Positions 1 through 64,000 of a stretch of 64,000 nt of DNA are shown here, piece after piece (within the stretch, counting starts at the first letter, position 1; the number at the start of each line of letters is the position of its first letter). Source of the DNA: Cellulosilyticum sp. (GTDB taxonomy: Bacteria; Bacillota; Clostridia; Lachnospirales; Cellulosilyticaceae); the NCBI GenBank assembly GCA_015058045.1, contig SVDC01000002.1, positions 62,001 to 126,000 of the forward strand, read 5' to 3'. The notes under the pieces are model-generated. The model had not been told where the DNA came from. It was given only the letters and a program-made list of their open reading frames with translations, and made no database searches. The position numbers were made by a program, and so were the translations under genes.

Positions 1-133
1 TCTCTTAATGTAAAAAAAACAGCCGATTTAGCCTTTACTGTAAAATATTCTGCTCTCTTTATATGCCATTTCTTTTACTTTAATATTGTTATAGTAAATA
101 TTTGATAGCGTTCAAAAAGCCATATATTTTACA

Positions 134-781
134 TTATGAAGTCTTTGTTTCTTCTCTATAGTCAACAGACTGCTTCTCAAAGTACTTATCTCCATCGATA
201 AAAGCGAGGGTATGAGGCATAAAAATGTTAAGCTTTTCCATTGTTTTAAGTGCCTTTTTCTTATTAACCTCATATGGAAATGCAATAATATATTTGCTTG
301 CCAAGGCTACTGCCTGCTCTTCTCCAACAGCTGCCTTATCAGCTTCAAACTTATCCCTGCCCTTTTCATCGAGGAATCTAAGTAACGATGTTTCATATAA
401 GTCAGTGACGAACACTTCGAATGAAGTATCGTTTGTATAGAAGCGTAAGTGCATTCCAGAATTAGGCTTGTAGATATAATCGAAATCCTCTGGGTAATCA
501 TTATCAATAACATCAAGTGCTACCTGTAAAGCCATAATTGTATTCATATCAAGTGGAGCTGCTGCTTGTGAACCTTTTGTTCCGATAGTAACGTATGTAT
601 CATTTTTATCTACTCCAATTAAATAATGCTGCTCCAGGGAATGAAGCACATTGATTGTCTGGCCTGTTGTAATATGAAATTTACTACCTAGTACATAATC
701 CATCTGCTGTACTGAACAGCAACCTACTCTACCTAAAAATGTTAATGCATAGTTCTGCATTGGTGAAAAATCGTCTCTCAT
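134..781 (-). CDS. hypothetical protein, possibly winged-helix-like N-terminus
   Basis: 215-aa ORF in the main minus-strand block; no family firmly recognised. Confidence 0.6.
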   Translation of the reverse strand: MRDDFSPMQNYALTFLGRVGCCSVQQMDYVLGSKFHITTGQTINVLHSLEQHYLIGVDKNDTYVTIGTKGSQAAAPLDMNTIMALQVALDVIDNDYPEDFDYIYKPNSGMHLRFYTNDTSFEVFVTDLYETSLLRFLDEKGRDKFEADKAAVGEEQAVALASKYIIAFPYEVNKKKALKTMEKLNIFMPHTLAFIDGDKYFEKQSVDYREETKTS

Positions 782-814
782 AATCTTAAATAATCCTTTC
801 TTTTCTCTACAAAA

Positions 815-945
815 AGCGTTATTAAATGTTTACTACATCGTTTTTGTGCGTCATTAAGTGTGTCATTGATACTCATATAAGCGTCATCATATTTGCTTAA
901 TGCGTCATTCACTGTGTCATAAAAATCGCTATAAGCGTCATTATT
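815..945. repeat. direct-repeat array of GCGTCATT / TGTCATT (AATGACGC on the minus strand), about 7 units
   Basis: gcgttatta, gcgtcatta, tgtcattga, gcgtcatca, gcgtcattc, tgtcataaa, gcgtcatta spaced about 15-21 bp between virB4 stop and the 134-781 gene start. Confidence 0.75.
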
Positions 946-3550
946 TTTGGCTTGTTTTATCAGCTAATACTTCAAGCTCGTAATCTGAAAGCTTAATTTC
1001 TAACTCGATTTTGTCATTTGATGTCACAAGCATTCCTTTTCCTCTTCCATATTTAGCAATGGCCTCGCAATCGTTATCTGTTAATCGAAGCAAGTTTCTT
1101 ACGTTAGAAAGATTTGGCGTTTTCAGCAATACCTTTAATTCACAGTTATCAATTATGTCTGTACCCATCGTTCCAATCTTATTTACATCCTTTAGGAACT
1201 GCGATGCCATAATTACCGCTCCACCGTATCCTCTGATAAGTCGAACCATGTCATCAATCTGTGCGCAACTGTTTTTATCTTTTAGGATTGCCCAACACTC
1301 ATCGATATCGATAATGCTCTTCTTTGAGTTAGGATCCTTAACTACGCTGTAGCAGAAATCTGTAACTACACTCAATATGGCAGGGAAGTATTCCTCGTCT
1401 ATCTGATCCTCATTAACATCAAAGGCAATAAATGGAGCTGTTACATCAATATTGGTTTGGCCATTAAAGTTACTATATTTGCCATATACAAATGGTTCGA
1501 GATAACCATTTAAAAATCTTAGGTCAGGATTAGAATTAAATGCTTCATATAAGTCCTGAAGAATAGGCATTGGTTTAAGCTCTCTGGTATGAATATTTGA
1601 ATAAATACTTCTATTGTCATCGGTTATACCAAAGCTTGCATAAAGCTGTTTTAATGTAATGTCTATTTTGTTGCTGATTGCTTTTGTCATTGAACCTTCA
1701 TCAACAAGCATATTGATAAACGTTCTTAGAGCTTTAGTCTTCTTAGAAAGTAAAGGGCCAGAATTTGCCTTCACATCGTCTTCATTGATAGTAGATGTAT
1801 CGATTTTCTTTTCTGGCAGTATTGCCATTATATTTATACATACTTTCATGATGTCATAATATTTACCACCAACTAAATCTGCTAATGGCTTGTATTGATA
1901 TCCCTTCTTCGGAATAATGGCATATATATTAGCTCCGTTGAAGAATAAACGCTCCAGGTATGCTTGCATAAATGTTGTTTTACCAGAACCCGTAACACCA
2001 GATACAAACATATGAGGGTTATTAAATATACCTGAGTTAAATACATCAAGAGCCATTAGCGATTGCGTTTTTCTATTAAGACCAATTACTGCTCCGTTAG
2101 GATCGAAGAACTGATAATTTGTAAATGGATAAAAACTTGCTATCTGACTTGTAATAATATTGTGCCTGATTCTTTTCCATGGCTTTGTAAAATATAAAAG
2201 TGGTAATGTCATTAGGAAGTAATCTTCACAACAAACATTACTGTCTTCAAAATCCACCTTTGGCCCTGAAGTAGAAAGCTTATTTTTTATAGCTCTCATA
2301 GAATCACCAAGAAGTCTAGGACTAGCACCACGTACAGTAAGAATAATTCCAAAATTGTATAACTCGTTTTCGCCTTCAAGACCTACAGCAATTGCATCTG
2401 CATTTTTATAATCAGCTGCATGCTTTCTAGCCTTATCGTACTTGCGCTTATCGTTGTATATCTGATATTCAGATTCCTTTAACTTCTTGTATGCTTTTAG
2501 TCCATACTGTGCTACGTGCTTAGGCACTCGATTAAAATAAATATCAACATCGTTAGAAGTTCCCTGCGTAAACCAGTTCATCCAAGGTAGTGCGACTTCC
2601 ACAGGGTAACTATTGCCTTTAACACCTAACCAACCATAGAAGTATCTATCCATATAGATATGGTTTCTGTGATTGAAATATAATCCCTTTGGAGCAATGT
2701 CATCTTCTACTCTATGTTTATATTCTTTTTTCTTCCCTACTTTTTCATTATAGGCTCTAACATCTTTTTCAACTCTGTAGGATCTTTGTACCCTACTTTC
2801 TGAATAACTGGTAGCTCTATTGAAGATGTAATAGAGAATGTCTTTTAGATGGTTGTCTAAATCTTTCCCCTTTGCTTTAATGCATTGATTACCTGCGTCA
2901 GCTAAAATACCAATCATGTTCTCACGACGCTGATTCATGTTGTGAGCTATGTCTTCAAATTTAGTCGAGTTACCCTCGTACTCGTAGATAATGAAATATC
3001 TTGTTCCTATTGTTTTTGTTGATGCATATGAATAGATGAATTTAATATATTCTGTTATGGTTTCTTGAGCTCTAGGATCTTTAATATCTTTAGTATTTTT
3101 GATAATGTTTTCTACTAACGTATTAGTATTAACAATATCGTTTGCAATTTTGATTTGTAGCTTATCTGGGGAGTCTGTAAATAAATTGCTAAATGATGCA
3201 GCTATATCCATTTGCGCTGCTACTGATTTTTTACTAAAGTTGATTGGAAGTACTTCTATGATTGAAACATATCTTCCGTCGCTAGTTCTAATTACACCAT
3301 TTTTTATCCAATCAAAAGGAAGTTCATCTTGTGAAGCTCCAGTTTTAATTGGCATTAATGATACTGACGACTTCTTATTATCTTTTTTTCTATTCGGATC
3401 TATCGTCTTCAGTATCAAATTCGCTGCTGTCGAGTTCACTGTGCTTGTAAGCGAACTCAAGTAATTTTTCCCTTGCTCCTGCGAGGAGTTGTTCAGCGAC
3501 TGTCGAATACTTGATATTGTATTCCTTGAATTCTTTCTTATTTCTGACAT
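941..3550 (-). CDS. virB4: VirB4-family T4SS ATPase
   Basis: 869 aa; Walker A GVTGSGKTTFMQ, Walker B-like SIIDIDECWAIL; follows PrgI-like gene. Confidence 0.88.
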   Translation of the reverse strand: MSEIRKNSRNTISSIRQSLNNSSQEQGKNYLSSLTSTVNSTAANLILKTIDPNRKKDNKKSSVSLMPIKTGASQDELPFDWIKNGVIRTSDGRYVSIIEVLPINFSKKSVAAQMDIAASFSNLFTDSPDKLQIKIANDIVNTNTLVENIIKNTKDIKDPRAQETITEYIKFIYSYASTKTIGTRYFIIYEYEGNSTKFEDIAHNMNQRRENMIGILADAGNQCIKAKGKDLDNHLKDILYYIFNRATSYSESRVQRSYRVEKDVRAYNEKVGKKKEYKHRVEDDIAPKGLYFNHRNHIYMDRYFYGWLGVKGNSYPVEVALPWMNWFTQGTSNDVDIYFNRVPKHVAQYGLKAYKKLKESEYQIYNDKRKYDKARKHAADYKNADAIAVGLEGENELYNFGIILTVRGASPRLLGDSMRAIKNKLSTSGPKVDFEDSNVCCEDYFLMTLPLLYFTKPWKRIRHNIITSQIASFYPFTNYQFFDPNGAVIGLNRKTQSLMALDVFNSGIFNNPHMFVSGVTGSGKTTFMQAYLERLFFNGANIYAIIPKKGYQYKPLADLVGGKYYDIMKVCINIMAILPEKKIDTSTINEDDVKANSGPLLSKKTKALRTFINMLVDEGSMTKAISNKIDITLKQLYASFGITDDNRSIYSNIHTRELKPMPILQDLYEAFNSNPDLRFLNGYLEPFVYGKYSNFNGQTNIDVTAPFIAFDVNEDQIDEEYFPAILSVVTDFCYSVVKDPNSKKSIIDIDECWAILKDKNSCAQIDDMVRLIRGYGGAVIMASQFLKDVNKIGTMGTDIIDNCELKVLLKTPNLSNVRNLLRLTDNDCEAIAKYGRGKGMLVTSNDKIELEIKLSDYELEVLADKTSQK

Positions 3551-3857
3551 ATTCTGGACCTCTTAAGTGTGCCTTTCTTTTATTCTTGAGATACTTGAGT
3601 TGATCTATAAGCATCTCGGTTACAGAACGATTCTTTATTCCTCTGATTCCAAATACAGTTGCAGCACCTCCCCATAGGAGAGTGAATACTATACTAGCCA
3701 GAGTAGTGAAAGGTATATGCTGAATTACAAATACTGCAATTCCACCAAACACTAATCCTTCTATCCAATTCCTTATAGGATATCCAAGGAACTCTCCCTG
3801 CCTAATTACATTTTTGGATAAAGGGTAGGTTGCGAAATCTCTTTCTTTCTTTGCCAT
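3390..3857 (-). CDS. PrgI-family T4SS inner-membrane protein
   Basis: 155 aa with two N-terminal hydrophobic segments, directly upstream of virB4 as in Gram-positive conjugative elements. Confidence 0.7.
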   Translation of the reverse strand: MAKKERDFATYPLSKNVIRQGEFLGYPIRNWIEGLVFGGIAVFVIQHIPFTTLASIVFTLLWGGAATVFGIRGIKNRSVTEMLIDQLKYLKNKRKAHLRGPEYVRNKKEFKEYNIKYSTVAEQLLAGAREKLLEFAYKHSELDSSEFDTEDDRSE

Positions 3858-3916
3858 GTACTGACAATGCTCCTTTCAAAATTACTAAAATAGTTATAAA
3901 AATAATGCTAATTGAT

Positions 3917-3942
3917 TGTATAATAGCACAGTATCACTTTTA
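3917..3942 (-). promoter_or_regulatory. promoter of the shared GTGAT-N7-TATTAT class
   Basis: minus strand AAAAGTGATACTGTGCTATTATACA; near-identical to 20373-20400. Confidence 0.65.
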
Positions 3943-3967
3943 TTGTAAATATTATTTTTTTACAATA

Positions 3968-4012
3968 AAAAATAGCAGAACCCTTGAAAATTTAGGATTC
4001 TGCTATTTGCTC
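3968..4012 (-). terminator. intrinsic terminator after rep
   Basis: AATAGCAGAATCCT...AGGGTTCTGCTATTTTTTATT hairpin plus U tract on minus strand. Confidence 0.7.
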
Positions 4013-4036
4013 ATTAATTTTATTCCTGATTTTTTA

Positions 4037-5335
4037 TCATTTATTTGCTTTCTTCCAGTCTATATACATCTCGTAACTTTCTTGCGGATCGTCGTATATT
4101 AATTCGAAATCCTCTAGTGAACTAAAATTCAAAGATGCCAGAAAATCTGCAATATCAGGTTTAGTCTTTGCTTTGTTCCATACTCTTGTTGCTATCTCGT
4201 CAATATTTTGTTTGTAGTTTTCTTCTATAGCAATAATTTGTTTTGTCCGTTCTCTGTCTCCATTAAGAACTGGAATTTCTTCGTAACCTCCGCTTTTAAT
4301 GTATTTAATAATCCACCCCATGTAATTGCGAACATATTCTTGTTTATCAGCCGCATCTATTGCAGCCACCACAAGTTTATCATTCATGTCAGCTGTAGTT
4401 ATAAGTAAATCTATATCTTCAGGTGTTAAATCGTTATGACCAACATAGTCTTCATAAACATACGCAAACTGTGGTAAATCACGAGGCATCTCGTATTGAT
4501 ATGTTTTGGATTTTCCTTCGGTAAAATCAGCTTTTATATCTTCAATTTCAACTACTGAAGGATTATTCTTGTGCAAATGAAAAATTATACTTATTACTTT
4601 TTTTCCTTTCTTCAATCCCTCTTCGTATTCGAAAGAAATATCTGCCTTCTCATCCAACTCTTGTTGAGCAGGGTCTAATACGCCTCTTTTGAAATCAGCC
4701 CAATTTGCATATTTTTTATCTTTTTTATCCAACGCATCAAGCAACTTATCCCAATCAATATTGTTTTGCATCTCCGACAATCTGTTTTTATGGGCCTCGT
4801 TATCTGAATTCGCAATACCAATAATAAATTTTAATTCTGATAAATTATATTCCAGGTCTAAATTACCGTCTTTGTTAGCTCTATAGTATTCGCTTTTGAA
4901 TAATTCATATAATCGGAATGCATTAACGTTTTCAAAGCTTGTCATCATTCTTAGATTAAGCTTAGTAAAATGATCCTCCATTCCTAAGATATGATTTTTT
5001 AGTGCTTGATTAAATTTTAGAGTAAACACACCATTTTCGTATTCGGCATTAGGAATCATGGAAAATGTCTTGAAATTTCCTTTTCCATCTTCTAATACAA
5101 TTACATGACCTACTATTCTTTTAGCAACCTTCTTTAAGTCTCTATAAATATGAGCCTTATCAGAAAAAATCTTTTGTAGTTCACCTGGATAAAGTTTTGC
5201 CTCCAGATTATCGTTTTCATCATTTTCAATTCGAGTAAGTCCAACTGCCATGATTTTGTTTTCTAGTAAACTGGATTTGAATTTTGCTGAAACCATGTCA
5301 TTAGACTTATTGTAGGTGGTTGCTATTTTTCCCAT
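4037..5335 (-). CDS. Rep_3-family plasmid replication initiator
   Basis: 432 aa; Rep_3-like N-terminal layout (ENKIMAVGLTRI..., NAFRLYELFKSEY) and adjacent iteron array. Confidence 0.82.
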   Translation of the reverse strand: MGKIATTYNKSNDMVSAKFKSSLLENKIMAVGLTRIENDENDNLEAKLYPGELQKIFSDKAHIYRDLKKVAKRIVGHVIVLEDGKGNFKTFSMIPNAEYENGVFTLKFNQALKNHILGMEDHFTKLNLRMMTSFENVNAFRLYELFKSEYYRANKDGNLDLEYNLSELKFIIGIANSDNEAHKNRLSEMQNNIDWDKLLDALDKKDKKYANWADFKRGVLDPAQQELDEKADISFEYEEGLKKGKKVISIIFHLHKNNPSVVEIEDIKADFTEGKSKTYQYEMPRDLPQFAYVYEDYVGHNDLTPEDIDLLITTADMNDKLVVAAIDAADKQEYVRNYMGWIIKYIKSGGYEEIPVLNGDRERTKQIIAIEENYKQNIDEIATRVWNKAKTKPDIADFLASLNFSSLEDFELIYDDPQESYEMYIDWKKANK

Positions 5336-5349
5336 ATTATTATCCTTAT

Positions 5350-5845
5350 ACGAATTTTTGGTTTACTACAAGGTTAGAGTAAACCATTTTGTCGTAATGA
5401 ACAACAACCAATTTTTCGCAATAGATATGGGTAATCGTCTTTCAACAAGCTACATTGCGAAAATTTGGTTTACTTGTATGTAACAATAAAAGCCGTATTT
5501 ATCGCATTTTGTTGGCTATTACGATTTTTTGGTTTATATCTTTATGTAAGCATTTTCTTTAAACCAATTTTTCGTAATTAGGTAATTATGCATGCAAATA
5601 ATCAATATTATATTTACGATAATAAGTATTAAATTACGACTTTTTGGTTTATTTTACATCTTGTCAAAACCATTTTTTCGTAATTGCTTTCCCTGAAATC
5701 CTTTATTTACAGGATTTCAAAAGAATAAGTAATTTGTCATTACGAATTTTTGGTTTATCACCATCTCCTATAATTATCATTGCTAAACCATTTTTTCGTT
5801 TTACAATACCTTTGGAGCGTAATTAGACACCAATTTTTCGTAATA
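5350..5845. repeat. iteron-like repeats (TTACGAWTTTTTGGTTTA and inverse TAAACCAWTTTTTCGTAA), about 11 copies in both orientations; putative origin
   Basis: copies near 5350, 5391, 5408, 5454, 5518, 5560, 5635, 5667, 5738, 5783 and 5830; adjacent to rep start. Confidence 0.88.
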
Positions 5846-5988
5846 AAAACCCTGCAAGCATTGATTTTACGGCATTCTTTATCGCCTAATATAAAACAAA
5901 ACAATTTCTTGTTGTTGAAATCCCTATTAATATTATTATTTTATTTATTATAAAAGCCATTCCCAGTAATTTGAGAATGGCTCTATTA

Positions 5989-6945
5989 TTATGCTTTACA
6001 GCTATCTATGATTTTCTGTAAATATGATTGCATTTCTGTTGCTTGTTTTACGATTACATCTTTCTTTTCATCAGGTATTGTTATTACCGTGTCTGGTGTA
6101 TAAGGAATGCTTACTAACTCTTTAAAAACCTGACTTGTTTTCACAGGTTTTGGTTTTTCTTCTTTGTTAGATTTCTCCTTGCCTGTAGCTATTGCGTAAG
6201 CTCTAGTTATTAAATCTGTAGTTAGTTCCTCTGATTCCATCATAGATGAAAGAACATAGGCGAATTCATCTTCTTTCCCAGTAGGTAATTTACTACATTT
6301 TTCAAGCAGGAAGCTAAATGGAACATTTTCTTTTTTGAAAAGCTCCTGCAATGAATTGTCTAATTTTAAAATTTGCTGATAACGTTTTTGCATTGCTTTT
6401 TTATAGCCGAATTTTTCTTCGATAAGTTCAGTTACGTTAGTCTTACCTTTTCTTCGTAATAGTTTTTCATATTCAGAAAGTTGTTTTGCAATATAGTATG
6501 GTCTAGGAGTTCTTTGAGCATTCATGAAGATCAACTGCTCTATTCTCTCTGCCTCTGTTGGCTCATCACCAGAGATTACACAAGTAATTGTTTTATCGCC
6601 TCTTTTCTTTGTAGCAATAAGACGCTGATTACCTGCATAGCATAAATAACGACCATTTTTTCGCCTATAGACGTAGATTACTGAATTGTTTCCGATGGTG
6701 TTGAAACTTGTTTCAATCTTCTCTAAATCCTCATAACCGAACAGCTGTTCGTTTATTTCGTCAGTATCAATTAATGATACATCAATATCAGCTATTTCTT
6801 TGCTACTACTTTGCAAATTCTTTGCATCTGGACGATTCATTATAGAATCTAAAATGTCATCATAAGAATTATTTTCTTTCTTCACGGCATTTTTATTTTC
6901 TTTAGACTGTTCGCCCATTTTTCGCAATTCGTCTAATCGAGACAT
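5989..6945 (-). CDS. parB: ParB-like partition protein
   Basis: ParB/Spo0J-like nuclease-fold and HTH region; start abuts parA stop. Confidence 0.8.
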   Translation of the reverse strand: MSRLDELRKMGEQSKENKNAVKKENNSYDDILDSIMNRPDAKNLQSSSKEIADIDVSLIDTDEINEQLFGYEDLEKIETSFNTIGNNSVIYVYRRKNGRYLCYAGNQRLIATKKRGDKTITCVISGDEPTEAERIEQLIFMNAQRTPRPYYIAKQLSEYEKLLRRKGKTNVTELIEEKFGYKKAMQKRYQQILKLDNSLQELFKKENVPFSFLLEKCSKLPTGKEDEFAYVLSSMMESEELTTDLITRAYAIATGKEKSNKEEKPKPVKTSQVFKELVSIPYTPDTVITIPDEKKDVIVKQATEMQSYLQKIIDSCKA

Positions 6946-7719
6946 TTATACAGCCTCCTTTTCTATTCTATTAATTATCTCCTGTGCAATTTCATAATAT
7001 TCTCTTGCTTGAGCAGAACCTTTCTGTACAACAGAAATAGGTTTTTGCATCAACTTTACTTCATCAATTTTTACGCCATCAGTAACGCACTTTACAAATG
7101 GCTTGTATTCTTTTTCGTTTGAAAGTTCTTCCAATTGTTCCAATGCATATGTGTGCATTGATGCACGTTTCTTTCTTGAAAGAATATATCCAAATACTTT
7201 TGCGTGACTAATTGGAATTCTTCCGCTTGTTAGTCCCTGCAAGATTTCTTCTGTTTCATCGACACTACTCATTGAGTTTCTGTCTGCAAGTGTAGGAATG
7301 ATAATGTAATCAGCAGCAACCATTGACATAATGAAAAGATCACCTACATCTGGGTTATTATCGATGATGATGTAATCATAATTTTCTTCAACGAGTTTTA
7401 ACACTTCATCCAGGAGAAATACGTCATCACGCTCAGTAAATAATTTGCTTACTTTGTTAAGTGATTTTGATGATGTGATGAGATCAAAATATTCTGTTTC
7501 TTGAATGCACTCTGATGGATGCACTTCAGCATTCATAGCTTGAAAGATATTGCTTGCTGAGTCATCGGCAGCAATACTTCTTGTAGTGTCCCCTTGTGGA
7601 TCGAAGTCCACAACCAATACTTTCTTTCCAATTAATTTTAAGTTTGTTGCAATCTCGATAGTAGCAGTAGTTTTTCCAACTCCACCTTTTCGAGCTGCGA
7701 TAGATATTCTTGTTGCCAT
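6946..7719 (-). CDS. parA: ParA family ATPase
   Basis: deviant Walker A ARKGGVGKTTATIE and VDFDPQGDTT. Confidence 0.93.
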   Translation of the reverse strand: MATRISIAARKGGVGKTTATIEIATNLKLIGKKVLVVDFDPQGDTTRSIAADDSASNIFQAMNAEVHPSECIQETEYFDLITSSKSLNKVSKLFTERDDVFLLDEVLKLVEENYDYIIIDNNPDVGDLFIMSMVAADYIIIPTLADRNSMSSVDETEEILQGLTSGRIPISHAKVFGYILSRKKRASMHTYALEQLEELSNEKEYKPFVKCVTDGVKIDEVKLMQKPISVVQKGSAQAREYYEIAQEIINRIEKEAV

Positions 7720-7730
7720 AAAACCTCCAG

Positions 7731-7788
7731 TGTCTATTCAAGTAGACAGATTGTTAAATAAATAACAAAGAGTCTATTCAAATAGAAA
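7731..7788. promoter_or_regulatory. two near-palindromes TCTATTCAARTAGA upstream of parA (putative operator/parS)
   Basis: gTCTATTCAAGTAGAc and gTCTATTCAAATAGAa about 45 bp apart. Confidence 0.55.
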
Positions 7789-8059
7789 TTAATGTAAAAA
7801 ATTATTTCATGGTTCGAGTCTAACACATTATTTTAATATGTAAAATAGAAATCCAAAAATTTGTTGAGAAATTTATAGATTTATAAAAGAAAGATAATAA
7901 AAACAGAGAATAGAAGAGTAGTATGTAATAATAGAACATATGTTTGCAGGCTTATAAGGCTCAAATTTCAAAAATAAGCCCTCTATAATGAAAATAGCAT
8001 CTCTTATTCAAAAGAGATGCTAAAATTCGTTTTTACGATATATATGGAGCTCTGTTTTA

Positions 8060-8551
8060 TTAATTGCCTATAGAAATCACGACGGAATAATCATCTAGTC
8101 CCATATTGTTACTTACTGTAATAGTGTCATTGCAATCAGATATAGAAAAAACAGCTTCATACTTTGTACCTGTTTTGGTTCCAGAGATAAATGTTAATTT
8201 CCTGGAAGTGTATCCAGAAGCTTGTAAATTTTCATTTAAAACATCATTAATTTCTGAGTAGTAGTAATAAGGCATTTCGGAATTATTATTTATAAGGTCA
8301 GTGCCGTTAATAATATAATTATAAGCACCGTCCTCGTCGCCTTCACTGTAATAAACGGTATTGTCTTGATCATTTAATAGTTGCTCTATATCTGTATCAT
8401 CATTCTTCGATATATTCCCGAGACTTTCTTTATCATTGTTTTGCACAAAAGAGAGTAGTGTAAATACCATTAATATTAGTATGACAGCTCCAAAGCCTAT
8501 GTAATGGAATACTGTAAGATCTTTAAATAATTCTTTTAATTTATTCTTCAT
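8060..8551 (-). CDS. membrane-anchored hypothetical protein
   Basis: 163 aa with one N-terminal TM; overlaps next gene start. Confidence 0.65.
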   Translation of the reverse strand: MKNKLKELFKDLTVFHYIGFGAVILILMVFTLLSFVQNNDKESLGNISKNDDTDIEQLLNDQDNTVYYSEGDEDGAYNYIINGTDLINNNSEMPYYYYSEINDVLNENLQASGYTSRKLTFISGTKTGTKYEAVFSISDCNDTITVSNNMGLDDYSVVISIGN

Positions 8552-9305
8552 TTGGAACCTCCGTATCTTCCCATTCTATGTCAATATTAGTAGGTTCACC
8601 ATAGAACATATACATTTGTGTTCCCTGGCCAAGTGCAACCAATAAATCACCTACATCGTATCTAGGAATATTATCGTAATATGATTTATCAGAATATGCT
8701 TCTACGTTATTTTTGTTAGGATCTCTTACCCCAACTTTCATATCATCAGAAAAGCCTTCGATTATCAAATATGTGGATAGATTTCCGTATTTGCTAGGGT
8801 GAGGTATGCGAACTATCGCAAAATCATAGGTTCCTGCTAATCCTTCAACAAGTGTATTGAAATCATAATCTAATACTTCATATGTTTCTTCTCCAGAAAA
8901 AGTATTCAAAGTATCATTAATTATAATGTTCCCATTTTTATCAAAAAGTTCTGGATAATCCTTTATTAAAACGTCGGGAGTTATCCATTTTTGAGAATGG
9001 TAACTAGCCACCATAGAAAGCACCGTAACAAGATTGCCAGATTCTGCGACAGTCTTTCCATTTTGCATAGTTACATCTTCATAATCCTGCATATATATGG
9101 CAGGGATATAGCTAAAATTGCATTCGTCTTTATTTTGAGAAGGATTATTAGGGTCAATAGGGCCAATATTATTAATAATCTCTTTATCCTTTTCTATTGC
9201 TTCAGCTGATACATTACTATCTGCATCTATTTTTTCTTCATTCTTTCCGCAAGAGGAGAGTAGAAGAGTAGTTAGCAATAGCATTGAAATAATTCTTTTT
9301 TTCAT
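8541..9305 (-). CDS. lipoprotein with C39-like papain-fold domain, likely catalytically dead
   Basis: lipobox LLLSSCGK; SGN where the GC of C39_2 domains is expected. Confidence 0.55.
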   Translation of the reverse strand: MKKRIISMLLLTTLLLSSCGKNEEKIDADSNVSAEAIEKDKEIINNIGPIDPNNPSQNKDECNFSYIPAIYMQDYEDVTMQNGKTVAESGNLVTVLSMVASYHSQKWITPDVLIKDYPELFDKNGNIIINDTLNTFSGEETYEVLDYDFNTLVEGLAGTYDFAIVRIPHPSKYGNLSTYLIIEGFSDDMKVGVRDPNKNNVEAYSDKSYYDNIPRYDVGDLLVALGQGTQMYMFYGEPTNIDIEWEDTEVPNEE

Positions 9306-9317
9306 TGCATTACCTCT

Positions 9318-11324
9318 TTAATCATAAACGCCATTTTGAATAGCATTATAGTATGACTGAGCAGATGCTCGTCTACTATCAAGACCTATATACCACCATC
9401 CGTTTGATCTAACGGTAGTATATCCAAATTTAGCATTTTTATATTTAGGATTATTAGCCTTCCAGGTAGCAATCCCTGCTTCAGTCTGGAAGTTAGCAGG
9501 ACGCTCAAATGCTCTACAAAATATATCGGTTGCTGTTTGTACGTCAGTTGCAGTTATAAAAGCATCATAAGCATTCATTGTTTTCCCACCAACAGTAACA
9601 GTATAGCCTATTTGTTGTGATTGCAATTCTTGATTAACCAAGTAAGAAGCTTGAGCTCTAATGTCTGTAACTTCAAGCCCTAAACTTGCAGCGTGATTAA
9701 TTAGTGCAGTTTTTCGTCCACCAAGCCATTGAGCTATACCAACTGAGCCCTGATCACCTTTCATTGCAGTTCTAAAACCATTTTCGTGTTGTAGATTACC
9801 CATAACACCTGCAATACATACATCGGAAAGGCCATATGCTTTCAGATATTGGTATACTACTTTTTGATTAGAGCCTTCGACGTTTTCCAGTGATACATTA
9901 TTTGCAATAGTTGATATTACAGAGTTTGATTCTCGCTCAGAATTGAGAGGAGTATCGTAATCAAGATGGTACAATTCATAGTTCTCATCATTGGAAATAG
10001 CTCTTATTTGATCAGTTCTGGTGCGCATGAAATTGTAATTATCAACAGTAGCAGACCATTTTTTATTACTGTATTGTGTGCCTATAGAAACATCGTTGCT
10101 ATCTTGTCCCATAGAAAAAAGGCTATATACATCATAAGGATATATTGTAATTACAACATAATTTGCATCACTTGAATTACTTTCATTATCATCAACCTTA
10201 GCATAGTAGCTTATATAGTAAAGATGTTTTACAGTACTATCAGCCTTCATAAATTCAGAGAAGCGAGCAGTGTCAAATTCTTCTGGATTATATCCCTCTT
10301 CGCTTTCATATTGTTCTTCATCTAACAATATGCCTGCAACTGATAATATATCTCCATAATTAGAATTTTGATAAACTTTATCCCAGGAATCAGAATTAGT
10401 CTGAGCTAATGTTTTCTTTGATTTCCACCAACTATAACCGTTTTGTTTGCAATATGCTTTTGCATCTTTTAAAGCAAGAGCATACGAAGCTTTTAGTGCT
10501 GACTCAATCTCAGTATAGTTTGATTTTAAGGAATCATTGTACTGTTGATTATGTTCATAACCAGTTAACTCATATGCGCTTGCACCATCCACAGAAATAT
10601 CTGTTTGCTCACCTTCTGTATCGGAAAAGCCTCCAAATAAGTTTGTGAAAAAAGATGTAATAGCATCTGTGAATCCTGCCCATGCGCCTGAAGCTCCTTC
10701 AGTAACAGCTTCAAATTCATAAGCAAGAACAGCCTTTAATGAATCTGGAGTCAATATATTGGCAAACGTTGAAATTAAAAATAAAACCATTAAAATCGCC
10801 CATGCAATTAAAAGGATTTTTATTTTTAAAATAGTAAAAGCTATTTTTGCTTTTATTCCGCTAGTGAGTCTACCAACAATTCCGTCTCCATCTTCGACAT
10901 CCTCATCGGTTTCATCATCATCTTCATCCTCGTCTTCTACGTCACTATTGTTATCTTCATTTGCTTCGTCACTATCATCTTTTCCGTCGGAATCCTTATC
11001 GTTTTGCTTATCTATATCAGATTTTCCGTTTTCATCATCATTTGATGATTCCTCCTGGTCATTTATTCCATCTTCGTCAAAATCATCGTTGTCATCATCA
11101 ATTTCGTTATCAGAGTTATCATCATCATAACTATCATCTAAATTATTAGCAGAAGAGGGTGGCATATCGTCACCCTCTTTGTTACTACCAATATTGCTAA
11201 GTAAATCAGATATATTGTTATAAGCATTTTGCATGTCTAGCACAGACTGAGCTGCTTTATCAAGGCCAGAAGGGTCATCATTTAATTGCAATTCATCATT
11301 ATCGTCCCATTCTAAATGTGCCAT
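9318..11324 (-). CDS. T4SS-associated membrane protein with very acidic N-terminus and C-terminal phage-type lysozyme domain
   Basis: 668 aa; D/E/N-rich residues about 60-150, one TM, then VYQYLKAYGLSDVCIAGVMGNLQHENGFRTAMKGDQGSVGIAQW. Confidence 0.75.
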   Translation of the reverse strand: MAHLEWDDNDELQLNDDPSGLDKAAQSVLDMQNAYNNISDLLSNIGSNKEGDDMPPSSANNLDDSYDDDNSDNEIDDDNDDFDEDGINDQEESSNDDENGKSDIDKQNDKDSDGKDDSDEANEDNNSDVEDEDEDDDETDEDVEDGDGIVGRLTSGIKAKIAFTILKIKILLIAWAILMVLFLISTFANILTPDSLKAVLAYEFEAVTEGASGAWAGFTDAITSFFTNLFGGFSDTEGEQTDISVDGASAYELTGYEHNQQYNDSLKSNYTEIESALKASYALALKDAKAYCKQNGYSWWKSKKTLAQTNSDSWDKVYQNSNYGDILSVAGILLDEEQYESEEGYNPEEFDTARFSEFMKADSTVKHLYYISYYAKVDDNESNSSDANYVVITIYPYDVYSLFSMGQDSNDVSIGTQYSNKKWSATVDNYNFMRTRTDQIRAISNDENYELYHLDYDTPLNSERESNSVISTIANNVSLENVEGSNQKVVYQYLKAYGLSDVCIAGVMGNLQHENGFRTAMKGDQGSVGIAQWLGGRKTALINHAASLGLEVTDIRAQASYLVNQELQSQQIGYTVTVGGKTMNAYDAFITATDVQTATDIFCRAFERPANFQTEAGIATWKANNPKYKNAKFGYTTVRSNGWWYIGLDSRRASAQSYYNAIQNGVYD

Positions 11325-11338
11325 ACAATATGTCCTTT

Positions 11339-13603
11339 CTATACATCTTGAGGAGCAGTTGGCTTAGCTTCTTGTTTCTCTCTATGAGGCGAAACAACGC
11401 CACCACGAATAACTGATGCACCTCGCTTTACAGCTGATACATGGTTAGAAGCAGGAGTATAATCAAATGATTGTTTTTCTCCATTTCTCATGTTGCAATT
11501 AAGTACGTACCCGCTTGAAGAATCTTTACCATTAATATATTCAACTGAACGAATTTCCTTAATACCAAATCCTGCAAACCCTGCGGGAGCATTATCGTTG
11601 ACTCTGAGAGTTCTGCGAATATCATTTTCTGGTATTATGTAATTTTTATTTTCATCTTTTGCATCCCATCTTGTAGTGCTGTCAATGCCATCAGTAAGTG
11701 TATAAGCTCCATTGAATTCTTGACACATATTAGCAGCCCTAAATGTAGTGCCATCCTGTGCTTTCATTACACCGTTAAAGCTACTGCCATCCTTGTTGTA
11801 GTCGATATGAGGTATACCACCTTCATTACTAAATGTGTAATGCGATAAGTCTTCATCATTACCATGTGCATCCATAACTGAATGTATGTCGTCAGCCGTA
11901 AATCCACCTAAAGAAGAAATTGGATTTCCACTTATATCGTTAGAATTAAATGCATCCTCACTCATTATGTCATTTAAAACGATACCGTCTTCCATCTCTG
12001 CTAACGAACCATTACTAAATGCCATATGCATAGCATCTCCGTTTGTTCCAGTTAAACCTATGCTATTAGCAGAGGCATCTGTACCAAGAACAAAGTTTGA
12101 GCTACCCATGTCTGTAGTGGCAGTGCCAACAAGATTTCCTTTTTGATCCATAGTTACATCTGAGAATGTAAGAGCTGCATCATTTGATAATCCCATTGCA
12201 TTTCTAATATTGTCTGAGCCAATTACATCATTTAACAAATGATTAGCATAGGCTGCTTGATCCTCAGCCCCGAGCATATTGTAAGAAGAGAGGAAAGCAC
12301 CTTTTTCTGCAAGATCTCCAGAACGTCTAAACATTCTGTCCATTGCTTCCTGCTGACCAACTCCTAAATGCTCATTGCCATCATTCATTGCTCGACCAAT
12401 AGCTCCACCTAATGAACTTCTCATTGCGGCCATAGCAGCGGCATCTCCTATACCCATTCCACCAAGAGCTGTTCCAACCTTAGCAAGAGGAACATTATTA
12501 GAAATAGCAGCGGCACCTATTAATCCCTTAGCTGCCATGTTTCTTGTCTTAGCACCAAGGTGTGACATGTTGTGAGCCGCCTGAAGCATATTATCTAGCA
12601 GGGATCCCCCAGAAGAACCGATTACGAAACCGTGCTCTCTCATAAATTGTTCTATAGAAACACCAATATTTATCCATCCAATAATGAAGAATATTGCAAG
12701 GAAATTACCGCTACTTACTTGCATAAACCAATTTGTCATACGAATGATAAAAACAGAAAGGATTATTGCAATTCCTTCGTTCGTGAAGCCACCTAAATAG
12801 TTAAGGAATATATTTTCAGTAGCTGTACTTACATAGGTAGAACAAGCAAGAGGATACGTAATATACATGAAGCACCACTTGGCATATCTTCTAGCTAACT
12901 CAATTATTAACTTCATGTAGTTATATAATATTGAGCCCAAGAAATATACTTCTACTATTGCAGCTAGAAAACCAATAAGTAAACCGCCATCAACAGCTGC
13001 CTGTTCTTCAGGTGTTATTACTGTGCCTGTTCCAATATTATCGTTTAGCACCCAGTTGCCGTTTTCATCTGTGGTTACTGATGATGACATGTAATTGTCT
13101 ACATTAGAAGCTCCAATACTATCAAGCAACGATGTTGTACCATCAGAATTAGCTGCCTTTAATACACCGCTGTCGCCTTCAATGCCTTCTCCTACAAGTG
13201 GTACTATTACACCATCGTAAAAGAAATCTACGGTCACGGATATAACATTCGTACATAGAAATTTGCTAGATGAAATAAGAATGATGCAGATAACTGAACG
13301 AATAAACATTGTTCTTAAGTTATCTTTGACATCTTTATCCTTATAAGTCCTATTAATAACGGAAACGCCCACATTCCAGGCAAATAAAATAACGAGTATT
13401 ACAAATGCTGTATTCTGAAAGGTTGAATAGATGTTATCAACATTCTCAGAGCCATTTATTATATGTTCGTTAAAATATGATGGAGTAGGGCGGAAGTTAT
13501 CTAAGTCAAAAAATCCTATTATAGCGTTTAGTAATCCGCTTACTAAACGCATCATCCAAGAACCAATTGTACTTAGTACTTCATCTGTAATATTTTTTAG
13601 CAT
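11339..13603 (-). CDS. VirB6/TrbL-like polytopic T4SS membrane protein
   Basis: 754 aa, multiple TM segments, long Gly/Ala-rich C-terminal region, between VirB2-like and lysozyme genes. Confidence 0.65.
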   Translation of the reverse strand: MLKNITDEVLSTIGSWMMRLVSGLLNAIIGFFDLDNFRPTPSYFNEHIINGSENVDNIYSTFQNTAFVILVILFAWNVGVSVINRTYKDKDVKDNLRTMFIRSVICIILISSSKFLCTNVISVTVDFFYDGVIVPLVGEGIEGDSGVLKAANSDGTTSLLDSIGASNVDNYMSSSVTTDENGNWVLNDNIGTGTVITPEEQAAVDGGLLIGFLAAIVEVYFLGSILYNYMKLIIELARRYAKWCFMYITYPLACSTYVSTATENIFLNYLGGFTNEGIAIILSVFIIRMTNWFMQVSSGNFLAIFFIIGWINIGVSIEQFMREHGFVIGSSGGSLLDNMLQAAHNMSHLGAKTRNMAAKGLIGAAAISNNVPLAKVGTALGGMGIGDAAAMAAMRSSLGGAIGRAMNDGNEHLGVGQQEAMDRMFRRSGDLAEKGAFLSSYNMLGAEDQAAYANHLLNDVIGSDNIRNAMGLSNDAALTFSDVTMDQKGNLVGTATTDMGSSNFVLGTDASANSIGLTGTNGDAMHMAFSNGSLAEMEDGIVLNDIMSEDAFNSNDISGNPISSLGGFTADDIHSVMDAHGNDEDLSHYTFSNEGGIPHIDYNKDGSSFNGVMKAQDGTTFRAANMCQEFNGAYTLTDGIDSTTRWDAKDENKNYIIPENDIRRTLRVNDNAPAGFAGFGIKEIRSVEYINGKDSSSGYVLNCNMRNGEKQSFDYTPASNHVSAVKRGASVIRGGVVSPHREKQEAKPTAPQDV

Positions 13604-13671
13604 GATATAAAACCTCTAAATAAAGAAGGAGCTGCAAGTTGCAGCCCCTTGTATCTTTGTATTGTTTGTAG

Positions 13672-14034
13672 TTACGCTGCGTTCCTGAATACATCGAAGA
13701 TTGCACTGAATGAACCATAGATGAAAGTACCACCGATACCAAACGCTACAGCAACAGCAATAGAAATACCTGCTAATTTAAACTTCTGAGTAGCATCTTT
13801 TGATGAAAATAGACCCCAGAAGAAAAAGAAGATTGCTGCGGCTATTGCCAGGACAATAGTAACTGGGGCAATAAGATCAATAAAATTGATTGCGCCCTGT
13901 TTAATAGCTTCGTCTGATTCCCAGACGTTAGAACAGTTAATTACTGTAGTTGATACTGTAACTACAGCAGGTAAGACAAAAGCCATTAGCTTGTAACAAC
14001 TTTCTTTGATTGAATTGAAAAGTTTTGTAAACAT
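13672..14034 (-). CDS. VirB2/TrbC-like small membrane protein (pilin-like)
   Basis: 120 aa, hydrophobic segments, first gene of T4SS operon. Confidence 0.5.
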   Translation of the reverse strand: MFTKLFNSIKESCYKLMAFVLPAVVTVSTTVINCSNVWESDEAIKQGAINFIDLIAPVTIVLAIAAAIFFFFWGLFSSKDATQKFKLAGISIAVAVAFGIGGTFIYGSFSAIFDVFRNAA

Positions 14035-14119
14035 TTCATCCTCCTTGTATTTTTGTAAATAATTAATTTTTTATAACTTTTACCTAAAGGATAATATACC
14101 AAAAAAATTACAAAAAGAC

Positions 14120-14146
14120 AATATAATAGCTTACAATCACTTTTTA
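14120..14146 (-). promoter_or_regulatory. promoter of the shared GTGAT-N7-TATTAT class, upstream of the VirB2-like operon
   Basis: minus strand AAAAAGTGATTGTAAGCTATTATATTG. Confidence 0.6.
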
Positions 14147-14192
14147 TAACATAATATAAAAGAGCCAGTTAAAATACTGACTCTTTACGAAC

Positions 14193-14714
14193 TTATTGTC
14201 TAAATTGTTCAAGGAGAGAAAAATCAAAATCTTCCAGTTCATCGTCATCAATAAAGTTATCATCGTCATCATTATTTGACGCTTGTATTACATTATCTGA
14301 AGGATTGTTGAAAGCTTCATCGCTGTTATTAGCCTGCATTGGAGCTGAAGCGATAGAAGAGGTTGGAATTATTCCATTATTGGCCTGGATTGTATTCAAT
14401 GCTACTAAGATTGAATTTGCTAATTCATTCATTCCCTGCACTGGATTGGTAACGGGAGAAACCATTGGTTGTAAATCTAAATTTCCATTTGGTAAATTAA
14501 AGTCTACTGGAATAATACCTGCTAATTTTTTTGCATCATCATCCGTAAGTGAAACTAATGTTTCCTCGGATGCCAGATTGTTGTTCTCCAAAAATCGATA
14601 TATTAACGAAGCTATAAATGTACCTTGATAGTGATACAATTTGTCTAAAAACATCGAAGCTAATTTTCCCTTTTCATTCTGCGGTAGTTTGATGTTTTTC
14701 CTTTTTGTACTCAT
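14193..14714 (-). CDS. ParR-like DNA-binding adaptor (candidate)
   Basis: 173 aa directly downstream of ParM-like actin; short basic N-terminal region, acidic tail. Confidence 0.5.
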   Translation of the reverse strand: MSTKRKNIKLPQNEKGKLASMFLDKLYHYQGTFIASLIYRFLENNNLASEETLVSLTDDDAKKLAGIIPVDFNLPNGNLDLQPMVSPVTNPVQGMNELANSILVALNTIQANNGIIPTSSIASAPMQANNSDEAFNNPSDNVIQASNNDDDDNFIDDDELEDFDFSLLEQFRQ

Positions 14715-14729
14715 TTAGCATCTCCCCTT

Positions 14730-15707
14730 TTATAAATTGCGACATTCAGCTTTTAAAAGCTTCTCGTAACCTACTGCATTAGCTCTAGGATTTGTAATAA
14801 AATCACATAACCTGATAAGCTTATTCTCCTTAATGAATTTGCGGAAGAGCTTGCTACCTCCACCAAGGAAAATGACAGGCTTTGAATTAAACTCTAACCC
14901 TTTTTCACGAAGCTTATTAATGATGTTGTCACACCATTCTCTTGCCATTTTCTTGATTACAGCGATTTCCTCTGCTGAACAAATTGTAACCTCATCTTTC
15001 AAAACGCTTTCAATTGTTGAGGCATCAATTGTATAACCAAAGTCTCGATTAATTACATTCTCAATCTCATCGAACATTTTTAAGACACCTAGATCAAGTG
15101 ATACACAACCGTCAACTACAGGCTTGCCTACATGGATAGGAACAACATCAACAGTGTATCCACCTATATCGATTGCATAATAATCCTTGAATTTATTTGA
15201 AACAAAATCTGGATTTTTAGGTTTATATGTTACAACAGCAGCATAATCTTGAGGATATATACATACTTGCTTGAGATTAAACTTAAATTTTATGTCGTTG
15301 TATATAAACTCTATGCCACCTTCGAATTTCTCTTTATAGTAATTCTTGAGATTTTCAGAAAGAGAGGCCATGTGCGAAGGTGGAAGACCAACACCTAAAT
15401 ATAAATCAGAGTATGCTTCAATTTCTTTTTTTACAGCCAAATCGTCGTTTTTGTCCTTACATCTATCAACTAATTCCTTTGCGATACCATAAAGAGTAAG
15501 AATGAAACACCTGTCATCAGTGGTCTTATCCTTAACATATGGAAATCTTTCTAGTGTTGGGACATATGTATGATTATTAACTGTAATAACATCAATAGCT
15601 CCGAATGGAGCTTTAGGGTATGCTTTGTATCCTGATGTCGTAGTTGTGTTCGCTGATTTGGTGTCATAATTACCGACATCAATACCAATATAAGCCTTTT
15701 TACCCAT
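14730..15707 (-). CDS. parM: ParM/StbA-like plasmid segregation actin
   Basis: IGIDVGNYDTKSA phosphate-1 motif, YAIDIGGYTVDVVPI, VIFLGGGSKLF. Confidence 0.82.
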   Translation of the reverse strand: MGKKAYIGIDVGNYDTKSANTTTTSGYKAYPKAPFGAIDVITVNNHTYVPTLERFPYVKDKTTDDRCFILTLYGIAKELVDRCKDKNDDLAVKKEIEAYSDLYLGVGLPPSHMASLSENLKNYYKEKFEGGIEFIYNDIKFKFNLKQVCIYPQDYAAVVTYKPKNPDFVSNKFKDYYAIDIGGYTVDVVPIHVGKPVVDGCVSLDLGVLKMFDEIENVINRDFGYTIDASTIESVLKDEVTICSAEEIAVIKKMAREWCDNIINKLREKGLEFNSKPVIFLGGGSKLFRKFIKENKLIRLCDFITNPRANAVGYEKLLKAECRNL

Positions 15708-15928
15708 TTATCGAACCTCCTTGTATGTTAGAAAAAATTATTGTATTATATTTTAACGCATATATAGTAACGCAATATAACATATTTGTAAAGAATAAAA
15801 CGCTATTAATAACAACTTTTTAAAACAAGAAAGACGCTTTTTATGACGCTTTTATATTGTAAAAACGATTTTTTTCTTTTAAAATTAGCTTGTAAGGACA
15901 AATTTTGACCTCGAAGGAGATAAAAGAA

Positions 15929-16918
15929 ATGGCAAACGAAATAGTGATGTTACCACTAAGTAAGCTAAAGCCTAATCCAGATAATGTTAAGATTTTTAAT
16001 ATGGCCAAAATAGATGCATTGGCGCAAAGTATAAAAAAGGACGGCTTTATTGGAGCTATAGAAGTAATAAAAGTTGATAAAGATACATATGAAATCTTAT
16101 CTGGCCATAGAAGATATGAGGCTATGAAGCTTTTAGGAAATAAGGAAATCCCTGCGATAGTTCTTGAGAATATCGATGAGATTACTAAAAGCAGAACATT
16201 GTTGTCAGCAAATATAAATAATAGAGAGCTAACAGCTATGGATAAAGCTAGAGCAATTAATTATTATATTGAACATGTTTCAAGGCCATCTGGTTCTACA
16301 AACACTCTTGATGATGCGGCAGAGTTTTTCAGTATAAGTAAATCCTCGGTTAAGAATTACAGAAAACTAACTAAATTTTCCAAGAAGTTGCAGGCAGTAT
16401 TAGAAGAAGATCTTATTTCTTATACAGGCCTTGTAGATGATGTAACAAGTTTTGATGCAAAGACACAAGATAAGCTTGCCGATGACATAAGAAAAGCTGT
16501 AAGTGAAAATGACGGTGAAGACTTAGGTTTCAAACGTGTAAGACAGTTAGTTCATAATATATCACTTGAGATTGCAAGAGAAGAGAATAGAGCAAAATCA
16601 TTAGAAGATAAAAAGCTTGATAGAGAAGAAAAGGAAGCTCAAAAAGAATTTGTAGAAATAAAAGCGCAGGAAGCTAAAGAAGAAGAGAAAAAGTCTGTAA
16701 ACTCTATAGGCACTTCTTTATTTGAGGAATTTGGTGGAATGGCAGCGTATGGTTTTGAGCAGGGTTCCTCTATCGATGATGAGACAGAATATGCTGATGA
16801 AAAAATAAATGAGGCAGTCGATTTGCTCAAAATTGCACTTAGAAGAGAGGTTAAGGGCGATATAAGTAGCCAGTTGAAACAACTAAGACAAATGATTGAT
16901 AAACTCGAAAAAATGTAA
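15929..16918 (+). CDS. second ParB-like protein
   Basis: LSKLKPNPDNVK..., EILSGHRRYEAMKLLG; ATG at 15929 follows GGAG. Confidence 0.82.
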   Translation: MANEIVMLPLSKLKPNPDNVKIFNMAKIDALAQSIKKDGFIGAIEVIKVDKDTYEILSGHRRYEAMKLLGNKEIPAIVLENIDEITKSRTLLSANINNRELTAMDKARAINYYIEHVSRPSGSTNTLDDAAEFFSISKSSVKNYRKLTKFSKKLQAVLEEDLISYTGLVDDVTSFDAKTQDKLADDIRKAVSENDGEDLGFKRVRQLVHNISLEIAREENRAKSLEDKKLDREEKEAQKEFVEIKAQEAKEEEKKSVNSIGTSLFEEFGGMAAYGFEQGSSIDDETEYADEKINEAVDLLKIALRREVKGDISSQLKQLRQMIDKLEKM

Positions 16919-16924
16919 AATAAA

Positions 16925-16970
16925 AGGACTCTAAAGCGTAAAGCTAAAGAGTCCTATTTTATTGCTATGC
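16925..16970. terminator. bidirectional terminator
   Basis: aaaataaaaggactcta...taaagagtcctatttta. Confidence 0.7.
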
Positions 16971-16980
16971 TATAGCAATA

Positions 16981-18198
16981 TTAAGCAGCCCATTCAAAGT
17001 CATAATCATGCTCCTTGTAATCAAGGAATACACTGTTTGCAACAATATCATTGTAGCGAAGCTTTGTAGAAGGGCTAGTGAGCTGTGTAGACTGCACAGT
17101 TTTCTTCTCAAACTCAGATAAAATCTCGATAAGCTGACAATACACATCAATAGCTGTACAAGTCATGTACATATTATCGAATGTTTCAGCGATATCTAAT
17201 GAGATCTGCTTTGGAAGTCTAAGAGTCATGCATAAATGTCTTAAACAACCACCAGGATTTTTAATCTTTGTATTGGCCATCTTTTCCAATACATTCTCCA
17301 AGTCAGAGATTAATGGCATTACTTTTGGCAAAATGTTTGTTGTCCATTTTGTAATTGAAGCTCCAGTAGAGTGCTTCATGCCAATACCATCAGTAAATGG
17401 CATCTTGTAAGAAATCTTTCCATCGTCGTTTAAAACGCAAAGGAAAGGAGAAACTTTAGCAGTAGAATTTCCAACATCAGATGTAACAAATGTTAATCCG
17501 ATTTTCCATTCTTTGTTTTCTACGTTTGTTCCGATTAAGATGTCTTTGATGGTTTTTTCTGCATCCTCATCATGTAAAAGAAAGTCTGCAGAAAGAAACT
17601 CGTGATTTACCTGAGAGCCAACGAATTCAAAATCAGCCCATTCGCAAGAGAGAGCTGTTTCAAGTTCATTGAGCAATTCATTGGTAGACAATACCTCATA
17701 CTTAGAAGAGCGAACAGTGGCAATCTTATTGTCTCTAAATAAAACTTTGCAGTTTTCTTTATAAAGAGCGAGACAAGTAGAGATAATATTTGCCTTGACG
17801 GTTGGATCAAGAGCATCCACCATATTCTTTTCTTCTACATTTCTAATAGAACGGCCGCCAAGTCCTGCTCTCTCTAATAGTGGTGAGATAGCAGTATAGC
17901 GAAGAGGGAATGTTCCTAGACCACCCTTGTTATTAGGGCATTCAAGTACGAGGCCCATTTCACCGTACTCTGGGTTCATTGCTTCAACAATTTGTTCCTC
18001 AGAAATTTCTGGAGAAGGTAATTGTGAAAGACATGCCTGAGCTAAAATAGGTGAATCAAGTGGTAAACCAACGGCTTTTAATTCGTTAACATAAGGCTCA
18101 CGCCATACGTCAGTGCGTTCACGAGTCTCAACAAACTCGTGAAAATTTTCGAGATTATCGATTTTAATTTCTTCAAAGTCCTTTAAAAAGGTATTCAT
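16981..18198 (-). CDS. DUF932-like phage/plasmid protein (tentative)
   Basis: 405 aa, good SD (AAGGAGG); similarity by general pattern only. Confidence 0.5.
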   Translation of the reverse strand: MNTFLKDFEEIKIDNLENFHEFVETRERTDVWREPYVNELKAVGLPLDSPILAQACLSQLPSPEISEEQIVEAMNPEYGEMGLVLECPNNKGGLGTFPLRYTAISPLLERAGLGGRSIRNVEEKNMVDALDPTVKANIISTCLALYKENCKVLFRDNKIATVRSSKYEVLSTNELLNELETALSCEWADFEFVGSQVNHEFLSADFLLHDEDAEKTIKDILIGTNVENKEWKIGLTFVTSDVGNSTAKVSPFLCVLNDDGKISYKMPFTDGIGMKHSTGASITKWTTNILPKVMPLISDLENVLEKMANTKIKNPGGCLRHLCMTLRLPKQISLDIAETFDNMYMTCTAIDVYCQLIEILSEFEKKTVQSTQLTSPSTKLRYNDIVANSVFLDYKEHDYDFEWAA

Positions 18199-18226
18199 GT
18201 TTTTTATCCTCCTTAGATAAAAATTG

Positions 18227-18290
18227 AGCCACCCGTCGGTGACTATTAATAATCACCTTTAGGTGCCTCTCACGTTAAGAGGATATTCAT
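18227..18290 (-). ncRNA. structured 5' UTR (alternative-pairing leader), 18-bp core AGCCACCCGTCGGTGACT
   Basis: CCTCT..AGAGG, CACCTAAAGGTG and AGTCACCGACGGGTGGCT hairpins; alternative GGTGATTATT:AATAGTCACC. Confidence 0.65.
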
Positions 18291-18331
18291 TTATGTAATC
18301 ATCATAAAAGATGTTGTTTCATTAACAAAAA

Positions 18332-18430
18332 AATACCCCTGCTAAGCTAGGAGTTTCCTTTGTTAACGGGGGTATTAATAAGTTTAATTTATTTACTTGT
18401 ACATAATATCATATAATCATTACATTTTCA
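18332..18430 (-). promoter_or_regulatory. promoter plus promoter-proximal terminator-like hairpin leader (Att-1)
   Basis: minus: ATTATATGATATTATGTACAAGTAAATAA ... AATACCCCCGTTAACAAAGGAAACTCCTAGCTTAGCAGGGGTATTTTTTT. Confidence 0.75.
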
Positions 18431-18431
18431 A

Positions 18432-18983
18432 TTATGATTTCACTTTAGATACGTAAACATAATAACTATCCTGGACAATATACGTATCGTCATCATCAAT
18501 ATATGCACGATTTTCTGTTATATAAGCAGTAATTTGATTTCCTTTTTTGGCTTTAAAAGCACGAGGTACGGGCAATCTTATTAGCTGATCATCTTTAGTG
18601 ATTATGCGTACATAAAAGGATTTGTCTACGAAGAAGTCTTTTTCTTTTTCTAGTTTCTTAGTAATTACGTTTTTGGCATTTGGCAAATTTGAATCATAAT
18701 AATCGCCAACAACTTTGATTACTTTGCCATTAAGGTAATTATCTATCTTAATAGATACAACAGCAATACCAGTTATTCCAAAGAGTAATCCAAATAAAAT
18801 CAAATAAGGATTAAGTGTCACTATACTAAGTACCAGAGATACAAATATGAATACGAACCACAATATGATTGTGTTCATAAAGCGACTCTGCATAATTTCA
18901 TCTATATCAAAAAATGTAGCATTAGCGTACTCGCCTCTACCTTTATAAATCTTAGATATAAGACCACGGAATTTTTCTACCAT
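18432..18983 (-). CDS. two-TM membrane protein
   Basis: ATG at 18983 after GGAGGTGTGT; two hydrophobic segments. Confidence 0.6.
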   Translation of the reverse strand: MVEKFRGLISKIYKGRGEYANATFFDIDEIMQSRFMNTIILWFVFIFVSLVLSIVTLNPYLILFGLLFGITGIAVVSIKIDNYLNGKVIKVVGDYYDSNLPNAKNVITKKLEKEKDFFVDKSFYVRIITKDDQLIRLPVPRAFKAKKGNQITAYITENRAYIDDDDTYIVQDSYYVYVSKVKS

Positions 18984-18995
18984 ACACACCTCCAA

Positions 18996-20336
18996 TTAAA
19001 GCATATAAATAAAATATGCTGTAAAGAATATTAACCCTGCGAAAATGCCAACGACTTTTAATATGCTACGTGGTGGGATAATATCTGGCTCTGGATCGAT
19101 AAAAGGCTGAGCGTCGCTATAATATCCATCTTTATTTGAATTGAATACGGTCTTTTCTACCTTTCTACCGATATCATCGTTAATATCAATTACACGCTCA
19201 TCATCACCAGGTAATGTATGTTTCTTCTTTGACTTTGTAATGTTCTTTACAAACTTAGCAGCTATGCTCATTTGAGGCTCTTCGTCCTCATAGTCGTCTT
19301 CAGGCAAATCATCCACATCATCTAGCCACTCATCTGCTTCGGCAACTTCCTCATAATCATCCTCATCCTCGTCGTCCTCTGGAGAATAATAATCATCATC
19401 TGACTCTACATCGTTTTCAACAACAGGCTCTGGCATGACAGGTTGTGTTGATGTAGGCTTTTTCTTAGGCTTTGGCGCACGAGTAGCCACAGCGTTTAAA
19501 TCGCTGAATAGATCTAAATCAGACTCTGACTCATCTGGGGCTTCAGTTTCACTTTCCGCTGCAACTTCTTCTGATACGTGCTCAGTTTGTTCTTCAGGTT
19601 CAGCTTCTGCAACTGTTGTTTCATTGGCTGCATCCTCGTCATCAATAGAATCATCATCTAAATAATCTTCATCTGGGATAGATACATTTGGTGTTCCAAG
19701 AATATCTGCATCTGAAAAATCATTTTCATCATCTAAATCTGCAAGCACGGCCGTAACAGGAATATCATCGTCATCATCATCGGAAGCTTCATTATCCCAA
19801 ATATCGCCAACAACCTCTTCCTCATCATCCTCATCTTCAGGATCATAGTATTCATCATCAACAACAATCGATGTTTTTTCCTCTACCTCGTTATCGACTG
19901 TGATGTAATCATCATCGTCATACAAAGCATCCAGTTCTGGTGGAATATAATCACTTGAATTATCCTCAAATAATGATAGATCTTCTTTTGGAATTGGTGT
20001 TTGTTGCTTTGGAGCGGGTCTACTATTCTGATTAAACTCTTTTTTTACAACAGGTTTATTGTTTTCAGGCTTTTGTGTAGGCTCCTGTTTTTTAGGGGCT
20101 TGCTTCTTTTCGTTATTTTTTGAAGTGTTATCGCTTTGAGTAGGGATATTAATTCCCATAAAGTTTTTGGAATTAACAACAGAACTCTTTTTATTTGATT
20201 GAGCACTTAAGCTTTTTATTACTTCTTTATTGTTTTTCAAAAAAGCATTACACAATGGACAAGTCATTGTTTTCCTAAATGCTGCAACATCGCTAATTTC
20301 CTTTCTACATGCAGGGCATATAATTTTGTTATCCAT
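18996..20336 (-). CDS. zinc-ribbon protein with long acidic linker and C-terminal TM
   Basis: IICPACRKEI...MTCPLCNAFL, D/E-rich middle, C-terminal hydrophobic tail. Confidence 0.7.
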   Translation of the reverse strand: MDNKIICPACRKEISDVAAFRKTMTCPLCNAFLKNNKEVIKSLSAQSNKKSSVVNSKNFMGINIPTQSDNTSKNNEKKQAPKKQEPTQKPENNKPVVKKEFNQNSRPAPKQQTPIPKEDLSLFEDNSSDYIPPELDALYDDDDYITVDNEVEEKTSIVVDDEYYDPEDEDDEEEVVGDIWDNEASDDDDDDIPVTAVLADLDDENDFSDADILGTPNVSIPDEDYLDDDSIDDEDAANETTVAEAEPEEQTEHVSEEVAAESETEAPDESESDLDLFSDLNAVATRAPKPKKKPTSTQPVMPEPVVENDVESDDDYYSPEDDEDEDDYEEVAEADEWLDDVDDLPEDDYEDEEPQMSIAAKFVKNITKSKKKHTLPGDDERVIDINDDIGRKVEKTVFNSNKDGYYSDAQPFIDPEPDIIPPRSILKVVGIFAGLIFFTAYFIYML

Positions 20337-20372
20337 TAAGCTTTTCCTTTCTTTTAAGCATTTTTATATAAC

Positions 20373-20400
20373 TGTATAATAGCACAATATCACTTTTAAG
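20373..20400 (-). promoter_or_regulatory. promoter of the shared GTGAT-N7-TATTAT class
   Basis: AAAAGTGATATTGTGCTATTATACAG on minus strand. Confidence 0.65.
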
Positions 20401-20444
20401 TAAATGTAAAAAAATACCACCCACATAGGGTGGTACGTAAAATG

Positions 20445-21197
20445 CTATTTATCATAGTAACTTCTTGCTTTTTGCTTATCGTAACTATATCCGTATGCCA
20501 AGTAAGCTTTTTTAAGTCCGCTATATGGAAGTACAAGTCCATCATTATTTACAAGAGCTGTTTTATTCTCGTTATGATGATACCATCCATCATATAAAGA
20601 CCTAACGGATCTATCAGTAGTAATCATCTGGATATATATAGGTTCTCGATTTAAAAGTTCTTGCATAGAAAATGATTTCTTCTGTTCAAGAGGATCATCT
20701 AGTCTACTAATATCAGCTACATAATATTTTGCTTTATTCTTTTCACACTCAACGACTTTTACAATATCATCTGAAAATACAAATATATCTCTTGACCTAT
20801 TATAAATAGCCCATCCATTTTCATGCGCCAATGTTTCACTAAAATCTACATATACTGGTTGTTTATCGAAAGCGTATAATTCCCAGAATTCAATTTCGTC
20901 CTTTTTGTAGTTAAAACTACTTTTTTCCTCATGAAATCCCTGCTCGTTATCAGTTAATCCAAGTAAATAGTCTTTAGTTACTCCGAAAAGCTGAGATAGT
21001 GGCTCAAGATAGACCATTGAAATTGCTCTGTCCCTGGTTTCCCACATAGATACCATTGACTGAGATACTTCATTTTCCTTTGGAGATAATTCAGAAAGTT
21101 TAAGCCCAAATACTTTCTGGCTCCAGTCGTTTTTTACTCTACATTTAGCAACTCGCTCATTGACAATACGAGGACCATAATCTCTTTTGTTTGGCAT
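20445..21197 (-). CDS. XRE-family HTH transcriptional regulator
   Basis: N-terminal HTH (SQSMVSMWETRDRAISMVYLEPLSQLFGVTKDYLLGLTD). Confidence 0.75.
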   Translation of the reverse strand: MPNKRDYGPRIVNERVAKCRVKNDWSQKVFGLKLSELSPKENEVSQSMVSMWETRDRAISMVYLEPLSQLFGVTKDYLLGLTDNEQGFHEEKSSFNYKKDEIEFWELYAFDKQPVYVDFSETLAHENGWAIYNRSRDIFVFSDDIVKVVECEKNKAKYYVADISRLDDPLEQKKSFSMQELLNREPIYIQMITTDRSVRSLYDGWYHHNENKTALVNNDGLVLPYSGLKKAYLAYGYSYDKQKARSYYDK

Positions 21198-21301
21198 AAT
21201 ATCTCTCCTTGTTAAATTTATCGGTCTGAAAAACCTTTTTTATCTAACATATTAAAAATAGCATAATTGCAAATCAAATACCATAATTTAACAAAATTTA
21301 A

Positions 21302-21324
21302 TATAACATTTTTAAAATGTTATA
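21302..21324. promoter_or_regulatory. perfect 23-bp palindrome TATAACATTTTTAAAATGTTATA between divergent genes
   Basis: 11-bp perfect arms, next to a GTGATATTATGCTATAAT promoter on the plus strand. Confidence 0.7.
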
Positions 21325-21387
21325 TTTTGACATAAAAGTGATATTATGCTATAATATAACATATAAGAAATAAGGAGGTCACACGAT

Positions 21388-21684
21388 ATGAGTGAGTTGA
21401 TACTGGATAAAAAGGCGGTATTACTTGAAAATTCAAGCCAAATGCGTCATTGCATAAAGCAATGTTACGAATGTGGTATGCTGCACAGAAAATTAAAAAG
21501 CCAAAATTTGTCCTTCCCTTGTTACATGACTATTGATCACATAAAGGATAATTTATATATGGTAGAAGTAAACACGGAAGGGCTTGAGAGTGAAAATTCG
21601 GTTGAAAAACTAGGATATTTTTCAATCACATTGAAACAGTTTAAGCAGATGACAAAGGAGATTTTTAAGAATGAAGAAGTTTAA
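21388..21684 (+). CDS. hypothetical protein
   Basis: 98 aa, AAGGAGG SD, promoter AAAAGTGATATTATGCTATAATAT upstream. Confidence 0.65.
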   Translation: MSELILDKKAVLLENSSQMRHCIKQCYECGMLHRKLKSQNLSFPCYMTIDHIKDNLYMVEVNTEGLESENSVEKLGYFSITLKQFKQMTKEIFKNEEV

Positions 21685-23530
21685 TAAAATAGTATATTTT
21701 TTATTCTCTGTTATCGCTTCTTTAATACTGCTTATGCCAGTGAATGTTAATGCTGAAGGCAACTCGAAGAGCGTAGAGCTTACACTAAATAAAGACTATA
21801 AGAACTGCGAAATTAAGCTTACTTTTTCTGAAGCAGGAGATTATGAGGCATCAATAACAGATGGAACAGATAAGAATACTTATTATTTCGGTAAAGTTGA
21901 TTCAACAACAATGACTTGTCAGATTGAAAAGGCTAAGGCAGGTACATGGACAGTTACCGTAACAGGTGAAGGAAGTGTTCCGAAGTTCACAGCTTCTATG
22001 AATGGAAATGCTGATACAACAACATCAGCTGTTGATGATAGTATTTCTGTTGGTAAAGATATTGTTGGCCTAAGCGTTTATTTTAAAGACAATTATCTTG
22101 TTGCTGAATGGGCAGATGATACAGTAGGAAATGTAAATGTTAGAGTTTCTAATCTTGATAATTCAGAGCAAATTGCAAAAGAAACTGTTAGTGAAAAGCA
22201 TTTTGAAGTAGAAATCCCTGCAACAGTAAAGAATATTACTGTTGGTATTGTACCAAGTTCATCATCGTCGGTTACTGGGGCAGAGCAGGTTTTTACATTT
22301 GAAGTGCCATCATATCCAAGTGATGTAAATGTTGAATTTCCATCAGCAGAGTATGTTAATTCTACAGAATTAACTGCAAAAGTAAATATAAACGCTACAT
22401 ATTCATTTTTAGTTGAAGTAAACGGAACTAAGACATATGAAAGCAAAGACAATGGTGCGGGAGAGTATGATGTACCAGTTACTCTTTCTATGGATTCAAG
22501 TAACAATGTAAAGCTTTATGTCATTGATGAAAACGGTAATATGTTTTCTCAGACAAAGGATTATATCGTTGATCTAACAGCACCTGAGCTTTCATTAGCA
22601 GGTGATTATGATAACCTTTCAACTTATGCCGATACAGTAGAGTTTAGCGGTACTATTGCTGATTACGATACATTTGTTATCAATGACGAAAATATCGTTC
22701 CAACAAGTGATGGTACATGGACTTATAAGGCAACACTTCATTTAGGAGAAAACACTGTTAATATCAAAGCAACTGATTTAGCAGGGAATGTAACTGAATA
22801 CAATTTTGTAGTTCAGATGTTAGAGCAGAAAACAGATTATACAAAGATATACGTTACAATAGGGTTTGTACTTGTTATCATTATTGTAGCAGCTATTATT
22901 TTCATTAAGAAGAACCCTAGACAGCCAAAGCAAACAAAAACAAAAAAGGTAAAGGCTTCTAGTAAAGTACAAAAGCCTAAAACAGTAAAGGAAAAGAAAG
23001 AAAAAGAACCAGTGAAATTATCAGTATCAAAGAAGAAAGTAATCAAATTAGTAATTGATTATGTTCTTCCAGTAGTAGCAATTTTATATGTGTTTAACTT
23101 TGTACTTCTTGCAGGTATGATCTCAAGCGGAAGTATGGAACCTACATTAATGACTGGTTCAGTAATGTTTGGTAACAGACTTGCTTATGTAAAGAATGAT
23201 GTGCAAAGAGGAGATATTATTTTCTTTAAGCATGAAAATTCAGTAGCAGGCAAAAGAGTAATCGGTATTACAGGTGATAAGATTGAGTTCTTCGATGGTG
23301 ATGTTTACCTCAATGGTGAGAAGTTAGAAGAAGATTATCTTGCATTTGATACAGATACAAATTGCAGCGAATCATTCGTAGTGCCAGAGGGTAAACTTTT
23401 TGTAATGGGTGATAATAGAGAAAATTCATCTGATTCAAGAGCGTGGGAAAACCCTTATGTTGATCCATCTGATATTGTTGCTAAATTAATATTTGTGACC
23501 CCACCATGGTTTGCAAACTTATATTATTAA
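21671..23530 (+). CDS. secreted Ig-like ectodomain fused to signal peptidase I (S26)
   Basis: signal peptide, Ig-like repeats, TM, then SGSMEPTLMTGSV (Ser), KRVIGITGDKIEF (Lys), VMGDNRENSSDSR. Confidence 0.85.
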   Translation: MKKFNKIVYFLFSVIASLILLMPVNVNAEGNSKSVELTLNKDYKNCEIKLTFSEAGDYEASITDGTDKNTYYFGKVDSTTMTCQIEKAKAGTWTVTVTGEGSVPKFTASMNGNADTTTSAVDDSISVGKDIVGLSVYFKDNYLVAEWADDTVGNVNVRVSNLDNSEQIAKETVSEKHFEVEIPATVKNITVGIVPSSSSSVTGAEQVFTFEVPSYPSDVNVEFPSAEYVNSTELTAKVNINATYSFLVEVNGTKTYESKDNGAGEYDVPVTLSMDSSNNVKLYVIDENGNMFSQTKDYIVDLTAPELSLAGDYDNLSTYADTVEFSGTIADYDTFVINDENIVPTSDGTWTYKATLHLGENTVNIKATDLAGNVTEYNFVVQMLEQKTDYTKIYVTIGFVLVIIIVAAIIFIKKNPRQPKQTKTKKVKASSKVQKPKTVKEKKEKEPVKLSVSKKKVIKLVIDYVLPVVAILYVFNFVLLAGMISSGSMEPTLMTGSVMFGNRLAYVKNDVQRGDIIFFKHENSVAGKRVIGITGDKIEFFDGDVYLNGEKLEEDYLAFDTDTNCSESFVVPEGKLFVMGDNRENSSDSRAWENPYVDPSDIVAKLIFVTPPWFANLYY

Positions 23531-23581
23531 TAAAGGCATAAAAATAAGGAGTAGCAGTTGCTACTCCTTAAATTATGTCAT

Positions 23582-24862
23582 TTATGATGCTTTTTTGATA
23601 ATATCAATTAAATAGAATACTTCAGAGTTCTCTAAAGTTCCCTGCTCGAACATGACATTTACAAGTGTATTGTCATTGTTTGCTGCATTCTTAAATAATA
23701 AATTGAAATCATCACCATCACCAATGAACTTCTCCTTGTCCATCGCTAAATGATATGTGGTTTTACCCTTTGAGCCGTCTTTCATCTTTCCCTTAAAATC
23801 ACACATATAAATATTACCATTTACTTTCTTAAAGGCTGATTCAATGTAGATTTCAGCGGTATTTGCTACCTGCATAGGAGTTTCTTTTTTAGGCTGCTCT
23901 GAAACTGTATTAGTTGGAACTGCCTGCTCTGACTCTACAGGTGTATCTTCATACTTAGATGAAGCATTGTTGTTAGAAGCGTTCTTTCGCTGTGCAGCGA
24001 GCATTTCTTCTGACTGCTTAATGCCTTCTCTTGTTAACTCTTCATACTTAATAGTAAAGTATTCTTCAAGTTCAGCGAAAAGTCTTAATGCTTCAGCAAA
24101 GTTAAGATTAATTGTACCAGACTTTTCATCTTCAGCAGTATCGGCAAGAATTTTATCTAATCCATTCTCTGTCTTTTCTGTCTTAGCATAATAATTAGTT
24201 ATACTAACTTTGAGAGGAGAGTCAGCTCCTGGATAGAACATAATAGAACCGTCATAGCATAATACTTTGCCATTAGAATTTTTCTTATATGCGTTTGATC
24301 TAAGACCAGACTTAAATAAGCATAACTCTATAGAATCAGCCGATGCATTGATTTGCTCGGTTGAGAGGGCAAGAGCTTCATCAATAGCATCAATGAACTG
24401 CTGATTGCTCCTGTATTCGGCAACGTGCTCCTGAAGGAATGCTCTTTGTTTTGTAAGAACTTCCCTGCCTTTTGGGTTCTCTTTAAGCACCTGGGCTGCT
24501 GTTTTACCTTGAGTATCACGACCTGATTTAAAAACAAGTGTGAAAGCGGGAGTGTTTGCACCCTTTTTTGGTGTAAACTTAGCCTTTAAGTGCATTTCTT
24601 TTGCCATGTTTGCAAGCTCTCTAAATTCTATATAAGAATTTGCATTCTCTGGTACATCAGAGAAGAATCGCATATTCATGGTAGAAGATTGACCTTTATT
24701 GATAATAGCAAAATTAAAACGAGAAAACTTCTCGTGCATTGCCGATAAAGGATTAACTCCATCTGTAAAAGAAGCTGAAGGTTCAACGATAAGCTGAACG
24801 TTTTCTCTCATAAATGGTCTAAATGATGCAGGACGCATCTCTTTATTGTTATTGTTACTCAT
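23582..24862 (-). CDS. hypothetical protein
   Basis: 426-aa ORF in operon with RecD-like helicase. Confidence 0.6.
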   Translation of the reverse strand: MSNNNNKEMRPASFRPFMRENVQLIVEPSASFTDGVNPLSAMHEKFSRFNFAIINKGQSSTMNMRFFSDVPENANSYIEFRELANMAKEMHLKAKFTPKKGANTPAFTLVFKSGRDTQGKTAAQVLKENPKGREVLTKQRAFLQEHVAEYRSNQQFIDAIDEALALSTEQINASADSIELCLFKSGLRSNAYKKNSNGKVLCYDGSIMFYPGADSPLKVSITNYYAKTEKTENGLDKILADTAEDEKSGTINLNFAEALRLFAELEEYFTIKYEELTREGIKQSEEMLAAQRKNASNNNASSKYEDTPVESEQAVPTNTVSEQPKKETPMQVANTAEIYIESAFKKVNGNIYMCDFKGKMKDGSKGKTTYHLAMDKEKFIGDGDDFNLLFKNAANNDNTLVNVMFEQGTLENSEVFYLIDIIKKAS

Positions 24863-24865
24863 AAT

Positions 24866-26395
24866 TTAACTTACCTCCAATTCAAATTCGTACATGCGGT
24901 TAACAGCAGCTTCTGCTTTATACGCACAATTTAGAACTATCATTTTTTCAACTAAGAGTGAAATTCTATCTTCGTCTGCCAGTGTTTTAACAGCCTTTTT
25001 GAAGGCTTTATCCTGATATACGAGCTGACATTCCTTCTTAGCTCGTGTTATTCCTGTATATACAATGTTTCGATTTAACATCATGCCGTGGCAATTAAGC
25101 AGGCACATTATTACACAGGCATATTCTGAACCTTGCGACTTGTTTACGCTCATCGCATAGGCTAATGTCAATTGATCTAATTCATTAATTTTATACGATA
25201 CAAGTGTATTTTTTGTAGCATCTGGTCTTTTACCAAAATCTACTACAATTTTGTTATCGTCTAAGTTAATGATTTTACCAACTTCACCATTAGAGCATTC
25301 TGCTCTATTTTCTAATTGCATAACATAATCGCCTTTACAAAAATGTCTTGTCTGTCCTTCTTTAATTGACTTAATCTTTTTGACATTTTTGCCTTCCCAT
25401 AGAAGAGAGTGGATAAAGTTGTTCATCGTTTCAGATGTCACTGTATCTTTAATCCATTTTCTGTATGGAAGAAGTAAAACAATATTTTCTATTCCATATT
25501 TTTCAATAGCTTTGAAATATCGTTCTCTCAGGCCAAAGAATATTTCCTTTACGTTAGCATTGTCCTTTAGGCACTCAAATTCAAAATCGCTGCCTTTTAC
25601 AAGCTCAGCTTTTCCTTCGGCAACATTTTTAATGTTTACAAAAAGAGTTGAATTTTCGTCCTGTCTAAATGTTTTTGTGAGTCGTGTCATAGGAACAAGT
25701 CTTGATCTAATTAAATCCCTAAGAATAGCTCCTCTACCAACAGAAGGTAACTGTGCGTCATCACCAACGAATGCGATACGTTTACAGCTTTTAACAGCCT
25801 TAAAAAGCTTATCTGTTAGGTTAAGATCCATCATAGAAACCTCATCGATAACAAGCATGTCATCTTCAAAATCAATAGGTTCTGCATCCTCATCAAAAAT
25901 GTGCATCTCACTATGAAATGTCTTTGCCTTTTCTCCAGTTGATTCATTTACTCTTCGTGCAGCTTTACCCGTAGGAGCTGTAAATTTGAGTTCAATGTTT
26001 TTGTGGCATTTCCTTAAAACGTATTTTATACAATTCAAGGTGGTAGTTTTTCCAGTACCAGGGCCACCAACTAGTAAGAAGAAAGAGTTATTAACTGCCG
26101 TGTGGACAGCTTCTCTTTGGCGAATGTGAAGTGCATACCCGTGATTTTCCTCTCTAATAAATCTATCAATCCAATAATTGATTGTTTTGCTAGATATATG
26201 AGGCACTTTGACAAGCCATACGTGTTCCATAATAGCTTCAGCTACACGAGTTTCTTGTTCGTCAATATACTTAAGAGTAGATAAACCTCTTTTGCATACG
26301 ACGTTTTCGCCTGAATAAGTACCTTTTACCCATACGGTAGAGGACTTATTCAAAGCGACTTTTAGGGCAGACTCATCTAATCTTTTGTTTGCCAT
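24866..26395 (-). CDS. RecD-like superfamily 1 helicase
   Basis: LLVGGPGTGKTTTLN, VIDEVSMMDLNL, FVGDDAQLPSVG, LAYAMSVNKSQGSEY. Confidence 0.9.
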   Translation of the reverse strand: MANKRLDESALKVALNKSSTVWVKGTYSGENVVCKRGLSTLKYIDEQETRVAEAIMEHVWLVKVPHISSKTINYWIDRFIREENHGYALHIRQREAVHTAVNNSFFLLVGGPGTGKTTTLNCIKYVLRKCHKNIELKFTAPTGKAARRVNESTGEKAKTFHSEMHIFDEDAEPIDFEDDMLVIDEVSMMDLNLTDKLFKAVKSCKRIAFVGDDAQLPSVGRGAILRDLIRSRLVPMTRLTKTFRQDENSTLFVNIKNVAEGKAELVKGSDFEFECLKDNANVKEIFFGLRERYFKAIEKYGIENIVLLLPYRKWIKDTVTSETMNNFIHSLLWEGKNVKKIKSIKEGQTRHFCKGDYVMQLENRAECSNGEVGKIINLDDNKIVVDFGKRPDATKNTLVSYKINELDQLTLAYAMSVNKSQGSEYACVIMCLLNCHGMMLNRNIVYTGITRAKKECQLVYQDKAFKKAVKTLADEDRISLLVEKMIVLNCAYKAEAAVNRMYEFELEVS

Positions 26396-26417
26396 AAATT
26401 TAAACGTCTCCTTTGTA

Positions 26418-28160
26418 TTAATTAGCGTTTAAATCAGCAATTTCCACGTATTTAACGTTGCATGAGTTCATCTTTGTAGATGTTAGCTTCGTATCTGGTA
26501 GATAATACTTTTCTGCAATATCAGGATGATCTGCTACGAATTTCTTAGCATCTAACTTAGGTTTATGGGCCTTTAGATACAAAGCGTATTCAGCAGGGTT
26601 TCTTTTTGCTAAATCCTTAGCGAATTTAACAGCAGGCATTTTAGAATACTGCTCAAAAAGAAGCGGTTCATCCTTTTGCAATTTTTCTTCATCTAATTTG
26701 ATTGAACGTGGAAGACTCTTAAGAGTGATTTCATAAAAGCTCTTGTCATCAATTTTGACAGTAGCTCTATTAGCTTCACCTACAAGAGGGAAGATGTCTG
26801 ATGTTAATACATCAAGACGTTTACTCTCAAGTTCCTTGATTTGCTGATTTAGAAGTTCGATATTACCGTTGATTGATTGTATTTGCTGTACCTTTGGAGC
26901 TACAGTTTCATCAATCTTAACAATATCGTTAGTTAAAGAATAAGGGCCAGAGGTCTTACGATAGTATTGTAAGATATGCTCTAATGGTTCCTCATCTTCG
27001 AAATTAGGCTCTGTTTTGGTTTTTACAAGCTTCATAAATTCTTTGCCCATCTTTATAACCAAGTCCTCTACTTCAAAATTTCTTTCGATGTAGATATATA
27101 CAAGGCTATTTACATCCATGCCAGTAAGACATGCGATGTAAAAGAATGGAAGGTTTTTGCAAAGCATATACCATTGAACCTGAAGATAGTAGTGAAGTGG
27201 AACAATTCCCTGCATCCATAATGGTCTATCTGGAGATGACCACATACATGTTTTACATTCTAAGCCACCCTCGACACCATTAATTACAATGGTTCGATCT
27301 AAGTCACATAGAATGAAAGGAAGTTTTAATTCACCATTTTCATCACGCCTACCGCACTGATACATATGAGGGTCATTGAAAACTCTAATAGTATCTTCTG
27401 GGTGATCCTTTTTGTACTGATGTTCAAAATAATCAGCTACAACAGGTTCTAAAGCGTGCCCTTGAAAGAATATGTCCTCTTTTCCACCTTCTTCCATCTT
27501 TAGCTTTTCTGGAGCGACCTTAGAAAGCCAAAACTCTCTTTTGGTTTTATATGCCCCTGGCTTCTGGCCATCATAAAGCTTTAAGCTTTTTGATAGTTCG
27601 CTGCCCGCAAAAAGATTTGATACATCGGAACCACCAACAGTGTATTCGATATATCGTGGATCATTTGGATTTTGAAACTCTCCATGTGCTCGACAAATGC
27701 CTGCCCAGACATCATCTGTTAGATGAAATTTCTTACGTTGTGAGTAAGAAAAAAGAGCCTGAACTTCTGGCTCGTATCTTGCAACATCTTCGGCATCAGC
27801 ATCTTCAATTAATAGACGCTGAATAGGAGCTTCATCTTCTTTCACTAGTGATTCAAGCGAAACGCCTGATTTAGATATTGGAAATATTGTATTCTTAGGA
27901 ACGTAATTATCCTGCATAGCAATGTCTTCCAATGTCTCTATAACTTCTTGCTGATACAAGTAGCCATAGATAGGTTTAAGCCCGTTCTCTTCCTGTTCAA
28001 AGGTTGTACAAGGCTTATTATTTCCATCTCTAAAATCAAGTCGATAAAGACCTTTAGTAAGAGATGGGCTTACTTTTGCAATGTAACCATTATCAAAAGT
28101 AATCGTAGCAACGTCTCCAGTAATAGTAGGAGAGTAGCTATTTAAAAATTTCAAATCCAT
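26418..28160 (-). CDS. YqaJ-family viral recombinase / exonuclease
   Basis: YTVGGSDVSNLFAGS, GHALEPVVADYFE, VEGGLECKTCMW. Confidence 0.8.
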   Translation of the reverse strand: MDLKFLNSYSPTITGDVATITFDNGYIAKVSPSLTKGLYRLDFRDGNNKPCTTFEQEENGLKPIYGYLYQQEVIETLEDIAMQDNYVPKNTIFPISKSGVSLESLVKEDEAPIQRLLIEDADAEDVARYEPEVQALFSYSQRKKFHLTDDVWAGICRAHGEFQNPNDPRYIEYTVGGSDVSNLFAGSELSKSLKLYDGQKPGAYKTKREFWLSKVAPEKLKMEEGGKEDIFFQGHALEPVVADYFEHQYKKDHPEDTIRVFNDPHMYQCGRRDENGELKLPFILCDLDRTIVINGVEGGLECKTCMWSSPDRPLWMQGIVPLHYYLQVQWYMLCKNLPFFYIACLTGMDVNSLVYIYIERNFEVEDLVIKMGKEFMKLVKTKTEPNFEDEEPLEHILQYYRKTSGPYSLTNDIVKIDETVAPKVQQIQSINGNIELLNQQIKELESKRLDVLTSDIFPLVGEANRATVKIDDKSFYEITLKSLPRSIKLDEEKLQKDEPLLFEQYSKMPAVKFAKDLAKRNPAEYALYLKAHKPKLDAKKFVADHPDIAEKYYLPDTKLTSTKMNSCNVKYVEIADLNAN

Positions 28161-28198
28161 GGTGATTTAACCTCCTTTCATGGATAAGCATAAAAATA

Positions 28199-28340
28199 AG
28201 CCACGTATAAAACGTGACTTCGTAGACGCAGACAAAAAAATAACCCTGCCAAGCAGAGTAATGTTTCCTTGCCTAGTCGGGGTTTATAGTTTGTTTTATT
28301 TATTTACCTGTATATAATATCATAATATTAACATTTAAGC
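28199..28340 (-). promoter_or_regulatory. promoter plus terminator-like hairpin leader (Att-2), followed by AGTCACGTTTTATACGTGGCT hairpin
   Basis: AACCCCGACTAGGCA...TGCTTGGCAGGGTTATTTTTTT; promoter ATTATGATATTATATACAGGTAAATAA. Confidence 0.75.
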
Positions 28341-28396
28341 AATTAAAAAAGACTCTTAAGGTTTAATGGAATCCATTATACCTAAGAGTCTTTCTA

Positions 28397-29662
28397 TTAA
28401 CTTTCTGCAAAAGTATACTTAACAATTTTTGCTTTTTTTATTTTGTATCTTAAAACAGATCGAGTAACTAAGTCATCTGTAGGATTAACCTCGATGAATT
28501 TAGAATATTTTTGACCTATTAAAAGCTCAAAACAGTTACCATTGTCGATAACGTATTTTGCAAAATCATCAATACCCTTTAAAGAACTATTCCATAAAAG
28601 ACGAGAAGTGTTTAGCCCATGCTCTTTTATAAGCTTAGTGAGCTTTTTCTGATCGCCCTTTACATTGGAATTAGTAATATAATCCATGTCGAAAGCATTT
28701 AATATAAGCTTTACATGATTATCTTTTAATAAATCAAGTACTGGTGGCAATTCCTTTAAGTTTTTAGTTCCTGGTACTGCAATGACAGGAAGCCCTGTAA
28801 GTGCATGACAAATATCAGCCTTCATCGCTCCTTCTGTGATAATAACTACATCGCCAAGAATAGGTTTAGTCTCTTGAGTGTAGAAGTCTAAATAGAAATC
28901 ACACGCAAAATGAACAAATCCTTTGGCTCCACATCCACGTTTCTTACCCTTAGATGCAATCCAGTCGTATTTATTTTCCTTTTTACCATCTTCATCCACT
29001 TCAAGTTTTTCATCATCTTTACGAATTTGAAAGCCTTGAATATTACGATTAAAGTCACGGTATGGAACTAGAATTCCCTGCTTGCGCCAACAAAGAATAT
29101 TGTGGCCGTTTAACTTCTGTTTAGTATCTTCATTCAAGAAGAATCCAGGGATTCCAACTATAGAAATACCTTCGTCTGTGATTTTTTTAGTGATATCAAC
29201 TCTAGCCTTTTGAGATTGAATTAAAAAGCTCTTATAGCCAAGTTTTTTGACTTGTTCGAGCTGTAAACCTCTTTTCTTTAAATCAGCAATATGCTTCTTT
29301 GAAAGATTAAGGTTAGATAGAAGAGCAGAATATGCTTTATTTCTATCTTCAATACTTGCAATAGGCTCTTCAGGCTCATCATGAGGCACATATTCAAATG
29401 TGCCACCAGTGCCTTCAATTATGCGTTTAGCTGCCTCTTTTGTTGAGATACCGCAAGCTTCAGCATAATAGGAGATGTAGTTACCACCAAAATCGCATTT
29501 AAAGCATTTACCTTTAATGTCGTTAGCTTCAAAAGCTTTAGCACCACATTTAGGGCAGGGATATTTTCTTGAGGAACCCTTTTTAGTGCTTTGAATGCCT
29601 AGAAGAGATGCAACAATGGGCATTGTCGCTATTTCTTCGTATTTAGAGTAGTCTTTACCCAT
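28397..29662 (-). CDS. plasmid/phage DNA primase (CHC2-type zinc finger plus TOPRIM-like)
   Basis: YPCPKCGAKAFEANDIKGKCFKCDFGGNYISY; VVIITEGAMKADI. Confidence 0.75.
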   Translation of the reverse strand: MGKDYSKYEEIATMPIVASLLGIQSTKKGSSRKYPCPKCGAKAFEANDIKGKCFKCDFGGNYISYYAEACGISTKEAAKRIIEGTGGTFEYVPHDEPEEPIASIEDRNKAYSALLSNLNLSKKHIADLKKRGLQLEQVKKLGYKSFLIQSQKARVDITKKITDEGISIVGIPGFFLNEDTKQKLNGHNILCWRKQGILVPYRDFNRNIQGFQIRKDDEKLEVDEDGKKENKYDWIASKGKKRGCGAKGFVHFACDFYLDFYTQETKPILGDVVIITEGAMKADICHALTGLPVIAVPGTKNLKELPPVLDLLKDNHVKLILNAFDMDYITNSNVKGDQKKLTKLIKEHGLNTSRLLWNSSLKGIDDFAKYVIDNGNCFELLIGQKYSKFIEVNPTDDLVTRSVLRYKIKKAKIVKYTFAES

Positions 29663-29715
29663 GTTGTTACTTCATCCTTTCTTTTAAAATATCAAGAGGG
29701 CAAAGCCCTCTTGAA

Positions 29716-30864
29716 TTACTGTGCCTTTGCGAGTGGAATACCTCTTGAAATAAAGTCGTTCTCAAACTCTTCATTAGAAAGAGCATAAAGACGGATAGCT
29801 TCCTTTAAACCGTCGTCCGCAGCGGGATTAGTGTAAAGGTATCTAGCTTCCTGTGGCTTTAAATCACGAACTCTTGCACCCTGCTTTTTGAACTTGCCAT
29901 AAAGTACAAATGCTGAACCAGGATCTGATTCATCATACTTTGGTGTGTTAATAACAGGTGGTGTAAGAGGAGTAACTTCCTCTTCTGGCACATTGTTTTC
30001 AGTAGGTGTCTCATGAACTTCTTCTTCAATTAAAGGGGTTGAAGCTGTATGAGTAGCTTCATCAACTGGAACCTCTTTAGAAACATTATCTGACATATTC
30101 ATAAATGCTTCAAGTGTTGGCTCTTCAATTGTTGTAGCTTCCTCTGTCTTAGCCTCTGTTGTTTCAGAAGGAGATACAAGGGTAGGAGTAGCACAGTTTG
30201 TTGCGTTAGCCTTAGTAGCTTTAGTAGTCTTGCGACCTCTCTTTGGCTTTTCTGTTGCAGCATCCTTTACCACCTTAAAATCAACGATGTCAGGATCTTT
30301 TCTAAGGTCTACAGTGAAGAACTTCTCAGAGCTCACACATTTAACAGTAAACTCAACAATCTTTCGTCTAATAGAGTCTTTATCGTCATAAGTTAATTCT
30401 GTTACTACTAAATCTTTATTAGGAATACGGAATAATTCCTGCCCAAAATCATTAGTAGTATGTGTTTCGGCCTTATGTCCAAGTAATTCAAACGGGAATT
30501 TGAACTCATATGGAATCTGCTTTAGCTCAATACCGATACCGCAAGCAAATCCTGCTCGCTTGTCTGCGTCTGTAAACTGTTTCTTGATTGCATCGTCACC
30601 TTGCTGCTCATCACCTACATTATCATAAGTCATCCATTCTTTTAATTCGTCATTATAGATTTTAATGATAGAATGAACTTCTTCAGACCCATTAGGTCTA
30701 AATACGACCTCATGAGATATCTGCCATTTACCAGGATATTTTTCCTCAAGCATTAACTGGTCAACGGTAGCTGTTTTATAAAGATTAAATGTTGCACCCT
30801 GAAGAGTTACCTCATTTACCTTTACTTCTACGTCCTCTGGGCGTAGTGGTCCAAAATTAGGCAT
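29716..30864 (-). CDS. hypothetical replication-cassette protein
   Basis: 382 aa between primase and ssb. Confidence 0.6.
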   Translation of the reverse strand: MPNFGPLRPEDVEVKVNEVTLQGATFNLYKTATVDQLMLEEKYPGKWQISHEVVFRPNGSEEVHSIIKIYNDELKEWMTYDNVGDEQQGDDAIKKQFTDADKRAGFACGIGIELKQIPYEFKFPFELLGHKAETHTTNDFGQELFRIPNKDLVVTELTYDDKDSIRRKIVEFTVKCVSSEKFFTVDLRKDPDIVDFKVVKDAATEKPKRGRKTTKATKANATNCATPTLVSPSETTEAKTEEATTIEEPTLEAFMNMSDNVSKEVPVDEATHTASTPLIEEEVHETPTENNVPEEEVTPLTPPVINTPKYDESDPGSAFVLYGKFKKQGARVRDLKPQEARYLYTNPAADDGLKEAIRLYALSNEEFENDFISRGIPLAKAQ

Positions 30865-30947
30865 ATTTTTTGCCTCCTTTCATTTTTAAAGAGAAAAAAG
30901 GAGCCACATATTAAATGTGACTCCTAGACAAAAGTTACTGTATTAAA

Positions 30948-31385
30948 TTAGTTGAATGGAAGCTCCTCGTCGATTCCATCTGGAATGTTCATGAAGCCGT
31001 CGCCTGGATCAGAATTTGCTGACTGGAAATCGCCATTATCTGACTGCGAACCACCATTACCAGAACCCTTGCTCTCTGCAAATTCAACATTCTCAACAAC
31101 AACGTCAGTAGTATAAATCTTCTGACCATCCTTGTTAGTGTATGAGCCTGTCTGAATTCTACCTTCAGTAACGAACTTAGTACCTTTTCTTCCGTACTTC
31201 TCAATAAACTCCGCTGTCTTGCCAAATGCAACACAGTTAATAAAGTCTGCAGTCTGTTCGTCGCCTTCTCGCTTAAATCTACGGTCTACTGCAAGAGAAA
31301 ATCTTGCGACTGCACTGTTATTAGCTCCACCGTAGCGTACCTCTGGATCTCTTGTACATCTACCCATAAGAATTACTTTGTTCAT
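30948..31385 (-). CDS. ssb: single-stranded DNA-binding protein
   Basis: MNKVILMGRCTRDPEVRYGG..., C-terminal DEELPFN; ATG at 31385 after GGAGG. Confidence 0.93.
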   Translation of the reverse strand: MNKVILMGRCTRDPEVRYGGANNSAVARFSLAVDRRFKREGDEQTADFINCVAFGKTAEFIEKYGRKGTKFVTEGRIQTGSYTNKDGQKIYTTDVVVENVEFAESKGSGNGGSQSDNGDFQSANSDPGDGFMNIPDGIDEELPFN

Positions 31386-31420
31386 ATTGTTTACCTCCTT
31401 AATGAACGTTTGTTGACATA

Positions 31421-31520
31421 AAAAAAGCCCCACATAAGGGTATGCTTTGCTCTCCTTATGTCGGGGTTATTAATTAGTTCTAATTTATTTACTCGATTAT
31501 AATATCATACAATCACATAA
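31421..31520 (-). promoter_or_regulatory. promoter plus terminator-like hairpin leader (Att-3) before ssb
   Basis: AATAACCCCGACATAAGGAGAGCAAAGCATACCCTTATGTGGGGCTTTTTTT; GTGATTGTATGATATTATAATCGAGTAAATAA. Confidence 0.75.
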
Positions 31521-31581
31521 ATTGCAATTAAAGTTTGTAAAAAAAATAGGAGACTCACAAAATGTGAATCCCCTATAAAAG

Positions 31582-33810
31582 TTAACGTTGTTTATCGATT
31601 TCCTTTTTAAGGATTTCAACAAAGCGTTTAGGCATTTTACTTAGGTCAGTAATTTCCAAGAATTGAGGTGCAATCTTTTTAGATACGCCATATTCATACA
31701 AATCTTTGATTTCATCTGCATCATTGCCGATACCTGCTGTAATAATAGAAATTCCTTGCTTTGCACAATTTTTTTCAATTTCTACAATATCAAGCTTTGC
31801 ATTACCAGAATCTGACATCTCATAATTGCTTGGCTTATCTTTTATATAATAAAAGCCATAATTGCCATCGTTTGGAGCTCCATCCGAAATGATAATTAAT
31901 ATCTTTTCAGCAGCTTGTTCCTTTGATAATTTCTCTGCGCAGTAACGTAGAGCATAACCATCACGATTACAACCACCTACATAATTTTCTATGTTAGCAA
32001 TGCGATACAAGTCTTTTCCATCGATAGAATCAAATTCTGCAAATGAACTAAGTCGTACTGTACCTGACTTTTGATGTCCATAACAGCTAAATCTGATATC
32101 TAACTCTTTACAAAACTTATAAATAAGCATTGCGCTTTTTCTAGCAGCCTCAATTGATGGGCCATTCATAGAACCAGACATATCTATCAAAAGACAAATA
32201 CTCATATCTGGAATGTTCTCTGGTGCTTTTTTAGAAGAAAATCTCTTTAAATCAGTTCTATATGCCTGTTTTAAACGACGGCCAGAATAAAGACCATTAA
32301 GATTATCTCCAATTTGCAGATCGTGAATCTGCTTTACCCATTCTTTGATTAATCGCTTTAGGATTGTATCACATTCCTTATTGATTTCATCAAAATCTCT
32401 ACATTTACTAGTATCTGTAATTCGAGTTATGGTTGAACGGACACCTCTATGAAAATCGCTAAAGTCCATATCATTTTTAAGTGTATTACACTGCTTTTGA
32501 AGTTCTTCTTCCTGCTTTTGCTCAACTTTTTCCTGTGCGACGTTATTTTCTACATCTGAAAGCTCATTAGAGCAATCTCCGTGGTTAATAACATCATTTG
32601 AAGGAGCTTGTTGTTGCATAGAGTTAGATGAACTAGAACCACTTGAGTCTGAATTATCATCAAGAGGAGAGTAGTTGGCGTTAGAAGAATCACCTTCTTC
32701 CCCAGATAAATCATCACAAAGGTTTAGGTTATTATTTGAAGCATCTGAATTTCCAGACTCTCCATCAGAACCATCAGCAGACTCATCTGATGCACTATCA
32801 TTAGCTTCATCTGAGCCCTTCCCATTATTCGAGTCGGTATCATCTGCATCGCCCTGGTTTGATGACGAATTTTGTTCTTCATCGCCAGAATCATTTCCAT
32901 TTGCAGGGTCATTTGAATCAGAACTATCGGAACTAGAACTATTATCATTACTTGATGAATCATCGTTGTTAGATGAATCGTTCTTGTTCTGATTTTTCTT
33001 TTCTTCCTCTTTCTCCTGCAAGAAGTTGATTAATTCAGATACTATAGTTACACAGTAGTAACATCTTTTCTTTGAACTTTGCTCTATAAGAGAAGCATTT
33101 ATTGTAGGCTTCAGATACTCTAAAGCTTCTGTTGCTTCAATATTATCGAAGTTATCTGGTTCAAATCCATTTACTGCATAAGCTAATAAAAGATTTAAAA
33201 AGTCAATGACTGTATCACCAGACGAACCATTCGACTCCATGGTTTCTCTTTCCATTGCCGAAGCAAGTTGTCTCATAGCGGTGAGGTATTTTCTGTAACC
33301 CATATAGGTACTATTGAATGTACGCTCTATAGCTCCATCTTCAATGATGTTAGAGACTCTAAGAAAAAGACCTTTTACTTGTCCTCTTTGTTCTGGGAAC
33401 TTTTGCAAGTAAGCATTAAGTGCTCTTGCCTCATAGGACTGAATAGTGCCCACCTTTATTTGATTAACAATTCTGTTTGTTTCCTTAAAGTCAGTCCATA
33501 ATCTATGGCTGACTTCGTGACAAAGACAACCGATTAGAGCAGGAAAGCGGTGCTTTCTATCTAATCCCTGCAAGTAAACGTTATTTGCATTAAGTGTAAA
33601 CTCACAATTTTCATCAACACAGGCAACAATGCCTTCTTCGTCGCCCCAGAAAACGTTAATCTTGAATTTAGGCATATTATATATTTTACCAACGCCCCTA
33701 AGTAAGCTTTCGGCAAAATCTTTAAAAGCAGACGAAAGAAACACTTCCTTATCGGTTAGCTTGTCTCTTTCCGCTGATATAGCTCTTTTTAAGCTATTCT
33801 TGAAGTTCAT
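31582..33810 (-). CDS. VWA-domain protein, CobT-like organisation with long acidic/Ser-rich linker
   Basis: C-terminal MIDAS DMSGSMNGPSIEAARK, S/D/N-rich linker of about 150 aa, HEVSHRLW near N-terminus. Confidence 0.75.
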   Translation of the reverse strand: MNFKNSLKRAISAERDKLTDKEVFLSSAFKDFAESLLRGVGKIYNMPKFKINVFWGDEEGIVACVDENCEFTLNANNVYLQGLDRKHRFPALIGCLCHEVSHRLWTDFKETNRIVNQIKVGTIQSYEARALNAYLQKFPEQRGQVKGLFLRVSNIIEDGAIERTFNSTYMGYRKYLTAMRQLASAMERETMESNGSSGDTVIDFLNLLLAYAVNGFEPDNFDNIEATEALEYLKPTINASLIEQSSKKRCYYCVTIVSELINFLQEKEEEKKNQNKNDSSNNDDSSSNDNSSSSDSSDSNDPANGNDSGDEEQNSSSNQGDADDTDSNNGKGSDEANDSASDESADGSDGESGNSDASNNNLNLCDDLSGEEGDSSNANYSPLDDNSDSSGSSSSNSMQQQAPSNDVINHGDCSNELSDVENNVAQEKVEQKQEEELQKQCNTLKNDMDFSDFHRGVRSTITRITDTSKCRDFDEINKECDTILKRLIKEWVKQIHDLQIGDNLNGLYSGRRLKQAYRTDLKRFSSKKAPENIPDMSICLLIDMSGSMNGPSIEAARKSAMLIYKFCKELDIRFSCYGHQKSGTVRLSSFAEFDSIDGKDLYRIANIENYVGGCNRDGYALRYCAEKLSKEQAAEKILIIISDGAPNDGNYGFYYIKDKPSNYEMSDSGNAKLDIVEIEKNCAKQGISIITAGIGNDADEIKDLYEYGVSKKIAPQFLEITDLSKMPKRFVEILKKEIDKQR

Positions 33811-33863
33811 CTTTAATTCCTCCTTAAAAAATCAGCAAGGAAGATAAACCTCCTTGCCAAATA

Positions 33864-35753
33864 TTACTCATACATTGAGCATTCGCCAAACTTTGCATCG
33901 ATGCAGCCAGTGGCTACCTCTGCAATAGCTTCCTCGTCTTGTGAAACCTTGTTGATTACAGTTCTCTGAGCGCATTCTCTGATAATATCAGAAGTAGCTT
34001 CAGTTTCACCCATATCTTCAAGATCACACATGATTTCTATAGCCCAATTGTTAAGCTCACGCTGTCCACAGACACCATCATCAATACCCTTATCCTGGCA
34101 ATAAGCATTGATATCCTGTATCACTTCTGCCATTTCCTTAAGCATATCCTTAGAATAGAAGTCTGGAACAATCTTTAATGTTCTTTCCACCATGACATTA
34201 GCTTTCTCATTCTGGAAGTAACGAACGTCACCCATACGAGAAAGAACTGACTGGTTAAGATTAGCTGTACCAACATATCCGTTATTAGATGTGAAGATAA
34301 TAACAGCATTCTTATGCTTTTTAAGAGTCTCGCCAGTTGGGAGAGTAATGAAAGCATTACGGCCTGTCTCTAAAAGAGCGTTAAGGCCTACAGCAACACC
34401 TGCACGCTTTACGATACCAATTTCCTGTATCTCTACAGCATATCCGTATCTAATAGCCTTTGTGAGCGGGCCTTCTACGTACTTGTAATCCTTACCTTCG
34501 AGTCTCTTTGCAACACGCTTATTCACAAGATTAATCATCATCTCGATAAGCTCACCCTCATCTACATTTCCAGTAGGTCTTCTTTTGTAAATCTTAATGA
34601 ACGAGCTCTCTGGATCCATCATAATGTCTGAGACACTAGGAAGACCCATTTCTTTACGAACTCCATTAAAATCTAAAGCCTTATTAGCTGTATTAGGGTA
34701 AATCTGACCGATAAAATCAAAGATTTCCATGTCAGGGTTGCAAGTGATAATGTCATACACAAGGCCAAGTAATCCAGAAAGAATTCTTGAACCCATTGAC
34801 TTACCACATCCCGCAGGGCCTACAAAGAAGAATGTTCTAATTGGCTCTGCATACTTTGAAGATAACTTACAGTACTTTGCTGCACTTTTTGTCCACTCAG
34901 GAATATCAAGTCCATCAAGATTAGGAATTAATAACTTTTCCTTATCTGAATAGCTAGTATCTAAAGCAAAATCTGTTAAAGATACCTTGTTTGACTTCTG
35001 AGCAGTAAAATAGCGAGGAGTTCCAATAATGTCATTTCTGACCTTTGATTTTAAATCTCCCTGCGATAATGTTTTCATTGTATTGCTCTTATCAGCATTA
35101 TTATCTGGTCTGTTCTTTTCTGGAACATATAACCTTACTGTCGCATTGTTTGAACCTGAGTCAGTGATATTTCTGTAAATGCAATCTGTAAACTTAGCGA
35201 GTTTTAAAGCAAAACCGTTAAGGTTTTCTGGCTCACCGTTTGTAATCTTGCTCCAGAAATTCTTATCATCGTCAGAATACTTTGTATAAGGAACAATGTC
35301 CTCATAGCATCCCTTGATTTCGTCATTTTCATTAATCAGCTTTAGAATTAAAGCTATAAGAACAGCTGTACCAGTGTAACCAACACCAGTAGCCTTTTCG
35401 AAAATAACGTATTTTGCTGCAAGTACTGTTGATGGAAGAGTAGTATCGATTGTAGCTGCCTTTACAAGAACATTTCTGTTCTTATCAAAAGTAACCTTAA
35501 CCGCCTGCACTTCGCTTGAGTTTGAAGAATCAAGTTCTACAACATAACCGTTTGCAATTTCTCCTACATAGCACTGTCTATTAGACTTGCCATTAAGTAT
35601 CTTAACAGCCTCCCATAAATTACCAGATACGGAACAACCATTTCTCTTGTCGTTCCATGAACACTTTACCTCATCGGCACTAAAACGCTGCTTCATTGAC
35701 TGAAGCTCACCTTTAAATGAATCAGAACCGAACTGTAAAAAACTCAAAGACAT
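33864..35753 (-). CDS. MoxR/CobS-like AAA+ ATPase
   Basis: FFVGPAGCGKSMGSRIL, AAA motifs, directly upstream of VWA gene. Confidence 0.75.
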   Translation of the reverse strand: MSLSFLQFGSDSFKGELQSMKQRFSADEVKCSWNDKRNGCSVSGNLWEAVKILNGKSNRQCYVGEIANGYVVELDSSNSSEVQAVKVTFDKNRNVLVKAATIDTTLPSTVLAAKYVIFEKATGVGYTGTAVLIALILKLINENDEIKGCYEDIVPYTKYSDDDKNFWSKITNGEPENLNGFALKLAKFTDCIYRNITDSGSNNATVRLYVPEKNRPDNNADKSNTMKTLSQGDLKSKVRNDIIGTPRYFTAQKSNKVSLTDFALDTSYSDKEKLLIPNLDGLDIPEWTKSAAKYCKLSSKYAEPIRTFFFVGPAGCGKSMGSRILSGLLGLVYDIITCNPDMEIFDFIGQIYPNTANKALDFNGVRKEMGLPSVSDIMMDPESSFIKIYKRRPTGNVDEGELIEMMINLVNKRVAKRLEGKDYKYVEGPLTKAIRYGYAVEIQEIGIVKRAGVAVGLNALLETGRNAFITLPTGETLKKHKNAVIIFTSNNGYVGTANLNQSVLSRMGDVRYFQNEKANVMVERTLKIVPDFYSKDMLKEMAEVIQDINAYCQDKGIDDGVCGQRELNNWAIEIMCDLEDMGETEATSDIIRECAQRTVINKVSQDEEAIAEVATGCIDAKFGECSMYE

Positions 35754-35784
35754 GTTAATTAATCCTCCTTAACAAAAAAAATCA

Positions 35785-35845
35785 GGCCGTCACCAGGACG
35801 ACCACAGTAGTTACTGTTTAACGTCCCTTAAGACGACTTCCTATA
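35785..35845 (-). ncRNA. structured 5' UTR before AAA gene
   Basis: CGTC..GACG, ACAGTAACTACTGT and GTCGTCCTGGTGACGGC hairpins; alternative GGGACG:CGTCCT. Confidence 0.5.
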
Positions 35846-35857
35846 TTAAAGAAGTTA

Positions 35858-36451
35858 TTAGGCTACAAAGTCAGTTGCGACAACGACCTTAAGTACGGTC
35901 TTTTCATCGTCGTTAATAATTGACTGAATGCCTTCATCAAGAAGTAAATCCTGAAGCTTCTTTACCTGCTCACCATCAAGCTCTGAAATGTCGTAATCAA
36001 CACCTAACTTACCGTCAAGCTTTGCCATTTCAACCTCGCCCAATATTGCTTGTAAATGCTCCTTAAGAAATTCATATTCTGCCGTTTTGACAAAATCATT
36101 AACATCTTCCTGATCAACTGGCTCACGAAAGAAAATATCTGATGTATTCTGTAGACATCTTTCTGTTGTTCCATCTGCCAAATAAACCTTAAAGCCTATT
36201 TGAGTTGTATGGACAGCAGCTGTATATTTCCCAGAACTAATTTCAAAAGAAACCATCGTAGGATACTTTCTTAAAAGATACCTACGTGCGCATTCATAAA
36301 AGAAACGCATTTTTGCATCCTTATAAGGATTTTCTTTGAACTGTTCATTATTTACATGAGCTCTTAAATCTTTGCCACCATTTAAGTTATAAGCTACAGA
36401 ACCTAAAACTGTTATGATAGCAAGTAGAAAAGCGATAAAAATAATTGCCAT
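35858..36451 (-). CDS. hypothetical protein with N-terminal TM
   Basis: 197 aa. Confidence 0.6.
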   Translation of the reverse strand: MAIIFIAFLLAIITVLGSVAYNLNGGKDLRAHVNNEQFKENPYKDAKMRFFYECARRYLLRKYPTMVSFEISSGKYTAAVHTTQIGFKVYLADGTTERCLQNTSDIFFREPVDQEDVNDFVKTAEYEFLKEHLQAILGEVEMAKLDGKLGVDYDISELDGEQVKKLQDLLLDEGIQSIINDDEKTVLKVVVATDFVA

Positions 36452-36849
36452 TATGCGACACCTCCTTTAACTTTAGCTGTTGTTTGTTTACTAAGCTTAG
36501 ATTTTGATTGTGGCTGCTTTATAGCATCAATCCACTCAAGATCCTTAACGTTAAATGCGAATGTCGGAATTGGAACCTTTTTATTGCTCGCAGGGTCTAA
36601 GAAGGTTTTTATATACTGATTTGCATTGCAAGTCAGATTGTAATAATCACCTTTTCTTAGAATCTTTTTCCATTTCTTGAAGTTAGAGCGAGGGTTTTCC
36701 TCATCATCCTCCCAGATTGTACAGTGATAAACGTCATTATCACCATTAGTCTTAACAAAAAACTTAATATAAGAGTCTCCGTTAGAACTTTGTCCTACAG
36801 GGCTAATGTCGCAACATTTAGCGTAGGTTAAAAACATCTTTGCACTCAT
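36451..36849 (-). CDS. hypothetical protein
   Basis: MSAKMFLTYAKCC; ATG at 36849 after GGAGG. Confidence 0.65.
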   Translation of the reverse strand: MSAKMFLTYAKCCDISPVGQSSNGDSYIKFFVKTNGDNDVYHCTIWEDDEENPRSNFKKWKKILRKGDYYNLTCNANQYIKTFLDPASNKKVPIPTFAFNVKDLEWIDAIKQPQSKSKLSKQTTAKVKGGVA

Positions 36850-36876
36850 GGCATATGTCCTCCTAAAAATAAAATA

Positions 36877-37016
36877 AGCCACGCATAATGCGTGACTCTT
36901 GCAGACTAAAATAAAAATAACCCTGCTAAATAGTAGAGTTAGTCCCTATTTAGTCGGGGTTAATAGTATTGTTATAATTATTTACTTGAACATAATATCA
37001 CAAAAATCACATTTAA
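36877..37016 (-). promoter_or_regulatory. promoter plus terminator-like hairpin leader (Att-4), followed by AGTCACGCATTATGCGTGGCT hairpin
   Basis: AACCCCGACTAAATAGGGACTAACTCTACTATTTAGCAGGGTTATTTTTATTTT; GTGATTTTTGTGATATTATGTTCAAGTAAATAA. Confidence 0.78.
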
Positions 37017-37146
37017 TCAAACCTAAAATAGAACATAATGGAACAGCATTAGTCTGATAGTAAAAGGAAATTTGATTTTTTAACTAAAAAGTGATTAAAA
37101 GCTATTATATATAGTGTTATGTAAAAAGTTGTGATAGTATACCTAC

Positions 37147-37782
37147 ATGGATACTTTAGGAAATAATTTAGCAAACTACATTAAGTCCTTAGAGAATGCT
37201 TTACAAAGTGCGAGAGAGGGCGCATCTTCGACAGTAGACATCGAAAAAGTTTTTATGGATTTGGAAGAATGTAAAAAGAACGCACAGTTCTTATTGTCAG
37301 ACGATCCATTTCCATATAGTGATACCAGTAAAGCTTCTTGTGATTGTACACACATCATGGATATTAGCAGAATAGGAGAGGACACTTACAAGTTTGTACT
37401 CGATAAATTGCTTCCGCATAGACTTGATTATCATAAATTAACACACAAAGTTGCATCAAGAATCAACCAGAGTTATGCAAAAAGTTTTGAGCGAGATATA
37501 TTTGATTTTTGTTTCAATGAAGATTTTAAGAAATACGAAGATACTGATAAAGTGGTAGTTGTTTTTATTAATTACTATGATTCATCAGATTCAAGTACCT
37601 GGGATAACGATAATTTAGATGTAAAAGTCTTTATAGACTACGTTATTTCGGGAAAGTTTATTGTTGACGATAGTCATGAGCATCTGTCATATTGTATGCT
37701 TTCAAAAGAAGGCAGATATACGCATACGGAAGTGTATTTAACAAAGGAATCTAATTTAGGAAGTATCCTAGCACTAATTTAG
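37147..37782 (+). CDS. hypothetical protein
   Basis: 211 aa; upstream promoter AAAAGTGATTAAAAGCTATTATAT. Confidence 0.6.
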   Translation: MDTLGNNLANYIKSLENALQSAREGASSTVDIEKVFMDLEECKKNAQFLLSDDPFPYSDTSKASCDCTHIMDISRIGEDTYKFVLDKLLPHRLDYHKLTHKVASRINQSYAKSFERDIFDFCFNEDFKKYEDTDKVVVVFINYYDSSDSSTWDNDNLDVKVFIDYVISGKFIVDDSHEHLSYCMLSKEGRYTHTEVYLTKESNLGSILALI

Positions 37783-37797
37783 GAGACAAAATTGATT

Positions 37798-38139
37798 ATG
37801 GAGAAATACATATCAAAAAAGGAAATCATTAAGCAGTATCATGATGATGCAGGCTGCACAATCAAAGAAGCGACCGTTTCAATCAATTTATTAATTAAGA
37901 TTGTTACTGAAGCCTTAAAAACTGGTAAGCCAGTCAGACTAGATGGTATAGGAACTTTTGAAGTACGTGAAAGAAACAAGTACAAAGGGTTTAATCCTCA
38001 GACTGGTAAAAGAATCGAAATTGGTGAAACTTCTTTTTTACATTTTTCACCAACACCTGCATTAACTAGAGATATTAATACTTGGAGATTTTGGCCAGAT
38101 GACGAAAAAAATCAGGAACAAAAACTCTTAGCTAAATAA
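37798..38139 (+). CDS. HU/IHF-family DNA-binding protein
   Basis: KPVRLDGIGTFEVRERNKYKGFNPQTGKRIEIGETSFLHFSPTPAL. Confidence 0.9.
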   Translation: MEKYISKKEIIKQYHDDAGCTIKEATVSINLLIKIVTEALKTGKPVRLDGIGTFEVRERNKYKGFNPQTGKRIEIGETSFLHFSPTPALTRDINTWRFWPDDEKNQEQKLLAK

Positions 38140-38144
38140 TTATA

Positions 38145-38180
38145 TGGGCTTCAGATCTAAAACATCTGGAGCCTTTTTTG
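38145..38180 (+). terminator. intrinsic terminator after HU gene
   Basis: gggcttcagatctaaaacatctggagcctttttt. Confidence 0.65.
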
Positions 38181-38313
38181 AGGTCAAATTTTGTCTTAGG
38201 TTCTTGCAAGCAATTCTGCTTGATTAATTTTCAAAAAAACTTTAGTTATGAAATAGTCTAAAAATGTTATATTAAGTAGAGGGAAGCCATAGTTGTGATA
38301 TAGATTATATATT

Positions 38314-38361
38314 AATGTCGGTAAACCTACGTTTGACGACATTACTTTAACGTGATATAAT
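38314..38361 (+). promoter_or_regulatory. inverted repeat overlapping a promoter for the accessory block
   Basis: AATGTCGgtAAACctacGTTTgaCGACATT overlapping -35 TTGACG, 18-bp spacer, -10 TATAAT. Confidence 0.6.
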
Positions 38362-38420
38362 AGTTTTATGATAAAGATTTCTAATAAATTACTACTATCT
38401 TTATAGAGAAAGGCCTATAT

Positions 38421-38582
38421 ATGGAAAAGATATATGAATACAATAAATCTTTTAGAAATGGTTGGTATTTACGATCTATTGACGGTAAAGATTATAAATT
38501 ATTCCCAACAGATATTTCTTTAAAGATTTACGCCAAGGAAAACGACATCACCCTTGTAAAAGGTGAAATTAATAAATATTAA
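38421..38582 (+). CDS. small protein (53 aa)
   Basis: MEKIYEYNKSFRNGWYLRSIDGKDYKLFPTDISLKIYAKENDITLVKGEINKY, with SD GAAAGG; not in supplied ORF track. Confidence 0.5.
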   Translation: MEKIYEYNKSFRNGWYLRSIDGKDYKLFPTDISLKIYAKENDITLVKGEINKY

Positions 38583-38593
38583 GGAAATGATTT

Positions 38594-39085
38594 ATGAGAA
38601 TTCCAATTGCGAAAGAAATTCAAGAAAAAATAAATAACGGAGATGTTTTAATTGCGGTAGATTGGTTTAAATGGACTTTATTTGGTCTAAGATTTACGTA
38701 TCATACAGCTCCAGACAAAAGATGGTCATGTAGCAAACTGCATGCAATTGAAAGAAATGATTTTTCTAATGAAGAATATGCTTCAGGCTATGAGATTGAT
38801 GATAAATTTTTACGTCTCTCTCCTTTTAAGAACTTTGGAATCCCCCTTAAGGGGCAAGGATATGTCTGTGGACTCAGTTTAGAGTCTGATGGCATATATT
38901 ACGATTTTATATATGAAACTGAATATTTGGCTCATATTAAAGTAAAAATGACTGAAGACGGTATATTTGAAGGAAAAATCATTGTACCGCCTACATGGGA
39001 TCTAACAAAAAGGGAAAAAGTACTACTCTATTCTGCCAAAAACGTAAATGTCGTTTGCACTGATATTTTAGGCAGGGCTGCATAA
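38594..39085 (+). CDS. hypothetical protein
   Basis: 163 aa, AAGGAAATG context. Confidence 0.6.
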   Translation: MRIPIAKEIQEKINNGDVLIAVDWFKWTLFGLRFTYHTAPDKRWSCSKLHAIERNDFSNEEYASGYEIDDKFLRLSPFKNFGIPLKGQGYVCGLSLESDGIYYDFIYETEYLAHIKVKMTEDGIFEGKIIVPPTWDLTKREKVLLYSAKNVNVVCTDILGRAA

Positions 39086-39105
39086 AATAATTATAAGGAG
39101 TTTAT

Positions 39106-39276
39106 ATGGCTAAGAAAAATATTATTAACTTTCCAAGTCTTGAGGAAAGAGTTTTAAGTAGTTACGAATTAAATGATACTGACGATGTATCTACAGAACG
39201 ATTGTTAGCTATGGTTGCAGATGATTGCAATTGCTCTATTTCAGATGTAGTAGATATACTAAGTAAATCAGTATAA
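39106..39276 (+). CDS. small protein (56 aa)
   Basis: MAKKNIINFPSLEERVLSSYELNDTDDVSTERLLAMVADDCNCSISDVVDILSKSV, SD AAGGAG; not in ORF track. Confidence 0.55.
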   Translation: MAKKNIINFPSLEERVLSSYELNDTDDVSTERLLAMVADDCNCSISDVVDILSKSV

Positions 39277-39288
39277 AGGAATATATTA

Positions 39289-39576
39289 ATGCAATTATTG
39301 AATAAATGCCCTATTTGTGGCGGTAAACTCTATGAGGATAACTTATATCAATACAGCAGGATTTATGAGATAGGTAAGTCTGGAAAGACTTTATCTAAAT
39401 ACAAAAAAGGGGTTGACTGTCCAATGGAATGCGCCCAATTATACTGTGAAAATAAAGATTTCATTACTGATTTTGAATTTAATGTAGAAATTCCTGATGG
39501 ATTTGATGGTAGAATTATTAGAGAAAATGGAAAATATTATATAGATACAGAAAAACATGGTTGGTGGGATTATTAA
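39289..39576 (+). CDS. zinc-ribbon-like hypothetical protein
   Basis: CPICGGK...CPMECAQLYC. Confidence 0.6.
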   Translation: MQLLNKCPICGGKLYEDNLYQYSRIYEIGKSGKTLSKYKKGVDCPMECAQLYCENKDFITDFEFNVEIPDGFDGRIIRENGKYYIDTEKHGWWDY

Positions 39577-39600
39577 ATGTAAAGAAGAAAGGAGTCTTAT

Positions 39601-39942
39601 ATGTATGGTACATATCGAGAATGCTTTGATGATAATGGCGTAGCATATAGTTCTGAAGCTGAAATGGCTCGTGCTCATGGTGTTTTACCCAGTACATTTA
39701 ATAAGCGTAAGCTTGATGGAGCTCCATTAAGTGTTTGCTTAAAGCCTTACAAAAGTCCTTTCAATAATGGAAAAGATTATTTTGTTTATAAAGAAAAACG
39801 GTATAAAAGCTTAAGGGCCTGTTGTATGGAACTTGAAATTTCTTATAGTGCTGTTGCAAATAGAATTCGTAGGGAATACTGCTCTCCTGCTGAGGCAATT
39901 AAGAGCGTATTAGAAAAGAAATCAAAAAATACATTAGGGTAA
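39601..39942 (+). CDS. double-HTH (NUMOD-like) protein, paralog A
   Basis: shared pattern with 40174-40509: YKSLRACCMELEISYSAV...SPAEAI. Confidence 0.6.
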   Translation: MYGTYRECFDDNGVAYSSEAEMARAHGVLPSTFNKRKLDGAPLSVCLKPYKSPFNNGKDYFVYKEKRYKSLRACCMELEISYSAVANRIRREYCSPAEAIKSVLEKKSKNTLG

Positions 39943-39962
39943 ACCCTGCAAGGTGCATTGAT

Positions 39963-40169
39963 ATGGCTTTTAATCCAGATAATTGCGGGATTAGATTGAT
40001 TCCAAATACCGCTATCCAAAAATGGATACAAGATATAAGTAAAGATGACTCAAAGTTGCAGAAATACCTACATGCCTCAGTAGGTCAACTTTATGACTAC
40101 TCTATATCTCCTACTGAAGAACAGTTTTTAGAGATATTAGGTAATGAAAATATAGAATTTAAGGACTAA
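39963..40169 (+). CDS. hypothetical small protein
   Basis: 68 aa between the paralogs. Confidence 0.4.
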   Translation: MAFNPDNCGIRLIPNTAIQKWIQDISKDDSKLQKYLHASVGQLYDYSISPTEEQFLEILGNENIEFKD

Positions 40170-40173
40170 AAAA

Positions 40174-40509
40174 ATGAATTTATGTATAGATCATAATGGC
40201 AAAATATATGAAAGCGAGTCAGAAATGTGTAAGGCTCATGGAGTAAGCTTAAGTCTTTACCAGTCCAGGCGTAAAAATGGACTACCTCTAAAGAACTGTC
40301 TAACTCCGTATAAAAATCCCTATTCGCAGGGAAAAACGTTTACTTATAAGAATACGCAATATAAGAGTTTGAGAACCTGCTGTGAAGATCTCGATATTTT
40401 ATATCACTCAGTATATCAGCAGATTAATAGAAACGGTCTTACTCCTACAGAAGCAATAGATAAAATTATTGCTAATAATAAAAAGAGAAAATGTAAGAAT
40501 GTAGCTTAA
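40174..40509 (+). CDS. double-HTH (NUMOD-like) protein, paralog B
   Basis: YKSLRTCCEDLDILYHSV...TPTEAI. Confidence 0.6.
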   Translation: MNLCIDHNGKIYESESEMCKAHGVSLSLYQSRRKNGLPLKNCLTPYKNPYSQGKTFTYKNTQYKSLRTCCEDLDILYHSVYQQINRNGLTPTEAIDKIIANNKKRKCKNVA

Positions 40510-40550
40510 ATTATGCTAAACTAATATTTATAAGATAAAGGGACAAAAAT

Positions 40551-40718
40551 ATGATTAAAACATGGATTGTGGATATTGCATTAGACTCTATTTCTGGAGA
40601 ATATCGTGTTGAGGCTGAGGATAGCTACGATGCTAAACTACTTGCAATAAAACAATTTAATATTGAATTCGATACTATCGCTCATCTTAGCGATATAGAA
40701 AGATGTATTGAAAAATAA
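40551..40718 (+). CDS. small protein (55 aa)
   Basis: MIKTWIVDIALDSISGEYRVEAEDSYDAKLLAIKQFNIEFDTIAHLSDIERCIEK; not in ORF track. Confidence 0.5.
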   Translation: MIKTWIVDIALDSISGEYRVEAEDSYDAKLLAIKQFNIEFDTIAHLSDIERCIEK

Positions 40719-40720
40719 TT

Positions 40721-41812
40721 ATGGAAACATACGAACAGATTAAAAATGAAGAATATAGAATAAAGACTAAAGCCTTGCTTGATGAGCTGCCAGATTATTG
40801 CACTTCCTTTTTAAATGGTGCTTTGAGGGATAAACAGCCAAGAACAAGGCTTTCGTATTTGCAGGATTTAAGGATATTTTTTATATTTTTAAAACAAACC
40901 AACCCTACGCTCTCTTCTATGGCTGTTAAGGATATTGATTTAGATGTACTTAATAATCTTAAACGAGAAGATATAGTCGAATATGATATGTGGTTAGAGT
41001 CTTATTATATCGATGGCCGTCATATTACAAATACAGAGCCAGGACGCAAGAGAAAAATATCTACTCTTAGAGTATTCTATAATTTTTTAGTAAATACTGC
41101 AGAGTATATTACAAACAACCCTGCCGCTAAAGTAAAACCTGCTAAGATTGAGGATAAAGAAGTAATTCGAACCGTGGAAGCCGACGAACTACCAAAGCTC
41201 TATGATGTACTTGATAGAAGGTATGAAAAAGCTGTTCAATTATTAGAGCAGACTCCAGAAGATAAACAAAATCAGCGTATCAAACTAGGCCCCGCTATTG
41301 CAAAGCGTGATTATGCTATTTTTGTCTTATTTATAGGCACAGGACTGCGAATAACAGAATTAATTGGCATTAATACATTAGATATTAAGTGGGACGCAGC
41401 AAGAATAAATATAATTAGAAAAGGTGGAAAAGCTGATCACATTTATATGCCAGATGAAGTAGTTGACGCAGTTAGCGAATATTGCTTCGAGTATAGAGAT
41501 ATGTTCTCAGATTTTGACGAAGAAGATGCTCTCTTCTTGTCATCTAAGCATTGTAGAATTACTGATAGGCAAGTTGAAAGATTGTTTAAAGAATTATGTG
41601 ATGAGGCGTTAGGCGAAAAGCACGGTCTTACTCCACATAAACTAAGAGCAACTTTTGCTACTAATCATCTTAGAAAATTTAATGACGTATCAGGCACAGC
41701 AAAGGTTTTAGGCCATAAATCTGTTGAAACAACAATTAGACATTATGCTAAGCCTTCAGAAAAAGTGAAACTTAATGTGCGCAATATGGATATTAGAAAA
41801 ATTGAGGAGTAA
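40721..41812 (+). CDS. tyrosine recombinase (XerC/D-like integrase)
   Basis: GTGLRITELIGI, TPHKLRATFATNHL, LGHKSVETTIRHYAK. Confidence 0.92.
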   Translation: METYEQIKNEEYRIKTKALLDELPDYCTSFLNGALRDKQPRTRLSYLQDLRIFFIFLKQTNPTLSSMAVKDIDLDVLNNLKREDIVEYDMWLESYYIDGRHITNTEPGRKRKISTLRVFYNFLVNTAEYITNNPAAKVKPAKIEDKEVIRTVEADELPKLYDVLDRRYEKAVQLLEQTPEDKQNQRIKLGPAIAKRDYAIFVLFIGTGLRITELIGINTLDIKWDAARINIIRKGGKADHIYMPDEVVDAVSEYCFEYRDMFSDFDEEDALFLSSKHCRITDRQVERLFKELCDEALGEKHGLTPHKLRATFATNHLRKFNDVSGTAKVLGHKSVETTIRHYAKPSEKVKLNVRNMDIRKIEE

Positions 41813-41814
41813 AT

Positions 41815-42126
41815 TTGATATTTAGTAAAAAGGATATTGAACGCTTCCTTAGAGGCGATTATTTTGAAGTATATAGGTCTGATGAACGTGAAATCACTGT
41901 TCTGTCTAAAAATAGTGAGGACTTTTGGGATTTAACTATCTTCCAGAATAAAATTGAAATCAGACATAAGCACAAGCTCAACCATCCATATCATAAAGAT
42001 AAATGGTATGCTACTAACTTAGAAGACGCTAGAGAACGTATTATAAAACATGATCTATATGTGATGAACGGACGAAAGCCAATAGAGCCTGAGTTTTTAA
42101 ATCACATTTTAAAGTTCTATAAATAA
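41815..42126 (+). CDS. hypothetical protein
   Basis: 103 aa. Confidence 0.5.
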   Translation: MIFSKKDIERFLRGDYFEVYRSDEREITVLSKNSEDFWDLTIFQNKIEIRHKHKLNHPYHKDKWYATNLEDARERIIKHDLYVMNGRKPIEPEFLNHILKFYK

Positions 42127-42155
42127 TTAATATGAATCAATGAAAGGGTATGAAA

Positions 42156-42494
42156 ATGGCAAAGAAATATCAGGTATTGTTCTTTAACGCTATTGTTGCT
42201 ACTGACTGGGTAAAAATAGAACCTGTTAGTAAGGAGATTTCTGCAAATGGCGAGCATGAAGTAAAAATCTCGGTTGAACAAGGATATACAATACAAAAAG
42301 TAGAAAAAGACCCTTATTTCTACATCCAAAAAGCTTTCAAATGGCTTCAAGAAAAGAACTTCTTCTCAGTTAGCTATCCATATGAAGCTGTGAGTAAGGA
42401 GCTTCAAAAGGAATATGAAAAAGATTTTAATGAGTATTTATGTAATACAGATCAAGTAACTGATTTAATTCCATATGAGGAAGAAAATAATTAA
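42156..42494 (+). CDS. hypothetical protein
   Basis: 113-114 aa ORF. Confidence 0.5.
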   Translation: MAKKYQVLFFNAIVATDWVKIEPVSKEISANGEHEVKISVEQGYTIQKVEKDPYFYIQKAFKWLQEKNFFSVSYPYEAVSKELQKEYEKDFNEYLCNTDQVTDLIPYEEENN

Positions 42495-42515
42495 TAAACC
42501 AGGAGAAACGACAGC

Positions 42516-45329
42516 ATGAGTGACGAAAAAAGGCGTGAAGCCGCTAGACAGTTTTACCAAAAGTGGGTTAACAGGGGAAAGGAAGATGAAGATGACAGGT
42601 CTTATTGGCTTGATTTCCTTCAGAAAGTATTAGGCATTGATGACGCTACGGACCGAATCGACTTCCAGAAGAAGGTTATCGGCCCAGATGGAAATACAAA
42701 AAGAATTGATGCTTATATCCCTGAAACAAGGGTTTTAATTGAGCAAAAAAGCTTAAACATTGATTTATCTAAGCCTCAATCTGGCCATAATGGAATGACA
42801 CCATATGAGCAGGCTAAAATGTATGATAATAGCCTTCCTGTATCAGAAAAGGCTAAATGGATTATCCTATCAAATTTCGCTGAAATATGGGTATATGATA
42901 TGGATACAGCTCGTCCAGAGCCAGTGAAGTACTCTCTCATCGAGCTTCGTGATAAGTACCCTGAATTTGAGTTTCTTATCAATCAAAAACAGACTAAAAT
43001 TACACACGAAATGGAAGTATCTGTTAAGGCGGGCGAATTTGTCGGTCTTATTTACGATGCTTTATATAAGCAGTATAAAGATCCAGACGAAGCTAGTCTT
43101 CGCTCTTTAAATATGCTTTGTGTAAGACTAGTATTCTGCCTTTATGCTGAAGATGCTCTTATCTTTGGCTCTAATGGCCACATGTTCCATGACTACTTAG
43201 AACAGTTTGAAACCAAGGACTTGAGACGAGCTCTTATCGATTTATTTAAGGTGTTAGACCAGGACCCAGAGAAGGGCCAACGTGACAAATACCTTGATGA
43301 AAGTCTTGCAGCATTTCCTTATGTAAATGGTGGATTATTTGCTGATGAAGACATTGAAATTCCACCTTTCACAGATGAAATTAGAGACATTCTTCTTTCC
43401 AAAGCTTCTGCAGGGTTTGATTGGAGTCAAATATCTCCTACTATCTTCGGAGCTGTATTCGAGTCAACCTTAAACCCAGAAACTAGACGTTCTGGCGGAA
43501 TGCACTATACATCTATTGAGAATATTCATAAGGTTATTGACCCATTATTCTTAGATGAATTAAAAGCTGAATTTGAAGAAATCAATGCCATCCAGGTTGA
43601 AAAGACTAAGAAAGCAAGATTGGAAAAATTTCAAGATAAGCTCTCTTCTCTCTCATGGTTTGACCCTGCTTGTGGAAGTGGTAATTTCCTCACAGAAACA
43701 TTTATCTCTATCCGTAGACTTGAAAATAAGGTTATTAGAGCAATTCTTGATTGCGACAAGAAACAAGTAGATGGCCAGATTGTCATAGGCGCAGTTATTA
43801 ACCCTATAAAGGTTGGTATTGAACAGTTCTATGGTATTGAGATTAATGACTTTGCCGTAACGGTAGCAAAAACGGCCCTGTGGATAGCGGAAAGTCAGAT
43901 GATGAAAGAAACTGAAGATATGATCCATATGTCTTTAGATTTCCTGCCACTTAAAACAAACGCATTTATTCATGAAGGTAACGCTCTTCAGATTAAATGG
44001 GAAGACATTGTAGATAAGAGAAAACTTAGCTATATCATGGGTAATCCTCCATTTTTAGGCTCATCTTTGCAGTCATCTTCTCAAAAAAAAGATATTCAAT
44101 CAGTATATATCGATGAAAAGGGTAAGACTTACAAAGCAGCAGGTAAGATTGATTATGTATCTGGTTGGTATTTTAAGGCTGCTGAATACATCAATAATAC
44201 AAATATACAAGTTGCATTTGTTTCAACTAATTCAATAACACAGGGCGAACAAGTTGCTAGTATATGGAAACCTTTATATGAACGCTTCGGTATTCATATA
44301 GATTTTGCATATAGAACATTTATATGGGATAGTGAAGCTTCTGCCAAGGCTAACGTACATTGTGTAATAATATCTTTTAGTTGTGCTCATAAAAATAGTG
44401 AAAATAGGATATATTATGATTCATACTATCAAGCTGCTAGTAATATAAATGCATATCTACTTGATGCTGATAATATTTTCGTAGAAGGTAGAACAAAAGC
44501 ATTATGTGAGGTCCCTGAAATATGTAGTGGTTTTAAAGCCGCAGATAACGGTTATCTTATTTTAAATGAAGACGAGAAAAAAGAACTTCTTTCAAAAGAA
44601 CCATCTGCTTCTAAATGGATTAGACGATATTCTATGGGAGTTGAATTTATAAATAAAATACCAAGATATTGTCTATGGCTAAAGGATATTTCTCCTACAG
44701 AGCTTCGCAATAGTGTTGAAATAAGAAAAAGAGTCCAAGCATGCAAAGAATGGCGTGAAAATGCTACTCCTACAGGTGACGCATTTAAGCTAAAGGATAC
44801 TCCACATTTATTTAGGCCATGCAAACAGTTTAAGGATAGTACGTATATTGCCATACCTCTTGTATCTTCATCTAATCGTAGATACATACCTATGGATTAT
44901 ATTAACGATGGAATGATACCAGGTAACAATCTTTTCTGTGTTTTTGATGCATTACCATATCATTTTGGAGTCCTTACATCTAATGTACATATGGCTTGGA
45001 TAAGGGCAATAGGTGGATTTTTAAAAAGTGATTGGCGATATTCAAAAGATATCGTTTACAATAATTTTCCATGGCCAACACCAACGGAAGAACAAAAGAA
45101 AAGGATTGAAGAGACTGCTCAGGGCATTCTTGACGCTAGAGCTAAGTATCCTAACTCGTCTCTTGCTGATCTTTATGATCCACTCACAATGCCTCCAGAA
45201 TTATTAAAGGCTCATCAGCTTAACGATAAAGCTGTAATGCAAGCATATGGATTTTCTATTAAGGATACTTCTGAAGCTGATTGTGTAGCTAAACTAATGC
45301 AAATGTATAAGGAGTTAACTGAAGGATAG
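42516..45329 (+). CDS. MmeI/type IIL-like single-chain restriction-modification enzyme
   Basis: 937 aa; N-terminal RIDAYIPETRVLIEQKS (D-x-ExK), FDPACGSGNFL, IMGNPPFLGSS, C-terminal target-recognition-like region. Confidence 0.85.
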   Translation: MSDEKRREAARQFYQKWVNRGKEDEDDRSYWLDFLQKVLGIDDATDRIDFQKKVIGPDGNTKRIDAYIPETRVLIEQKSLNIDLSKPQSGHNGMTPYEQAKMYDNSLPVSEKAKWIILSNFAEIWVYDMDTARPEPVKYSLIELRDKYPEFEFLINQKQTKITHEMEVSVKAGEFVGLIYDALYKQYKDPDEASLRSLNMLCVRLVFCLYAEDALIFGSNGHMFHDYLEQFETKDLRRALIDLFKVLDQDPEKGQRDKYLDESLAAFPYVNGGLFADEDIEIPPFTDEIRDILLSKASAGFDWSQISPTIFGAVFESTLNPETRRSGGMHYTSIENIHKVIDPLFLDELKAEFEEINAIQVEKTKKARLEKFQDKLSSLSWFDPACGSGNFLTETFISIRRLENKVIRAILDCDKKQVDGQIVIGAVINPIKVGIEQFYGIEINDFAVTVAKTALWIAESQMMKETEDMIHMSLDFLPLKTNAFIHEGNALQIKWEDIVDKRKLSYIMGNPPFLGSSLQSSSQKKDIQSVYIDEKGKTYKAAGKIDYVSGWYFKAAEYINNTNIQVAFVSTNSITQGEQVASIWKPLYERFGIHIDFAYRTFIWDSEASAKANVHCVIISFSCAHKNSENRIYYDSYYQAASNINAYLLDADNIFVEGRTKALCEVPEICSGFKAADNGYLILNEDEKKELLSKEPSASKWIRRYSMGVEFINKIPRYCLWLKDISPTELRNSVEIRKRVQACKEWRENATPTGDAFKLKDTPHLFRPCKQFKDSTYIAIPLVSSSNRRYIPMDYINDGMIPGNNLFCVFDALPYHFGVLTSNVHMAWIRAIGGFLKSDWRYSKDIVYNNFPWPTPTEEQKKRIEETAQGILDARAKYPNSSLADLYDPLTMPPELLKAHQLNDKAVMQAYGFSIKDTSEADCVAKLMQMYKELTEG

Positions 45330-45341
45330 AAAGGAAGTAAT

Positions 45342-46199
45342 ATGGCTTATATTAACATCGATACATATGAAATCTTAGAATGCCCAGAGGAAAATGATAA
45401 AGACAATTATTTCGAGTGCGACGAATTTATTGCACCAATAATATCCCTGCTAAATAAAAAGGGCTATAAAACTAAGTTCTGCTGCGAGGGCCATTTATAC
45501 GATGAGGCAATGGCTAGTATATTTTCACCTTTTGAGGAAAATGAAGAACCAAGTGAAAATACTATTTTTGGTTATATCTCTCACGAAGAGCTTAATGACT
45601 CATATTACAGGTATCTAGTGCATAAAAGGAATTCGGGCTTGCATGGCTATATAACATTTGAGCCATTTGTAAATTTTGGAAACCTCCTGGATTCCTTTCC
45701 TGAAGACAACGCTTTTCCTTTTTATGACCAAGCTAGTAATTCAATAAGATGGGACTATATAAAAAGAGATAAGAAAAGTTTTATAGAAAGAAGAAATAAA
45801 GAGATAGTGCTACAATCAAAGCCATATGAGCACTTTAGAGCAAGACTAGATTTCTTAAAAGCTGTTTATGACTGGGTTGATAATCTTCCAAATTACGATG
45901 ACATTATCACTGATGATAATAAGCGAAAAAAAGATTTCTTTGTAACCGAGCTTCCACTGATCAAAAAGCGTGTTAAGGATGAGTCAGAATCTCCAGAGAT
46001 AATTGAAACTTTCTTCGACGTATATCTTATGAATCATCGAATTCTAAAAAGTAAATACGGAACATTTGAAGATATGTTACTTCTTGATTCTGAAAAAAAG
46101 ATTAGTTTCTTCCTCGACCTTTCAAAGGAAATGATTGTAAAAGATGATGAAGGCGAATACTGCATAAGAATTGAATATAAAGATGCAGTAGAACTATAA
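45342..46199 (+). CDS. hypothetical protein
   Basis: 285 aa, SD GGAAG. Confidence 0.6.
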   Translation: MAYINIDTYEILECPEENDKDNYFECDEFIAPIISLLNKKGYKTKFCCEGHLYDEAMASIFSPFEENEEPSENTIFGYISHEELNDSYYRYLVHKRNSGLHGYITFEPFVNFGNLLDSFPEDNAFPFYDQASNSIRWDYIKRDKKSFIERRNKEIVLQSKPYEHFRARLDFLKAVYDWVDNLPNYDDIITDDNKRKKDFFVTELPLIKKRVKDESESPEIIETFFDVYLMNHRILKSKYGTFEDMLLLDSEKKISFFLDLSKEMIVKDDEGEYCIRIEYKDAVEL

Positions 46200-46207
46200 T
46201 TTAAAAT

Positions 46208-46256
46208 TGTATCAAATAACCCTGCTAGAAATCACTCTGGCAGGGTTTATTTTTAG
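46208..46256. terminator. bidirectional terminator
   Basis: aataaccctgctagaaatcactctggcagggtttattttt. Confidence 0.65.
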
Positions 46257-47116
46257 AATCTGAAACCTCTACGTACTCTCTTAGGGTATCTAGGCGGTGT
46301 CCATGTAGCAGTCTTGTGAACTTGCTGTTGTGGTTGATTTTGTAAGTTCATCTGTTGCGCCATTCTAGTAAGCTTTTCGAGCTCATCGTGCAACCATTCT
46401 ACTTCTGAAATAAAGAATTCATTTATATCCATTTCACTAGTAATATTTATATTGTGGACGGACATCCAGATATCTTCATAGTCGTTTGTTTGATGTATCA
46501 GTCGATGAACAACGTCGCTATCGTCGTAATTTACGCATATGCTGTAGTTTGACATTTGAAGTACATCTAGCTTAGGATTTGTGGATTTAATTGCTCTAAG
46601 TGCCTTTCTAGGGCACCTGTTCCAGTGGTAATGTAAATTCTTATGCCAATAAGAAAAGCTTTCATCGTCTTCTTGCCTAAATCTTCCAAATTCTGCTTCA
46701 GGGTGAGCATCATTTCTTTCATAAAACACCCAAACAATGCGTCTTCCGTGAGAAGTATGGAACAATGTTCTTGAAACAAACTCTTCATCTGATATCCTGC
46801 TCTTCTGAAACTCTATAACAGTATTACTCTCTTCCAGAAAAACATCAGCTATATGTATCTCACCAGTTCTTTCATCTACAAAGCGTTTTTCGAGCGTTTC
46901 TAGCGGAAATAGCTCCTGCATATGCATATGCCATTCAGATTTACTATCCTTGTCGAAAGGACAGTTAGAATCGCTCATATGGGCGAAATGAGGCCTATAT
47001 ACATTGCCTTTTCTAAATCTTATTGTCTCTCCGCAAAAAGGACAGATATAATCTACTCCCTTTTTGGCTTCTCTTGAAAATATAGTATTGCCATGCTGAT
47101 CTAAAGCTGTAAACAT
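46253..47116 (-). CDS. CoiA-like nuclease-fold protein
   Basis: YICPFCGETIRFRKGNVYRPHFAHMSD and ADVFLEESNTVIEFQKS; ATG at 47116 after AGGAGAAGG. Confidence 0.75.
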   Translation of the reverse strand: MFTALDQHGNTIFSREAKKGVDYICPFCGETIRFRKGNVYRPHFAHMSDSNCPFDKDSKSEWHMHMQELFPLETLEKRFVDERTGEIHIADVFLEESNTVIEFQKSRISDEEFVSRTLFHTSHGRRIVWVFYERNDAHPEAEFGRFRQEDDESFSYWHKNLHYHWNRCPRKALRAIKSTNPKLDVLQMSNYSICVNYDDSDVVHRLIHQTNDYEDIWMSVHNINITSEMDINEFFISEVEWLHDELEKLTRMAQQMNLQNQPQQQVHKTATWTPPRYPKRVRRGFRF

Positions 47117-47168
47117 TATCCTTCTCCTAATAAAAAGCGGACTCATATTATTGACACACTACACAGTA

Positions 47169-47330
47169 TTACCAATTTCTATACATTTCATTAAGACAAT
47201 CTACAAGTTCTTTGACGCACTGAGGTGTCTCACTTTCTCCCTTTTGCTCTATGAACTCCATAAGAATATCTACAGTTTGTCCAACTTCATTTCGAGTTTC
47301 AAATTTAATAGTATCAAGATTGAGTTTCAT
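47169..47330 (-). CDS. small protein (53 aa)
   Basis: MKLNLDTIKFETRNEVGQTVDILMEFIEQKGESETPQCVKELVDCLNEMYRNW; not in ORF track. Confidence 0.45.
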   Translation of the reverse strand: MKLNLDTIKFETRNEVGQTVDILMEFIEQKGESETPQCVKELVDCLNEMYRNW

Positions 47331-47566
47331 AATTATTTTTTTCCTTTATTTTTAATATTTATTATACTAGCAGATTTTTAATAAAATTAAAAAGGATTTG
47401 TTCCTTTTAAATTTAATCCGTAGATATTGCTGGGTAGGGTTCGGGAAACGGGCGAATAATGCAATCATTCCTTTACAGTTTGAGCAAATATTATAAATAA
47501 AAAAGACCAACGCAAAATTGCGAAGGTCTTTAAATTGATTTTATAATCTATGCGATTATATATTTA

Positions 47567-47854
47567 CTAACTTAATTTGGCCATTTGTATTAAACGGATT
47601 GCCTGCTTAAGCAACTGAGTTTCCTTGATATTTGATTCTACATAGACTGGCTCATTATCTTCGCCTACATAGTAAACGCCTGGATCCATAATATAGTAAT
47701 ATGGATTTTCCTCCTTACCATCGACACTTTCATCGTATACGTATTTAACATCAAATCGTCTTTTCTTGATTTCCTTTGTGTCTATATCTGTAGACTCGAA
47801 TTCAATAACGTAGATGTAACCAGTAATATCGTCAATCTTTTCAATTATTTTCAT
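47567..47854 (-). CDS. hypothetical protein
   Basis: 95 aa; terminator at about 47500-47535. Confidence 0.55.
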   Translation of the reverse strand: MKIIEKIDDITGYIYVIEFESTDIDTKEIKKRRFDVKYVYDESVDGKEENPYYYIMDPGVYYVGEDNEPVYVESNIKETQLLKQAIRLIQMAKLS

Positions 47855-47873
47855 AATATCTTAGCTTCCTTTC

Positions 47874-48251
47874 TTAGGCGTAGTTATACACGAACACTTC
47901 ATTTTCTGTTAAGTTATCCATTCCAAGACTTACAGCACCAATGTGGCGATACTTTTTTGCATTCTTTTCTGAGGCTTCAAAGTGAAACTCGCCAAACATA
48001 TCATGTACTGCATTCATAATAGGTCTTAACAGATGATGCATTCTGTATGTACTTAAGATTTCAAGCCAATTAACGTATACTGGGCATGCAATCCCATTTG
48101 CTGTTTCTGTATCTTCTGAAATATAGATGTGTCCTACGGTATAAGTGTCATTAGCAGTTATTTCAAACTGTCTTTCAGCACCACAACCGCAGTAATTTAT
48201 TGCATCCTCATCATCCCAGTTATAAGGGACTTCTTTTAATGTAATTTTCAT
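47874..48251 (-). CDS. hypothetical protein
   Basis: 125 aa preceded by structured leader. Confidence 0.6.
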   Translation of the reverse strand: MKITLKEVPYNWDDEDAINYCGCGAERQFEITANDTYTVGHIYISEDTETANGIACPVYVNWLEILSTYRMHHLLRPIMNAVHDMFGEFHFEASEKNAKKYRHIGAVSLGMDNLTENEVFVYNYA

Positions 48252-48261
48252 AATACCTCAC

Positions 48262-48330
48262 AATCTATTACTCCCCTATAGCGGTACGGGAGTAATCAAT
48301 CTTCCCTACCGCAGGGATTAATACATTGTT
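48262..48330 (-). ncRNA. structured 5' UTR (alternative-pairing leader)
   Basis: CCC-TGCGGTA-GGG and ATTACTCCC-GTACCGCTATA-GGGGAGTAAT; GCGGTA:TACCGC. Confidence 0.7.
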
Positions 48331-48336
48331 TAGTCG

Positions 48337-49329
48337 TTATGCTACATGCCTTGATGCTTCTCTTTTGAACCAGTCCTTAGTCATATACCCTTGATATACA
48401 AACCATGGCTGTTCGTCCCAAGCAGTATCAAGCTTGTCTAGGAATAATCCTTTTATATCACCATTGTCCTTATATTGAGCGATGTACATATCCATAATAC
48501 AAGCAAGTCTAAAAAGCTTATTGGCATTTTCCTTAACAAATAAGCGTAAATTCTTCATTAGAGCTTTCTCTGAAGAAAAACGTGATTTCCCTGCAATTGC
48601 AATTGGAATTCTAACAAATGGTGTTTGGATTAATACCTGCCAACCATTGTTATAGTATTCGCTACAGTCATGCTCAATAATGAATTTAAGCGTATTGTCT
48701 GAACTGGTACTTGAAAGTCTCTTTTGATATACCTGCCTATCATTCCTGTGACCAGGAGCGATACAATGGGTGTCATCAAGATAGATTCTTTCAAGTCTTT
48801 CATAATCAGCTACATGCTGTTTTAATGCGCTTAAGTCTTCCTTTGCAGCAATTTTGATAGCCTTGCTAAAGTCAATAACATCATCAAGCAAATCCTCATC
48901 ATATGAGATTGCTCTATAGATTTCAGTTTCCTTTTCAAAGAGATATAAATATTTATTAATCTCTTCTAAGTTATCGGTATCTACAGTAAGAAGTAGCTTG
49001 CCGTAATGGTAAACTTTCAAGTAGTAATTACTTGAGTCGTAGATATAACCATATTCAGCATAAGTCCAATCATCAATGCTTCTTGACATCCTATCTGGTT
49101 TAATCCAGTTAAGAGCAAAATTCTTACAGTCATTATCATTGCCATTACAAGCAATGTTTTTGTTACGCTGATTTTCAACCCACGCATTAATGCCGTGGTT
49201 TACAGTGGCATTCTCAATAGCCTTTAATATCTGAAGGCCATACCAACTCAAATAAGCATCGCTACTTAAATAAGCTACATTAACAATCTCATTTTTTCCT
49301 TTGGTAATACATACATATCCTCTTGTCAT
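48337..49329 (-). CDS. hypothetical protein
   Basis: 330 aa, GGAGG SD. Confidence 0.6.
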   Translation of the reverse strand: MTRGYVCITKGKNEIVNVAYLSSDAYLSWYGLQILKAIENATVNHGINAWVENQRNKNIACNGNDNDCKNFALNWIKPDRMSRSIDDWTYAEYGYIYDSSNYYLKVYHYGKLLLTVDTDNLEEINKYLYLFEKETEIYRAISYDEDLLDDVIDFSKAIKIAAKEDLSALKQHVADYERLERIYLDDTHCIAPGHRNDRQVYQKRLSSTSSDNTLKFIIEHDCSEYYNNGWQVLIQTPFVRIPIAIAGKSRFSSEKALMKNLRLFVKENANKLFRLACIMDMYIAQYKDNGDIKGLFLDKLDTAWDEQPWFVYQGYMTKDWFKREASRHVA

Positions 49330-49351
49330 TGTTTTTCCTCCTAAAAAAAAG

Positions 49352-49400
49352 AAGGAAACTATTTCCCCGAAGGGAAATATAATTCCCTTCAGAGTTATTC
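49352..49400 (-). ncRNA. structured 5' UTR (alternative-pairing leader)
   Basis: TATTTCCCTTCGGGGAAATA versus CTGAAGGGAA:TTTCCCTTCGG. Confidence 0.6.
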
Positions 49401-49401
49401 T

Positions 49402-50130
49402 TTATACTTGCTGAGTCATACTGTTTTCTCTTCCGTTATAAAATGAAACCTTAGTTTCATATATCTTATAGCGAATAGGAGTTTCAGCATATGTGTAATG
49501 CTTACCATAAAGCGAATGCGAGTAGATGTTTACCATCTGATCATACGCTTCCTCATAAGTATCGAATTCTTTGATATTACCATCAGCATCCTTAAGTATA
49601 TCTTCTTTATGGGCTTTACCGCATCGTAAGGTGTAATAGGTACGATTCTTGTTTTCACTAGGCATTGTATAGCCATTTAACATAGCTAAAGCCTCATCGC
49701 ACCAATCTTCCTCAGAATCATTTATTCCCATTAAATTTGCCACAGAAACGCCAAGCTCTTCTTCAAAGAAATGCCATATATATTCTCTATGAGTACCTGC
49801 TTCAAAGATATTCCAGTCGCTTTCTATGTTTCCATCGTCATCAACTATTACATCTTCAAGCTTATCCCATAAATATCTGGCCACTGTAGTATGCTTCTCA
49901 AGAGTAGGCCCTACAGTAATGACAGTAGTCTGCTTCTCGGAAAGATTTGGATTTACTGTGATTTTTAATGTATATGGAGCAAGGTAGTTGCTAAAGTTAT
50001 GATTCTTTACTGAATCAACTGAATGACCATCTTCATCTACCCAGTAAGCATCTTCTTCAATTAACTGCTTCATAATCATTTGATTAGCTCTTGCTGAATT
50101 AACAAAAACTAACTGTTCTTCTATATTCAT
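49402..50130 (-). CDS. hypothetical protein
   Basis: 242 aa, GGAGG SD. Confidence 0.6.
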   Translation of the reverse strand: MNIEEQLVFVNSARANQMIMKQLIEEDAYWVDEDGHSVDSVKNHNFSNYLAPYTLKITVNPNLSEKQTTVITVGPTLEKHTTVARYLWDKLEDVIVDDDGNIESDWNIFEAGTHREYIWHFFEEELGVSVANLMGINDSEEDWCDEALAMLNGYTMPSENKNRTYYTLRCGKAHKEDILKDADGNIKEFDTYEEAYDQMVNIYSHSLYGKHYTYAETPIRYKIYETKVSFYNGRENSMTQQV

Positions 50131-50149
50131 CTTTTTATACCTCCAAAAT

Positions 50150-50235
50150 GAATAGACTATCCCTGCTGATAGGATAGTCGTTGATAATTACTACCCTTCA
50201 GCATGGGTGTCCCTTTTGGGGATATTAAATTTTAG
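50150..50235 (-). ncRNA. structured 5' UTR (alternative-pairing leader)
   Basis: ATCCCCAAAAGGGACACCCATGCTGAAGGGTAG...GACTATCCTATCAGCAGGGATAGTC; TGCTGA:TCAGCA. Confidence 0.75.
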
Positions 50236-50247
50236 ACAAAGATAATT

Positions 50248-50637
50248 TTATGCAACCTTGTAGCCTAAATAATCGAGTGAGAAATGAGTCATTTCTCTTT
50301 CAGAAAGTCTTCTGCTGTAAGAAATAACATCGTAGTAATCTCTTTGAGTCATACCTTTAAAATCATCTTCTCTACAAATAAAGCCTTCATCTGGTTGAGC
50401 ACCTGTAGAACATCCTCTTACACGCATTCCGTAAATAAACTTTACGGGCTTACCTTCATCAATTCTATTCTGAAGCTTAATCTGCTCTACCTCGATATCC
50501 TTAAGACTTGTTATTGCTTCCTGTAATGTAATAAGGCCTCTCTCATACTGAGAAATAACTCTATCTGCAAGTGGAAGCTTTGAAAGCTCCTTAAGGCGAT
50601 TAGCACAGTCCTTCATAAAATTCATAGTCTTTTCCAT
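50248..50637 (-). CDS. hypothetical protein
   Basis: 129 aa, GGAGG SD. Confidence 0.6.
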   Translation of the reverse strand: MEKTMNFMKDCANRLKELSKLPLADRVISQYERGLITLQEAITSLKDIEVEQIKLQNRIDEGKPVKFIYGMRVRGCSTGAQPDEGFICREDDFKGMTQRDYYDVISYSRRLSEREMTHFSLDYLGYKVA

Positions 50638-50772
50638 AGTTTTCCTCCAAACTAAAAATTTATTAAATTCTATATGTAAACAGGAAAACTCTATCCAGAG
50701 TATCCTGCGAAACGAATGTTGCAGGGATTACTCTGAATATATAATGATCATCAATAGATGTTATTAAGAAAC

Positions 50773-50865
50773 TAAAAAAAACTCCCTAGAAACAGGAGTA
50801 TCCTTGTTCTCTGGGAGTTATTAATAAGTCATATTTGTCTTACTATGCAATAGTATCACAAAACC
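50773..50865 (-). promoter_or_regulatory. promoter plus terminator-like hairpin leader (Att-5)
   Basis: AACTCCCAGAGAACAAGGATACTCCTGTTTCTAGGGAGTTTTTTTT. Confidence 0.65.
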
Positions 50866-50938
50866 TGAAAAATAGCAATAAAAGGCAAAATAATAAGGCC
50901 TAAGAGATAACTCTTAAGCCTTACGTAATTATTTGAAA

Positions 50939-51901
50939 TTAAATATCTGTACTTCCCCAGATAACCTTCTTACCATAAGTAATACTATCGATCTGGTCAG
51001 TATAAATATCACCTCTTCGACCTTCTAAAGCAAATAGCTCACAAGCTTCATCGCCCTCTTTTTGAGTCGCAAATTGCCAGTTAATGTAATCATTGCTTCT
51101 TATGCAGCGCATAAGGCCATCTGCATTAAGTTTATACCACTTCCACTTGCCATTACCGTTAATTCGGCAATTAACAGTCTTAGCTTCTGTGGCGGCAATA
51201 GCCTTATACATGATTACTGAAGGTTCATTGCTAAAGTCTAAACCCATAGAATAAGCTGTAGCAAGCTTTTCTTGAAATAATTCTGTTTCCCATTTGAAGT
51301 AAAACTCTTCTGCAACCTTCTTAATCGTTCTTTCAGAATCAAGTGATAAGAATATATTTTCAAAATCCTCGTGACTTAATTCAAATCGTTCAATATGCTC
51401 TGTTGCTCGCTTGCTTTCACCTAAATACGCTATATCCCAAGCAATCTGTTCTCCAAGTTCTTTAACACCTTCTACAGCTGTTAAATCATCTGGAACAGGA
51501 CGCTTATTTAATAGGTTTCTCACCTCATTTAGCACCTGACTCTCTATTTGAGCATATGCTGATTTGAGTGAAGCTTTATACTTTCCATTGAAGTATTCTT
51601 CAGCCTCCTCATCAGAACCCTCTCTACTATAGCATGGGCCTGCTTCAGGCCTTCTAAGGACATCTGTATCCCTGCCGTAAAGTACACCGTCTACATAGTA
51701 TCCGATGCACTCAAATTTCATATTACCAGGGAGCATATGATAGCCTGTTTCACCATAAATAACCTTGTTTCCAAGATACGCAGGACCAACGTTCATAATA
51801 AAGAATGTAGCCTCCGCATTGGGAAAACTAAGCTGTCTTGCTGCTGAATGTTCATCACATGTTTCGCATCCTTTGATAAGCCCTTTTATAATTTCAAACA
51901 T
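50939..51901 (-). CDS. hypothetical protein
   Basis: 320 aa; terminator downstream at about 50890-50925. Confidence 0.6.
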   Translation of the reverse strand: MFEIIKGLIKGCETCDEHSAARQLSFPNAEATFFIMNVGPAYLGNKVIYGETGYHMLPGNMKFECIGYYVDGVLYGRDTDVLRRPEAGPCYSREGSDEEAEEYFNGKYKASLKSAYAQIESQVLNEVRNLLNKRPVPDDLTAVEGVKELGEQIAWDIAYLGESKRATEHIERFELSHEDFENIFLSLDSERTIKKVAEEFYFKWETELFQEKLATAYSMGLDFSNEPSVIMYKAIAATEAKTVNCRINGNGKWKWYKLNADGLMRCIRSNDYINWQFATQKEGDEACELFALEGRRGDIYTDQIDSITYGKKVIWGSTDI

Positions 51902-51907
51902 TTGTTA

Positions 51908-51998
51908 TACCTCCAAAATGATAGACTATCCCCATCAGTAGGATAGTCAAAATAATTGCTACCCTCTGATGTGGGTGTCCCTTTTGGGGATATTAATT
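51908..51998 (-). ncRNA. structured 5' UTR (alternative-pairing leader)
   Basis: ATCCCCAAAAGGGACACCCACATCAGAGGGTAG...GACTATCCTACTGATGGGGATAGTC; CATCAG:CTGATG. Confidence 0.75.
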
Positions 51999-52004
51999 TT
52001 TTAA

Positions 52005-52328
52005 TTAAAGTAATGAATATCTGTTAAGTACAGAATATAATTCTTGCCTATCATCAATAATGAGTCTAAGAATAACTTTTTTATTCTTCTCATCAATTGT
52101 ATATATGACATAGTTATGAGGTATTACTAAAACCTTATAGCCCAGTCTTGATAAAGCCGCAAATTTATCACTTCCTATGTAAGGATTGGATAATCGATTG
52201 ATATGTTCCTCTATGCTTTTCAAACTCTTTTCCATAGTATCCATATCAAAATTTTTAGCTATCATAAAAGCAATTTCTAACAATGATGATTCGAATGTAT
52301 CTGTTCTTTCAATGATATAATTATTCAT
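52005..52328 (-). CDS. RelE/ParE-family toxin
   Basis: GYKVLVIPHNYVIYTIDEKNKKVILRLIIDDRQE; overlaps antitoxin gene. Confidence 0.75.
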   Translation of the reverse strand: MNNYIIERTDTFESSLLEIAFMIAKNFDMDTMEKSLKSIEEHINRLSNPYIGSDKFAALSRLGYKVLVIPHNYVIYTIDEKNKKVILRLIIDDRQELYSVLNRYSLL

Positions 52329-52608
52329 TGACGCTCATACTCCTCACCTTTTCTTTGATTCTGTCGAACATTCCATCAATAGGTTCGACCCTACCATTTC
52401 GAACATCATCTTCAGATTGAGCAAGAAGTTCATATAAACGTAACTCATTTTTTAATTGTTTAAAATCATCGTAGCTCATGGAAACAGTGTCGCCTTTACC
52501 GTTAACTGTAATAATAACAGCTTCACGTTTCTCACGGCATTGTCTTGATATTTCGCTATAATGGTTTCTTAAATCTGATGATGGTCTTATATCTTCTGTC
52601 ATATACAT
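52321..52608 (-). CDS. Phd/YefM-family antitoxin
   Basis: IRPSSDLRNHYSEISRQCREKREAVIITVNGKGDTVSMSYDDF; ATG at 52608 after GGAGG. Confidence 0.8.
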   Translation of the reverse strand: MYMTEDIRPSSDLRNHYSEISRQCREKREAVIITVNGKGDTVSMSYDDFKQLKNELRLYELLAQSEDDVRNGRVEPIDGMFDRIKEKVRSMSVNE

Positions 52609-52685
52609 AGGCATCACCTCCATAGTCAAATTTTATCATTATTTGACTAATTTATCAAATTATGTTTCTTTCAGGAATTTCTCAT

Positions 52686-52940
52686 TTACTCAAGACTTTG
52701 TTCAAGATAATTACAAAATCCTTCGTAATAATCCTGGATTGATTCTTCGATTTTATCGACGATTGCTTTTGCCTCCTCCTCACTAAGAGTACAGCCTATC
52801 AGCTCACCGTCTTCATCAAGAATCGCTCCATCTTCTACATCGTCATCATATGAATGTCCTGCTAAACATTCCCATTCAATTTCATTACATTCTGATGATG
52901 TATAATATTCATTAGAGTATGGACAACCAACACATTTCAT
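52686..52940 (-). CDS. hypothetical protein
   Basis: 84 aa, CVGCPYSNEYY...CLAGHSYDDD. Confidence 0.5.
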   Translation of the reverse strand: MKCVGCPYSNEYYTSSECNEIEWECLAGHSYDDDVEDGAILDEDGELIGCTLSEEEAKAIVDKIEESIQDYYEGFCNYLEQSLE

Positions 52941-52941
52941 A

Positions 52942-53526
52942 TTAATTATCCCCTTCCTTTGAATTTAACTGCTCAGTAGCAAGCTCAAAAGCAAGCATGT
53001 AAAGCTCTAAGATTTCTGTATTCTTTCTTCCAATACTATCAAAGTATTCAAAGCAATCCTGATCATACTCGTTTAAAAGCTCATATGCTTTACTGCCTAA
53101 TCCATTACGAGAATTGAAATCGTCCATGATTTCTTGAATTTTCTCTTCTCTAAGCTCGTCTTGAGTTTCGTCGCAGAATGAATCAAATTCCACATCTGCT
53201 AAACGTTCATTTAACTCTTTTACCGCAAGCTCTTCGTCATACTCGTAGATAGGTCTACTAGCACAGTCAATCTTTCCCTTAAAATATCCTATATTATGAA
53301 CAAAGTCTTTAAAACCTTCAAAAGTCATATTATTGTAGTTAGTGGCCACAAGCTCACCCAAGTCTCCAGATATATGACATCTGCACCAATCTTCCTCAAA
53401 TATAAATCTGATACGGTAATTAATGCTTTCAGGGTTCTTAAAATCAAGAACTTTTATATCGCCATAATCTTTTAATGTGGCAACATGATTTTTGAAATGC
53501 TCTATTTGTCTTTCTCTATTAAACAT
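52942..53526 (-). CDS. hypothetical protein
   Basis: 194 aa preceded by structured leader. Confidence 0.55.
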   Translation of the reverse strand: MFNRERQIEHFKNHVATLKDYGDIKVLDFKNPESINYRIRFIFEEDWCRCHISGDLGELVATNYNNMTFEGFKDFVHNIGYFKGKIDCASRPIYEYDEELAVKELNERLADVEFDSFCDETQDELREEKIQEIMDDFNSRNGLGSKAYELLNEYDQDCFEYFDSIGRKNTEILELYMLAFELATEQLNSKEGDN

Positions 53527-53539
53527 AATGATTTCTCCT

Positions 53540-53600
53540 ACAAGCTATCCCGATGCACCGAGATAGCAATTTACTATCCCGTGCATGGGAACATCTTAAT
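53540..53600 (-). ncRNA. structured 5' UTR (alternative-pairing leader)
   Basis: CCCATGCACGGGATAG and GCTATCTCGGTGCATCGGGATAGC; ATGCAC:GTGCAT. Confidence 0.72.
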
Positions 53601-53604
53601 TTAC

Positions 53605-54395
53605 TTACGCTGCCTTCTTAAGTGTTTCTTTAGAAGTATTAGTGGCAAGCTTCATATCACTGATTAATTCTGGATACTGAGCAAATAATGATTTAAAAAT
53701 GTGCTCTAATACTGGAACGCATATAGAGTTCCCTGCGAGCTTTGCAATCTGTGCTTCAGTCAGTCCTGCTTTAATCATTTTATCATAGTCTTCATCTCTG
53801 AATCCCATAAGTCTTAACTTTTCCTTTGATGTAAACATTCTAAATTTATCATCAATAAGAACGCCCTGACGAGGCGATGTTGTAAGTGTGCTTGCGCAAT
53901 CTCCAACTCTGCCCCTACGGTTCTTTGAGTTTGGAAAAGCTAAATCTACTCGCTGATATTCATTGATAGGCACATAGCCAACACCTGCACCAAAGTCACC
54001 TTTTACAGCTTGTTTTACATACCACTGACCATTTACTTTCTTCGTAATTGCAAGCTCAGTATCTGTAAAGCTATTGTCTTCAAAACTTGCAGACAAGTCT
54101 AAGAACTGCTTAAGTGTATATCTTTCCTCTTCAGGTATAGCCTTTGGCATTTCAAAAACACCGTTTCTATCAGCAATATCATTAAGTACAGAAATACAAA
54201 AGAAACGATCTCTTGCTTGTGGAATGCCGTATTCTGATGCATCAAGCATATATGGAACCATAATGCTTCGCTCTGATACGTAACCACCTTTATCTACGTA
54301 TTTATTGCTACCACAAAATGTATTTGTGTAGCCGTAAGATTCCATAGTTCTAAGATAGTTTTCTAGTACTTCTGCATGCGAATATGCCATGTTAG
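53605..54395 (-). CDS. C5-cytosine DNA methyltransferase, 3' exon (C-terminal part)
   Basis: continues in frame from exon 1 after intron excision (ENV|PNMAYSHAEVL...); DYDKMIKAGLTEAQIAKLAGNSICVPVLEHIF is motif X-like. Confidence 0.82.
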
Positions 54396-57173
54396 ATAGC
54401 GATAGGTAATCTTTTGATACAATCTCCAGATTTTCCCCCGCTCCGCACCGTGCATGCGACTTTCACCGCACACGGCGCACCCTCGTTTTAATGTTTTCTT
54501 CAATTACTAGCTTATAACAAACTCCATTTTTCGAAATTAACAGAACTAGTTTTTAACAGCTATAATTGGTTCTAACTCAATCAACTTTCTTAATTTATTC
54601 AACTTACTTAATTGCATTTCATCTAAATTTAATATCTTTAGATATTTATTGATTGTCTCAGCTCTCGTGGCATGCAGTAATATGTGAACGTCTTCTAGTA
54701 TTAGAATTAGGTTCGCATATTTGTCGCTTCCACCAAGAGATTTAGGAATTTTATGGTGACAGTGGATTTCACTAGCATTTTCGAATTCCTTATCAGTTAT
54801 ATAACATTTGCCCATTTGTGCTGAGAATAATGATATACGATTATCTGCATATTCAACCGTACCATGTACAGTCTGTCGCATCAATTCGTGCATTACTCTG
54901 GTGTTAATGCTCAAGTCTTTGTGCATCATCGCACGTCCTTCCTTAGTGTACGGAGTCTTGCCTCTTTTAAGGTTAGACGGGGCTTTGGTTTGTACATAAC
55001 TTATTGGATAGATTGGAGTACCTGTTGCCTTATCAAAGCGTAGCGTTTTGGATTTTCCATATCGCTGTTTTTCGTTTGGCGTTAGTTCTCTTCCTTTGCG
55101 AGAAAGTCTACCCTTTTCTCTTGTTGTTCTGAGCTGATGCATCATCACATCATTAATCAACCATGCTACTCTAGCAAAGTCTTTATTAATGTGTGAAGCG
55201 TGTTGATAGTAATTCTGCATACCCATTACCATTGAGTTATATCTCAAGGCTTGAGTAAGTGCGTCTTTATCATCTTTTGGATGTGCAATTCTCTTAATTT
55301 GTTGTTTTAATTTTTCAGTTTCACGAATTAAGTTCTTGTCTGCTACGTGTGACTCTGTAACAAACTTTCCTTTCTTTGGACGAAGACTAATTTTAAACCC
55401 TAAGAACTCACAATATTGCTTTTCCATATTAACTACCTTCGTTTTCTCTTCTGAGATATCAAGGTTAAGTCTTTGTTTAAGCCATTGTGTCACTGCATAT
55501 TTTGTCTTTAATGCAGATTCTTTAGTTCTACACAGTATCCTAAAGTCATCTGCATATCGTACAATATACATTTCTTTGAGATTAGTCTTCTTCATTGCCC
55601 TATATCCGCTGCCTTTGTTCTCGCTTCCATTTTTGTTAATCGTAACTGCATATTTGTATGCAACTGGATTCTTTTCCCATTGACTTTCAATCCAATGGTC
55701 GAGTTCGTTGAGAACAATGTTCGCAAGTAGAGGAGAAATAATACCTCCCTGAGGGGTTCCTTTATGGGGAATGTATTTCTCACCATTAGGCATCATAATA
55801 GGTGCTTTAAGGATTTGTTTGATTACATAGATAAGCTGTTTGTCTTGAATTCCAAGTGCCCATATTTGTTTGATAAGCTTTTGATGGTCAACATTGTCGA
55901 AGAATCCTCTAATATCAAATTCCACAACATAATGTAATCCCGTATAAGTGCTGTATCGTTCTAACTCAGCGATAGCATTCTCAGTAGAGCGTCCTGGTCT
56001 AAAACCATAGCTGTGCTCACTGAATTTGGCTTCACATATAGGCTCTATTACTTGCTTGATACATTGTTGTATCAATCTATCCCACATACAAGGGATACCA
56101 AGAGGCCTAACAGAACCATTTGGTTTTGGAATGTCTTTTCTTCTAACAGCTCTAGGGTTGTATCCTCTTTTTCCTGTAACGAATTTTCTGACATTAGAAA
56201 CTATCTCTTCAGAACTTAGCTTTTTCAAGTCATTGATACTAAGCTTGTCCGTTCCTGGAGTTATGCTGCCATGATTGGCTTTAATGTTTCTATATGCTAG
56301 AAGAATATTTTGCGAGCTTAAAATTAATGGCATCAATGAGTCAAAGATTTCCCCATCCTTTGCCTTAGCATAAAGCTCATCAAATGTTTCCTGCATATCA
56401 TAATATTCGTTATGACGGATACTATCCACTTTTGTTTGTAGCTCGTTGTCTTGTCTGTTTCGATACTGTTTTGCCATAGGGCATCACCTCCTCTTATCAG
56501 GAGTGACTTCTTTTTATCTTACTCGAAATCCCTATTACAAACTATGTATTGAATCATTCATTAAAACGACTTGAGGCCATCATTCCTTTTCCCATTACAG
56601 GAAATATCATCACTTCGACCTCTACTTTTCGGCATTAGTTAAGGAGCTTATTGTTCTTCGTCTCCAACATCAATAGATGTCTAATACCTTTCCTTGTTCC
56701 GATAATCCTATCTTTACATATACCCTTAGGTTCCTACTCTAGGCCTGTTTTACTTGAGTATGCCTGTAACATACTATGGACTTTCATAACGTACAAATTT
56801 TACTCATCCACATAAAACTCCTAATTAAAGGAAGATACATTTCTATATCTTGGAAATATAGACCCGTACATTCGCAGGTTCGTCAGTTTCTTCGGCTCGA
56901 AACATTCTAACCATAGGTATTTTATAGACCTCCGGCATATAGGGTATATAGCTCACCTCTGAGCCACTTTCGTCACCATTATGTGTTACGATACCTCTCT
57001 GCCGACTTTAGCGGGCTTCACACATCTTAGTTTTCACTATATGATGCATGCCGCAGTATCAAGGGAAGCGTTTCAGGGCGTTACCCCATCATTCCACTTC
57101 TCGGATTGTCAGTTTACAAACTGATTATAATTTCAGCTTGTAGCCAACCTTTTCAGTTAGCAACAAGTCGCAC
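54396..57173 (-). mobile_element. group II intron, complete, inserted in the methyltransferase gene
   Basis: 5' GTGCGAC; domain V GCGCCGTGTGCGGTGAAAGTCGCATGCACGGTGC (near 54455); 3' ...CTATCGCTAT; encoded RT/maturase; EBS1 GTACGTT (56788-56794) pairs IBS1 AACGTAC (57174-57180). Confidence 0.93.
54546..56477 (-). CDS. ltrA: group II intron reverse transcriptase/maturase with HNH endonuclease domain
   Basis: IVRYADDFRILCRT, GTPQGGIISPLLANI, C-terminal HCHHKIPKSLGGSDKYANLILI. Confidence 0.95.
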   Translation of the reverse strand: MAKQYRNRQDNELQTKVDSIRHNEYYDMQETFDELYAKAKDGEIFDSLMPLILSSQNILLAYRNIKANHGSITPGTDKLSINDLKKLSSEEIVSNVRKFVTGKRGYNPRAVRRKDIPKPNGSVRPLGIPCMWDRLIQQCIKQVIEPICEAKFSEHSYGFRPGRSTENAIAELERYSTYTGLHYVVEFDIRGFFDNVDHQKLIKQIWALGIQDKQLIYVIKQILKAPIMMPNGEKYIPHKGTPQGGIISPLLANIVLNELDHWIESQWEKNPVAYKYAVTINKNGSENKGSGYRAMKKTNLKEMYIVRYADDFRILCRTKESALKTKYAVTQWLKQRLNLDISEEKTKVVNMEKQYCEFLGFKISLRPKKGKFVTESHVADKNLIRETEKLKQQIKRIAHPKDDKDALTQALRYNSMVMGMQNYYQHASHINKDFARVAWLINDVMMHQLRTTREKGRLSRKGRELTPNEKQRYGKSKTLRFDKATGTPIYPISYVQTKAPSNLKRGKTPYTKEGRAMMHKDLSINTRVMHELMRQTVHGTVEYADNRISLFSAQMGKCYITDKEFENASEIHCHHKIPKSLGGSDKYANLILILEDVHILLHATRAETINKYLKILNLDEMQLSKLNKLRKLIELEPIIAVKN

Positions 57174-57657
57174 GTACGTTTTCCCATATAACAACCTTTG
57201 GCTGTCTTGTGAGCTCTCTATACCCATCAGAAGGGTTAGGGTCTAATATCTGAAGTGTTCTCTCATAAAGAATAGAACGGCCAGTATTTATATCGTTTTT
57301 GCCCTCCCTGCTGAAATCCTGACATGGTGAGCCATGTACCAGGATATCTACATTCATATTCCATAGACGTATATCCTGTGGTCTATTAGATAAATCAAAC
57401 ATCTGATTATAGGCCTGTACTGCAAAAGGAAGAACTTCGACATAATCGATACTCTTTACCTTTTCAGCTGCCAAGTTTCTAAGCTGACGCTTATTTGCAT
57501 CTGGGTTTGAATCCTTAACCATCTGTGATATTACGTTTTCTAATGCTCTTCTTGGGGCTCCAATACCACCAAAAAGTTCAAGTAAGTGAAGTGGCTGTGA
57601 CTGCATATCACAATCTACTACATTTTTCTCTTTGTGATTCTTAAAATCACGACTCAT
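57174..57657 (-). CDS. C5-cytosine DNA methyltransferase, 5' exon (N-terminal part)
   Basis: [44 protein letters not shown]. Confidence 0.88.
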
Positions 57658-57684
57658 ATTTTCTGCCTCCTTAAATTAAAATAA

Positions 57685-57745
57685 AGAGACTATCCCAAAC
57701 AAGGGACAGTCTCAAGAACCAATTTCCTTGCAGGGTTTCTTTTAA
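57685..57745 (-). ncRNA. structured 5' UTR before methyltransferase exon 1
   Basis: GAGACTGTCCCTTGTTTGGGATAGTCTC; upstream CAAGG:CCTTG alternative. Confidence 0.6.
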
Positions 57746-58059
57746 GCAGCTTTTAGTGCTCTTTTTGTATGATTTAATTGATCGACATAATCAATAGCTC
57801 TCATAGCATTGATTTTGTCTTCTGGCATAGTCTTAATATTATGAAATTCATATATAGTCTTTGGATCAATAATATCTTCACCAAAGTAAAGATTATCAAT
57901 ATTCTCTTCAGGTATATATGAACAGCTGTAGCATAATGCTGCAACTATCCATCTTACCTTTAAAGATACGACTTTATCATTCTTTATAACCATATCAAGA
58001 ACTTCTACTAAGCCACCAATTGAATCATATATTGTTAAATCTGCTACTGTTTTTTCCAT
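57742..58059 (-). CDS. hypothetical protein
   Basis: 105 aa, GGAGG SD. Confidence 0.55.
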   Translation of the reverse strand: MEKTVADLTIYDSIGGLVEVLDMVIKNDKVVSLKVRWIVAALCYSCSYIPEENIDNLYFGEDIIDPKTIYEFHNIKTMPEDKINAMRAIDYVDQLNHTKRALKAA

Positions 58060-58072
58060 CTTTAAAACCTCC

Positions 58073-59515
58073 TTATGCTACTGCCAATGAAAGTCCAAGG
58101 CTCTCGTTTGAATATCTGTAAAGAGCATTTTTAATGATGCTCTTCGCAAATGAGGAGATTGCCTGTGTTACGCCATTTCCGCACTGTTGCTGTCTATCGT
58201 TTATAGAACCCAAAAACTTAAAGTTCTTATCAAGTCCCATAATAGCAGCTGCCTCAGATACAGATAAAATTCTGTTTTCTGTAGGATGTGTGAGGTTTAC
58301 CTTACGCCAGTTTGTAATGGTTACAGAAGGCTCATTTTCGTCTAAACGTCTATAGACATTACTATGACGATCTAAATGTTCCATCTCCTTGATGTACTTA
58401 TAATTTCCACCTTGAGGAACCTGAGCCATCTTAGCCTGCGTAGATGCCGAAGCTTTAGTAATATCATTGTAGTTGTACCACTCTGATGTTACTTTCTTTA
58501 AAGCATCCTTTACTACCTTTTTTGATGTAAGGCATACATCTGGAATAACAATCTTTCCCATTGCTTTGATTGAACCTATTAATAGCATTCTTTTACGTTT
58601 GCTATATCCACCTACTTCCCAGTCATTAACGACTGAATAAGTGATGTTATAGTCATCAGAAAGAGCTGTTAGTACTCTTTCTAAGTACTTGCCCTTTTCC
58701 TTTGTAATAAACTGCTCTACATTTTCAATCAAAAACATAAGTGGCTTCTTAGCCTGTACAATACGAATGTAATCATCAATAAGAAGTCTCTTTGAATTAT
58801 CCTGCACCTCATTGCCCGCTCTATTAGCATTGCTATATCCCTGGCAACATGGGCCACCGATAATTAAATCAGCGTTTGGAACCTGAGCTTCTTTTAAATC
58901 TCGAATATCCATACATAAGATATGATCTCCAATGTTAGCTTTATAAGTTTCGCAAGCGGATTTATCAAAATCCACAGCAAACTTAATATCAAAGCTTTCA
59001 TCTTTCTTGAACGGATAATCAAGTAACCCTGCTCCAGAAAACAGTGAAACTGTATCATACACATACGATAAATCAGTTCTAGTCTTCTGAGAAAACAGGC
59101 CTGAAGCTGTGAGCATATCAACTAAAGCTGAGTCATGCTCGATAAGAGAACTCTTATCAATTTCAAAGGTAATATCTTCAGATTTGTCGATTAAATCAAC
59201 AATATCTCTATCAGATAAACCTTCTGTATTTACATTCTTTTTTATTACATGGACGATAATCTTATTATCTAAGACTTCTACTTCCATGTATGCTGCCATG
59301 CTCATCACCTGTCTGATTTCCTCATTTCTAAGGTCAACAAGTGGCTTTGCATTAGCACCTTTTCTACTCATCTTATATTTGCCTTTTTCATCGGCTAAGA
59401 TGATTACCTCTGAGCTTGCATTATCTACAATATATCTATAGTGTGTGCCTGCCCTAAAATGTTCGTTTTCTGCAAATGAGAATGTTAGTCCTCTATTGCT
59501 TTTCTTAATACGCAT
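58073..59515 (-). CDS. second C5-cytosine DNA methyltransferase
   Basis: DTVSLFSGAGLLDYPF, LIIGGPCCQGYSNANRAG, FLIENVEQF; ATG at 59515 after GGAGG. Confidence 0.88.
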   Translation of the reverse strand: MRIKKSNRGLTFSFAENEHFRAGTHYRYIVDNASSEVIILADEKGKYKMSRKGANAKPLVDLRNEEIRQVMSMAAYMEVEVLDNKIIVHVIKKNVNTEGLSDRDIVDLIDKSEDITFEIDKSSLIEHDSALVDMLTASGLFSQKTRTDLSYVYDTVSLFSGAGLLDYPFKKDESFDIKFAVDFDKSACETYKANIGDHILCMDIRDLKEAQVPNADLIIGGPCCQGYSNANRAGNEVQDNSKRLLIDDYIRIVQAKKPLMFLIENVEQFITKEKGKYLERVLTALSDDYNITYSVVNDWEVGGYSKRKRMLLIGSIKAMGKIVIPDVCLTSKKVVKDALKKVTSEWYNYNDITKASASTQAKMAQVPQGGNYKYIKEMEHLDRHSNVYRRLDENEPSVTITNWRKVNLTHPTENRILSVSEAAAIMGLDKNFKFLGSINDRQQQCGNGVTQAISSFAKSIIKNALYRYSNESLGLSLAVA

Positions 59516-59542
59516 CTTTATTAACCTCCTAAAAATAAAATA

Positions 59543-59605
59543 AGCCACCCGTCGGTGACTAAAACTATAATCACCTTCTGGTGTCTCTTACGTCTAAGAG
59601 GATTC
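59543..59605 (-). ncRNA. structured 5' UTR (alternative-pairing leader), shares 18-bp core
   Basis: AGCCACCCGTCGGTGACT; CACCAGAAGGTG; alternative GGTGATTA:TTTAGTCACC. Confidence 0.68.
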
Positions 59606-59669
59606 ACTTAATATATGATAAAAAGCAATAAAAATAGCCGTCTAATATGACGACTTGCTTGTAACAAAA

Positions 59670-59775
59670 TAAAAAAATACCCTGCTGCACAAGATATTCC
59701 TTTTCTTGTCGGGGTATTTAATAAGTAATATTTATTTACTAGCATATATTAGCATAATATAACTATTTTTGCAAT
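59670..59775 (-). promoter_or_regulatory. promoter plus terminator-like hairpin leader (Att-6)
   Basis: AATACCCCGACAAGAAAAGGAATATCTTGTGCAGCAGGGTATTTTTTT; TTATGCTAATATATGCTAGTAAATAA. Confidence 0.7.
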
Positions 59776-59780
59776 ATTAC

Positions 59781-59810
59781 TTGACTAACTATACCCCAAT
59801 GGGTTATAGT
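59781..59810 (+). promoter_or_regulatory. promoter with operator palindrome ACTATAcCCCaatGGGtTATAGT
   Basis: -35 TTGACT, 18-bp spacer, -10 TATAGT; palindrome covers spacer and -10. Confidence 0.7.
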
Positions 59811-59828
59811 ATTAATAGAGGAATTGAT

Positions 59829-60278
59829 ATGAATAAGAATGTGAAAGAATTAAGAGAATTAACAGGTTTATCTCAAAGCCAGTTTTCTAAAGAGTTCAAT
59901 ATACCGATAAGAACTTTGCAGAAGTGGGAATCTGGTGACAGAAAACCGTCAGAATATATCGTAGAGTTAGTATGTGAAAGCCTTTTATATAGAGGCCTTC
60001 TTGAACCTTGTGATGTTTTTGGAAAGGAAAATAACGATATGATAAACGAAACACTAAAAACCTACTTTGGAACAACTGTAGAGGAGCTTAATACTATTGA
60101 TATAAAAGAGTGGACAGCCTCCCACCCTAACCGCTGTGCTCTTGTCATCTTAAATGATGATGGCAAAACAGCAAAAATAGTTGTTCAGACGGCTCTTAAA
60201 GGAAAATCCGCTATGGAACAAAGAAAAAATCTGATGTTTCCAGATAACGATAAATTTGCAGTTATAAGTCAGTCTTAA
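59829..60278 (+). CDS. HTH (XRE/MqsA-like) regulator
   Basis: NVKELRELTGLSQSQFSKEFNIPIRTLQKWESGDRKPSEYI. Confidence 0.82.
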   Translation: MNKNVKELRELTGLSQSQFSKEFNIPIRTLQKWESGDRKPSEYIVELVCESLLYRGLLEPCDVFGKENNDMINETLKTYFGTTVEELNTIDIKEWTASHPNRCALVILNDDGKTAKIVVQTALKGKSAMEQRKNLMFPDNDKFAVISQS

Positions 60279-60294
60279 TAAGGAGAAAAGAACT

Positions 60295-60564
60295 ATGAGT
60301 AAGAAAATAGATACAGCTATCACAGAACTTAATAAGCTTCTTGAATTAAAGCCTGAAGATGGTGTTGGGCGTGATATGTACAACATCATTAACGAGCAAA
60401 AGAAAATCAAGAAAGCAATTGCTGTCTTGAGTAACAGCGGATCTTCTGAAGAGACGATTAGCAAAGCTGATGTACTTAAAATCGTAAAAGATCTGCACGA
60501 TTTTTGCCGTCCAGATGTCCTTGATGACGCTGTAAAACAAATAGAAGCACTTACGACTGCATAA
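60295..60564 (+). CDS. hypothetical protein
   Basis: 89 aa, AAGGAG SD. Confidence 0.6.
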   Translation: MSKKIDTAITELNKLLELKPEDGVGRDMYNIINEQKKIKKAIAVLSNSGSSEETISKADVLKIVKDLHDFCRPDVLDDAVKQIEALTTA

Positions 60565-60565
60565 A

Positions 60566-60602
60566 AATAAGCCCTAGCCTCATAAAAGTTAGGGCTTATA
60601 TA
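60566..60602. terminator. bidirectional terminator
   Basis: aaaataagccctagcctcataaaagttagggcttata. Confidence 0.65.
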
Positions 60603-60603
60603 T

Positions 60604-61089
60604 TTACTGTTTCTTTGCTTTGCAATTTTCGATATCTTCATCAGTTGGCTCGCAATAGCAAGTCACAAACTTAAATCCCATATCATCTTTTCTCATTGCC
60701 TTCGCCAGTACAACAACTATTCTATGGCACTCGCAAGCACCATCATTCCAGTTATGCCATTTATAACTATAAAATCCATGACCTAAAAGCTTATCACAGT
60801 CAAATTCTGCAACATAGCTATCACCATCGCTATAGTCATTAAGCCATTCTACAAGCTCATCAGCATAATCAAGAAGAGCTAGTTTTGCAGCTTCAACAAC
60901 TTCATCTTCTGTAAGGATAAAGGTTGATGCACCATATATACCATTGCCATCAGATGTTTTTGTTGTAGTTACACGATGTATTAAATCTGAATCAGTCATG
61001 TTAAGGTGTCTATCAATGTGACATCCCATAGCTTTCATATTGTATACATCTAAACCGTTTATTATTCTTGTAAATTCATTCTTTTGCAT
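60604..61089 (-). CDS. hypothetical protein
   Basis: ATG (MQKNEFTRI) at 61089 after GGAGG. Confidence 0.55.
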   Translation of the reverse strand: MQKNEFTRIINGLDVYNMKAMGCHIDRHLNMTDSDLIHRVTTTKTSDGNGIYGASTFILTEDEVVEAAKLALLDYADELVEWLNDYSDGDSYVAEFDCDKLLGHGFYSYKWHNWNDGACECHRIVVVLAKAMRKDDMGFKFVTCYCEPTDEDIENCKAKKQ

Positions 61090-61104
61090 AGTCGCAAACC
61101 TCCA

Positions 61105-61200
61105 AATCATAAAACCGTCACCCAAGGGTGACACAATAAAGTAACACCCTTGAAAGGGACGGATAAGCTTTCGCTCTTATGGTTGTCCGTTTACAACCCG
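61105..61200 (-). ncRNA. structured 5' UTR (alternative-pairing leader)
   Basis: GTCACCCTTGGGTGAC versus CAAGGGTG...CACCCTTG. Confidence 0.6.
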
Positions 61201-61210
61201 CAATATTAAA

Positions 61211-61516
61211 TTAACAAGCTACCTCTGAAAGATACCTTTCGTTATCCTTCTTCAGCATGTGGAAACCTCTACCGTTATATAAACGGTTGCGCCACTCATA
61301 ATATGAAATTACCTGGCGACCATTATGAAGTTCCGCACTTTCCTGCTCACACATAGCACGTTCTAAGTGTCTGTGATATGCTCTACTGCTTAGATCAGAA
61401 GTGATTGACGAATACTCCTCATCGCACTTCTTTTCTACTGTATAGGCTACACCATTTCTGTCTAACACTGTTGTCATGTAACCTATCAAATTTGTTCTTA
61501 TATTTCTTTTAGCCAT
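61211..61516 (-). CDS. hypothetical protein
   Basis: ATG (MAKRNIRTN) at 61516 after GGAGG. Confidence 0.5.
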   Translation of the reverse strand: MAKRNIRTNLIGYMTTVLDRNGVAYTVEKKCDEEYSSITSDLSSRAYHRHLERAMCEQESAELHNGRQVISYYEWRNRLYNGRGFHMLKKDNERYLSEVAC

Positions 61517-61544
61517 ATTAATTAACCTCCAGTCTTTATATAAA

Positions 61545-61605
61545 AGCCACCCGTCGGTGACTATAAAATAAATAATCACCGATTGGTGCCTTCCGTCGAA
61601 GGTTT
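61545..61605 (-). ncRNA. structured 5' UTR (alternative-pairing leader), shares 18-bp core
   Basis: AGCCACCCGTCGGTGACT; CACCAATCGGTG; alternative GGTGATTAT:ATAGTCACC. Confidence 0.68.
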
Positions 61606-61616
61606 TAAATATGCTC

Positions 61617-62141
61617 TTAAGCCACTATTTCGACATTACAGCAAACCGATGTCTCATTGCAATCAAATGGAAGTACTTTGTATTTCCTGCCTAAAAGCTT
61701 GCTTTTTGCCTCAATAGATGGCATATATTCAGATACGATTACCTTGTCTCCATTTGCCAGTGTAAGTCTAAACTTTCTTTCTGGCAGGGTTATTTTTACT
61801 GCTCTAGGCACGAGTGGAGCAATACGTGAGAAGTTCTGATCTCGTCGAACGCAATCAGATTTTACATAGTACACTTCAAAATTCTCATTACCTGTTGATT
61901 CTGTGTGAAGATAATAATATTTATCCTCACCAAAAATGTCAGCATAAAAGCCACCTAAATGTCCTGTAAGATAATCGATCTTATTTTCCTTACACCAATT
62001 AGCCAAGTTACTCTTGATTGTTCCTTTATCAAACTTAAATTCAAAAAGGTAATTGTAATCATAAGAATTAACCTGTGGTGGGTTCATATACTTAGCAAAG
62101 TCATCCTGCTTTGCTTCAGTAACGATATAATCGAAACTCAT
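61617..62141 (-). CDS. hypothetical protein
   Basis: ATG (MSFDYIVTEAKQ) at 62141 after AAGGAGG. Confidence 0.55.
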   Translation of the reverse strand: MSFDYIVTEAKQDDFAKYMNPPQVNSYDYNYLFEFKFDKGTIKSNLANWCKENKIDYLTGHLGGFYADIFGEDKYYYLHTESTGNENFEVYYVKSDCVRRDQNFSRIAPLVPRAVKITLPERKFRLTLANGDKVIVSEYMPSIEAKSKLLGRKYKVLPFDCNETSVCCNVEIVA

Positions 62142-62142
62142 A

Positions 62143-62397
62143 CTATGCAACCTCCTTACTAGCATCAAAGACCTTCTGTGCAATCTCTGTAAGATTATAC
62201 TGAGTAAGGATTGTGAGAGCATAATCAATACCCTGCTTGAAATCTTCAGAACCTTTCAAATATCTATATACAATATCATTAAATGCATCATGTACTGAAA
62301 CATCTGGGTCTGTTAAAAGATTGCATATAACCTCGTCTGCTTTAGCAGGATCTACGTTGCAATTTGCATCTGCAATTAACACTTCGTTTCTTTTCAT
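62143..62397 (-). CDS. hypothetical protein
   Basis: 84 aa preceded by structured leader. Confidence 0.5.
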   Translation of the reverse strand: MKRNEVLIADANCNVDPAKADEVICNLLTDPDVSVHDAFNDIVYRYLKGSEDFKQGIDYALTILTQYNLTEIAQKVFDASKEVA

Positions 62398-62409
62398 TTT
62401 CTTTAATTT

Positions 62410-62475
62410 ACTCCCCTAAAACGGGGAGAAGGTAGTCCTTTCTAGCTACCAAACACCCCGTAGGGAATAAACTAT
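62410..62475 (-). ncRNA. structured 5' UTR (alternative-pairing leader)
   Basis: CCCTACGGGG, GGTAGCTAGAAAGGACTACC, CTCCCCGTTTTAGGGGAG; ACGGGG:CCCCGT. Confidence 0.62.
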
Positions 62476-62817
62476 TTACTCGATGATAAAACTTACAAGC
62501 TCAACATCGTAACCTTCAGTTGCATCATCTTCGATTTCAAACTCTGCCATAACACCGCTAACAAGAGCCTTAAACTCTTCAATAGCGTCCACATCATAAA
62601 TGTGATGACCATTGTCTCCAAAGATGTTTCTGTCATTAATATTCCAGATATAGCAATCATTCCAGTCCATACTGAAAATGCCATCTCTTTCTACATCAAC
62701 TTCAGTCTCATCTCTATCTACAGTAATATAAGAGCCATCTTTAAGATGAAATATTACTGCATTTATCATTACTGGTTGCTCTGGCATATTTGTTTTGCAC
62801 ATAAAATTAATATTCAT
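62476..62817 (-). CDS. hypothetical protein
   Basis: MNINFMCKTNMPEQPVM; AAGGAG upstream. Confidence 0.5.
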   Translation of the reverse strand: MNINFMCKTNMPEQPVMINAVIFHLKDGSYITVDRDETEVDVERDGIFSMDWNDCYIWNINDRNIFGDNGHHIYDVDAIEEFKALVSGVMAEFEIEDDATEGYDVELVSFIIE

Positions 62818-62828
62818 TCGCATACTCC

Positions 62829-63164
62829 TTATGCAGCAATCCAATCAATAGAATTTTCAAGCTCCTTATCATTTAAGTGGCCAGTTTCATTATCACAATC
62901 TATATCTATCATTGTGTAATTAATCCCTGCCTTATCAAGAAGCTCTGTAGCAGGCTCAGAATAACCTGCGCATCCTATCCATCCTGCATCTTCAGAGTCA
63001 AAATCGGGTAAAAACTCGCCCTCGGCTACAGCCTCTGGATTACCCCAGGCAGAAAGCCCTTTTGAAACGAGTTCAATAACCTTTTTTTCATCTTCGTCCG
63101 CTACAATAAATGCAAAGCATATTTCAGGGTTAGTAACCTGCTCAAAACCTATTCTTTTGGCCAT
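62829..63164 (-). CDS. hypothetical protein
   Basis: 111 aa, GGAGG upstream. Confidence 0.55.
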   Translation of the reverse strand: MAKRIGFEQVTNPEICFAFIVADEDEKKVIELVSKGLSAWGNPEAVAEGEFLPDFDSEDAGWIGCAGYSEPATELLDKAGINYTMIDIDCDNETGHLNDKELENSIDWIAA

Positions 63165-63174
63165 CGCATACCTC

Positions 63175-63585
63175 CTACTTATGTGTGACTCTAAATAAGA
63201 GTGCGTTGATGTTTTCCCAATAATCTAGGTTGGCATCATACTTGCCCTGCTCTACCCAAAGATCAGCAACAGCGTAAGCAGCTGCGTCAACATCTGCATC
63301 TGTCATTCCTTCATATTTTGAATCATTAGCCATAACTGACTTTGTATCCTCAATGATGGAATCCATTTGCTCCATATTTCTGATGTAACGCTTCTGATCA
63401 TAGTTAAGAAGTTCGTATAAATCTTCCTTTGGATAAGACTTAATAATCTCCTTTACCTGCTCATCAGAATACGCTTTCTTCTGGTCTGCTGCCTTTAGCG
63501 ACTCTGCAATATCACTTGCGGACTTTGCAAGACTTTGTACAGCGTATACGAATTGATAATCAATTTGTGTTTCAAAACAACTCAT
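63175..63585 (-). CDS. hypothetical protein
   Basis: ATG (MSCFETQIDYQ) at 63585 after GGAGG. Confidence 0.5.
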   Translation of the reverse strand: MSCFETQIDYQFVYAVQSLAKSASDIAESLKAADQKKAYSDEQVKEIIKSYPKEDLYELLNYDQKRYIRNMEQMDSIIEDTKSVMANDSKYEGMTDADVDAAAYAVADLWVEQGKYDANLDYWENINALLFRVTHK

Positions 63586-63604
63586 CTTTTTAACCTCCAA
63601 TTAA

Positions 63605-63670
63605 AATAGCCCTCGTCAGGGCAAATTAATAATTTACCCTGTGGGCTACCTCTCGTCAGAGGTACTTGTG
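63605..63670 (-). ncRNA. structured 5' UTR (alternative-pairing leader)
   Basis: ACCTCTGACGAGAGGT, CCCACAGGG, GCCCTGACGAGGGC; alternative CAGGGTAAATTATTAATTTGCCCTG. Confidence 0.65.
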
Positions 63671-63673
63671 AGT

Positions 63674-64000
63674 TTAAGCGATATAATCAAATATTGTCAT
63701 CTGGTCAGCTTCACTTCGAAGATTATCAACCCATTTATTGAGTACTCTTTCTTCGATCACATCAGCACCAACACTTTTAAACAACCACACTTTTCCCTTT
63801 TCCTCTAAGATACGTTTTTCTGTATTTTTAATACAATCAAACAAGTACTTAAATTTATCGGGAGCAGTTAATGCTAAAAATGCCATTTCCTTCATTGAAA
63901 GGAATGGACACAACATACAACCCTGTCTATCGAAATAGCGATAGTAATTAAGTCTTCTACCTGCAAGTCCATGCTTTAATGCAAGCCATGTATCAGGTAC
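63674..64000 (-). CDS. PAPS-reductase-like protein, 5'-truncated by window edge
   Basis: frame stays open to the edge: TWLALKHGLAGRRLNYYRYFDRQGCMLCPFLSMKEMAFLALTAPDKF; GCxxCPF as in PAPS-reductase-like proteins. Confidence 0.5.
   Translation of the reverse strand, partial: VPDTWLALKHGLAGRRLNYYRYFDRQGCMLCPFLSMKEMAFLALTAPDKFKYLFDCIKNTEKRILEEKGKVWLFKSVGADVIEERVLNKWVDNLRSEADQMTIFDYIA

Follow-up and report, generated by a model that had tools for sequence, protein, structure and literature searches.

A group II intron within a plasmid methyltransferase gene

Gene callers would report two unrelated partial methyltransferases and a reverse transcriptase at the locus studied here, which raises the question of whether these are parts of a single enzyme gene and, if so, how that gene might yield its protein. 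The window (the whole stretch of DNA analysed, 64,000 nt of Cellulosilyticum sp. contig SVDC01000002.1) carries on its minus strand a C5-cytosine methyltransferase gene interrupted by a 2778-nt group II intron (54396..57173), and the correct reading is that of one interrupted enzyme gene. Exon 1 (57174..57657, minus strand) encodes motif I (FGGIG), motif IV (PCQ) and motif VI (ENV) and covers positions 3-112 of the PF00145 profile, as judged from the profile, an alignment to M.HhaI and the translation. Exon 2 (53605..54395, minus strand; PF00145 positions 121-323) supplies the remaining fold, the target-recognition region, motifs VIII to X and the stop codon. As an earlier note on this DNA had claimed, exon 1 ends at 57174 with TGG GAA AAC GTA C (TGGGAAAACGTAC), the intron starts with GTGCGAC and finishes in an AY end, and exon 2 starts at 54395 with CTAACATGG.

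Joined at these boundaries, the exons (484 and 791 nt) restore the frame and encode 424 aa followed by a stop, with the intron in phase 1, splitting the Pro codon directly after ENV one base into the codon. The joined protein matches PF00145 as one full domain (positions 4-323/324, 119.9 bits, compared with 43 and 65.7 bits for the separate halves), and motifs I, IV (PCQ), VI (ENV), VIII and X come to lie in one chain only once the exons are joined, according to both the PF00145 profile and the M.HhaI alignment. In these motifs the protein aligns with M.HhaI-type C5 methyltransferases, the difference being the group II intron that breaks the present gene just one base past the ENV codons. The interruption had previously been placed at "motif IV (ENV)"; its position at ENV stands, but the motif number does not, since in the M.HhaI alignment the PCQ loop, which is motif IV and holds the catalytic Cys, lies within exon 1, while the ENV at the junction aligns to motif VI.

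A search for intron-less alleles had been proposed as a check of this junction. We therefore sought the closest homologue in a genome collection of 85,488 species and obtained one close relative, a continuous 415-aa ORF from an uncultured Lachnospiraceae (CAMVRS010000052.1) with 77% amino acid identity to the joined methyltransferase. At the junction it reads VIWENVPNMAYSH, gap-free and identical to the joined exons, as predicted. The two exons are about equally conserved relative to this homologue (128/162 identical residues in exon 1 and 189/247 in exon 2), with dN values of 0.205 and 0.212, dS being saturated. Listeria, Mammaliicoccus and Staphylococcus phages carry more distant homologues, also intron-less, at 33-41% identity.

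Natural two-subunit C5 methyltransferases such as M.AquI and M.EcoHK31I exist, and the enzyme might by analogy work unspliced, its halves being translated separately and then assembled. Both halves are indeed open: exon 1 forms a 166-aa ORF, running unjoined through five intron-coded residues (RATCC) to a stop, and exon 2 forms a 261-aa ORF from an ATG at 54390. This ATG, however, lacks a ribosome-binding site, the bases upstream of it are the conserved intron end, and it corresponds to a conserved internal Met (PNMAYSH) of the Lachnospiraceae homologue; the exon-2 ORF is therefore not a stand-alone gene, in line with the earlier note. The first half, moreover, would bear RATCC where motif VI continues. 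We regard separate translation of the halves as extremely improbable, and it can soundly be inferred that the methyltransferase would be active only if the intron splices.

Intron ends, RNA domains and the intron-encoded protein

The intron, delimited with the Rfam models RF02004 and RF00029 and by boundary and EBS tests, runs from 57173 to 54396 (GTGCGAC...CGCTAT). Its RNA ends, 5' GUGCG and 3' AU, conform to the group II consensus (5' GUGYG, 3' AY) and are common to its relatives, whose introns, apart from minor differences, start with GTGCGAC and finish with TTACCTATCGCTAT; the ends are the same in more than 25 of them. The part of domain I modelled by RF02004 lies at 56921..57117 (minus strand; 191.3 bits, E 3e-45). 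Domains V and VI occupy 54396..54480 (minus strand), where RF00029 matches over its full length (64.0 bits) and stops exactly at 54396, the boundary that had been proposed from the sequence. In the minimum-energy fold, a domain V hairpin is followed by a domain VI with a bulged A at 54403 (minus strand), which is the predicted branch-site adenosine; it lies at intron position -8, within the usual 7-8 nt of the 3' end, and the sequence CCTATCGCTAT is conserved in relatives. Domain V has CGC in place of AGC, as do nearly all relatives, a known variant (PMC4424553). No 3' extension (domain VII) is seen, and the intron stops at the canonical AY.

The intron-encoded protein (IEP; 54546..56477, minus strand) had been described as apparently intact, and this is borne out: its 643 codons are open, with a reverse transcriptase domain (YADD), a maturase (X) region and an HNH endonuclease domain, all full length. 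It scores 350.2 bits against TIGR04416 (group_II_RT_mat, cut-off 300), 145.7 bits against RVT_1 and 22.1 bits against the HNH profile (cut-off 21.4). The match to the GIIM maturase profile is weak (19.3 bits, below the cut-off of 23), but the equivalog model that spans the GIIM region passes. The IEP also has a strong ribosome-binding site of its own inside the intron, the Shine-Dalgarno sequence AGGAGGTG at 56485..56492 (minus strand).

Guide sequences covary with the exons that they recognise

Relatives of the IEP were gathered from the same family and order and from plasmids, phages and viral contigs, and 31 of their introns entered an alignment of domain I. In a permutation test over 30 introns, the summed EBS1-IBS1 pairing came to 156.5, compared with a mean of 116.3 among permutations, and not one of 5000 permutations attained the observed value; when the test was restricted to the 21 distinct loops, the observed sum was likewise never reached. 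We then compared each variable domain-I column with each flanking exon position in an unbiased scan over 23 distinct insertion sites. For exon positions -1 to -6 the best columns were 56795/56794-56789 (EBS1), and for -7 to -11 they were 56856-56852 (EBS2), with 22/23 complementary at -7, 21/22 at -10 and a weak signal at -11. For exon position +1 the best column was 56739 (EBS3), complementary in 20/21 cases against 7.1 expected.

In the window itself, the guides pair with their own flanks at 12 of 12 positions, all on the minus strand: EBS2 (TTTCC, 56852..56856) pairs 5/5 with IBS2 (GGAAA, exon -11 to -7, 57180..57184), EBS1 (GTACGT, 56789..56794) pairs 6/6 with IBS1 (ACGTAC, exon -6 to -1, 57174..57179), and EBS3 (G, 56739) pairs 1/1 with IBS3, the C at exon 2 position +1 (54395). 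A 7/7 pairing of EBS1 GTACGTT with AACGTAC had been claimed earlier. That pairing is present, and GTACGTT is found at a single place in the intron (56794-56788), where chance would give 0.17 occurrences, but the length given to EBS1 does not hold: exon position -7 covaries with EBS2 and so belongs to IBS2, and the seventh EBS1 pair is therefore probably incidental. The fit of the guides to these flanks makes a chimeric assembly unlikely. Covariation across the family also fixes the intron boundaries, giving the junction a second line of support that is independent of the intron-less homologue.

Introns of type IIB recognise the 3' exon through EBS3-IBS3 and those of type IIA through delta-delta', and EBS2 and EBS3 columns were both recovered here by covariation. 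EBS2 is absent from IIC introns under the subgroup rules (PMC4424553, together with general knowledge). The presence of EBS2 together with EBS3 thus points to an intron RNA of type IIB.

A probable splicing-dependent route to the methyltransferase

The reading that best accounts for these features, and which we consider very probably correct on the sequence evidence, is that of a mobile IIB-type intron with a complete IEP that would have inserted through EBS1/EBS2/EBS3 pairing and would be spliced out to give the 424-aa methyltransferase. The three guides would pair with DNA, and the intron would insert one base after the ENV codons of the plasmid methyltransferase gene. Gene and intron would be transcribed together, with the IEP translated from its intron-internal ribosome-binding site; the intron RNA would fold, the IEP would serve as maturase, and the branch-site A (54403) would attack the 5' splice site. 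Ligation of the exons would then produce the mRNA for the methyltransferase, with the predicted ligated junction GAAAACGTACCTAACATG. Transcription, maturase-assisted splicing, methylation activity and mobility we infer from what is established for group II introns in general.

Copies of group II introns in bacteria are described as mostly truncated or inactivated (PMC4424553), and only a single intron-bearing allele was found here, as might be the case if splicing has been lost and the methyltransferase has recently been broken, leaving the intron alone functional, or neither. Such decay is unlikely, in our judgement: the IEP is open over 643 aa with all its domains, D5, D6, the branch A and every guide pairing are intact, and both exons are intact and similarly conserved. 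The splicing-dependent route could also be extended by a further step, compatible with it, in which the spliced intron RNP would bind the ligated mRNA by EBS-IBS pairing, lower methyltransferase expression and thereby set the level of plasmid methylation. Ll.LtrB lowers the mRNA of a plasmid relaxase gene in this way (PMC6003770), and 11 pairs plus EBS3 would be available here; this applies to any such intron, though, and is not specific to the locus, and we hold the added step to be doubtful.

Relatives of the intron and the genes that they interrupt

Once their flanks are joined, the relatives are found to interrupt genes for gyrase B, anaerobic ribonucleotide reductase, VirD4-type coupling proteins, VirB4-type ATPases, and FtsK-like and N6-methylase/helicase-like proteins. 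In two cases from the same bacterial family, the intron lies in frame within the DADVDG motif of GyrB (SDADVDGYH^IRT) and in NrdD (FNT^KSDCCHIC). In the window's own genome, DnaE is split, likewise in frame, by a more distant group II intron. The site SREIENIF^ENSDF recurs four times in different genomes, and LLEGYGNDN^PGAKSQ is shared by two relatives; identical sites in VirB4-type and small conjugation proteins across genomes are as expected of homing into conjugative elements. Host genes of these kinds should be essential or required for conjugation, and since the relatives occupy them in frame, the lineage can be expected to be able to splice.

Group II introns have been said not to prefer conserved sites (PMC2814812), and the host sites of these relatives, in a sample drawn for another purpose, appear to be at odds with that statement. 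It is conceivable, though we think it rather unlikely, that the lineage prefers codons of catalytic or conserved motifs (ENV, DADVDG, the reductase Cys site, VirB4/VirD4) and gates the host gene by splicing or by EBS-mRNA targeting, which here would concern plasmid self-methylation during transfer. With GyrB and NrdD among its host proteins, this set of relatives bears on the question of whether group II introns in bacteria stay clear of conserved sites or take advantage of them.

No second intron-bearing allele was found in 395 + 399 genomes, viral contigs, phages and plasmids, leaving one known allele, and the viral contigs searched held no relatives of the methyltransferase or of its neighbour gene. 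Recurrent homing into methyltransferase motif VI was considered by scanning viral contigs and 395 genomes for the ENV codons followed by the intron start; outside the window, this gave only chance matches without an IEP, and the idea was rejected. A methyltransferase encoded on a C. difficile plasmid, which seemed to contain an insert, was also set aside, as it is one long ORF from which the intron is absent, probably with a longer target-recognition region. The host genome holds no further copies of the intron, only two diverged introns. Separately, one 2600-base contig of this genome is taken up almost completely by one group II intron, with hardly any flank; it probably represents a multi-copy host intron collapsed into a single sequence. 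In another genome, one intron has a DnaE-like upstream flank and a downstream flank resembling an ABC-type permease, perhaps reflecting rearrangement between two intron copies.

Comparison with known systems

In-frame interruption of conjugation and housekeeping genes by mobile group II introns is already known, and the element described here is a new, well-delimited case. Like Ll.LtrB, which interrupts the relaxase gene of Lactococcus plasmid pRS01, it is a mobile-type intron that encodes a reverse transcriptase/maturase/endonuclease protein and lies in frame in a plasmid gene. With Ll.LtrB the plasmid is conjugative and the host function depends on splicing, which for the present intron is predicted; Ll.LtrB also differs in being group IIA with a relaxase host gene, whereas the present intron has EBS1/EBS2/EBS3 of IIB type and a methyltransferase host. 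In Streptococcus suis ICEs, group II introns occupy conserved motifs in the genes for VirB4, helicase and coupling protein, and these genes need splicing in order to function (PMC12479173). These are the same kinds of gene that relatives of the present intron interrupt, and a C5-methyltransferase is not among the interrupted genes in the parts of that source consulted.

The present intron resembles the class B introns known from Firmicutes (PMC4424553, PMC3919590) in its IIB-type guides and its relatives in Firmicutes, and differs in that no domain VII is seen. An Enterococcus faecium plasmid intron (IEP WP_002286940.1, NZ_LR135484.1) has an IEP 58% identical to the one described here, the same intron ends and a match to the D1 model, but it lies in a Tn916-like transfer region near mobT and has no methyltransferase host. 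A literature search of incomplete coverage yielded no published precedent for a group II intron in a C5-methyltransferase gene; with the present case, a DNA-modification gene joins the known host genes of bacterial group II introns.

Plasmid context and neighbouring genes

The window belongs to a contig of 128.6 kb; the whole genome amounts to 4.16 Mb in 140 contigs. The window encodes Rep3, ParA, a TraG/VirB4-type ATPase, an actin-like protein, an integrase and an MmeI-like restriction-modification protein, and given Rep3, ParA, the TraG/VirB4-type ATPase and its other genes, the contig is most likely a large conjugation-type plasmid. Self-methylation probably matters for the entry of such a plasmid into restricting hosts. 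The MmeI-like protein (42516-45329, plus strand) is a restriction-modification fusion in which each of the five MmeI domains is present. A second, intact C5-methyltransferase gene lies directly upstream of the split gene (58073-59548, minus strand); its listed GTG start falls inside a hairpin leader, and the likely start is the ATG that follows AGGAGGTTAATAAAG, at about 59515.

Many genes of the plasmid, the methyltransferase included, are preceded by a terminator-like hairpin and U-run leading into an AGGAGG site, 20-37 nt before the start codon. Such leaders were found at 15/57 genes compared with 20/300 random segments. Examples on the minus strand lie at 57713-57686, 59560-59543 and roughly 36900-36878; others precede the genes that end at 33810, 50130 and 51901, and some of the hairpins share GGGTGGCTTATTTTATTTTTAGGAGG. 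Attenuation and protection of the 5' end are possible roles for these leaders.
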